A DNA stretch of 36,638 nucleotides from Flavihumibacter soli. Its GTDB lineage: Bacteria > Bacteroidota > Bacteroidia > Sphingobacteriales > Sphingobacteriaceae. The first letter of the stretch is position 1; each line of letters begins with the position of its first letter. The DNA is taken from contig NZ_JAAFZB010000085.1 of assembly GCF_010692725.1 (NCBI RefSeq), positions 1 to 36,638 on the forward strand, written 5' to 3'. The position numbers were made by a program, and so were the translations under genes. The notes under the pieces are model-generated. The model saw only the letters and a program-made list of their open reading frames with translations. It was not told where the DNA came from and searched no databases. Shown here one piece after another: positions 1 to 36,638 of this stretch.

Positions 1-104
1 ATCGCAGCAAGACCTATGGCGATGCGGTAACCTTTGCCGGAACCGAATTCACGTCGACCGGCCTGATCAATGGCGATGCGGTTAACAGCATCAGCCTGAA
101 CAGT
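1..104 (+). repeat. Near-identical MBG repeat segment, copy 1
   Basis: Bases 1-104 match 508-611 at 101 of 104 positions by direct comparison. The mismatches are one base in a glycine codon and two in adjacent Thr/Ser codons. The unit between them (258-509) is much more divergent. This suggests recent duplication or gene conversion inside the repeat tract. Copy 1 may begin before the window. Confidence 0.9.
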
Positions 105-2819
105 GCGGGTGCAGTTGCGACCGCCAGTGTTGCCGGTTCAGCCTACAGCATCGTGCCTTCAGCGGCCACCGGCAGCGGACTGGCTAATTACAGCATCAGC
201 TATGCCAACGGCGCCTTAACTGTAAACCGGAAAGACCTGGTGATCGTCAATACCGACCGTTCGAAAACCTACGGTGAGGTATTAATGAATACTGACTTTG
301 CCGGCAGCATCACCGGAATTCAGAACAGCGATAATATTACCCTTACGCGCAGCAGTACGGGATCAGCAGCAGGTGCTACCGCGGCTACCACTTACCCGAT
401 CGCAGCGACTTTAGCCGATCCGGATAATAAGCTGGCGAACTATAATGTAACAAACACGAACGGAACTTTAACGGTAAACCAGAAAGCCTTAGCCATTACG
501 GCAACCGATCGCAGCAAGACCTATGGGGATGCGGTAACCTTTGCCGGAACCGAATTCACTTCCACCGGCCTGATCAATGGCGATGCGGTTAACAGCATCA
601 GCCTGAACAGTACCGGAGCCGCATCGACAGCAGCGGTAAGTATTACAGAGTATGACATTAATGCGGGGAATGCAACGGGAACAGGACTGGATAATTACAC
701 GATTAGTTATGTCAAAGGACAACTAACTGTAGGCAAAAAAGCCTTAATTGTAACGGCACAGGACAGAACCAAAGTCTACGGAGAATTGACAACGTTTGCC
801 GGAACAGAGTTTACGACGGCAGGTCTCGTAAACGGTGACTTAGTTAGTTTAGTAAGTTTAAGTAGCCCCGGGGCCGCAGCGACTGCAGCAGTAAGTTCAA
901 CCGCTTACGTTATTGACGCAGGCGATGCTATAGGAACCGGCCTGGATAATTACGGTATCAGTTACACGACGGGACAACTAGCAATAAGCAAGAAGGCCCT
1001 GACAGTATCGGCCGATAATAAAAGTAAGGTTTATGGTGAAGTCAATCCTGATTTAACTGTTACTTATGCCGGACTGGTGAATAACGAAACAGCTTTAAAC
1101 CCTGCCCTCGCAATAAATACGCCAGCCACAGTAGCTTCAGGAGTGGGTAATTATGATATTAATGTGAGTGGAACAGCGGCCAATTATGATATAACTTTCA
1201 TAAAAGGGGAACTAACGATCAGCAAGAAAGCCCTTACCGTAACCGCGGGAAATATGAGCAAAATTTATGGTGATCCTAATCCAGATTTCACAGTTTCGTA
1301 CACCGGATTGGTAAATAATGAGCAATCTCTCAATCCAGCGCCAACCATCAATACTTCTGCGAACTTATTGTCAGGAGCTGGTGAATATGTTATCGAAGCT
1401 GCCGGCACAGCTGATAACTATGCGATCTTATTTGAAGCGGGAAAATTAACAATCAATAAAAGAACGTTAACTATTACAGCAGATGATAAATCTAAATTTG
1501 CAGGCACAGCTAATCCCGCATTAACCTTAACCTATTCAGGTTTTGTAAACGGTGACGATAAATCTGTACTCACCTCACTTCCAACTACCAATACGACCGC
1601 GACTAACTCTTCTCCTCTGGGTTCCTATCCGATTACGGTAAGCAGCGCGGAAGCGGACAACTACCAGATGGCGTATAGGAGCGGAACATTAACGGTAAAC
1701 CCGGGAGCGCCAACAAGTATAGCATTGAGTTCTAAAACGATATTTGAGAATCAAGCTGCCGGCACCGTTGCAGGAACTTTAAGCGCTACTTCTGATGATC
1801 AGAATGCTGTTTTTACATACAGTTTAGTTTCGGGACAAGGATCGGATGATAATAATTTATTCATCATTTCGGGTGACGAGATTAAGACCGTAACAAGTCT
1901 GAACTACGAAGAGAAGGCAAGTTACCATGTGCGGGTGAAATCAACTACCCAGCATGGATTCGGACTGGAACGAACTCTCACTATTAACGTTACCGACGTA
2001 AACGAAATTCCAACCTTAAATGCCATTACTAACCAGGTCATCTGCTATACTACTTCTCAGCAAACTGTAGCATTAGGCGGAATCTCCCCAGGCGAGGACG
2101 CTGGACAGTCAGCAAGTATAACTGTACAAGCTGATGATGCGGCTTTCTTTGAGATTCTGGAAGTGACAGGCTCATCTATCCGTTATAAGGTAAACAAGGA
2201 AGTAACAGGCACAGCGAAGGTAACTGTTACGGTAACCGACAATGGCGGGATTGTTAATGGCGGAATAAACAAAGTTAGCAGAAGCTTTAATGTTACCATT
2301 AATCCGCTTCCGGTCGTCAGCCTTACTTCCGACAAAGGAACGGAACTGTCGATGGGATTGGAAGCCAATCTTACAGCAACAGGCGGCGCTAGTTATCAAT
2401 GGTCTAACGCGCATGGAATCCTCGGGGGACAGAATTCAGCCACCCTACGGATTAGACCGGCGAATACTACAACTTATCGGGTTACAGTTACTAGCGGCAG
2501 TGGTTGCAGTGTAGAGAAAGAGATCACCATCCATGTCAGCTATAATCAAAGCGTTTTAGAGGCTAACAATATCCTTTCTCCTAATGGTGATGGGAAGAAC
2601 GATAAATTTGAGATCAAGAACCTGGACATGTATCCTAACAATACCGTTAAGATCTTCGATCGTGCAGGAAGAGAGATATACAGCAAGAAAAGTTATACCA
2701 ACGAGTGGGATGGAAGCTTCCAGGGTGCCCCCCTTATAGAAGATACATACTACTACATCGTAGACTTTGGTCCAGGCCTCGGTAAGAAGAAAGGGTTTAT
2801 TACCATAGTGAGAGACTAA
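1..2819 (+). CDS. MBG-repeat surface protein with type IX secretion (type B) sorting domain, 5' partial
   Basis: The frame is open from base 3, so the true start lies outside the window; the first in-frame ATG-like start at 153 is internal. About 938 residues are visible. Seven MBG-type repeats begin near bases 3, 258, 510, 765, 1020, 1254 and 1488. The first four units are 84-85 residues (R-S-K-T-Y-G type) and the last three about 78 residues (K-S-K-x-Y-G-x-x-N-P type). A cadherin-like domain follows (about 1710-2010, ending DVNE), then two Ig/PKD-like segments (about 2020-2540). A CHU_C 'gliding motility-associated C-terminal' domain (about 2556-2816) starts with an S-P-N-G-D-G-x-N-D motif and contains F-D-R-x-G and W-D-G. 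Proteins with this end are normally exported by the type IX system and displayed on the surface or secreted. A role as adhesin or matrix protein is inferred. A strong hairpin follows the stop codon. Confidence 0.9.
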   Translation, partial: RSKTYGDAVTFAGTEFTSTGLINGDAVNSISLNSAGAVATASVAGSAYSIVPSAATGSGLANYSISYANGALTVNRKDLVIVNTDRSKTYGEVLMNTDFAGSITGIQNSDNITLTRSSTGSAAGATAATTYPIAATLADPDNKLANYNVTNTNGTLTVNQKALAITATDRSKTYGDAVTFAGTEFTSTGLINGDAVNSISLNSTGAASTAAVSITEYDINAGNATGTGLDNYTISYVKGQLTVGKKALIVTAQDRTKVYGELTTFAGTEFTTAGLVNGDLVSLVSLSSPGAAATAAVSSTAYVIDAGDAIGTGLDNYGISYTTGQLAISKKALTVSADNKSKVYGEVNPDLTVTYAGLVNNETALNPALAINTPATVASGVGNYDINVSGTAANYDITFIKGELTISKKALTVTAGNMSKIYGDPNPDFTVSYTGLVNNEQSLNPAPTINTSANLLSGAGEYVIEAAGTADNYAILFEAGKLTINKRTLTITADDKSKFAGTANPALTLTYSGFVNGDDKSVLTSLPTTNTTATNSSPLGSYPITVSSAEADNYQMAYRSGTLTVNPGAPTSIALSSKTIFENQAAGTVAGTLSATSDDQNAVFTYSLVSGQGSDDNNLFIISGDEIKTVTSLNYEEKASYHVRVKSTTQHGFGLERTLTINVTDVNEIPTLNAITNQVICYTTSQQTVALGGISPGEDAGQSASITVQADDAAFFEILEVTGSSIRYKVNKEVTGTAKVTVTVTDNGGIVNGGINKVSRSFNVTINPLPVVSLTSDKGTELSMGLEANLTATGGASYQWSNAHGILGGQNSATLRIRPANTTTYRVTVTSGSGCSVEKEITIHVSYNQSVLEANNILSPNGDGKNDKFEIKNLDMYPNNTVKIFDRAGREIYSKKSYTNEWDGSFQGAPLIEDTYYYIVDFGPGLGKKKGFITIVRD
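508..611 (+). repeat. Near-identical MBG repeat segment, copy 2
   Basis: This is the second copy of the segment at 1-104, offset by 507 bases (169 codons, two repeat units), with three mismatches. Similarity drops sharply after base 611, where the two units have different sequence, so the identity is local and does not reflect slow divergence of whole units. Confidence 0.9.
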
Positions 2820-2861
2820 ACAAACAATAGTGACCGAGTACGGCACTTAATATGACACCAT

Positions 2862-2897
2862 GATAAAGCCTGCAATCATAATATTGCAGGCTTTATC
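2862..2897. terminator. Strong hairpin after the MBG protein
   Basis: A perfect 15-base inverted repeat (2862-2876 with 2883-2897) has a 6-base loop. It lies 42 bases after the stop codon of the surface-protein gene and a short T-rich stretch follows. It is a probable intrinsic terminator for the plus-strand gene. Confidence 0.8.
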
Positions 2898-3364
2898 TTT
2901 ATAAAATAGAATCTTCGGACAGGCCCTTTAAGAAAGGGGGAACAGAAGCTCACAGCGCCGGAATTGTTAGGCCTTGTAAATAAGAAGACTGAGAACCTGA
3001 AAGGGAGCCATATGGTTCATCTCCATGAACTGAAGCATTCCTAAGATTTGAGGCAGAAAAATCTTGTAGAGAATGAGCATATTTTAGGAAAAGAGAACAG
3101 CGTTAGATTCTTTGAGACTACCCGATTGCAACTCAGGATGAGGAGGGATCGCTTTGATAAGGTCTAAAGGCGGATTAGAAATAACTCTAAGAGAAGATGG
3201 AAGCTCTTGACTTGTCATTAAGCCACAGCTTGACGATCTGCTGAAATAATAGTTCAAAGTCAAAACCTAGTCGGATAACTAGAAAAGGGTGGAAGCCAAC
3301 TTAGGACAGGTGCTTTAGCCTATTGGGAATGAGAGAAGTATCCTGAATAATACTAGCAGAGCTT
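2898..3364. other. Gene-poor stretch, possibly decayed coding sequence
   Basis: No intact gene was found on either strand. Plus-strand translations contain short protein-like runs broken by stops and frame changes. One open stretch in the frame of base 2940 ends at a stop at 3042-3044 and includes an internal ATG at 3012. Others lie around 3050-3165 and 3170-3240. I could not match these to any family. The base composition is less AT-rich than a typical Bacteroidota intergenic region. It could be a pseudogene remnant or simply non-coding. Confidence 0.3.
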
Positions 3365-3601
3365 TTAGGCAGCTGTTGTTGAACTTTCATAAACTTTATC
3401 TTCTTCCGGTGTTTCAGCCTTTTCGCTCTGCTCTTTTAACAGCATATTATTAATTGTTATCCGCTTCTCGACAATTGTATCAATATCCAGGATGCTCATC
3501 ACAACTCTTCGAACAGCGATAAATAAGGCTCCGATTATACATAGCGCTACAATTAATATAATTATATCCGATGGGCTAAGCGTGAGAAAAAAGTTTACCA
3601 T
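3365..3601 (-). CDS. Small single-pass membrane protein, unknown function
   Basis: Seventy-eight residues from the ATG at 3601. The frame also allows a start at 3652, but the extra 17 residues are rich in F, Y and K and look like read-through of AT-rich leader. A hydrophobic segment at about residues 10-28 is followed by an R-R pair, which suggests one membrane span with the C-terminus in the cytoplasm. The tail is charged, rich in Glu and Lys, and ends in Ser/Thr/Ala. I do not recognise a family. It has no close co-directional neighbour, since the tRNA gene and its terminator lie upstream. Coding status rests on ORF length and the plausible membrane segment only. Confidence 0.5.
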   Translation of the reverse strand: MVNFFLTLSPSDIIILIVALCIIGALFIAVRRVVMSILDIDTIVEKRITINNMLLKEQSEKAETPEEDKVYESSTTAA

Positions 3602-3824
3602 TTGTTTATTAAATCTTAAGTAAAAATTGAAGATATAAAATTTGATTACCAAAACGAAAATTGTTTTCGCTATTATTTAAGGAGGTTTTGAATAGATAAC
3701 CGCAATGGTTTAGGATAATCAGAAAATGGCAGGATAAGGAACTGAATACTTTTCATTTTTAAACCTTCTTGGTTCTATGGAAGCCAATGGTCTGTCCGAG
3801 CGTCAGTATCAATTATTCGATCAT

Positions 3825-3861
3825 AAAAAAGCCTTTTACAAATAATGCAAAAGGCCTTTTC
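3825..3861 (-). terminator. Terminator downstream of tRNA-Ser
   Basis: On the minus strand an arm at 3861-3847 pairs with one at 3839-3825 (14 pairs, two of them G-U) around a 7-base loop. The distal arm ends in a run of six T. It lies 13 bases beyond the 3' end of the tRNA gene and fits a rho-independent terminator for it. Confidence 0.75.
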
Positions 3862-3873
3862 TTAAAATAGTTG

Positions 3874-3960
3874 CGGAGAGCTAGGGATTCGAACCCCAGG
3901 AACCTTTAACAGTTCAACAGTTTTCAAGACTGCCGCAATCGACCACTCTGCCAGCTCTCC
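3874..3960 (-). tRNA. tRNA-Ser (anticodon TGA)
   Basis: Read on the minus strand, the acceptor arm GGAGAGC (3960-3954) pairs with GCTCTCC (3881-3875), and a discriminator G lies at 3874. The T arm carries the GGTTCGAATCC core. The anticodon loop is CTTGAAA, giving anticodon TGA (reads UCA and related serine codons). The long variable arm and 87-base length are typical of class II tRNA-Ser. The CCA end is not encoded. A terminator follows at 3861-3825. Confidence 0.95.
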
Positions 3961-4121
3961 GGGGACAAAAGTACAAACTCCACTCAATTCTGCAAATTGC
4001 GAATAGTTATTTTTTAGGTAAACGCTTTAACTGGCAGATACAGAGCGAATAAATTTTCACATCGGCGACCAGGTATCAGCAATTAGCAATCAAGCATCCG
4101 TTAGAGGGAGCCGTTTGAAGG

Positions 4122-5108
4122 TTATTTTTTGACAAGTCTTTCCCCGACGGGTTCGTTCTTAAAACTATTGAACTTTGGCCTAACAATCTTGATGCTTCGT
4201 TTTGACAGATCGATGCTGGCATTCAGCTCGAAGCCAACAAGGATGATCAGGGAATTAAGATAGAGCCAGATCATTACGACAATGAGTGTTCCGATAGAAC
4301 CGTACAGCTTATTATAGTTTCCAAAATTGTTTATATAATAAGAGAATCCCCAGAAGGTAAGAACGGCGAGGATAGTAGCCATCCATGATCCTGCACTGAA
4401 GAAGCGCCATTTTTTAGCGTGAGCAGGACCGTAGCGGTACAAAATGGAAATAGCCACAAAATATACCGCTATCAGAATAATCCAGCGCACGAGGTCTATA
4501 ACCACTATCCAGAAGGAATCTTTAAAAACAAGCTCCTCCTGAAGGAATGCGAATACATATTCACCGATAGTAATGATCATCAGTCCGAAGATCAGGGAAA
4601 ATACGATGACAAGTGTAAGTGCGAGCGCAACCAGTCGTTGCTTAAGCCAGGAACGGGATTCAATGATCAGCGAGGATTTATTAAACGCCTGCATGAGTGT
4701 ATGTACCCCATTAGTTGAAAATATCAATGCCAGAATAAAACCAAAGGAAAGTAGTCCTGAGTTCTGGTTCTTGACAATATCTTCCAAAGTCGTTTCAACG
4801 GCGAGATAGGCGTTTGTTGGTAATACCAATGCGATTAGCGTCATCAGTTGATCCTGGAAGTTGTCAATAGGGATATATGGGATCAGCGTAAACAGGAATA
4901 TGATGGCCGGAAATATAGCCAGCATAAAGTTATAGGCAAGAGAAGAAGCTTTATTGACCAGTGAATCTTTCCCAATTTCCTGGAAAAAGAAACTCGCCAC
5001 AGTATACAAGGGAAGAGGACTGAAACCGGGAAGCACCATAACTTTTGTCCATTCAATCAGTAAGTAATACGGTCTGAACTTTAAAAGTATCTTATGCAGC
5101 CAGGTCAT
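4122..5108 (-). CDS. YihY/BrkB-family membrane protein
   Basis: 328 residues with about six hydrophobic spans, separated by the conserved loops of the YihY/virulence-factor BrkB family. Visible family features are the K-A-S-S-L-A-Y-N region near residue 52, the N-G-V-H-T-L-M-Q-A-F-N segment near 133, and the Y-N-K-L-Y-G-S-I-G-T region near 270, where the Y-G-x-x-G motif is typical. The family's transport role is not settled; it was once misnamed ribonuclease BN. It is the last gene of a tight minus-strand operon, starting nine bases after the thioesterase stop codon. The envelope genes upstream suggest an envelope-related role (inference). The charged C-terminal tail is cytoplasmic. Confidence 0.88.
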   Translation of the reverse strand: MTWLHKILLKFRPYYLLIEWTKVMVLPGFSPLPLYTVASFFFQEIGKDSLVNKASSLAYNFMLAIFPAIIFLFTLIPYIPIDNFQDQLMTLIALVLPTNAYLAVETTLEDIVKNQNSGLLSFGFILALIFSTNGVHTLMQAFNKSSLIIESRSWLKQRLVALALTLVIVFSLIFGLMIITIGEYVFAFLQEELVFKDSFWIVVIDLVRWIILIAVYFVAISILYRYGPAHAKKWRFFSAGSWMATILAVLTFWGFSYYINNFGNYNKLYGSIGTLIVVMIWLYLNSLIILVGFELNASIDLSKRSIKIVRPKFNSFKNEPVGERLVKK

Positions 5109-5117
5109 TGAATAAAA

Positions 5118-5525
5118 TTAATCAAAAAAATGCTGCAGACGCTCGAGAAAATCAGTAGAGGGCAGACAGGGTTTATTGCGTTTAATATCAATGAATACCA
5201 GGGTAGTTTCACCTTCATTTATCAACTCCTGGTTTTCATTAAAGAGTTGATAAGAGAAATGTATGCGTACGGAGGGCATCTTAGCCATAATGACTTTAAT
5301 TGTTATTTCTTCATCATATAAAGCCGGTTTAATAAATTTGCACTTTAGGTCCAATACAGGCATCATGATCCCGGACGCCTCCATAGACCTATAGGTCATT
5401 CCAAGGCTACGAAGCATCTCCACGCGTCCAACTTCGTAGAACTGAGCATAATTACCATAGTACATATAGCCCATCTGGTCGGTTTCAGCATATCTGACCC
5501 TTAATTTTGTAGCGTGAGTAAACAT
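5118..5525 (-). CDS. Hotdog-fold acyl-CoA thioesterase (YbgC/FadM type)
   Basis: 135 residues, the usual size for a single 4HBT hotdog domain. The motif R-Y-A-E-T-D-Q-M-G (residues 11-19) places the catalytic aspartate at 16, followed by N-Y-x-x-F-Y-E-V-G-R-x-E as in YbgC-like enzymes. These hydrolyse short- or medium-chain acyl-CoA or aromatic acyl-CoA thioesters; the substrate cannot be read from sequence. The start codon overlaps the mltG stop codon (TAATG, shared base 5525), so translational coupling is likely. In many Bacteria ybgC-like genes sit with Tol-Pal envelope genes; here the envelope partner is MltG. Confidence 0.88.
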   Translation of the reverse strand: MFTHATKLRVRYAETDQMGYMYYGNYAQFYEVGRVEMLRSLGMTYRSMEASGIMMPVLDLKCKFIKPALYDEEITIKVIMAKMPSVRIHFSYQLFNENQELINEGETTLVFIDIKRNKPCLPSTDFLERLQHFFD

Positions 5526-6580
5526 TACTTCTTAATGTTCATTTCATTCAGTGCCTGCTGGAATTTACGTGCGTTCACCAGGTGTTCCTCCATAGTAGAG
5601 GCAAAAGCATGATAACCTGAGAAGTCTTCCTTTGCGCACATATAAATGTATTTATGCTTTTTGAAATTCAACACAGCGTCAATAGCATTGATGCTCGGCA
5701 TAGAAATAGGCCCGGGAGGCAAACCCTTATTGAGGTAAGTGTTGTAGGGCGACACTTTCCGCAGGTGCTTATTTAACACCCGGCGTATCCCGAAATCATT
5801 ATTCGCATAAATAACAGTCGGATCTGCTTCCAGGCGCATTCCCTTGTTATAACGGTTCATATACAAACCAGCAATTTCAGGCATTTCTTTATCATGCAAA
5901 GCTTCGGCATCTACAATCGAGGCCAATATGCTCACTTGAACAGGACTTAAGCCGATGCTTTTAGCTTTTGTTTTGCGATCGTCATTCCAGAACTTCTGAT
6001 ATTCATCATGCATCCTGTCGACAAATTTCTCAGCGGAAGTATTCCAATAAAACTCATAGGAGTTAGGAATGAACATGGCATATACTGAATTTGTATCAAA
6101 GCCGAGCTTCTCTACATATGCAGCAGAATCAAGCAGTTTCATTAGAGAAACCGAATCAGCTTCCAGTTTTTGGGCAACCATTCCGGAAAGTGATTGTTTA
6201 AGCCTGACATTCTGAAATGCAAGTTTGACGGCTTCCTGGTTCCCGGCTTTGAGCATATTGATAAGTTTTCGGTTACTCATTCCCTTTTTGAGTCTGTAAC
6301 GTCCTGGTTTAACCTTGCCAGGGTACTCCATATTCTGAGCTGACCACAAAAAAGTAGTAGTGTCTTTTACAATTTCCTGTTCACGAATTGTATTGTACAC
6401 ATCACTAAAAGAGGATCCCGTACGGATATAGAGATATTCCTCCTTGTCCGTAACGTTAGGTCCGAAAAATTTCAGGTAGTAATTGAGGGCCGTAATGCCC
6501 AAGATTGTTATCACAAAAACAGCTAATGCTATTGCGACCTTCGCTTTAAAGCTTAGCTTTTTTGATTCTGCAGCGCACAT
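5525..6580 (-). CDS. mltG: Endolytic transglycosylase MltG
   Basis: 351 residues, normal for MltG (YceG-like). One N-terminal membrane anchor spans about residues 12-32. The catalytic domain contains S-I-V-D-A-E-A-L (221-228), G-M-R-L-E-A-D-P-T-V-I-Y (247-258) and Y-N-T-Y-x-x-x-G-L-P-P-G-P-I (279-292), all MltG hallmarks. The enzyme cleaves nascent glycan strands in the periplasm and is thought to set strand length. The first acidic residue of the active-site element is Asp (224) where Glu is common; Glu226 is kept. It lies 15 bases after the rhodanese gene and overlaps the thioesterase gene by one base, so it belongs to the minus-strand operon 7678-4122. Confidence 0.95.
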   Translation of the reverse strand: MCAAESKKLSFKAKVAIALAVFVITILGITALNYYLKFFGPNVTDKEEYLYIRTGSSFSDVYNTIREQEIVKDTTTFLWSAQNMEYPGKVKPGRYRLKKGMSNRKLINMLKAGNQEAVKLAFQNVRLKQSLSGMVAQKLEADSVSLMKLLDSAAYVEKLGFDTNSVYAMFIPNSYEFYWNTSAEKFVDRMHDEYQKFWNDDRKTKAKSIGLSPVQVSILASIVDAEALHDKEMPEIAGLYMNRYNKGMRLEADPTVIYANNDFGIRRVLNKHLRKVSPYNTYLNKGLPPGPISMPSINAIDAVLNFKKHKYIYMCAKEDFSGYHAFASTMEEHLVNARKFQQALNEMNIKK

Positions 6581-6595
6581 AAATGGTTTATTAGT

Positions 6596-6910
6596 TTATT
6601 CGTTTATCGATTTATAAAAGAGCTTCCTCCAGGCTAGCAGGCCACCGCTTAGATTCATTACATTGGTGAAGCCATTGCCCGATAAGACTCTTCTAGCCGT
6701 TTCACTGCGGATACCTCGCTGACAGACAACTACCAGTTCCAGGTTTTTATCAAACTCAAGATCATCAACTTCTGCCAACAAGTTTCCGAGAGGGATGTTT
6801 TCTCCGCCTATATTAAATGTGTGAAATTCCAATTGTTCTCTTACATCTATAATTTGTACAGGCTCCTGCAGATCCAGCCTTCGCTTCAGTTCATTGACCG
6901 TCATTTCCAT
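6596..6910 (-). CDS. Single-domain rhodanese-like protein
   Basis: 104 residues forming one rhodanese domain. The N-terminal I-I-D-V-R-E motif (residues 20-25) and the active-site loop C-Q-R-G-I-R-S with the nucleophilic Cys at 63 are intact, followed by G-G-L-L-A-W. A six-residue active-site loop after Cys is typical of small sulfurtransferases that bind sulfur as a persulfide. No signal peptide is seen, so it is probably cytoplasmic. It starts three bases after the PASTA gene, so the two are co-transcribed; the reason for the pairing is unknown. Its donor and acceptor cannot be predicted. Confidence 0.9.
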   Translation of the reverse strand: MEMTVNELKRRLDLQEPVQIIDVREQLEFHTFNIGGENIPLGNLLAEVDDLEFDKNLELVVVCQRGIRSETARRVLSGNGFTNVMNLSGGLLAWRKLFYKSINE

Positions 6911-6913
6911 TGT

Positions 6914-7678
6914 CTAATCGTTTTTAAGAACGATATCGATGCGGCTTCCAATGGTCACTTTGGTTAATGAATCGCTGAGAGCGGGATCCTGTCTGATGAT
7001 ACGGGCTCCTACCGAATCAATGATCGCACCTTCATAAGATACATTCCCCAGGTTGAGTGAAGAACCCAGCAGAGACAAGCGGGCTTCATTGAGGTTAAGG
7101 CCAATCAAATTAGGTATATCTACCTCACTTGCTCCCATTCCGTCGCCTAGAATAAGGCTTATTTTTGAACCCTTCGGAATCTCCTGATCCGCTGCAATTG
7201 TCCTTCCTTTGAAGGAAACACGTAACACCACATCTCTCGCAACATCGGAGGTGTAGGTTGTATCTCCAAGTTTAAGGCCATAGTTGTTCAAAATCGATCG
7301 AGCTTCCAGGAATGTTTTCCCGTCGATATCAGGAAATTTGATATTAGGCGCCAGGCGGGTAATGATCGTCAGGTAAATAGTCCTGTTGATCTTAACGTTT
7401 GTATTCGGGTCCGGATCTTGCTCGACAACCGTTCCGGGATCTTTATCAACAAGGTAAACTGAATCGACCTGATATCTGAATCCTTGAGATTCCAGTAATT
7501 CTATTGCCTTCTCAACCTGAAGTCCTTTTAATTTAGGCACAGGTTGTCCTTCTCCGTGACGGGTATAGAAGTTTAAGCTGTAGAAGATGATCAGTAAAAA
7601 AGCCAGAACAGAAATGATTGCGATGAGCAGGTTTTTACGAAAAGTGCGGGTTCCCAGATAAGTGAAAAATTTACTCAT
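6914..7678 (-). CDS. Membrane-anchored protein with three PASTA domains, no kinase
   Basis: 254 residues from the ATG at 7678. The frame extends to 7801, but those 41 extra codons reach into the promoter region of divergent ddl and lack a signal, so 7678 is preferred. One membrane span lies at about residues 17-36. Three PASTA domains follow (about 43-108, 112-178, 185-253), each starting with the P-x-L/I-x-G consensus and repeating the D-P-x-x-G/N turn. PASTA domains in Ser/Thr kinases and penicillin-binding proteins bind peptidoglycan or muropeptides. Here there is no catalytic domain, so a periplasmic wall-binding or scaffold role is inferred. It heads the five-gene operon and faces ddl across 149 bases. 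Confidence 0.93.
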   Translation of the reverse strand: MSKFFTYLGTRTFRKNLLIAIISVLAFLLIIFYSLNFYTRHGEGQPVPKLKGLQVEKAIELLESQGFRYQVDSVYLVDKDPGTVVEQDPDPNTNVKINRTIYLTIITRLAPNIKFPDIDGKTFLEARSILNNYGLKLGDTTYTSDVARDVVLRVSFKGRTIAADQEIPKGSKISLILGDGMGASEVDIPNLIGLNLNEARLSLLGSSLNLGNVSYEGAIIDSVGARIIRQDPALSDSLTKVTIGSRIDIVLKND

Positions 7679-7814
7679 TATGTATTTTGGTGTATGATCC
7701 AGTTCAAATTCTGCGTACTTAAGACAGATACGTACGGCGCCAAAACTAATTGAAAAAATTAAGATTCTGGAAGATAATAATTCCTTGCGCTTGTTATTCA
7801 ATTGTTTTAAAAAT

Positions 7815-7822
7815 TATATTTG
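7815..7822 (+). promoter_or_regulatory. Bacteroidota -7 promoter element for ddl
   Basis: TATATTTG matches the Bacteroidota -7 consensus TAnnTTTG. A CTTG lies at 7790-7793, giving a 21-base spacer to the -7 box. The box ends five bases before the chosen ddl ATG, so transcription would begin at or very near the start codon, giving a leaderless mRNA. Confidence 0.55.
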
Positions 7823-7827
7823 GCGGC

Positions 7828-8808
7828 ATGAAAAAGACAATAGCTTTAATCACCGGCGGTTTCACCGGTGAATCTGTTATCTCATTAAAAAGTGCCGAAT
7901 TTGTAAACAGCAAAATGGACAAGACCAAGTTTGATGTTTATAAGATCATCATTACTCAGGACAGCTGGTATCATGAAACCGAACAGGGAAGAACGGAAAT
8001 AAACCGTCATGACTTTTCTCTGCCGCTTTCTTCAGAAACTATTCGTTTTGATGCGGCCTTTATCATTCTTCATGGTTCACCTGGTGAGGATGGAAAACTA
8101 CAGGGATATCTGGATATGCTTAACATTCCGTATACCAGTTGCGATGCACTTTCTTCGGCGCTGACGATGAATAAGGGATATACTAAAGCTATTGTTGATG
8201 GGATAGAGGGTTTGTTTGTAGCCCGTTCAATTCAGTTATTCAGCAACAATGAAGAAAATATCAATAAAATTACCAGCGGGCTGAAACTGCCATATTTTAT
8301 CAAACCGAACAATGGCGGAAGCAGTATCGGGATGAGTAAGGTGAAGACCACCGGCGAGCTGCCTGAAGCTCTCGCCAAGGCTTTCAATGAAGACAGCCAG
8401 GTTCTTGTAGAAGAGTTTATAAATGGGCGGGAATTTTCGGTTGGTATCTATAAAGGAAAGGTTGGGATAGAAGTCCTGCCGGCGACGGAAGTGATAAGCC
8501 CGAAAGAGTTTTTCGATTTTGAAGCCAAGTATACTCCTGGAATGACTGAGGAGATCACACCCGCCCGGATGACGGATTCTGAACGCGAGCGCGTAGTGAG
8601 GATTGTTACGGAAGCTTATGAACGGCTTAATTGTAAAGGGATGGTGCGCATTGATTACTTCCTGGAGCACGAGACAGGAAACTTTTACTTCGTTGAAATA
8701 AACACAATACCTGGCCAAACTGCCACAAGCTTTATACCTCAGCAGGTAAAGGCCGCAGGAAAGGATATCACCAGCTTCTATTCTGAACTGATCGAAGCAG
8801 TTTGTTAA
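7828..8808 (+). CDS. ddl: D-alanine--D-alanine ligase
   Basis: 326 residues from the ATG at 7828; an upstream in-frame start at 7750 would cross the promoter and add non-conserved sequence. An ATP-grasp enzyme that joins two D-alanines with ATP in the cytoplasm for the peptidoglycan stem peptide. Motifs: H-G-S-P-G-E-D-G (82-89), K-P-N-N-G-G-S-S-I-G (159-168), E-E-F (195-197), R-I-D-Y-F (274-278) and E-I-N-T-I-P-G-Q-T (290-298), which contributes the metal ligands. The residue after P-G is Gln, where Met or Phe is commoner in other phyla. It is divergent from the PASTA/mltG operon, making a peptidoglycan-centred locus. A weak hairpin follows. Confidence 0.95.
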   Translation: MKKTIALITGGFTGESVISLKSAEFVNSKMDKTKFDVYKIIITQDSWYHETEQGRTEINRHDFSLPLSSETIRFDAAFIILHGSPGEDGKLQGYLDMLNIPYTSCDALSSALTMNKGYTKAIVDGIEGLFVARSIQLFSNNEENINKITSGLKLPYFIKPNNGGSSIGMSKVKTTGELPEALAKAFNEDSQVLVEEFINGREFSVGIYKGKVGIEVLPATEVISPKEFFDFEAKYTPGMTEEITPARMTDSERERVVRIVTEAYERLNCKGMVRIDYFLEHETGNFYFVEINTIPGQTATSFIPQQVKAAGKDITSFYSELIEAVC

Positions 8809-8828
8809 TTCCTATTGACATTGAGAGA

Positions 8829-8865
8829 TTGCAGAATGCTGAGTTTAACGGTCAGCATCTTGCAA
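8829..8865. terminator. Possible bidirectional terminator between ddl and thioesterase
   Basis: A 14-base inverted repeat with two mismatches (8829-8842 with 8852-8865) and a 9-base loop lies between two convergent genes. It lacks a clear T run on either side, so efficiency is uncertain. Confidence 0.5.
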
Positions 8866-8881
8866 TTATCGAACGAACGAA

Positions 8882-9304
8882 TTAGATCGAATACTTTGCA
8901 ATCATATCTTCGGACACTTTAACTCCGCGACCGGTATTCACATCAATCATGACATAATCGAACCATCCGTCGCAAGCTATCTTACCAGTCTTTTTGATCT
9001 TGATCTCAAAACTTACACGGCATCCTTTATCATTGATCGTTTCGATCCCTGTTTCGACAACGAAATGGTCGCCGAGTCCAAGAGGTCTTTTATATTCGAC
9101 AAAGGCGGTCCTAACAACCCAACCATAGCCCTGGGAAAGGAACTCTTCCATAGGCATTCCATAACTCGTTTCCATTTGCTCATATCGGGCAGCCAGCACA
9201 TAATCAAAGTAGGTGCTGTTATGCACGTGATTGAACATATCAATATCATCAGGCCGGACTTTAAAGTCAGTGGTAAACCGGCTGTATTTTGAGGAATGCT
9301 TCAT
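8882..9304 (-). CDS. Hotdog-fold acyl-CoA thioesterase (4HBT family)
   Basis: 140 residues from the ATG at 9304; a second in-frame ATG at 9331 would add nine residues and cannot be excluded. It is a single hotdog domain with the motif D-D-I-D-M-F-N-H-V-H-N-S-x-Y (about residues 19-32), in which Asp22 and the N-H-V-N/H-N segment are typical of the 4HBT thioesterase family. It is probably a cytoplasmic acyl-CoA or acyl-ACP hydrolase of unknown chain length. It is only distantly similar to the hotdog protein at 5118-5525, so this is not a recent duplicate. It is convergent with ddl and divergent from rpsO. Confidence 0.85.
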   Translation of the reverse strand: MKHSSKYSRFTTDFKVRPDDIDMFNHVHNSTYFDYVLAARYEQMETSYGMPMEEFLSQGYGWVVRTAFVEYKRPLGLGDHFVVETGIETINDKGCRVSFEIKIKKTGKIACDGWFDYVMIDVNTGRGVKVSEDMIAKYSI

Positions 9305-9373
9305 GGCTGCAATTTGGTTTTTAATCAGCAAATAATATAATATTCACTTCTTTGAATAGGACAGAATAAATCA

Positions 9374-9404
9374 TTTGAATTAAACCGACAATAACGTATC
9401 TTTG
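9374..9404 (+). promoter_or_regulatory. Promoter of rpsO, complete Bacteroidota type
   Basis: TTTG at 9374-9377, then 19 bases, then TATCTTTG at 9397-9404. This matches the -33/-7 consensus described for Bacteroides (TTTG, about 19-21 bases, TAnnTTTG) in both boxes and spacing. The ATG of rpsO follows 45 bases later, leaving a short AT-rich leader. Confidence 0.75.
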
Positions 9405-9449
9405 CGCCTAATTGTTCATTTTATAAATCGCTTTAATATTATTCAGGTA

Positions 9450-9734
9450 ATGTATTTAAGTAACGAATTCAAGGCAGAGATTTTTGCCAAACATGGTAAA
9501 GGCGCAACTGATACAGGTTCAGCCGAAGGTCAGGTAGCATTGTTTACCGCACGTATTGCTCATTTAACCGGGCATTTGAAAAATAACAGAAAAGATTTTT
9601 CTACTCAGTTATCTCTTCAAAAATTGGTTGGTAAACGCCGTGCATTATTGGCATATCTTTTCAAAAAAGATATTAACCGGTACCGTGCTATTATTAAAGC
9701 ATTGGAATTAAGAGATATTATCAAATCTATTTAA
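9450..9734 (+). CDS. rpsO: 30S ribosomal protein S15
   Basis: 94 residues from the ATG at 9450; the frame is open back to 9402 but that segment lies in the leader just after the promoter. S15 binds the three-way junction of helices 20, 21 and 22 of 16S rRNA early in small-subunit assembly. The family pattern is clear: D-T-G-S-x-E-x-Q-V-A-L-F-T-x-R-I (about 21-36), L-T-x-H-L-K-x-x-x-K-D-F-S/H (38-50), and the basic L-V-G-K-R-R-x-L-L-x-Y-L (59-70). In E. coli S15 represses its own translation. The rpsO-pnp order is conserved widely. A terminator at 9752-9775 separates it from pnp. Confidence 0.97.
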   Translation: MYLSNEFKAEIFAKHGKGATDTGSAEGQVALFTARIAHLTGHLKNNRKDFSTQLSLQKLVGKRRALLAYLFKKDINRYRAIIKALELRDIIKSI

Positions 9735-9751
9735 TATCGAAAACCATTGTT

Positions 9752-9775
9752 AAGCCATCTCATCAGAGATGGCTT
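9752..9775 (+). terminator. Terminator between rpsO and pnp
   Basis: A perfect 10-base stem (9752-9761 with 9766-9775), 4-base loop and a following T-rich tract form a textbook intrinsic terminator. Because pnp follows in the same direction 76 bases on with no obvious promoter box, partial read-through may supply pnp. Confidence 0.85.
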
Positions 9776-9851
9776 TTTATTTTAAAAAACAAAGTCACCA
9801 TATAAAACTGGAGCGTTCAAAAGAGGAAAAGCGCTTCGTAAACAACAAACA

Positions 9852-12011
9852 ATGAGTTATAACGCAATTAAAAAATCATTTGATCTGGGCGATGGCCGTA
9901 TGATCGAAATCGAAACAGGAAAGTTAGCTAAACAGGCTGACGGTTCTGTAGTTGTCCGTATGGGCGACACCATGTTACTTGCTACCGTAGTTTCAACTAA
10001 AGGAGCAAAAGCAGGCGTAGATTTTCTTCCCCTGTCAGTAGACTACCAGGAGAAATATGCTTCTACAGGTCGTATACCGGGTGGTTTCTTACGTCGTGAG
10101 GCACGTTTATCAGATTATGAAGTATTAATTTCCCGCCTGGTTGACCGCGCATTACGCCCGATGTTCCCTTCAGATTATCATTCTGATACTCAGGTGATGA
10201 TCTCCCTGATCTCTGCCGATAAAAATATTATGCCAGATTGCCTGGCAGGTTTAGCGGCTTCAGCAGCTATTGCTGTTTCTGATATTCCTTTCAATGGTCC
10301 TATTTCTGAAGTTCGTGTTGCAAAGATTGATGATAAATTGGTAATCAATCCATACCTGAGCGATCTGCAGCGTGCTACATTAGAATTCCTTGTAGCTGGT
10401 ACCGAGCACGATATCGTGATGGTAGAAGGTGAAGCGAATGAGATCTCTGAGAGAGAAATGGTTGAAGCGATCGAGTTTGCACACAAAGCGATCGTGATCC
10501 AGGTTCAGGCTCAGAAAGAACTTGCTGAAATGGTTGGCAAAACGGTTAAACGTGAATACAGTCATGAAACAAATCTCCCTGAATTAAGAGAAAGAGTATT
10601 TGCTGCAACTTACGATAAGGTTTATGCTGTTGCCAAAAGCAATTCAGGCAAGCAGGATCGTAGTGATAGGTTCGGTGAGATATTAATGGACTTTATTGAG
10701 TCACTAGGTGAGGAGCTTAATGATGAAGTTGGTTTTCTTTCTAAAAAATACTTCCACGACGTTCAGTACGATGCTATCCGTAACCTTATCCTTGACGAAG
10801 GAATTCGTTTAGATGGTCGTGATTCACGTACAGTACGCCCGATCTGGAGTGAAATTGGTTATTTGCCATCTGCTCACGGTTCTGCTGTATTTACACGTGG
10901 TGAAACACAATCGTTAACGACTGTTACATTAGGTGCGAAATCTGATGAGCAGTTGATCGACGGTGCTTTCTTCAATGGTTACCAGAAATTTTTACTGCAC
11001 TACAACTTCCCTGGATTTTCAACAGGTGAAGTAAGACCAAACCGTGGTGCCGGTCGTCGTGAGATTGGTCACGGTGCTCTTGCAATGCGTTCATTAAAGC
11101 AGGTATTGCCTGCTGAAGATGATAATCCTTACACTATCCGTATCGTTTCTGATATCTTAGAATCAAATGGTTCTTCATCTATGGCAACGGTTTGTGCGGG
11201 TACTTTAGCATTAATGGATGCGGGTATCAAGATCAAAGCGCCGGTTTCGGGAATCGCTATGGGTCTGATCACCGATGAGAAAACCGGTAAGTATGCGATC
11301 CTGTCTGATATCTTAGGTGATGAAGATCATTTGGGAGATATGGACTTTAAAGTTACAGGTACTGAAAAAGGTATTGTAGCCTGCCAGATGGACTTGAAGA
11401 TCAATGGCTTAAAGTGGGAAGTATTAACTGCTGCTTTAGAACAGGCGAACGAGGCACGTCTTCATATCTTAAATGAAATGAAGAAGACCATCGAGACACC
11501 TCGTGAAGATTATAAGCCGCATGCTCCGCGTATTGTCACCCTTAAAATTGACAAGGAGTTTATTGGCGCTGTTATCGGACCCGGCGGAAAGATCATCCAG
11601 GAAATGCAGCGTGAAACTGGTGCTACCATTGCTATCGAAGAAAAAGATAATCAGGGTATCATTCAGATCTTTGCTGACAATAAAGAAGCGATCGATAAAG
11701 CCGTTAGCCGTATCAGAGCTATCGCTGCCAAACCAGAAGTAGGTGAAACTTACGAAGGTAAAGTTAAAACGATCATGCCGTTTGGCGCTTTCGTAGAAAT
11801 TATGCCGGGTAAGGATGGTTTATTACATATTTCCGAAATCGACTGGAAGCGTTATGAAACGATGGAAGGTGTGTTGAATGTCGGAGATATAGTGAAGGTT
11901 AAGCTGCTTGACGTAGATAAACAAGGTAAACTTAAGTTATCCCGTAAAGCTTTACTTCCGAGACCTCCGCGTCCTGAAGATCACAAAAGCGAAGAAGCTC
12001 CAAAAAGCTAA
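9852..12011 (+). CDS. pnp: Polyribonucleotide nucleotidyltransferase (PNPase)
   Basis: 719 residues, the usual length. It is a trimeric 3'-5' phosphorolytic exoribonuclease that degrades mRNA and releases nucleoside diphosphates, and can add tails in reverse. Two RNase PH-like domains (about 10-240 and 310-545) flank a helical linker. The second contains the catalytic region with [11 protein letters not shown] and the [14 protein letters not shown] segment. A KH domain has G-x-x-I-G-P-G-G-K-x-I near residue 575, and an S1 domain starts near 630 (Y-E-G-K-V) with G-L-L-H-I-S-E. The gene is codon-optimised in appearance, fitting high expression. A strong terminator follows. Confidence 0.97.
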
Positions 12012-12030
12012 TCAACTATTATTTATATAA

Positions 12031-12061
12031 AAAACCCGCTCCTGTAATTAGGGCGGGTTTT
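12031..12061 (+). terminator. Terminator after pnp
   Basis: An 11-base stem with one G-U pair (12031-12041 with 12051-12061) and a 9-base loop, GC-rich in the middle, is followed by T's. It lies 20 bases after the pnp stop codon. Confidence 0.88.
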
Positions 12062-12142
12062 TTATTGATAGTCAGTTTGGAGAGCATTAACATTTATAAG
12101 TAATTAAACACACAATATTCTAGTGCTTTTCTCCAAAAACCG

Positions 12143-12150
12143 TAATTTTG
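12143..12150 (+). promoter_or_regulatory. Bacteroidota -7 promoter element for rpe
   Basis: TAATTTTG matches TAnnTTTG and ends four bases before the rpe ATG at 12155. No good -33 TTTG is seen at the expected distance. If it is used, the transcript would have essentially no 5' leader. Confidence 0.5.
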
Positions 12151-12154
12151 CCGC

Positions 12155-12826
12155 ATGAACCATTTAATAGCCCCCTCCGTTTTAGCTGCTGATTTTGCTA
12201 ACCTGCAGAAAGATATCGAAATGATCAATTCCAGTACAGCTGACTGGTTTCATATTGATATTATGGATGGTGTTTTCGTTCCGAATATCTCTTTTGGATT
12301 TCCTGTACTTCAAGCCATTAATAAACATGCTAAGAAGCCGCTCGACGTACATTTGATGATCGTTGACCCTGACCGTTACCTGGAGCAGTTTAAAGACGCA
12401 GGAGCAGCCAATATTACCGTCCATTACGAAGCGTGCACTCACCTGCATCGTACCTTACAGGCTATTAAAGCCTTAGGATGCCGCGCTGGAGTAGCGATCA
12501 ATCCCCATACTCCAGTAAGTGTATTATCTGATATCATTGAGGATGTAGATCTTGTGTGTCTTATGTCAGTTAATCCGGGTTTCGGAGGCCAGAAGTTTAT
12601 AGAGAATACTTACAAGAAGATAAAGGATCTAAGAATTCTTGCCGCAGGCCGGAACGACAGCCTGCTGATCGAAATAGACGGCGGTGTTGGCAATAATAAT
12701 GCCCTTGCTCTGCTAAACGCGGGTGCAGATGTGTTGGTAGCTGGTAATGCAGTATTTGCAGCTACAGATCCTGTCCAGGTAATCTCCTCACTGAAAAACA
12801 TCTCTGCCGAACTTCAAAACGCATAA
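12155..12826 (+). CDS. rpe: Ribulose-phosphate 3-epimerase
   Basis: 223 residues, the standard length. It interconverts D-ribulose 5-phosphate and D-xylulose 5-phosphate in the pentose phosphate pathway. A TIM barrel with the expected landmarks: A-P-S-V-L-A-A-D at the N-terminus, H-I-D-I-M-D-G (33-39) with metal and catalytic residues, L-D-V-H-L-M-I, M-S-V-N-P-G-F-G-G-Q-x-F (about 140-151), the I-D-G-G-V loop with the second catalytic Asp, and G-A-D-x-L-V-A-G-N-A-V-F at the phosphate site. It appears to be a single-gene transcription unit between the pnp terminator and the GTG-started receptor gene. Confidence 0.96.
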   Translation: MNHLIAPSVLAADFANLQKDIEMINSSTADWFHIDIMDGVFVPNISFGFPVLQAINKHAKKPLDVHLMIVDPDRYLEQFKDAGAANITVHYEACTHLHRTLQAIKALGCRAGVAINPHTPVSVLSDIIEDVDLVCLMSVNPGFGGQKFIENTYKKIKDLRILAAGRNDSLLIEIDGGVGNNNALALLNAGADVLVAGNAVFAATDPVQVISSLKNISAELQNA

Positions 12827-12916
12827 TTTCAAAACTTGCATTCGCAGGGTTATCCGCAGGTAATTTGAGGTATTTTTTTACATTTATAGATCTGTAAAAA
12901 TATAAATCCTTTCCTG

Positions 12917-15352
12917 GTGAGATATTTTCTTATCGTCGCATTCACTTGCCTGACGAATTGCCTTCTTGCGCAAAGCAGTACCGTCGTAAATGGTCATGTA
13001 CAAGACGAGAAATCGCTGCCTTTAGGTAATGTAACCGTCCGCCTGCTCAACACCAGCTTTTCCACTCAAACCGACAAGGATGGTTTCTTCAGCCTCAATA
13101 TTTCAGCATCCAAAGCTGTTATCAGCTTTAGCAGGATAGGTTATAAGACTGTATTCCTGGAAATAGGCATTGTTGCCGGGCAAATTAATAGGCAGGACGT
13201 TATCATGTTCCCGGAATCCAGAACACTTGAAGAAGTGCGGGTGAGAGGCGACAAGGATAATAAAACCAATATTACCGGTATTGATGCGGCCCTGCTACAG
13301 TCGCTTCCCTCCGCATCCGGAAATTTCGAGTCGATATTGAAAACCCTGCCGGGAGTCTCCTCAAACAACGAGCTCAGTTCACAATATTCAGTTCGGGGCG
13401 GAAATTTTGACGAAAACCTGGTTTACGTAAACGATGTTGAAATATACCGGCCGCTCCTGGTCAGAAACGGCCAGCAGGAGGGCTTAAGTTTTATCAACCC
13501 GGAACTGGCCAGCCATGTTAAATTCTCTGCCGGCGGCTTCGAAGCCCGTTACGGCGATAAATTATCATCGGTTCTTGACGTTAAATATCTCAGGGCTGAT
13601 AGCACCGTTATCATTGCCAGCATAGGTTTGTTAGGAAACTCTCTTACCCTTAAGTTACCAGGAAAACGCAATTACTTTCTGGGTGGGATACGTCTTAAAG
13701 ATAACCGTTCCATTCTTAACACCCAGGATATCAAGGGCGCTTATCAACCAGAATTTTCTGATTATCAAGCTGTTTACGGCGGTGATCTAAATAAAAAACT
13801 TAGCTATTCATTATCCGGAAACTATAATTTCAGCAGCTTTCTCCTGGAGCCGGAAAGCCGGGAGACCAAGTTTGGAACTTTCAATGAAGTGCTCAGATTG
13901 CAGGTAGATTACCAGGGAAAGGAAGCCGACAGATATGAAACGCTAATGGGGGCTTTCAGTCTGGTCTATAAGGCTTCATCAAGTCTTAATTTCAAATGGA
14001 TAAACTCAGCTTTTCGTGTAGCGGAGCAAGAGCGATTTGATATTGAAGGGCACTACATCTTCGATGAGATAGAAACAGATTTTACAAATCCTGATTTTGG
14101 AAAAGTGCGGGCGAACCGGGGGATAGGGAGCACGCTCGATTATGCCAGAAACAAGCTGAAGGCCGGTATCTACAGTAGCGAGATCAGGGGATATAAACAA
14201 ATCAGAAATTCATTTTTTGAATCCGGAATTCGCTTTCAGTTTGAAGACCTGCATGACAGGTTGAATGAATACCAGGTGATCGACTCAGCCGGTTATATTC
14301 TGCCGGTGAATGATGGCCCTCTTCAACTCAGCAATGTCGTCAACGCTACAAACGATGTCAGCACGCAACATCTCAGTGGTTTCGTTCAGAATTCAATGCA
14401 GTTGTCACCCAGGTTATCGTTAACTGCAGGCCTGCGTGCTAATTACAGTTCTTATACCGGGGAGTTTCTGTTAAGTCCCCGGTTTAATCTCGCATATCAG
14501 CCTAAAACGCAGAATGACCTTCTATTAAGACTTTCTGCAGGGGCCTATGATCAGCAACCATTTTATCGTGAGTTCAGGCGGTTTGACGGAACGTTAAATC
14601 CCGATGTAAGAGCACAACGCTCATGGCATTTCTTAACGGGTGCGGATTACAATTTTAACGGTCTCGGAACAACCCTGAGATTAAGTTCTGAATTATATTA
14701 CAAATATCTCAGTCAACTCACTCCTTACAAGATAGAGAACCTGCGTATCCGGTACTTTGCGGACCAGCAATCCAAAGGGTATGCGGCAGGGGCCGATTTT
14801 AGCCTTAGCGGTCACTTCGTAAAAGACCTTGAATCTTCGTTCCGGTTATCGTTTATGAAAACGGCAGAGGACATTACAGACGATTCTTATTCTGAAGAAG
14901 ATGAAGAGGGCAATCCTGTCACAATTGAACCTTCCTACCTCAAACGCCCTTCAGATCAAAGAATCAATTTTTCAATGTTCTTCCAGGACCGCCTGCTTAA
15001 CGATCCTTCCTACAAGGTTCATCTCACGATGCTTTATGGCGCCGCGATGCCCGTTGGGCCACCGGGGACTGAAAGGTACCGCGATGTATTCAAAATCCCG
15101 GCCTATAAAAGAGTGGACATCGGCTTTTCTAAAGACTTCATGGACAGGAGAAATAAGATCAGCTCCGGCTTCCTCAGCCAGTACTTCGAATCGTTGATCG
15201 CATATGCTGAAATATTCAATCTTCTGGACATCAACAACACTGTTTCTTACATCTGGATCAAGGATGTAAATAACAATCAGTATGCAGTTCCCAATTATTT
15301 AACATCCAGACAATTCAATTTTCGTATTATTGCGAAAATCAAAAGCAAATGA
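12917..15352 (+). CDS. TonB-dependent outer-membrane receptor with carboxypeptidase-regulatory N-domain
   Basis: 811 residues from a GTG start. The signal peptide is clear: hydrophobic segment to about residue 17, cleavage after L-L-A. A CarboxypepD_reg-like beta domain follows (about 20-105), then a TonB plug (about 115-225, with L-P-G-V-S-S-x-x-E-x-S-x-x-Y-S-V-R-G-G-N-F-D-E), and a barrel to the C-terminus with aromatic-rich strands. Such receptors bring ligands across the outer membrane using TonB/ExbB energy. The ligand is unknown. No SusD-like partner is next to it, which argues against a classical polysaccharide utilisation locus. serC follows with its own -7 box. An 8-base inverted repeat (12875-12882 with 12893-12900) lies just upstream. 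Confidence 0.9.
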   Translation: MRYFLIVAFTCLTNCLLAQSSTVVNGHVQDEKSLPLGNVTVRLLNTSFSTQTDKDGFFSLNISASKAVISFSRIGYKTVFLEIGIVAGQINRQDVIMFPESRTLEEVRVRGDKDNKTNITGIDAALLQSLPSASGNFESILKTLPGVSSNNELSSQYSVRGGNFDENLVYVNDVEIYRPLLVRNGQQEGLSFINPELASHVKFSAGGFEARYGDKLSSVLDVKYLRADSTVIIASIGLLGNSLTLKLPGKRNYFLGGIRLKDNRSILNTQDIKGAYQPEFSDYQAVYGGDLNKKLSYSLSGNYNFSSFLLEPESRETKFGTFNEVLRLQVDYQGKEADRYETLMGAFSLVYKASSSLNFKWINSAFRVAEQERFDIEGHYIFDEIETDFTNPDFGKVRANRGIGSTLDYARNKLKAGIYSSEIRGYKQIRNSFFESGIRFQFEDLHDRLNEYQVIDSAGYILPVNDGPLQLSNVVNATNDVSTQHLSGFVQNSMQLSPRLSLTAGLRANYSSYTGEFLLSPRFNLAYQPKTQNDLLLRLSAGAYDQQPFYREFRRFDGTLNPDVRAQRSWHFLTGADYNFNGLGTTLRLSSELYYKYLSQLTPYKIENLRIRYFADQQSKGYAAGADFSLSGHFVKDLESSFRLSFMKTAEDITDDSYSEEDEEGNPVTIEPSYLKRPSDQRINFSMFFQDRLLNDPSYKVHLTMLYGAAMPVGPPGTERYRDVFKIPAYKRVDIGFSKDFMDRRNKISSGFLSQYFESLIAYAEIFNLLDINNTVSYIWIKDVNNNQYAVPNYLTSRQFNFRIIAKIKSK

Positions 15353-15407
15353 TTGCTCACCACGCCTGAGATTTGCAAACACTTTTATCGGGTAAATAAT
15401 ATTCTTC

Positions 15408-15415
15408 TAATTTTG
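15408..15415 (+). promoter_or_regulatory. Bacteroidota -7 promoter element for serC
   Basis: TAATTTTG matches TAnnTTTG, 18 bases before the serC ATG at 15434. No convincing -33 TTTG lies at the expected spacing. It implies that serC-serA-DUF1015 can be transcribed separately from the upstream receptor gene. Confidence 0.45.
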
Positions 15416-15433
15416 ACCAATAAAAACAAGATC

Positions 15434-16504
15434 ATGACGTATAACTTTGGTGCAGGTCCCTGCATTTTGCCAAACGAAGTCTTTAAGCAAGCTTCACAAG
15501 CTGTTCTCGAATTTAACCCTACAGGCTTATCAATTTTAGAAATCTCGCATCGTACCCCGGAGTTCGAATCCGTTGTTGATGAAACTGTTCGACTTGTTAA
15601 GGAATTATTGAACGTCCCTGCAGGATACTCAGTGCTGTTCTTACAGGGCGGTGCAAGTCTGCAATTCGCTATGGTTCCTATGAACCTGCTGGGAGATAAT
15701 CAAACTGCATCCTATCTCGACACTGGTGTCTGGGCAAACAAAGCCATTAAGGAAGCCAAGATCATTGGAAACGTAAATGTTGTCGCTTCCTCAAAAAGTG
15801 AAAATTATACGTTCATCCCTAAAGACTTTCAGATACCAGAAGACTCAGCATACTTTCATTACACCTCGAACAATACGATCTATGGTACCGAGTTGATGGA
15901 AACCCCAAAAACAAACGTACCCCTGGTGTGCGATATGTCATCGGATATCTTTAGTCGTACGATCAACGTAGCTGATTTTGATCTTATTTACGCAGGCGCC
16001 CAAAAGAATATGGGGCCGGCCGGTGTAACCCTTGTCATAGTAAAAGATGAGATCCTGGGTAAAATAGACAGGAAATTACCATCCATGCTTGACTACAAGA
16101 TTCATATTGATGGCGGCTCGATGTACAATACGCCACCGGTGTTCTCGATATATGTATCCATGCTTAACCTTAGATGGCTAAAGTCAAAAGGCGGTGTATC
16201 GGAAATTGAAAAGGAGAATATTTCAAAAGCAGAAGCTTTGTACCGGGAGATTGATCGCAATCCACTTTTTAAGGGCACATGTCGTACGGAAGACCGTTCA
16301 CGAATGAATGTGTGTTTTGTAATGGAGAACCCGGAGCTTGAAAAGCCTTTCCTTAAATTTACTGAAGAACGCAATATCGTTGGTTTAAAAGGTCACCGTA
16401 GTGTTGGTGGTTTCAGGGCTTCGCTCTATAATGCCTTGCCGATAACCAGTGTTCACGTGCTGATTGACGCTATGCAAGACTTCGCAGAGAAACACAAAAA
16501 ATAG
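15434..16504 (+). CDS. serC: Phosphoserine aminotransferase
   Basis: 356 residues from the ATG at 15434; the frame is open upstream to 15353 but that part overlaps the promoter. A PLP enzyme that converts 3-phosphohydroxypyruvate and glutamate to phosphoserine and 2-oxoglutarate; it also acts in vitamin B6 synthesis in some bacteria. The N-terminus N-F-G-A-G-P (4-9), H-R (39-40), Q-G-G-A-S (71-75) and the Schiff-base lysine at 191 within [11 protein letters not shown] are all as expected, as is [13 protein letters not shown] near the end. It lies 59 bases ahead of serA; the pair makes the first two steps of serine synthesis. Confidence 0.97.
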
Positions 16505-16563
16505 TAACAAAAGTAGTATCCTGAAATCCTGACCTTTTGGTCTGTTATTAATCTATAAAATCT

Positions 16564-17517
16564 ATGATCCGTATACTAGCCAATGATGGCATTGACCCGA
16601 TAGGAAAAAAATTACTTGAAGAAGCAGGTTTTTTCGTAGACACTAATCATATACCGCAGGCCGAGCTTGCTGAAGGACTAAAAACCTACGATGCAATCAC
16701 CGTAAGAAGTGCGACTAAAGTTCGAAAAGTGCTTATTGATGCATGCCCGAATCTGCGTTTAATTGGTAGAGGTGGTGTAGGTATGGACAATATCGATGTA
16801 GATTATGCACTCTCCAAAAGTATTGCAGTTGTTAATACACCTGCGTCGTCATCGCTGTCAGTCGGAGAACTGGTATTTGCCCATTTATTTAACGGAGTCA
16901 GGTTTTTATATAATTCAAACCGCAGAATGCCGGTAGAAGGCGCAGAAAAGTTCAACGATCTCAAAAAAGCGTATGCTAAAGGTGTGGAGCTAAGAGGTAA
17001 AAAGATAGGCATTATCGGCTTTGGAAGAATCGGCCGTGAGACAGCAAAGATAGCTCTGGGCCTGGGCATGGAAGTCTTAGCTTTTGATCTTTTTGATGTA
17101 CCCTCAGAACTGGAGCTTCACCTTGCCGGAGGCGTTCGCGTATCATGCCCTGTTCAATCAGTTGACCTGGATCAGCTGATCCGGAATTCTGATTTTATTA
17201 GTTTGCATGTTCCCTTCGCAGAGAAACCTATCCTTGGAAAGGAAGAGTTTGCGAAAATGAAAGCTGGTGTTGGTGTCGTCAATTGCTCTCGCGGGGGAAC
17301 CATAGATGAAGAGGCGCTATTATCTGCATTAAATTCAGGCAAGGTTTCCTTTGCGGGTCTTGATGTATTCGATAACGAACCGACTCCAAGAGCTGAAATT
17401 CTTTCTCATCCTAAAATATCCCTAACACCACATATCGGAGCTTCTACCAACGAGGCGCAGGAGCGTATCGGAACAGAGCTGGCTACCCTGATCATTGATT
17501 TTTTCAAAACCAGATAA
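16564..17517 (+). CDS. serA: D-3-phosphoglycerate dehydrogenase, short form
   Basis: 317 residues. It oxidises 3-phosphoglycerate to 3-phosphohydroxypyruvate with NAD+. The D-2-hydroxyacid dehydrogenase fold is intact: G-R-G-G-V-G-M-D-N-I-D (68-78), the nucleotide motif G-F-G-R-I-G (152-157), catalytic Arg243 (C-S-R-G-G), Glu272 (F-D-N-E-P) and His290 (H-I-G-A-S-T). It lacks the C-terminal ACT domain of E. coli SerA, so serine feedback through ACT is not expected. The sequence alone does not exclude another hydroxyacid substrate, but the position directly after serC makes phosphoglycerate the likely one. DUF1015 follows after 18 bases. Confidence 0.92.
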   Translation: MIRILANDGIDPIGKKLLEEAGFFVDTNHIPQAELAEGLKTYDAITVRSATKVRKVLIDACPNLRLIGRGGVGMDNIDVDYALSKSIAVVNTPASSSLSVGELVFAHLFNGVRFLYNSNRRMPVEGAEKFNDLKKAYAKGVELRGKKIGIIGFGRIGRETAKIALGLGMEVLAFDLFDVPSELELHLAGGVRVSCPVQSVDLDQLIRNSDFISLHVPFAEKPILGKEEFAKMKAGVGVVNCSRGGTIDEEALLSALNSGKVSFAGLDVFDNEPTPRAEILSHPKISLTPHIGASTNEAQERIGTELATLIIDFFKTR

Positions 17518-17535
17518 TAACATCAGCGAAGTAAC

Positions 17536-18771
17536 GTGCCGAGAATAAAGCCATTTAAGGGGATACTTCCGAATTCCGCCTATGTTAACCAGATCGTACT
17601 CGAGGTAGAGAATCTGAATCTGGAAACAGCTAAGGTCATCCGGGAAGAAAATCCTTATTCCTATGTGAATATGCTGGTCCCTAAAGTTGATAATAAGTTC
17701 CTGAGGGGATCGAAACGGGAGCTCGCGTATAAGAAGATCAACGAAAACTTTGAAGATTTCCTGGAGAAGGAAATTTTGATACGTGATACCGTTCCTTCAC
17801 ACTACATCTACCAGATAAGGCATAGAGGAATAGTTCAGACTGGCATATGGACCTGTACCTGCATCGACGACTACCTGAACAATACGGTTAAAAAGCATGA
17901 ACTAACCCGCGCTGATCGCGAGAATGCATTGATAGATTATTTACAGCAAACGGGTGTTGATGCAAACCCGGTGTTAATAACTTATACTCAGACTGAGTCA
18001 ATCAGGAAGGTTATAGAAAGAAAGCTAAGCGAAGCGCCTGATCTTGACTTTGCAACACCTGATGCCGGGCACCGTTTATGGAAAGTCAGCGCAGAAGCTG
18101 AAGTTATGGAGCTTAATAGGGCATTCGCTGACCTGCCAGTCTCTTATATAGCCGATGGCCACCACAGGGCAGCGGCCGCCTCCCTTTTAGGGATCGAACG
18201 CCGAAAGCTGAACCTGAAGCATACCGGTAAGGAGGAATATAATTTTTTCACATCCGTTTACATGGCCACAGACCAGCTGCAAATCCTTGAATTTAACCGC
18301 TTAATTAAGGATACTGGTCATTATTTCAGGGAGCAATTCCTGTCGCAACTGACTGAAAATTTTGAGGTACATGTCTCAGATTCGGAAATTAAGCCGGCCC
18401 AACTGCATGAATTTGGTATGTATCTGGATCACACATGGTATCGGCTTTCCGCATTGCCGCATACTTACATGAAAGCAAATCCGGTTGCCGATCTGGATGT
18501 TACCATACTTCAGGACTACTTACTTGAGCCTGTTCTTCGGATCAATGATCCGCGAACAGATCCGAGGATTGGATTCATGGGCGGCGTGACTCCAATAGAC
18601 GAGTTAGTAAGAATAGTTGACTCTGGTGAATATGCAGTTGCATTCACTCTGTTCCCGACGTCCATCGATCAACTGATTCGTGTAGCCGATGCTGGCGAAG
18701 TAATGCCACCGAAGTCAACCTGGTTTGAACCAAAATTCCAGGCTGGCCTGGTCATCCATAAGATCAGTTAG
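17536..18771 (+). CDS. DUF1015 family protein, with ParB-like DGHHR motif
   Basis: 411 residues from a GTG start, matching DUF1015 (PF06245) length. Recognisable signatures: N-terminal P-F-K-G-I, Y-x-Y-Q-I-R-H-R-G (about 90-98), K-K-H-E-L-T-R-A-D-R-E (119-129), I-A-D-G-H-H-R-A-A-A (205-214) and M-G-G-V-T-P-I-D-E-L near the C-terminus. The function of the family is not established. The D-G-H-H-R motif is similar to that of ParB/sulfiredoxin-fold proteins, which include free serine kinases (SerK, SbnI). Together with tight linkage to serC-serA (18-base gap), this suggests a step acting on serine or phosphoserine. That is an inference. No serB phosphatase is in the window. It ends 19 bases before a convergent gene. 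Confidence 0.9.
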   Translation: MPRIKPFKGILPNSAYVNQIVLEVENLNLETAKVIREENPYSYVNMLVPKVDNKFLRGSKRELAYKKINENFEDFLEKEILIRDTVPSHYIYQIRHRGIVQTGIWTCTCIDDYLNNTVKKHELTRADRENALIDYLQQTGVDANPVLITYTQTESIRKVIERKLSEAPDLDFATPDAGHRLWKVSAEAEVMELNRAFADLPVSYIADGHHRAAAASLLGIERRKLNLKHTGKEEYNFFTSVYMATDQLQILEFNRLIKDTGHYFREQFLSQLTENFEVHVSDSEIKPAQLHEFGMYLDHTWYRLSALPHTYMKANPVADLDVTILQDYLLEPVLRINDPRTDPRIGFMGGVTPIDELVRIVDSGEYAVAFTLFPTSIDQLIRVADAGEVMPPKSTWFEPKFQAGLVIHKIS

Positions 18772-18790
18772 GGTCGCTGTAAAAATAGAC

Positions 18791-20182
18791 TTAGTCGAGC
18801 ATATATGTATAACCCCTGGATGCAATCTCTGTGTGAAATCCTTCCAGCTGAAGACTCTCCTGCAGGCTTTGCATAGAGGAAAGTTCACCGTGTACCAGGA
18901 AAACCTTTTTTAATTTTTCCGTATCCTGCTGTTTAACAAAGCTCATCAGATCATTGTGATCCCCATGACCGCTGAAGTGATCAGATTGTTTTATGGTAGC
19001 ATATACCGAGAGTTCACGATGACGGATCGTTACGATAGGGTCGCCGCGTAATAAGCGGTAACCTAAGGTGTTCTTTGCACAATAGCCTATGAAGAGGATC
19101 GTGCAATAATAATTCTGAATATTATAAAAGAGATGATCCTGGATCCGGCCGCCCTCTAACATTCCTGCGGATGAGATAATAATGCAGGGCTCAAAATAAT
19201 TGCTGATAGCTTTACTGGCTTCCATATCTTCGACGTACTCCAGGTTGTCAAATTCAAATTCATCGCCCTGCTGACGATAAAATTCCTGGGCCTCTTCATT
19301 AAGTAAATGATGATGTCTCCGGAAGATCTGTGTGGCATGATTTGCCATCGGACTGTCGACAAACACCTTGACTTTAGGCAGTAATCCCTTACTGAAGATC
19401 CGGTTAAGCGAGTAAACCAGCGCCTGCGTTCTTCCAACGCTGAATGCGGGAATGATCAGTCTTCCTGGTGTTTTTATACATGCCTCATTCACCGTCTGGA
19501 CAAGCATTTCTTCAATACTATTCGAGTCTTTATGCACCCGGCCACCATAGGTTGACTCACAAACCAGGTAATCAACCTCTGGCAGTTGTGACGGATCATT
19601 TAAAACCGGGTAGTTCTTTCTACCGATATCACCGCTGAAGGCAATAGATCTTTCCTGCCCGTTTTTATTTATAGTGAGTACGGCAGCAGCGGCACCAAGC
19701 AAATGTCCAACCGGGACAAACGTGAGCGAGGCATCTCCATTCAATCTGAAAGTTTTATTAAAACCGATCGTAACGAAACGGTCTACGGTTTCCATCACAT
19801 GCTTATGGAGGTATAGAGGCCGCGGACCGGAAGAAAATTCACGCTTACCCCGGCGCTTTTTACGTTGTTTACTTAAAAATATGTTAACAGAATCAAAAAG
19901 CAGGACCTCGGTTAGATCTGCAGTAGGAGGTGTACACAGGATCTGGCCCTCAAAGCCCAATCTTACCAGTGTTGGCAAATTTCCCGAATGGTCAATATGC
20001 GCATGAGTCAATATAACAACGTCTATCTCGTTCGGCGCGAATGGAAACTGTTCATTTTCTTCCAGCCAGGTATCCTTCTCGTAATCTAAGCCACAATCAA
20101 TAAGTATCTTGTAGTTATCAAGTTCCAACAGGTGCATACTGCCTGTTACTTGTTGTGCAGCGCCCCAAACAGTGAGTTTCAT
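18791..20182 (-). CDS. Metallo-beta-lactamase/beta-CASP ribonuclease-like protein
   Basis: 463 residues, the normal size for bacterial MBL-beta-CASP proteins related to CPSF73/Ysh1. The metal-site motifs are complete: H-A-H-I-D-H (60, 62, 64, 65 being ligands), His160 in V-G-H-L, Asp185 in F-S-G-D-I-G, and the C-terminal histidines in H-S/F-S-G-H-G-D-H and L-V-H-G-E. The beta-CASP insert carries E-S-T-Y-G-G-R (209-215), D-S-P-M-A and I-I-S-S-A-G-M-L-E-G-G-R. Enzymes of this type are endo- or 5'-exoribonucleases in the cytoplasm; this one is closer to the YSH1-type group than to RNase J. It is convergent with DUF1015 and 48 bases after the ABC transporter stop codon. Confidence 0.92.
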   Translation of the reverse strand: MKLTVWGAAQQVTGSMHLLELDNYKILIDCGLDYEKDTWLEENEQFPFAPNEIDVVILTHAHIDHSGNLPTLVRLGFEGQILCTPPTADLTEVLLFDSVNIFLSKQRKKRRGKREFSSGPRPLYLHKHVMETVDRFVTIGFNKTFRLNGDASLTFVPVGHLLGAAAAVLTINKNGQERSIAFSGDIGRKNYPVLNDPSQLPEVDYLVCESTYGGRVHKDSNSIEEMLVQTVNEACIKTPGRLIIPAFSVGRTQALVYSLNRIFSKGLLPKVKVFVDSPMANHATQIFRRHHHLLNEEAQEFYRQQGDEFEFDNLEYVEDMEASKAISNYFEPCIIISSAGMLEGGRIQDHLFYNIQNYYCTILFIGYCAKNTLGYRLLRGDPIVTIRHRELSVYATIKQSDHFSGHGDHNDLMSFVKQQDTEKLKKVFLVHGELSSMQSLQESLQLEGFHTEIASRGYTYMLD

Positions 20183-20230
20183 CCGAAAATGTTATATGTT
20201 GTAAGTGATAAGTTGTTAGTGACAGGCACT

Positions 20231-22078
20231 CTACACTTCGAACTGCAAGCCGCTTAAATACCGGTAAAGCCCTTGGTCGATCTGCAGTAATTCATCATGT
20301 GTGCCGCTTTCGATCACCTTACCCTTTTCTAGCACCACTATTCGATCAGCTTCACGGATTGTTGACAAACGATGTGCAATGATAATGGAAGTCCGGTTTT
20401 TCATCAATTCCTCCAGTGCTTCCTGTACAAGGCGTTCGGATTCAGAATCCAGTGATGAAGTCGCTTCATCCAATATCAGAATAGCAGGATCCTTAAGTAA
20501 GGCCCTCGCGATGGCAATTCGCTGCCGCTGTCCGCCTGAAAGCTTAACTCCACGCTCACCCACAAGCGTTTCATAAGCTTCCGGAAATCCGCTGATAAAA
20601 TCATGCGCATTTGCCCTTTTGGCTGCAGAGATCACTTCATCCCGTGAAGCGTCTAGTTTTCCGTAGGCAATATTCTCATAGATAGATCCCCCGAATAAGA
20701 GTACATCCTGTGGAACGATGGCAACCTGGTTACGAATGTCAGTTAGCGAAAACTCTGAAGCAGAACGGCCATCAAATAATAAATTTCCTCCCTGAGCATC
20801 ATAAAAGCGGAGGATCAAACCGGCAATCGTTGACTTACCTGCACCGCTCGGGCCAACTATCGCAACCTTTTCACCCGCCAGGGCTTTAAATGATACACCG
20901 TTCAATACCGATATCTCACTGCGTGAAGGGTAAGAGAATTGCATATTATCGAATTCCAGGGAACCGTGAATTTTTTGACGAACGGCATTATCATTCTTAT
21001 TGATTGATATGGGCTCGTTCACCTCACTTAGAATCTCAAGAACCCGCTCGCTGGCGCCAAAAGCCTTTTGCATCGTGGCGTATAGCTCCGGAAAGCTGCC
21101 CATTGCAGCGCCTACAAAAGTCGAAAGCAAAATGAAGGTGACCATGCTGGCCATGCTGATCTCACCGGTTTGAACCAAATGCGCCCCATACCATACAACT
21201 GTTACGATGGTTCCAAGAAGGCAAAAGATAATGAATGAGGCAAAGATCCCCCGATATTTGGCACCACGCATGGCTATTGCAACCACTTCGCGAATGCTCT
21301 TATTGTAACGGCCTACTTCGAACGTTTCATTAACAAAGGCTTTTACATTCGAAATACCCTGCAATGTCTCTTCCACGATCGTGTTTGACTCGGCAAGCTT
21401 ATCCTGAGCCTGCCGGGAGATCTTACGGATAAACCGACCAAAAACCACGGCTATAATAACAAATACTGGTAACACGGATAATAACATGAGCGTAAGCTTC
21501 CCGGATACCAGGACAAGGAAAATAACGCCACCAATAAAAGTGATGGTTTGGCGGATCATCTCAGCAAGCGTTGTCGTGATAGCATCCTGGATCTGTGACA
21601 GATCCGCTGATAAACGGCTGTTTAATTCTCCCACACGACGCTGATTGAAAAAATTCATCGGCAGGGTGATCAGCTTGAAGTATGTGTCGCGACGTATATC
21701 AGCCAGGCCTTTCTCTGCGACCTCAACAAACAGTGTGATCCGGAAGAATGAAAAAATGGCTTGTATAAATAATACGCCGAGCAGCGTGAGTGCAACAGTG
21801 TTTAGTTCGGTCGGAAAATAATCAAGGATCTCCTTCGAAAGTTGTGAACCTTGGGTAGGAGCGGTACTGGTCCCGATCAATCGGCCCATCAAAAGCGGAA
21901 ATAGGAAAAAACTAGCGCTTGAAAGGATAAGAAAAATAAATCCTAAAATAAATTTCCCCCGGTAAGGCTTGAGATAGCTTAACAGGCGAATTACTTGCTG
22001 GATACTTTGTTTATTAATCTTTACTTTGGGAAGTTCTTCAGCCTGTGTATTTCCGCTGTTTAATCTCGATCGTGCCAT
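20231..22078 (-). CDS. ABC exporter, MsbA-like (fused membrane and ATPase domains)
   Basis: 615 residues. A six-span type I exporter domain (about 40-345) is followed by a nucleotide-binding domain with Walker A G-P-S-G-A-G-K-S-T (409-417), Q-loop near 457, signature L-S-G-G-Q-R-Q-R (513-520), Walker B I-L-I-L-D-E-A-T (533-540) and the H-loop in I-I-A-H-R-L-S-T. It probably works as a homodimer exporting a lipid or drug-like substrate; the substrate is not deducible. MsbA (lipid A flippase) is one possibility, but Bacteroidota carry several similar exporters. It is transcribed from a -7 box at 22110-22117 and is divergent from the deacetylase gene. Confidence 0.93.
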   Translation of the reverse strand: MARSRLNSGNTQAEELPKVKINKQSIQQVIRLLSYLKPYRGKFILGFIFLILSSASFFLFPLLMGRLIGTSTAPTQGSQLSKEILDYFPTELNTVALTLLGVLFIQAIFSFFRITLFVEVAEKGLADIRRDTYFKLITLPMNFFNQRRVGELNSRLSADLSQIQDAITTTLAEMIRQTITFIGGVIFLVLVSGKLTLMLLSVLPVFVIIAVVFGRFIRKISRQAQDKLAESNTIVEETLQGISNVKAFVNETFEVGRYNKSIREVVAIAMRGAKYRGIFASFIIFCLLGTIVTVVWYGAHLVQTGEISMASMVTFILLSTFVGAAMGSFPELYATMQKAFGASERVLEILSEVNEPISINKNDNAVRQKIHGSLEFDNMQFSYPSRSEISVLNGVSFKALAGEKVAIVGPSGAGKSTIAGLILRFYDAQGGNLLFDGRSASEFSLTDIRNQVAIVPQDVLLFGGSIYENIAYGKLDASRDEVISAAKRANAHDFISGFPEAYETLVGERGVKLSGGQRQRIAIARALLKDPAILILDEATSSLDSESERLVQEALEELMKNRTSIIIAHRLSTIREADRIVVLEKGKVIESGTHDELLQIDQGLYRYLSGLQFEV

Positions 22079-22109
22079 TTATAATTATAAGTCGGTTTTA
22101 TGACGGCTG

Positions 22110-22117
22110 CAAAATTA
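22110..22117 (-). promoter_or_regulatory. Bacteroidota -7 promoter element for the ABC exporter
   Basis: On the minus strand this reads TAATTTTG, matching TAnnTTTG, 31 bases before the ATG at 22078. No clear -33 TTTG is present at the usual spacing. Confidence 0.45.
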
Positions 22118-22221
22118 GGTTTAATTTGAACACTCCGTCCTATCGGTACATCAGTTTTTAGTAATATTTCAGCCTTTAACCGACCTAAACAAACAGAATT
22201 TGTTCCTTTAACCGGCTAGTC

Positions 22222-23133
22222 TTGCAATATAACTTCAAAATAGCATATCACCCGCTTTACATCCACCCGCTGCCGCCGGGACATCGCTTTCCCATGCTGA
22301 AATATGAACTCATACCTGAACAACTCAAGTATGAGGGGATTATCACCGATTCTAACCTGGTAGCACCGGAAAAAATTTCAGAGGACATCATTTTACTGAC
22401 CCACTCCCGGCAATACTGGCGGCGCTTACGCGACCAGCAACTTACGGCAGCTGAAGAACGTCGCACTGGTTTTAAATTATCTTCCCGATTGATCGAACGG
22501 GAAATGAGGATTGCGCAGGGCACAGTTGAAACGAGCCTATCGGCAATGAATGACCGGGTGGGTTTTAACGTCGCCGGGGGTACACATCATGCGGGCAGGG
22601 ACTGGGGAGAAGGCTTTTGTTTGTTAAATGACCAGGCTATAGCGGCTAACTATTTACTATACAGGTCATTGGCACATCGCATCTTAATCATTGATCTCGA
22701 TGTACATCAGGGAAATGGAACTGCTGAAATATTCAAGGATCAACCGAAGGTATTTACAATGTCGGTTCACGGGCAAAATAATTTTCCGTTTCGGAAGGAA
22801 ACATCAGATCTAGACATCGGGCTTAGAGATGGAATCGGAGACGAGGAGTACCTGGAGATAATTAGTGAAGCCCTCGAAAGAACTTTCGAAATCTTTAAAC
22901 CCGATTTCGTTTTCTATCTCGCAGGTGTGGATGTATTGGCGACTGATAAACTCGGAAAAATGGCGTTAAGCATTCAGGCCTGTAATCAGCGTGACCGGAT
23001 GGTCTTCGAAACCTGTATCAGGTACAAAGTATCCGTCCAGGTGAGCATGGGCGGCGGCTACTCGCCTGGGATAAAGGAGATCGTGCAGGCGCACTGCAAT
23101 ACTTATAAAACAGCCATTCAACTCTATTTTTAA
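22222..23133 (+). CDS. Histone deacetylase / acetylpolyamine amidohydrolase family enzyme
   Basis: 303 residues from a TTG start. The next ATG (M25) would remove the family's H-P-x-P-x-G-H-R-F-P-M segment, so TTG is preferred. This zinc hydrolase removes acetyl groups from lysine, polyamine or similar amides. Visible active-site residues: the His pair at 122-123 in G-T-H-H-A, zinc ligands Asp160 and His162 in I-D-L-D-V-H-Q-G-N-G-T, Asp237 in A-G-V-D-V-L, and the transition-state Tyr280 in G-G-G-Y-S-P. All are present, so it should be active. The bacterial substrate is unknown. It is divergent from the ABC exporter across 143 bases, with no obvious partner downstream. Confidence 0.92.
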   Translation: MQYNFKIAYHPLYIHPLPPGHRFPMLKYELIPEQLKYEGIITDSNLVAPEKISEDIILLTHSRQYWRRLRDQQLTAAEERRTGFKLSSRLIEREMRIAQGTVETSLSAMNDRVGFNVAGGTHHAGRDWGEGFCLLNDQAIAANYLLYRSLAHRILIIDLDVHQGNGTAEIFKDQPKVFTMSVHGQNNFPFRKETSDLDIGLRDGIGDEEYLEIISEALERTFEIFKPDFVFYLAGVDVLATDKLGKMALSIQACNQRDRMVFETCIRYKVSVQVSMGGGYSPGIKEIVQAHCNTYKTAIQLYF

Positions 23134-23380
23134 GAGTAATGATCAATTGGGTGCTCTAACGATCGTAGTCAAACCCGAACCGTATCTGGTCCTGTGTGGA
23201 ATATAATTATAGCTATTTTCTAATAGGACTGGTTCACCCCTTGTTAAGGTTATCTCCACTAATTTATGGACTTAACCTTAACATGACCTAAACAAGTCTT
23301 ATACAATTCCTGCAATTTTTGAAAGATGTTCGGCCCGCAACAGTTTTCAGGGAAGCCTGATAAAATATAAACTTTGCATA
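23134..23380. other. Intergenic region with one long inverted repeat
   Basis: No gene was found between the deacetylase stop codon and the CDGSH terminator. A perfect 10-base inverted repeat (23243-23252 with 23273-23282) with a 20-base loop lies in the middle. It has no T run, so it is either a weak transcript end for the deacetylase or a protein-binding site. Confidence 0.6.
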
Positions 23381-23410
23381 AAAAAAGCCGGGGATTATAT
23401 CCACCGGCTT
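23381..23410 (-). terminator. Terminator of the CDGSH gene
   Basis: On the minus strand AAGCCGG (23410-23404) pairs with CCGGCTT, and the stem runs into a T tract ending at 23381. It lies 24 bases beyond the CDGSH stop codon. Confidence 0.8.
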
Positions 23411-23434
23411 ACATCTGACCAATATTTATTGTTA

Positions 23435-23665
23435 CTAAACGATGGCTTTCTTAGGGGGCAAATTAAAAGCAACAGCCTCATGCTCGAAATGTCCCTTATG
23501 GGCTCCATCGCAGAAAGGTTTATTCTGGGAGAGTCCGCAACGGCAAATGGAAACGAGTTCGCGACCAGCAAGGTCATACACATTTCCGTTTTTATCTACT
23601 ATCTCAAAATCGCCCTCAACTCTCAAGGAACCATTGCTGTTAACTGTAACTTTTGTTTTACTCAT
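23435..23665 (-). CDS. CDGSH-type iron-sulfur domain protein
   Basis: 76 residues. The 2Fe-2S motif C-R-C-G-L-S-Q-N-K-P-F-C-D-G-A-H (about 42-57) contains the three Cys and one His ligands of the mitoNEET/CDGSH fold. The motif reads C-D-G-A-H instead of C-D-G-S-H, a common bacterial variant. Only one cluster motif is present, so it probably dimerises. It is a small cytoplasmic redox or cluster-transfer protein; partners are unknown. It forms a single-gene unit with its own terminator. A longer plus-strand open frame across the same bases is a shadow of it. Confidence 0.92.
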   Translation of the reverse strand: MSKTKVTVNSNGSLRVEGDFEIVDKNGNVYDLAGRELVSICRCGLSQNKPFCDGAHKGHFEHEAVAFNLPPKKAIV

Positions 23666-23773
23666 GTCGTTTCTAATATTGCGCTAAAATAACAACTACA
23701 TTTGACCTTTCAGTTTAAAGAGTGTAAAACTGAGACAACAGTTTGCATCTCTTGCATCGATTACTCCTTTAAA

Positions 23774-24175
23774 ATGAGGTATTTCAAATCAAAGCATCTT
23801 TTAATCGTAGTAGTGTTAGCCGGGTTAATCTGGATGCTTAAGGACTCCTTTACTCAACCTGGGGCTAGTGAGCTGAAGGGTAATTTCAGGGAGATCACTT
23901 TCACTCGCAATGAAAATAATACGGGTCCGGTAGTAAGAGTATATGCCGTCAGTGTAGCAGATACCTTATATAGAGAGATGATCAGTTACGGCGATTTGAT
24001 GCCTCATACGAAGTATGGTACAACCACAGTTTACTTTTTTAAAACAGGTCAACCAGCGCCAACCACTGTAAGCGCGGATAAACCACAAATTCCTCAGGCA
24101 TTTATAATGAACTGCATTGGAGTATATGAAAAGGATGGCATGAGCAAAGTTTCCTTTTCTAAAAGTCTACGGTAA
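23774..24175 (+). CDS. Small membrane-anchored protein, unknown function
   Basis: 133 residues from the ATG at 23774. The frame extends upstream to a TTG at 23702, but that part contains no conserved-looking sequence and the ATG places a basic N-terminus directly before a hydrophobic segment (about 9-22), as in a signal anchor. The rest is hydrophilic with a possible small beta domain (F-R-E-I-T-F-T-R, V-V-R-V-Y-A-V-S-V and T-V-Y-F-F). I do not recognise a family. An outer or periplasmic location is inferred from the anchor. It is divergent from the CDGSH gene and no co-directional partner lies close by. Confidence 0.65.
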   Translation: MRYFKSKHLLIVVVLAGLIWMLKDSFTQPGASELKGNFREITFTRNENNTGPVVRVYAVSVADTLYREMISYGDLMPHTKYGTTTVYFFKTGQPAPTTVSADKPQIPQAFIMNCIGVYEKDGMSKVSFSKSLR

Positions 24176-24260
24176 GGCCAATTATGCAAATTCTGTCATA
24201 AAGAAATCAATTCGCTGTATTCATTTGCATTTTAAACTTAAAAAGCCATTATTTGTATCA

Positions 24261-24404
24261 ATGACTTTAACGAAATGCATATCACAGAGAATCTTCATTG
24301 AGACTTTAGCCTCGCGGCTGAAGGTTCAGGAATATTGCTGTGTCCGGGTGCATTCTTCTTTTGGATATTCTTTTCAGGAGAACAGTAAAGACTTCATTAT
24401 CTAA
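24261..24404 (+). CDS. Possible 47-residue protein, unknown
   Basis: ATG at 24261, TAA at 24402-24404. The stop codon overlaps the first arm of a hairpin terminator, an arrangement often seen for real small genes. The product has a mixed composition with three Cys and several basic residues and no membrane span. No family is recognised. A chance ORF of this length is possible, so this is tentative. It lies 85 bases after the upstream gene and 98 bases before the Gre-type gene. Confidence 0.25.
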   Translation: MTLTKCISQRIFIETLASRLKVQEYCCVRVHSSFGYSFQENSKDFII

Positions 24405-24431
24405 GCCCCAACCTTCTGGTTTGGGGGCTTA
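24402..24431 (+). terminator. Hairpin before the Gre-type gene
   Basis: An 8-base stem (24402-24409 with 24424-24431) continues into a 4-base inner stem (24410-24413 with 24418-24421) past a 2-base bulge. It is GC-rich, but only a weak T-rich tail follows. Likely an intrinsic terminator ending whatever is transcribed upstream. Confidence 0.6.
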
Positions 24432-24502
24432 ATTCCCATCATTTTTCTATCTGTCAATCGAAGCGAGACTTTTCGCGTTGATAACACTTAAAATTTATTA
24501 TC

Positions 24503-24895
24503 ATGACAAATGCCTTATTAATTTCACAAAGCGATTTTGATCTCTTACAAACTCATTTAATCCGCAGTGGCAGTAATCTTTCAGAATTTAATAAAACCAA
24601 GTTGAAGGATGAATTAAAAACCGCGAAGGTCGTAAAGGATAAAGATCTGCCTGAAAATATTGCTTCGCTGAATTCTGTGGTTCAAATAAAGAACATCGAG
24701 AGCGGTCAGGTCTTCAAGTTCCAGTTGGTACTGCCCGGAGAGGCTAATTTCGCCGAGCACAGAGTATCTGTATTTGCACCTATCGGGGTCGCCCTGCTGG
24801 GTTATCCGATAGGATCTGAGATTCAATGGGAAATGCCTGACGGCCTGAAAACTTTTGAGATAATTAGTTGCGAAAGTCCTCAGAAAAAAAGCTGA
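24503..24895 (+). CDS. GreA/GreB C-terminal domain protein (Rnk-like)
   Basis: 130 residues. The C-terminal half resembles the FKBP-like domain of GreA/GreB and Rnk: L-N-S-V-V-Q-I-K-N-I, F-Q-L-V-L-P-G-E-A, S-V-F-A-P-I-G-V-A-L-L-G, G-S-E-I-Q-W. The first 45 residues form a short helical region, much shorter than the coiled coil of true Gre factors, so it fits Rnk-type proteins that bind RNA polymerase without transcript-cleavage activity. A regulator of nucleoside diphosphate kinase is the name used for Rnk in E. coli; that role is not shown here. It lies 43 bases ahead of mreB and may be co-transcribed. Confidence 0.85.
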   Translation: MTNALLISQSDFDLLQTHLIRSGSNLSEFNKTKLKDELKTAKVVKDKDLPENIASLNSVVQIKNIESGQVFKFQLVLPGEANFAEHRVSVFAPIGVALLGYPIGSEIQWEMPDGLKTFEIISCESPQKKS

Positions 24896-24938
24896 GATTT
24901 GCGACTTCTCAATCTATCAGTAAATATTTAATAAACAT

Positions 24939-25961
24939 ATGGGCCTTTTTAATTTCCTAACAAAAGAAGTGGCTATAGACCTCGGTACAGCGAACACCCT
25001 GATCATCCATAATGACAAGGTGATCGTTGATGAACCATCTATAGTAGCTTTCGATAAAACCACTAATAAAGTTATTGCCATCGGCAGGCAGGCCATGCAG
25101 ATGGAAGGCAAAACACACGATAATATCAAAACAGTTCGTCCCCTGCAAGACGGTGTAATAGCGGATTTTAGTGCTGCCGAGCATATGCTTCGCGGAATGA
25201 TCAAAATGATCAACAAAGACAATAGCTGGTTTTTCCCTTCATTAAAGATGGTGATCTGTATCCCATCCGGAATCACGGAAGTTGAAAAGCGGGCGGTAAG
25301 AGATTCAGCAGAAATAGCAGGGGCGAAGGAAGTCTACCTTATTCATGAACCTATGGCCGCTGCCATTGGAATTGGTATCGACGTCGAGGAGCCTATGGGT
25401 AACATGATCATTGATATTGGCGGGGGAACAACTGAGATCGCAGTTATTGCCCTTTCCGGTATTGTATCAGACCAGTCAATACGTGTCGCCGGTAACATTT
25501 TTGACTCTGACATTATTCACTACATACGTCGCCAGCATAATATCATGATCGGCGACCGTACGGCTGAAAAAATAAAAGTAGAAGTAGGATCTGCCTTACC
25601 GGAACTACAGGACCCACCACCGGATGTAGCCGTTCATGGTCGCGATCTGATGACGGGTACCCCGAAGCAGATCACTGTTTCCTATACGGAGATTGCGCAT
25701 TGCCTTGACAAATCAATATCAAAGATCGAAGAAGCGATATTAAAAGCGTTAGAGATTACTCCCCCGGAACTATCCGCAGATATATACCAGACAGGTATCT
25801 ACCTTACAGGCGGAGGAGCGATGCTTCGCGGGCTTGATAAGCGTATTTCGTCCAAGACGAAATTACCGGTTCATATTGCTGATGACCCCTTGCGCGCTGT
25901 GGTAAGGGGAACCGGGATCGCTCTGAAGAATATTGGGAACTTCACTTTCCTTATGAAATAA
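24939..25961 (+). CDS. mreB: Rod shape-determining protein MreB
   Basis: 340 residues, normal for MreB, a bacterial actin that forms membrane-bound filaments and positions the elongasome. The ATPase motifs are clear: phosphate 1 I-D-L-G-T-A-N-T (13-20), connect 1 near 108-118 (I-C-I-P-S-G), phosphate 2 I-D-I-G-G-G-T-T-E (about 160-168), and the adenosine motif L-T-G-G-G-A-M-L-R-G near 290. The N-terminal G-L-F-N-F-L helix is amphipathic and may bind membrane. Unlike the usual arrangement, no mreC/mreD/rodA genes follow: a strong terminator and asnB come next, so this may be a second-site or stand-alone mreB. Confidence 0.95.
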   Translation: MGLFNFLTKEVAIDLGTANTLIIHNDKVIVDEPSIVAFDKTTNKVIAIGRQAMQMEGKTHDNIKTVRPLQDGVIADFSAAEHMLRGMIKMINKDNSWFFPSLKMVICIPSGITEVEKRAVRDSAEIAGAKEVYLIHEPMAAAIGIGIDVEEPMGNMIIDIGGGTTEIAVIALSGIVSDQSIRVAGNIFDSDIIHYIRRQHNIMIGDRTAEKIKVEVGSALPELQDPPPDVAVHGRDLMTGTPKQITVSYTEIAHCLDKSISKIEEAILKALEITPPELSADIYQTGIYLTGGGAMLRGLDKRISSKTKLPVHIADDPLRAVVRGTGIALKNIGNFTFLMK

Positions 25962-25984
25962 CCGTTTGCGAAATTGCATATACG

Positions 25985-26011
25985 AATGGTCAGGCTGATT
26001 GCCTGACCATT
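25985..26011 (+). terminator. Terminator after mreB
   Basis: A perfect 11-base stem (25985-25995 with 26001-26011), 5-base loop and a run of T's to 26018. It lies 23 bases after the mreB stop codon and closes the Rnk-like/mreB unit. Confidence 0.92.
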
Positions 26012-26109
26012 TTTTTTTGTGGTTACTAAGTGATCAGCCCTACATTGTCAATTTTGTCATTGAAATCTTATTTCATTAAAAATTTGATAAAATTAATTAT
26101 GATTCATAA

Positions 26110-26155
26110 TTAAATTGATTACGTTTGTTAAGTTTCATTAATGAAATCAATTTAA
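26110..26155. promoter_or_regulatory. Palindromic operator-like region and -7 box before asnB
   Basis: TACGTTTG at 26120-26127 matches the TAnnTTTG -7 element. It lies inside a larger inverted repeat (26110-26118 with 26147-26155, 9 pairs), and next to a perfect 14-base palindrome at 26133-26146. Overlap of promoter and palindromes suggests control by a dimeric regulator, possibly sensing asparagine or nitrogen; the regulator is unknown. Confidence 0.5.
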
Positions 26156-26194
26156 CAATAAGAAAGCAATCAATTAATTACAAATTTTAGAGTA

Positions 26195-27862
26195 ATGTGT
26201 GGAATAATCGGGGTATTCGAACTGCAGAGCAAATTTCAGGATTTAAGGCCTAAGGTGTTGGAGATGGCTAAAAAGGTACGTCACCGCGGACCCGACTGGT
26301 CAGGTATCTATTGCGATACCAATGTTATACTGGCGCACGAGCGTTTGGCGATAGTTGATCCCCAGTCAGGTGGTCAGCCTCTTTACAGTAATGACAAGAA
26401 TATAATCCTGGCAGTAAATGGCGAGATATACAACCACATGGAGATCAGGAAAAACTTTCCGGATTACCACTTTCAGACAAAATCGGATTGCGAAGTGATC
26501 CTTGCCTTATATCAGCAAAAGGGACCAGCCTTCATAGAAGACCTGAATGGTATATTCGCCTTCGCACTTTACGACAAGGAAAAAGACTGCTACCTGATTG
26601 CGCGCGATCACATGGGAATCATCCCATTGTATATGGGTTGGGATAAATTTGGCAACTTCTACGTATCGTCTGAGCTTAAAGCCCTGGAAGGAACCTGCAA
26701 TAAGATCCAGGAGTTCCTGCCCGGACATTTTATCTACAGTAAAGAAAGCACAGAACTTCAGAAATGGTATAAAAGAGACTGGACTGAATATCAGAATGTT
26801 GAAGATAACGACACCGATATCTCCGCATTACGGAAAGCACTTGAAGAATCTGTTCACAGGCAGCTAATGTCAGATGTTCCCTATGGAGTGTTGCTTTCAG
26901 GTGGTCTGGACTCATCCATTATCTCGGCTGTCACCAAAAAATTTGCAGCCAAAAGAATTGAATCAAATGATACTCAAACGGCCTGGTACCCACAGCTTCA
27001 TTCTTTTGCGGTGGGTTTAGTTGGATCTCCTGACCTGGCAGCGGCGCGAAAAGTCGCCGATCATATCGGTTCTATCCACCACGAGATCAATTTCTCGATA
27101 CAGGAAGGTTTGGACGCCATTAAGGATGTTATATACCACCTCGAGACTTATGATGTAACAACCATCAGGGCTTCAACACCCATGTATTTGCTGGCCCGTG
27201 TTATCAAATCCATGGGGATCAAAATGGTGCTGTCGGGTGAGGGTGCCGATGAATTGTTTGGAGGTTATCTTTATTTCCACAAAGCGCCGAATGCTAAAGC
27301 CTTTCATGAAGAAACGGTGCGCAAACTGAGTAAACTTCACTTATATGATTGCCTTCGCGCCAACAAATCACTGGCGGCCTGGGGCATTGAAGGAAGAGTA
27401 CCATTTCTGGACAAAGAATTTATGGACGTAGCCATGCGGTTAAACCCTGAAGATAAGATGGCGAAAGGAGGGAAGATGGAAAAATGGATACTTCGGAAAG
27501 CGTTTGAGGACTATCTGCCTGAAAGCATTGTATGGAGGCAAAAGGAACAGTTCTCTGATGGCGTAGGTTACGGATGGATCGACACACTGAAGGCGACTGC
27601 TGAATTAAAGGTAAGTGACGAGGAGTTGGCAAAAGCAAAATTCCGTTTCCCGATCAACCCGCCTATGTCTAAGGAAGAATATCATTACCGGTCGATATTT
27701 ACGGAACACTTCCCGTCGGACTCTGCCGCTTCATGTGTACCGTCTGTCAAATCTGTTGCCTGTAGCACACCGGAAGCGCTCGCATGGGATGCTTCATTCC
27801 AAACTATGAATGACCCCTCAGGAAGAGCGGTTAAAAGTGTTCATAACATGGGATATAAATAA
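26195..27862 (+). CDS. asnB: Asparagine synthetase B (glutamine-hydrolysing)
   Basis: 555 residues, like E. coli AsnB. The N-terminal glutaminase domain (to about residue 190) starts M-C-G-I-I-G, exposing the catalytic Cys after Met removal, and has R-H-R-G-P-D near 29. The synthetase domain contains the PP-loop L-S-G-G-L-D-S-S (about 233-240), S-G-E-G-A-D-E-L-F-G-G-Y near 350 and E-G-R-V-P-F-L-D near 390. It makes asparagine from aspartate, ATP and glutamine in the cytoplasm. It is a single-gene unit: palindromic promoter region upstream, terminator downstream at 27872-27898. The C-terminal 50 residues are normal for the family. Confidence 0.96.
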   Translation: MCGIIGVFELQSKFQDLRPKVLEMAKKVRHRGPDWSGIYCDTNVILAHERLAIVDPQSGGQPLYSNDKNIILAVNGEIYNHMEIRKNFPDYHFQTKSDCEVILALYQQKGPAFIEDLNGIFAFALYDKEKDCYLIARDHMGIIPLYMGWDKFGNFYVSSELKALEGTCNKIQEFLPGHFIYSKESTELQKWYKRDWTEYQNVEDNDTDISALRKALEESVHRQLMSDVPYGVLLSGGLDSSIISAVTKKFAAKRIESNDTQTAWYPQLHSFAVGLVGSPDLAAARKVADHIGSIHHEINFSIQEGLDAIKDVIYHLETYDVTTIRASTPMYLLARVIKSMGIKMVLSGEGADELFGGYLYFHKAPNAKAFHEETVRKLSKLHLYDCLRANKSLAAWGIEGRVPFLDKEFMDVAMRLNPEDKMAKGGKMEKWILRKAFEDYLPESIVWRQKEQFSDGVGYGWIDTLKATAELKVSDEELAKAKFRFPINPPMSKEEYHYRSIFTEHFPSDSAASCVPSVKSVACSTPEALAWDASFQTMNDPSGRAVKSVHNMGYK

Positions 27863-27871
27863 ACAGTATTT

Positions 27872-27898
27872 AAAAGCGGGTCATAAAAACCCGCTTTT
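27872..27898. terminator. Bidirectional terminator between asnB and MATE gene
   Basis: A 9-base stem (27872-27880 with 27890-27898), 9-base loop and T run on the plus strand. The A-rich 5' side gives a short T run on the minus strand too, and the MATE gene ends at 27900, so it can serve both convergent genes. Confidence 0.85.
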
Positions 27899-27899
27899 T

Positions 27900-29261
27900 T
27901 TATGCCGGCTGCAGTGCGATCCTTCGGCTTAATCTGTCAAACCGCAAGAAGAGCAATCCCGCTGAAACCAGCAATCCGAGTGTAAGTCCATACCATATTC
28001 CTTCGGCGCCGAACCCCATAGTTACTCCAAGATAATAACCAACGGGGAGGCCTATGATCCAGTATGCAATGAACGTTATAAACGTGGGAATATTAACATC
28101 ACCCATTCCGCGAAGTACTCCTAGTCCAACAACCTGCGTTCCGTCGAATAATTGAAAGAAGCCGGCGATTATCAACAGCTGCGCTGCAATCTCAATTACA
28201 TCCCTGTCTGACGTATATATCCAGGGCAATATTTGGTTCAAGCCTATGAACAGTAATGCCGTTAACATCATAAAAGCCAAAACGATATGGTAACTTGAAA
28301 TAGCGGATAGTCGTAGTTGTATAAAGTCGCGGCTTCCAAAACTATTACCTGTTTTTATGGTGGCGGCAGCTGATATACCGCTTGCCATCATGTAAGTCAT
28401 CGAAGCCAGGTTAATAGCCACCTGGTGAGCCGCCTGGTCTACAGCGCCGATAGTACCGATCAGGATAGCGGCACCGCTGAACGCGCTTACTTCAAACGTA
28501 TATTGCATTGCTACGGGCGCGCCAATCCTGATGATGTTAATTGAGCGTATCACGCTAATGGATTTAATCGCAAACCTGCTTAGGTATTTTTTGAAATTTT
28601 GAGACCGTAAGACATAAACAGCCATGACAACGGCCATAATCGTCCGGTCGATCAATGTACTCCAGCCCACGCTCCGGATCCCCATCGGTTCAATCCCAAA
28701 TAAACCTTTGACGAAAATGATCCCCAGACACACATTAAAAATATTACCCCAGATCGATATCATCATGGCTTGTTTGGTGAAGCCAAGGCCCTCCGCAAAC
28801 TGTTTGAACGTCATAAATATCATTAGCGGGATTATCGAAAACCCAAGAAGGTTTAAATAGGGCTTTGCCTGCCTGACAACTTCAGCGGACTGATCCAGAT
28901 GATCAATTATTGCTACCGAACCGAAATAAACCAGAACGTAAAGTAAGACACCTGAGACAGCATTAATAAGCAGGCTGTTTGACAGTAATTTACCGCACTC
29001 CGAATATTCCTTTTTCCCATTTTCCTGGGCAATAAGGGGGGTAAGGCCGTAAGAGATACCAATTCCAATTACAAGTACAATAGTAAAAATACTGTTGACG
29101 AGCGAAACAGCGGCTAATGCGACAGTTCCAACAAAATGTCCTATGATCACACTGTCTGCGGTGTGCACCAGGGTATGCCCCAACTGTGAAATAACAACCG
29201 GTATCGCAAGATGCAGATTGCTCTGATAAAATGGCTTATATTTTTGATAGAGCAGTTTCAC
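27900..29261 (-). CDS. MATE family efflux transporter
   Basis: 453 residues with about twelve hydrophobic spans in two related halves, as in MATE (NorM-like) transporters. Visible family features are the H-L-A-I-P-V-V-I-S-Q-L-G start and the G-x-x-x-A-x-x-A-V-S-L-V-N-S segment near 45-57, with the second-half counterpart G-A-P-V-A-M-Q-Y-T-F-E near 247-257. These proteins export cationic drugs or metabolites using Na+ or H+ gradients; the substrate is unknown. It has no close co-directional partner apart from the toxin gene, which ends 51 bases upstream of its start. Confidence 0.93.
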   Translation of the reverse strand: MKLLYQKYKPFYQSNLHLAIPVVISQLGHTLVHTADSVIIGHFVGTVALAAVSLVNSIFTIVLVIGIGISYGLTPLIAQENGKKEYSECGKLLSNSLLINAVSGVLLYVLVYFGSVAIIDHLDQSAEVVRQAKPYLNLLGFSIIPLMIFMTFKQFAEGLGFTKQAMMISIWGNIFNVCLGIIFVKGLFGIEPMGIRSVGWSTLIDRTIMAVVMAVYVLRSQNFKKYLSRFAIKSISVIRSINIIRIGAPVAMQYTFEVSAFSGAAILIGTIGAVDQAAHQVAINLASMTYMMASGISAAATIKTGNSFGSRDFIQLRLSAISSYHIVLAFMMLTALLFIGLNQILPWIYTSDRDVIEIAAQLLIIAGFFQLFDGTQVVGLGVLRGMGDVNIPTFITFIAYWIIGLPVGYYLGVTMGFGAEGIWYGLTLGLLVSAGLLFLRFDRLSRRIALQPA

Positions 29262-29312
29262 AGGATGGTTAACAAGGGGATAAAAAATAAGGGACTTATT
29301 CGGGACGCAATT

Positions 29313-29771
29313 TTACTTAAAAAGTCGCTGATCGAACACAAACGGTTCTATTTTTAGAATACTTATTTTCTGAAACCCAGAATGAGCGGGATTGATCAGG
29401 TAGTTATATTCTCCCGGAACAACCGCAGAAGGCACCTTGAGCACCAGGGCTTCTCCCTGGCGAATAAACTCATCACCTAGGAGTTGGGTAGATTCTGAAT
29501 AAGGGTAAGTTCTCCAATCCAAGGCTAACTCTGATAACCTGATCTCCTTAATCAAAACCTCATCTGGAATAATGATTGAAGACATGCAATAGTCAACAGG
29601 TACAATACCCAGGGGGATGTGAACGGCAATTTCTGTAATACTAAGGGCTCTCGATTCAGAGGTATATAACAGCGCCCGACCTTTACTATTCCACCGTCCG
29701 CCATACATCTCGGCTCCTTTTCCAGTTAGGTCCTCACTAAAATATGATTTGCTCAGGCGATAAACTATCAT
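29313..29771 (-). CDS. RES-domain toxin (NAD+-depleting type)
   Basis: 152 residues forming one RES domain. The conserved Arg-Glu-Ser residues are visible: Arg26 in Y-G-G-R-W-N, Glu47 in S-I-T-E-I-A-V-H, and Ser115 in V-P-S-A-V-V-P. N-Y-L-I-N-P-x-H (123-130) is also typical. Characterised members (MbcT and relatives) degrade NAD+ and stop growth unless neutralised by the Xre/MbcA antitoxin. The start codon overlaps the antitoxin stop by four bases (ATGA), the normal order with the antitoxin first. All key residues are kept, so the toxin is predicted intact. Confidence 0.93.
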   Translation of the reverse strand: MIVYRLSKSYFSEDLTGKGAEMYGGRWNSKGRALLYTSESRALSITEIAVHIPLGIVPVDYCMSSIIIPDEVLIKEIRLSELALDWRTYPYSESTQLLGDEFIRQGEALVLKVPSAVVPGEYNYLINPAHSGFQKISILKIEPFVFDQRLFK

Positions 29772-30199
29772 GCGAGAACACCATACTCAATGCGGCCTAA
29801 CTCATCTTTCAGAAGATGTATACCAAAAGTGCTATCCAGCAACTCTTTGGGCTTAACATTTCCAAGGGCGATATTATTAGCATCTAGCCAGGCATCGAAT
29901 TTCCCGCTATCGCCGAATACTTCAACACCTTTCCTGTAAAGCAGGGTTATCTCGAGGATTTTTTCTGAGTGAATAGGATCAAAGGTTTTCTCTTCCTTCT
30001 TATATCGCTGCATCGTACGTTCAGAGAGGTGCAAAAACGAAGACCATTCCGTGATGTTAAAGGGGCTTTTCCTGACGATACTAGTAAAAGACGAAAAACT
30101 AATTCCTCTCCTTACCGTAGCAATGAGGGCGGAGATATTCTTATTTCCTAGCGACTGGTAGGAAATCGCAGCATCGTTCAATATCGATTTATCTTCCAT
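29768..30199 (-). CDS. Xre/MbcA/ParS-type antitoxin (DUF2384)
   Basis: 143 residues. An Xre-like HTH region (about 50-70, with L-H-L-S-E-R-T-M-Q-R-Y) is followed by the DUF2384/MbcA-like C-terminal domain with E-V-F-G-D-x-x-K-F-x-x-W-L, the segment that blocks the active site of RES toxins. It would bind its own promoter and the toxin. It is immediately upstream of the RES gene with overlapping codons, so the two form one toxin-antitoxin operon. A palindrome and spaced repeats just before the start (30201-30258) are plausible operator sites. Confidence 0.92.
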   Translation of the reverse strand: MEDKSILNDAAISYQSLGNKNISALIATVRRGISFSSFTSIVRKSPFNITEWSSFLHLSERTMQRYKKEEKTFDPIHSEKILEITLLYRKGVEVFGDSGKFDAWLDANNIALGNVKPKELLDSTFGIHLLKDELGRIEYGVLA

Positions 30200-30200
30200 G

Positions 30201-30258
30201 ATTATCCTCTGATAATCAAATATACTAAATTGTCTATTATTTTACGACAAATGTCTAT
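30201..30258 (-). promoter_or_regulatory. Candidate operator/promoter of the toxin-antitoxin operon
   Basis: ATTATC-CTCT-GATAAT (30201-30216) is a 6-base inverted repeat directly before the antitoxin ATG. Further up are TTGTC/GACAA (30230-30234 with 30246-30250) and a direct repeat TGTCTAT (30231-30237 and 30252-30258), spaced 21 bases, two helical turns. These fit binding of a dimeric Xre regulator. No clear TAnnTTTG is seen. Confidence 0.45.
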
Positions 30259-30263
30259 ATTAT

Positions 30264-30893
30264 TTAAACAGCAGTATAAAATTCTTCTTTTTCTGTAGTA
30301 TGAATCCTCAGCACCCCGGACAAAACCAGATTAACCAGTATCCTGTAGGAGCGTCGTCGCGATAAATTTAACATATCACTAAACTCCCTGGCTGTGATTC
30401 GCTCATTGACATTAAGGTACTCCAGCAAAGCTTTCTCTTTCGACGTATATTCAAGTAAAACACCTTCTGATTTATTTTCGCGCTTCAGGACATCAACTAC
30501 AACCTTACTTGCAAGCACGCTTTTATCTTTAACCCGGACATAAACCCACCATTTCTTATCTTCACCCAGTGCATAATGAGGCTTCATGTCACTCTCTTCA
30601 ATATCGACAACAAGAACGATCTTTTCGTCAACGTAGACTTCCTCAAATTTTGGCTCAAGAGCAGGTTTACAGTAGAATCCTGCCGCTTTATTGATCATAA
30701 ACTTTTCTTCATCTTCAGATTTCACTCCAACGATGCGGCCATCATCAGCAACCCCGATTAAAAGCTTTCCACCCTTATTATTGGCGTAGGATACCATGGT
30801 TTTTGCGATCTTCTCGCAGCTGGTGATCGTGTTTTTAAAATCCAGGGTAGTACCTTCGCCCTCAAGAATTAGTTTCCTTATGTTTATACCCAT
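30264..30893 (-). CDS. AlbA_2 (Schlafen-like) domain protein with winged-helix C-terminus
   Basis: 209 residues. The N-terminal AlbA_2 domain (about 5-135) has E-G-E-G-T-T-L-D-F-K (11-20), A-K-T-M-V-S-Y-A-N-N-K-G-G-K-L-L-I-G-V-A-D-D-G (30-52) and G-V near 56, the typical pattern of Schlafen AlbA_2 proteins. The C-terminal 60 residues look like a winged helix (L-L-E-Y-L, A-R-E-F, R-R-R-S-Y-R-I-L-V-N-L-V). Some members regulate transcription or act in RNA cleavage; this one lacks an obvious nuclease extension. It starts ten bases after the DUF4442 gene and ends 64 bases before the antitoxin start. Its role in the toxin module is unproven. Confidence 0.85.
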   Translation of the reverse strand: MGINIRKLILEGEGTTLDFKNTITSCEKIAKTMVSYANNKGGKLLIGVADDGRIVGVKSEDEEKFMINKAAGFYCKPALEPKFEEVYVDEKIVLVVDIEESDMKPHYALGEDKKWWVYVRVKDKSVLASKVVVDVLKRENKSEGVLLEYTSKEKALLEYLNVNERITAREFSDMLNLSRRRSYRILVNLVLSGVLRIHTTEKEEFYTAV

Positions 30894-30903
30894 GATTTAA
30901 AAA

Positions 30904-31389
30904 TTAATACGCAACGGTCTCTTCTTCGCCCTTAAACAGGTTCCGGACATAAACCTCGTTCATCACCCTGGCACATATCTCGCCATCAGCTCCGGTGATC
31001 TCCATGGGAAAGGATTTAATAAATTTTCCGATGGTTTTCAGCGCTACTTCGGCTTCTAATATATCATCTTCGGTCAGTAAAATGGTAAAGTGCAGGTTTG
31101 AGCGCCCAGGCTTGATGTAATTGATCTGTGCACTCTTCAACCAGACCCGGATCTTAAAACCGCGCCGGACCAAAACCTGATCAAAAAGAAGCGCGTAAAA
31201 CGGGTCAGAAGCGCTGAATATCGTTCCGCCGAAGATGGACCTATTGTAGTTGGTATTTAGGAGGCTCTTAGATATTTTCACCTCAACGCCTTTGAAGTCT
31301 TTGTGAAATCTTTTTACCCAGATACGTTGAAAAAATAGGGGTGGATAGAAGCGCATAGCCCATTTGAGCATATTTTCGGAAACCTGCAT
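30904..31389 (-). CDS. DUF4442 hotdog-fold protein, probable thioesterase
   Basis: 161 residues, standard for DUF4442, a hotdog-fold family near PaaI thioesterases. Matching features are M-x-F-Y-P-P-L/F at about 12-19, the V-E-V-K-I-S-K-S-L-L-N-T-N-Y-N-R-S-I-F-G-G-T-I-F segment (read in parts at about 35-58), and D-P-F-Y-A-L-L. The usual role is thioester hydrolysis of unknown acyl-CoA. It is the first gene of a minus-strand pair with the AlbA_2 gene (ten-base gap) and is divergent from the MFS transporter across 188 bases. The reason for pairing with a regulator is not evident. Confidence 0.85.
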   Translation of the reverse strand: MQVSENMLKWAMRFYPPLFFQRIWVKRFHKDFKGVEVKISKSLLNTNYNRSIFGGTIFSASDPFYALLFDQVLVRRGFKIRVWLKSAQINYIKPGRSNLHFTILLTEDDILEAEVALKTIGKFIKSFPMEITGADGEICARVMNEVYVRNLFKGEEETVAY

Positions 31390-31577
31390 ATCCTGCTAAA
31401 TATCCGAAACTGAAACGATGTTTAAAAGTGCCTGATTAATAATACGCGTAGGTGACTGATTATTTGACGCTATAATTATCTATTATCCTGCCTGAATAGC
31501 CTTTAACCGAATAAAAAATTACTCCCTTTTTTCCTTTGCGGTTTTTGTTTGTAGATTGACGCACTAAACCATAATTA

Positions 31578-32822
31578 ATGAGTCCCGAATCCTCCTCGAA
31601 TAAGAACGTCACTTTACTTGTTATTGTAGCCGCACTGGGTTATTTCGTTGATATATACGATCTTCTGCTCTTCCTGATCATCAAGAACAAAAGCCTGGCC
31701 GATCTTGGTATCGCTCCCGAAAATATTGCGGATACAGGCTTGACTTTAATGAACTGGCAAATGGCCGGACTCTTAACCGGTGGAATTCTCTGGGGTATCC
31801 TGGGAGATAAAAAGGGTCGGCTGTCTGTATTATTCGGCTCGATCATTATGTATTCTCTGGCCAATATTGCAAATGGCTTTGTTCAGAATGTAGAAATTTA
31901 TGCTGCCCTGCGATTCATTGCTGGCATAGGCCTGGCAGGCGAACTCGGCGCAGGCATTACCCTTGTAAGCGAAAGCATGAGTAAGGAGAAGCGGGGATAT
32001 GGAACCATGGTAGTTTCTGGTGTAGGGATCATGGGGGCGGTCGCCGCTTATTTTGTGGGAGACATGTTTAGCTGGCGGGTTTCATTTTTTGTTGGCGGCG
32101 GCCTGGGTATGCTGCTTTTGCTTTTGAGGATTGGTGTATTTGAGTCCGGTATGTTTGCACGCATAAAAAGCAATGATGTTGAGAAGGGAAATATGCTGAT
32201 GCTGTTTAATTCACGTGCACGTTTGAAAAAATATTTGAGCAGCATATTAATAGCTGTTCCGGTGTGGTTTGTAGTTGGCATCCTGGTCGCTCTGGCGCCA
32301 GAATTTGGACGTGCACTGGGCATAAATGACACTTTGGACACCGGCAGGGGAGTGATGTTCACCTATATCGGCATATCCTTAGGTGATTTCCTGTCAGGAG
32401 GCCTTAGTCAGGTTTTCAGAACCCGCAAGAAAATCGTTTTTGTCTTTCTTAGCCTGACCTATGGCGGGATCCTGTTCTTCTTATTTTCAAACGGCTTATC
32501 CGCTGAAGCCTTTTATATGCTGTGTGTATTTCTCGGAATAGCCACAGGTTATTGGGTGGTCTTTGTAACCATGGCGTCAGAGCAGTTTGGCACAAACCTG
32601 CGATCTACTGTTACAACTACTGCCCCCAATTTTGTCAGGGGATCACTAATCCTGGTAACCCTTCTTTTTACCGGGTTAAAGCCGCATTTCGGAATCGTCA
32701 ATGCGGCGCTAGCGGTCGGAACACTAACCGTTGCAATCGCCTACCTCGCCCTTTATCAACTGGACGAAACTTATGGTAAAGATCTTGATTATGTTGAATC
32801 TGCGGCGGATACAGGACTTTGA
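31578..32822 (+). CDS. Major facilitator superfamily transporter
   Basis: 414 residues with about twelve membrane spans in two bundles. The MFS loop 2-3 motif G-I-L-G-D-K-K-G-R (about 75-83) is clear, and L-A-G-E-L-G-A-G-I-T-L-V-S-E-S near 117-131 matches the metabolite:H+ symporter subgroup (sugar, organic acid or proline/betaine-like porters). The substrate is not deducible. The start follows A-rich sequence; there is no convincing -7 box. It stands alone: divergent from DUF4442 and 80 bases ahead of the small PhnA-domain gene, which has its own -7 box. Confidence 0.92.
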   Translation: MSPESSSNKNVTLLVIVAALGYFVDIYDLLLFLIIKNKSLADLGIAPENIADTGLTLMNWQMAGLLTGGILWGILGDKKGRLSVLFGSIIMYSLANIANGFVQNVEIYAALRFIAGIGLAGELGAGITLVSESMSKEKRGYGTMVVSGVGIMGAVAAYFVGDMFSWRVSFFVGGGLGMLLLLLRIGVFESGMFARIKSNDVEKGNMLMLFNSRARLKKYLSSILIAVPVWFVVGILVALAPEFGRALGINDTLDTGRGVMFTYIGISLGDFLSGGLSQVFRTRKKIVFVFLSLTYGGILFFLFSNGLSAEAFYMLCVFLGIATGYWVVFVTMASEQFGTNLRSTVTTTAPNFVRGSLILVTLLFTGLKPHFGIVNAALAVGTLTVAIAYLALYQLDETYGKDLDYVESAADTGL

Positions 32823-32879
32823 CCAAATTTTCATTGTGGTCTGTCAGTAGGCCCATGGCTATCAGTCCCAATAAAAAAT

Positions 32880-32887
32880 TACTTTTG
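32880..32887 (+). promoter_or_regulatory. Bacteroidota -7 promoter element for the PhnA-domain gene
   Basis: TACTTTTG matches TAnnTTTG, 15 bases before the ATG at 32903. No matching -33 box is seen at the expected spacing. It indicates separate transcription from the MFS gene. Confidence 0.45.
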
Positions 32888-32902
32888 TAAAAAACATTTA
32901 AC

Positions 32903-33121
32903 ATGGATAGTCTAATTGTAAAAGACAGCAATGGCAATACACTTCAGGATGGCGACACAGTTTCAGTGATCAAAAGTCTGAAGGTTAAAGGGTCTTCTAC
33001 GACAATCAAACAAGGCACTACAATAAAAAAGATCCGGCTAACGGATGATCCGGAAGAGGTTGACTGTAAGGTTGACGGAATGAGTGTTGTACTGAAAACC
33101 TGCTTTTTGAAAAAGAAATAG
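32903..33121 (+). CDS. PhnA-domain mini-protein (YjdM C-terminal domain only)
   Basis: 72 residues. It matches the C-terminal PhnA domain: V-K-D-S-N-G-N-x-L-x-D-G-D-T-V-S-V-I-K-S-L-K-V-K-G-S-S (read in parts at 6-33), G-T-x-I-K-K-I-R-L, and E-V-D-C-K-V-D-G near 51-58. The N-terminal zinc ribbon of full-length YjdM is absent, as is common in Bacteroidota. Despite the family name, a role in phosphonate use is doubtful; the fold is an SH3-like barrel. Position gives no clue: it is alone between the MFS transporter and a convergent receptor gene. Confidence 0.88.
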   Translation: MDSLIVKDSNGNTLQDGDTVSVIKSLKVKGSSTTIKQGTTIKKIRLTDDPEEVDCKVDGMSVVLKTCFLKKK

Positions 33122-33164
33122 CTACATCTTTTTCGAAATAAGGTCAGCTAAAAAGCTAAAGCTC

Positions 33165-35570
33165 TCAGGCTTTTCGAAGAGGTGAGGCAGCGATCCGGCT
33201 GAAGCGATAGGTCATCGCCATCATAAAGTTCCGGGTTCTTTGAACTGAGAAACTTTCCTGGTAGAAGTTCAGACCTTCAGTGATACTGCTAGAATTTCGC
33301 TGACTAAAAGGATCGACAAACGTTATCCGGGCACTCATCTTATTCTTCAGAAAATTTTTCTTTAAACCAAATTGGGTTTGCACCGAGCCACTTAATGAAC
33401 CTTGTGCAACCGCATTCTTAAGATAATTCAGGTTAATTTCCATTGCAGTATTCTTGTTGATGCTGTAGCTTGTTCCCGCGTTTGAGCGAATAGAAATTCC
33501 CTGTCGGTTGAACGTCGAGTTGGTAGAATGATAATCCACATGACTGACCGTTATACCGCCATTAATAGTTTTGGTTTTATCGACCTGGTAATTCGCAAAG
33601 GTATTAATGCTAAATGTCTTGCTATCAGCCAGATTCTGATAGGTGGTCTCTGTGTCACCATTTCCGTTGACAACAGTCTTGATCCTTTCAATGATCTTAT
33701 TGCTCAGAGCATAGCTGACCCGGGGAGAAACCGACCAACCTTTACCAAATACGGTAAAACTTAGTTCATACTGATTGGTAAAAGAGGGCTTCAAATTAAT
33801 ATTACCAAATCTGACATTCTGAGGATCAGAGTCATCGACAATAGGGTTCAGAAAATTATTTCTCGGCCGGGTAATTCGCCTGTTATAATTCAATCCAAGC
33901 CGGTACTTACCATTAAACGTTCTGGTTAGTGCAACAGCAGGAAACAGGTTAAGATAGGGACTAAGATCAATATCTTCTTCGTTGAGCTGTTTAAATGCCA
34001 TATTCGTCAACTCAGCCCGTATTCCCGCTCTTAAATTCCACTCCTTAATTTTTATCCTGACAGTAATATAGCCGGCATATATATCCTGCCGGAAATTGAA
34101 AGAATTAGTCAGGTCAGAATTGATCAAGAAATCACTTACCGTGTAGTCGAATGCTTTCACGACCTGGTCATTATCCGAATAATTCAGATTGTACCTGCCA
34201 CCCGTTTCAAGCCTAAGGTTTAAGAAATCAAAACTCCGATTCATATCTGCCGATACCTGGAGATTGCTCCCGGCATTTACATTGCGGTTTAATTGCAATT
34301 CCGGGTTTATACTCGAAGGGGCTTCGATAAAATTGGTCAGATATCTTGAATAATCCTGGCTATCGTCTTGGGAATTATGGTTATAATTTATTGCAAAACT
34401 GTACTGATCCTTATTTTTTCCTTTCAGAGTATAATCAGCATCGATCACGTGTTCAAGACTTTCGTTCCCGACTTTGTTCTGTTGGGTGCGAAGCCTTCTC
34501 TCAAATAACTCCTCATTCAGGTATAGATTACCTGAAAAAGATGAAGTTTGACCCCTATTGTATCCGCCGCGCAGCGAGAATTTAAATTCCTGTAATATAT
34601 CAGGCTTCCAGTTTCCACTAAAACGTGAGTTAAAGCCATTAGTAATTCGCTGCGAAGAGTTTGATTGATTATTATAAAATGTTGTATCAGGGAAAATATT
34701 GCTCCTGGCAGAAGACCCGTCAGACAAGCGACTGCCATGACTATACCCGCCGTTCGCATTAAAAGAGAATTTTTCCTTCTTCCCTGATGATAAAAAAGCG
34801 CTTGCCGCATAGTTTCCGAGAGTCCCGGCGGTAGAGGACAGGTTTCCGCTCAGGCCCAGTTTCCTTCCTTGCTTCATCACCAGGTTGATAATGCCGTCTC
34901 CGTCTGCATCAAACTTTGAAGACGGATCTGTTATAACTTCTATACTTTCCAGCGCGTCGGAGGGCAGGACACTTAATAATTCACCAATGTTATTTGCCGA
35001 AAAGTCAGTGGGTTTGCCGTCAATAAAGATCCTTGTATTTCTGCGCCCGGCGATAGTGGCCTTCCCATCGATATCCACGCTTACCATCGGAACATTCTTC
35101 AGGATATCACTCACCAAACTCCCTTCTGCGAATACTCCCTGGTCAACATTATAGACCAACTTATCATCAAGCAATTCGACGGTAGGCTTCTTATATTCAA
35201 TTATTACTTCATCGAGGGTATTATTGGAGGTGTTTAATGAAACGTCCCCGATATTGATTTCCTGTTTTTCGGTGGTGACGGGTAATCGGGTCAGATATTT
35301 TGACTGATATCCCAGATAGCCAACTCGGATATTATAAGTGTTTAACGAAAGTCCACTAACAATAAACAGTCCTTTCACATCACTTTGCAGGGCGAGGGTT
35401 CGGCTACTGTCAGCGGTGTTTATCAATGTGATATTAACGAAAGGCAAGGCTTCCCTGGTCAATGAATCAATTATACGGCCGCGAATAATGCCCTTGTTCT
35501 GGGCCAGGGCAGGGGTACCTGAAAGAAAATAGAAGATATATAAGAAAACGAGCGGGGTAAAATTCTTCAA
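33165..35570 (-). CDS. Outer-membrane beta-barrel receptor (TonB-dependent, OMP_b-brl_3 type)
   Basis: 801 residues. The signal peptide (about 1-23, ending A-L-A) is followed by a carboxypeptidase-regulatory-like domain (about 27-110, with R-G-R-I-x-D and L-P-F-V-N-I-T-L), a plug-like domain (about 125-235, with V-D-I-D-G-K-A-T-I-A-G-R-R-N-T-R-I-F-I-D-G-K-P read in parts) and a C-terminal barrel of the outer-membrane beta-barrel 3 group. Members are presumed to import or bind unidentified ligands with TonB. It belongs to a different subgroup from the receptor at 12917-15352, whose plug is more classical. No SusD, sigma or anti-sigma gene is adjacent. It is divergent from hemF. Confidence 0.9.
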   Translation of the reverse strand: MKNFTPLVFLYIFYFLSGTPALAQNKGIIRGRIIDSLTREALPFVNITLINTADSSRTLALQSDVKGLFIVSGLSLNTYNIRVGYLGYQSKYLTRLPVTTEKQEINIGDVSLNTSNNTLDEVIIEYKKPTVELLDDKLVYNVDQGVFAEGSLVSDILKNVPMVSVDIDGKATIAGRRNTRIFIDGKPTDFSANNIGELLSVLPSDALESIEVITDPSSKFDADGDGIINLVMKQGRKLGLSGNLSSTAGTLGNYAASAFLSSGKKEKFSFNANGGYSHGSRLSDGSSARSNIFPDTTFYNNQSNSSQRITNGFNSRFSGNWKPDILQEFKFSLRGGYNRGQTSSFSGNLYLNEELFERRLRTQQNKVGNESLEHVIDADYTLKGKNKDQYSFAINYNHNSQDDSQDYSRYLTNFIEAPSSINPELQLNRNVNAGSNLQVSADMNRSFDFLNLRLETGGRYNLNYSDNDQVVKAFDYTVSDFLINSDLTNSFNFRQDIYAGYITVRIKIKEWNLRAGIRAELTNMAFKQLNEEDIDLSPYLNLFPAVALTRTFNGKYRLGLNYNRRITRPRNNFLNPIVDDSDPQNVRFGNINLKPSFTNQYELSFTVFGKGWSVSPRVSYALSNKIIERIKTVVNGNGDTETTYQNLADSKTFSINTFANYQVDKTKTINGGITVSHVDYHSTNSTFNRQGISIRSNAGTSYSINKNTAMEINLNYLKNAVAQGSLSGSVQTQFGLKKNFLKNKMSARITFVDPFSQRNSSSITEGLNFYQESFSVQRTRNFMMAMTYRFSRIAASPLRKA

Positions 35571-35744
35571 AGGCTGTTCATTAAAAGATTTGCTAATATG
35601 ATAAATAATGCCTTATTGACACCGCCATTTCTTTAAAGTTTAATAACTAGTAAGCAAGAATATAAAATGCACTGAAAGTGCGGACCCAAATCGTTTTTTC
35701 GACTATGCGTTCCCATTTTCCACAAAAAACCTCATTTTTGGAAA

Positions 35745-36638
35745 ATGATCACGAAAGAACAGATTGCTGAAGCCTACAAAAAGATACAGGATGAAATTTG
35801 CAGCGGACTGGAATCAGCTGATGGGATCGGCAAATTTGCACAAGAACAGTGGGAGCGGGATGGCGGCGGAGGCGGGCGGACACGTATAATTCAAAACGGG
35901 GCGGTAATTGAAAAAGGGGGAGTAAATTTTTCTGCTGTTCACGGGCAACTTCCCGATCCTATTAAGAAAGCCTTTGGTGTTCAAAACAATGATTTTTTCG
36001 CAACAGGCCTGTCACTGGTGATTCATCCGGTACATCCTTTTATACCTATTATTCATATGAATATACGGTATTTCGAGATGCCTTCCGAAGACGAAAATTC
36101 TGAGCCCACCCGGTGGTTTGGTGGCGGTATAGACCTGACACCCCATTATGTTGATACTGATGATGCCTCTTTTTTTCATCAACAGCTCAAACAGACCTGT
36201 AACCGCTTTGATCCGGAGTTCTATCCCAAATATAAGACCTGGGCAGATGACTATTTCTTCATCAAACACCGGCAGGAGACGCGGGGAATCGGCGGAATCT
36301 TTTATGATCGTCTGACACCAGTGAATTCAGGAATCAGCTGGGAGCAACTATTTGAATTTTCAAAAGCAGTTGGACGTACTTTTTTACCGGTGTATACAGC
36401 ACTGATAGAAAAAAACCGCAATAAAGTATTTAGTGAAGCTCATAAACTATGGCAATATCAGCGGAGAAGCAGGTATGTTGAGTTTAATCTCGTATACGAT
36501 GCCGGCACTAAATTCGGGTTGGAGACCAACGGCCGTATTGAATCTATCCTTATGAGCCTGCCACCTCAGGCCAACTGGATCTATGATTATAAGCCCCAAG
36601 CCAATAGTGAAGAAGAAAAAACGTTATCACTCTTGAAA
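35745..36638 (+). CDS. hemF: Oxygen-dependent coproporphyrinogen III oxidase, 3' partial
   Basis: 298 codons are open from the ATG at 35745 to the window edge with no stop; the family is about 300 residues, so only a few are missing. It converts coproporphyrinogen III to protoporphyrinogen IX using O2, in the cytoplasm. Family motifs: W-E-R-D-G-G-G-G-G-R-T-R (36-47), H-M-N-I-R-Y-F-E (104-111), W-F-G-G-G-I-D-L-T-P-H-Y (124-135) and R-G-I-G-G-I-F-Y-D (180-188). HemF needs oxygen, which supports an aerobic host. A near-match -7 box (CATTTTTG, 35733-35740) lies just upstream, with one mismatch to TAnnTTTG. Confidence 0.95.
   Translation, partial: MITKEQIAEAYKKIQDEICSGLESADGIGKFAQEQWERDGGGGGRTRIIQNGAVIEKGGVNFSAVHGQLPDPIKKAFGVQNNDFFATGLSLVIHPVHPFIPIIHMNIRYFEMPSEDENSEPTRWFGGGIDLTPHYVDTDDASFFHQQLKQTCNRFDPEFYPKYKTWADDYFFIKHRQETRGIGGIFYDRLTPVNSGISWEQLFEFSKAVGRTFLPVYTALIEKNRNKVFSEAHKLWQYQRRSRYVEFNLVYDAGTKFGLETNGRIESILMSLPPQANWIYDYKPQANSEEEKTLSLLK

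Follow-up and report, generated by a model that had tools for sequence, protein, structure and literature searches.

A DUF1015 subfamily with a predicted SerK/SbnI-like fold, encoded beside serA and serC, as a probable phosphoserine/serine enzyme and candidate substitute for SerB

Directly behind serC and serA in the window, i.e., the whole 36,638-nucleotide stretch of DNA that was analysed, lies a gene for a DUF1015 protein of the subfamily here termed A. We consider it rather probable that subfamily A comprises phosphoserine/serine enzymes of the SerK/SbnI fold, encoded beside SerA and SerC, which substitute for SerB where the protein is intact and SerB is missing, with the copy in the window itself being redundant, specialised or decaying. 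What was observed is the fold match, the conservation of motifs, the gene neighbourhood, the distribution of SerB and the serine-codon T-boxes, and to these we add, as what we infer, the substrate, the direction of the reaction and the roles of individual residues.

The operon in the window consists of serC (15353..16504, + strand), a 3-phosphoserine aminotransferase matching TIGR01364 at 485 bits and over the cut-off, serA (16564..17517, + strand), a short D-3-phosphoglycerate dehydrogenase of 317 residues (PF00389/PF02826), and the DUF1015 gene (17536..18771, + strand; 411 residues, GTG start). The coordinates agree with the preliminary description, which had noted the three as co-directional and in this order with an 18-base gap between the last two. 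The likelier start of serC is an in-frame ATG at 15434, with alignments beginning at residue 28–30, and serA reaches 289.5 bits against the PGDH profile TIGR01327, below its 454-bit cut-off, covering the first 302 of 525 profile positions. The DUF1015 protein matches PF06245 at E 4.8e-78 (262.8 bits against a cut-off of 25.8; profile positions 1–325), has no NCBIfam match at 0.001 and is the one match to the family in its genome; among the matches listed, its closest relatives come from Daejeonella (58% identical), where the serC-serA-DUF1015 order recurs, and Pedobacter (48%). A Pfam scan of 28 distinct open reading frames, out of 42 of at least 90 residues, found no serB-like protein in the window, as had been stated before. 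Within the window no riboswitch or T-box was detected at gathering score, and promoter and terminator scans of 15100–18900 yielded about as much as shuffled sequence. Elsewhere in the window, a beta-CASP metallo-beta-lactamase protein (18791-20182, - strand), with the type VII CRISPR Cas14 family as its best NCBIfam match (397.9 of a cut-off of 800), is probably an ordinary RNase-like relative, and a RES-domain gene (29313-30199, - strand) forms a toxin-antitoxin-like pair with an Xre/MbcA/ParS antitoxin gene, adjoined by a Schlafen AlbA_2 gene at 30264-30893.

AlphaFold2 models were built for the window protein (pLDDT 92.6) and for the DUF1015 protein of Bacteroides ihuae (pLDDT 94.3), from different lead sequences with overlapping alignments. 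In Foldseek searches of the PDB, the matches of both models at E <=0.001 were confined to six entries of SerK and three of SbnI, with probability 1.00 and E values of 2.8e-8 to 3.5e-5, the remaining listed matches having probabilities of <=0.15; no ParB or sulfiredoxin entry was returned at E <=0.001 for either model. The SerK matches have TM-scores by target length of 0.49–0.59, as computed from predicted models. The kinship to SerK and SbnI that the preliminary description had left to structure comparison is borne out at the level of these models. The HAD fold and motifs of SerB are absent, with PF06245 being the only Pfam match below 0.001 and the predicted fold being SerK-like; likewise, no ParB-type helix-turn-helix or C-terminal dimerisation domain of Pfam was matched at 0.001, and a sub-threshold HTH_8 match spans 18 residues at E 0.075. 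Sequence comparison was less telling than the fold search, which was decisive: the single window protein retrieved nothing useful from the PDB, and a profile of 52 sequences gave weak hmmsearch matches to SerK (E 0.18–0.87) that ranked below an unrelated match at 0.013, with the matched segments sitting at DGHHR and, collinearly, at a C-terminal PK[ST]T. An hhalign profile-profile comparison, set up from 182 DUF1015 sequences (filtered to 102) and two of SerK, aligned DUF1015 positions 341–396 with SerK 170–224, a C-terminal stretch only, at a score of 55.1 (Prob 93.4), against a maximum of 22.4 among 100 column-shuffled SerKs and 9.9 for reversed SerK; DGHHR featured there only in a weak second alignment.

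Three SerK motifs, H-E, DGHHR and PK[ST]T, recur collinearly in DUF1015. The I-A-D-G-H-H-R-A-A-A earlier reported at residues 205–214 is indeed present, and the stretch Y204-I-A-D-G-H-H-R211 (codons 18145..18168, + strand) is by profile match the equivalent of I-V-D69-G-H-H-R73 in SerK; A206-R211 are invariant in an alignment of 21 sequences (A1), and Y204 with A206-R211 in a second alignment (A2). We take this motif to be like box II of ParB. Upstream, K120-H121-E122-L-T-R (17893..17910, + strand) is the proposed equivalent of SerK P28-H29-E30, which holds the catalytic glutamate and for which E30A and E30Q mutants are among the PDB entries; H121, E122 and T124 are invariant in A1, and K120 and H121-E122 in A2. 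Downstream, M390-P-P-K-S-T-W-F-E-P-K400 (18703..18735, + strand) is the proposed equivalent of SerK S-P-K-T-T-R-H, with M390, P391, K393, T395, P399 and K400 invariant in both alignments. Glu122 may be the counterpart of SerK Glu30, a pairing made by motif order and secondary structure rather than by superposed coordinates: the model and alignments of DUF1015 give the order strand, H-E, helix, strand, strand-DGHHR-helix, which we take to be also that of SerK from its sequence and fold. One further motif, PYDV, is present in most relatives and lost in the window protein, where residues 23–26 read EVEN in alignment A1 (codons 17602..17613, + strand).

On this scheme, phosphoserine would bind in the SerK-like pocket, with DGHHR and PPKST contacting the phosphate and nucleotide side and Glu122 acting as general acid/base, and the phosphate would pass to water (hydrolysis) or a small acceptor, releasing serine in what would be the last step of its synthesis. 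SerK phosphorylates serine, and reversal against ADP or AMP would be uphill, so that a better guess is hydrolysis, or else transfer to an acceptor of low energy. Subfamily A would in that case be a non-HAD phosphoserine phosphatase or phosphotransferase on a serine-kinase fold, filling in for SerB where many Bacteroidota and Clostridia lack it, from within aminotransferase-serA-DUF1015 operons, in some Clostridia under serine T-boxes; for this more specific reading we see an even chance.

The family divides by motif into two subfamilies: in A, the residue behind DGHHR is mainly A, S, C or T and the C-terminal motif mostly MPPKST, and B has mainly DGHHRYET and MPQKSTFFYPK. A sample of 148 Bacteroidota genomes held 131 with DUF1015 and 17 without; by regular expressions and a PYDV split picked after inspection of the sequences, with genome G099 assigned by hand, the carriers comprise 61 with subfamily A retaining PYDV (intact A), 18 with A lacking it and 52 with B. 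Thus, a PYDV-type motif is kept in 61/79 subfamily-A genomes. Across the 131 proteins, the H-E.T motif, in a looser pattern, is kept in 61/61 intact-A, 13/18 PYDV-less A and 49/52 B members, and Px-K-[ST]-T in 60/61, 16/18 and 50/52, respectively. This conservation fits the expectation for an enzyme and bears against a non-catalytic, regulatory role, in which the pocket would sense phosphoserine, serine or a nucleotide and control SerA and SerC in the manner of ParB-fold switches. A pure regulator would also leave the missing step of the pathway unfilled. The nucleotides bound by ParB-fold proteins do vary, and some of these proteins act as switches, with a "DU1015" fusion having been picked for binding tests according to the accessible part of PMC12704722, yet we judge the regulatory reading very unlikely.

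Gene neighbourhood separates the subfamilies sharply. One or both of serA and serC lie on the same strand within <=3 kb in 62/79 subfamily-A genomes as against 0/52 with subfamily B; by class, such co-directional neighbours accompany 56/61 intact-A, 6/18 PYDV-less A and 0/52 B genes. Beyond this sample, serA and/or serC lie within <=3 kb at 52/80 named loci, these being the best 80 of 585 confirmed, and at 33 of 40 clostridial loci, drawn from the 44 Clostridia-class genomes with DUF1015 above 400 bits. As some loci stop at contig ends, these counts are lower bounds, and the adjacency that the preliminary description had wished to see surveyed is well attested for subfamily A. By record titles, carriers among the best 80 of 585 include Bacteroides, Prevotella, Anaerotignum and Lachnospiraceae, with metagenome-assembled genomes adding Cloacimonadota, Gemmatimonadetes, Acidobacteria, Desulfuromonadaceae and Alphaproteobacteria. 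The available part of a published account, in a non-functional context, likewise has serC, an NAD(P)-binding protein gene and DUF1015 side by side in two species of Porphyromonas. Four subfamily-B loci that were examined adjoin scpA, tsaE, an era-like gene or a biotin carboxylase gene, and the substrate of subfamily B may differ from that of A; the SerK-like residues are mostly kept in subfamily B, whose loci include L057:7285-8559 and L061:5926-7203.

The distribution of SerB in the Bacteroidota sample follows the same divide. Counting phosphoserine phosphatases of the HAD kind, as distinct from, e.g., the histidine-phosphatase type, either canonical SerB (TIGR00338 over its cut-off) or a fused type, homologous to the HAD part of a protein from the window's own genome described below, occurs in 0/61 intact-A genomes, which span 14 families: three of these have weak matches (73–120 bits) and 58 have none at 1e-12. 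The corresponding counts are 10/18 for PYDV-less A, 41/52 for B and 5/17 for genomes lacking DUF1015, and if the PYDV split is ignored, strong SerB accompanies subfamily A in 10/79. Laxer searches found no match over the cut-off in 32 genomes (best 37.7 bits) and nothing at 0.001 in three genomes of family f21. Since 59 of the 61 intact-A genomes have serC_1 at 1e-60 and 60 have a serA-like gene at 1e-25, their serine pathway looks complete except for its last step. Among the 85 genomes with serC, strong SerB is found in 0/59 with intact A versus 16/26 others, a comparison whose Fisher value ignores shared ancestry and which uses hand-compiled presence lists. Ten serC genomes, eight of them with PYDV-less A and two without DUF1015, have neither intact A nor a SerB match at 1e-12, and thus further enzymes for the last step must exist. 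In two genomes, Prevotella disiens (L248, G180; subfamily A) and G052 (subfamily B), the SerB match is split into two pieces, with internal stops in the former, through either assembly error or gene decay.

The mutual exclusion that had been anticipated holds for intact A in this sample and loosens outside it. In 50 named subfamily-A genomes, hand-picked from the 80, SerB is over the cut-off in 9, weaker in 7 and without a match at 1e-10 in 34, the last including all 17 of the 17 non-Bacteroidota genomes. The nine co-holders, which include B. ihuae, B. oleiciplenus and P. disiens with its broken SerB, all keep PYDV in the DUF1015 protein, so that an intact subfamily-A protein does not preclude SerB. 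The carriers of weaker matches include Flexithrix dorotheae (a 632-residue frame, with PYDV intact in its DUF1015), Daejeonella and Pedobacter, the HADs here being of the size of the fused or HAD-ACT proteins. Within the Clostridia-class sample, SerB over the cut-off is found in 0/196 genomes, and hence its absence from clostridial carriers means little; weak SerB-like HADs, compared by hand, are commoner with subfamily A (13/44) than without it (14/152). These clostridial HADs score 49–98 bits and are mostly about 200–250 residues long, with genomes G378, G315 and G198 among their carriers. A general anticorrelation of subfamily A with SerB outside the Bacteroidota sample was accordingly dropped, as the clostridial counts show none.

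Evidence on the direction of the reaction comes from T-boxes. An Rfam scan covered 51 Clostridia-type loci, all of them DUF1015 loci, in sets of 11 and 40 with possible duplicates between the sets and with five of the 40 ending early at contig ends. In five of the 51, T-box leaders at gathering score precede the class-V aminotransferase-serA-DUF1015 operon on the coding strand (L319 and L315, each with two in tandem, L310, L308 and, in Clostridium sp. cel8, L214); a sixth match, in L231, lies on the opposite strand. The specifier after the loop GAA (CUA in two) is UCC (Ser) in 7/7 elements, and the T-box sequence is UGGC in six of the seven, which would presumably suit G73 of tRNA-Ser, and UGGU in one. 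A T-box activates its genes in response to uncharged tRNA; DUF1015 should therefore be co-induced with serA at serine shortage, which favours serine production. No SerB match was found in the five genomes, searched at 1e-10 for L214 and at 1e-12 for the other four. Glycine riboswitches were absent from the 51 loci at gathering score, and when 10 of the loci were scanned again at E 0.1, no further riboswitch or T-box appeared. COG4198 is, we presume, the same family as DUF1015. Glycine riboswitches have been reported upstream of COG4198 genes and serC genes, as seen in part of PMC2211319, and serC and serA are under glycine-riboswitch control in a single Clostridium species in the excerpted text of PMC3766115; at COG4198 such a riboswitch could mean repression by glycine or its use, and could fit a catabolic role. 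As for T-boxes, passages of PMC8002221 report that a Paenibacillus polymyxa serA T-box with specifier AGC is induced by serine starvation and cite a UCC specifier predicted for Clostridium acetobutylicum and C. tetani.

Against the reading of subfamily A as a producer of serine stands that of a forward free serine kinase using ATP, ADP or PPi, with SerC and SerA running in reverse to channel carbon of serine or glycine toward 3-phosphoglycerate, or with phosphoserine passing to cysteine. All fold matches at E <=0.001 are free serine kinases, the coexistence with SerB in Bacteroides would be accounted for, and the riboswitches just mentioned and the location of Desulfurococcales serK near serA-like and aminotransferase genes (accessible portion of PMC5120207) also speak for it. 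The serine-codon T-boxes at five operons, which imply induction under serine scarcity, argue against it, and a catabolic enzyme would not readily explain why SerB is missing from each of the 61 sampled Bacteroidota with intact A; we hold the kinase reading to be unlikely. In the cysteine variant the obstacle is that the window's own genome has a cysE-type match at 1e-20 (169 bits, under the cut-off of 210.65), as do 31/61 intact-A genomes, so that a cysteine role is not general and was dropped as such.

The window's own genome, which we take to be Sphingobacteriaceae-like from the Daejeonella and Pedobacter matches, is where the substitution for SerB is least secure. The preliminary description had noted that no serB lay in the window and left the rest of the genome to be searched; with TIGR00338 that search found a 446-residue protein on contig C95 (L002:1450-2790) at 65.4 bits, below the cut-off, carrying DFDST, SGG and GDGHSD, which we take to be HAD phosphatase motifs, and a C-terminal ACT domain. 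Its homologues in families f4, f8 and f9 have 627–646 residues and also match phosphoglycerate dehydrogenase, and going by sequence its dehydrogenase middle looks shrunken. This HAD phosphatase-ACT protein is probably the genome's SerB, and the idea that the window's genome lacks SerB was discarded. It would probably perform the last step there, with the DUF1015 copy redundant, specialised or being lost, and a SerB-replacing role of the window's own copy is doubtful. A stronger version, in which the DUF1015 protein of this lineage is a decaying relic after takeover by the HAD phosphatase-ACT protein, draws on the loss of PYDV from both this copy and that of G099 and on the five sampled genomes of the same family, the window's own included, three of which retain the HAD-ACT protein and have no DUF1015. 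Yet the window copy retains KHE, DGHHR, MPPKSTWFEPK and an intact 411-residue frame beside serA, and the Daejeonella relative retains the operon order; decay is thus conceivable but somewhat less than evenly probable, and, being compatible with the family-level explanation preferred here, its chances are not to be added to those of the latter.

For the family, the interconversion of serine and phosphoserine that had been proposed from the sequence gains from the predicted fold, the ordered SerK motifs and the neighbourhood with serA and serC, and its in-place-of-SerB part fares unevenly: favoured by the relatives, with no strong SerB in the intact-A Bacteroidota and with serine T-boxes on five operons, and disfavoured by the window's own genome with its HAD-ACT protein and lost PYDV. 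We regard subfamily A as probably a stand-in for SerB in many lineages. Gaps of this kind are on record: 450/2856 human gut reference genomes have SerA and SerC and none of four SerB types (PMC9026213, as seen in part), SerB is unresolved in some prototrophs in GapMind (available part of PMC7311316), and a SerB gap is also left in the gap analysis of PMC5764234, to judge from its accessible portion. In the open-licence literature we found neither a functional study of DUF1015, COG4198 or PF06245 nor a proposal linking DUF1015 to phosphoserine, and the accessible portions of PMC11535334 and PMC10102598 held nothing bearing on DUF1015 and serine. If the present reading is right, a SerK-fold family beside serA and serC would change which gut bacteria are predicted to be serine auxotrophs, and enzymes of the free-serine-kinase type would reach beyond a few archaea and the staphylococci into a large family of bacterial proteins; with hydrolysis or reversal, a kinase fold would have been put to phosphatase use.

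Among known systems, SerB is the proposed counterpart in function, as a HAD enzyme of unrelated fold and motifs that catalyses the same reaction and step as proposed for subfamily A. The ParB-CTPase fold (ParB, Noc, sulfiredoxin) compares through the box-II-like DGHHR, with SerK itself matching ParB chains by sequence at E 6e-5 to 1e-4. A 2025 survey of that fold lists "DU1015" among the fusions selected for nucleotide-binding tests, with no result for it in the part of PMC12704722 available, and thus part of the fold relationship may already be known. SbnI (5UJD, 5UJE, 6NR6), the second group of fold matches (probability 1.00, 10–13% identity), is a free serine kinase from the pathway of the siderophore staphyloferrin B. 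Closest is SerK of Thermococcus kodakarensis and Pyrococcus furiosus (5X0B and related entries, 1VK1), the best fold match of both models, which shares with DUF1015 the order [K/P]-H-E, DGHHR, PK[ST]T at 13–15% identity in the fold alignments. According to part of PMC5120207, the archaeal enzyme accepts ADP but not ATP or PPi, and clear homologues are said to be absent from bacteria. In contrast to this ADP-dependent free serine kinase of 242 residues, the window protein has 411, and DUF1015 is bacterial and carries insertions and, at its N-terminus, some 100 additional residues that in most relatives include PYDV.
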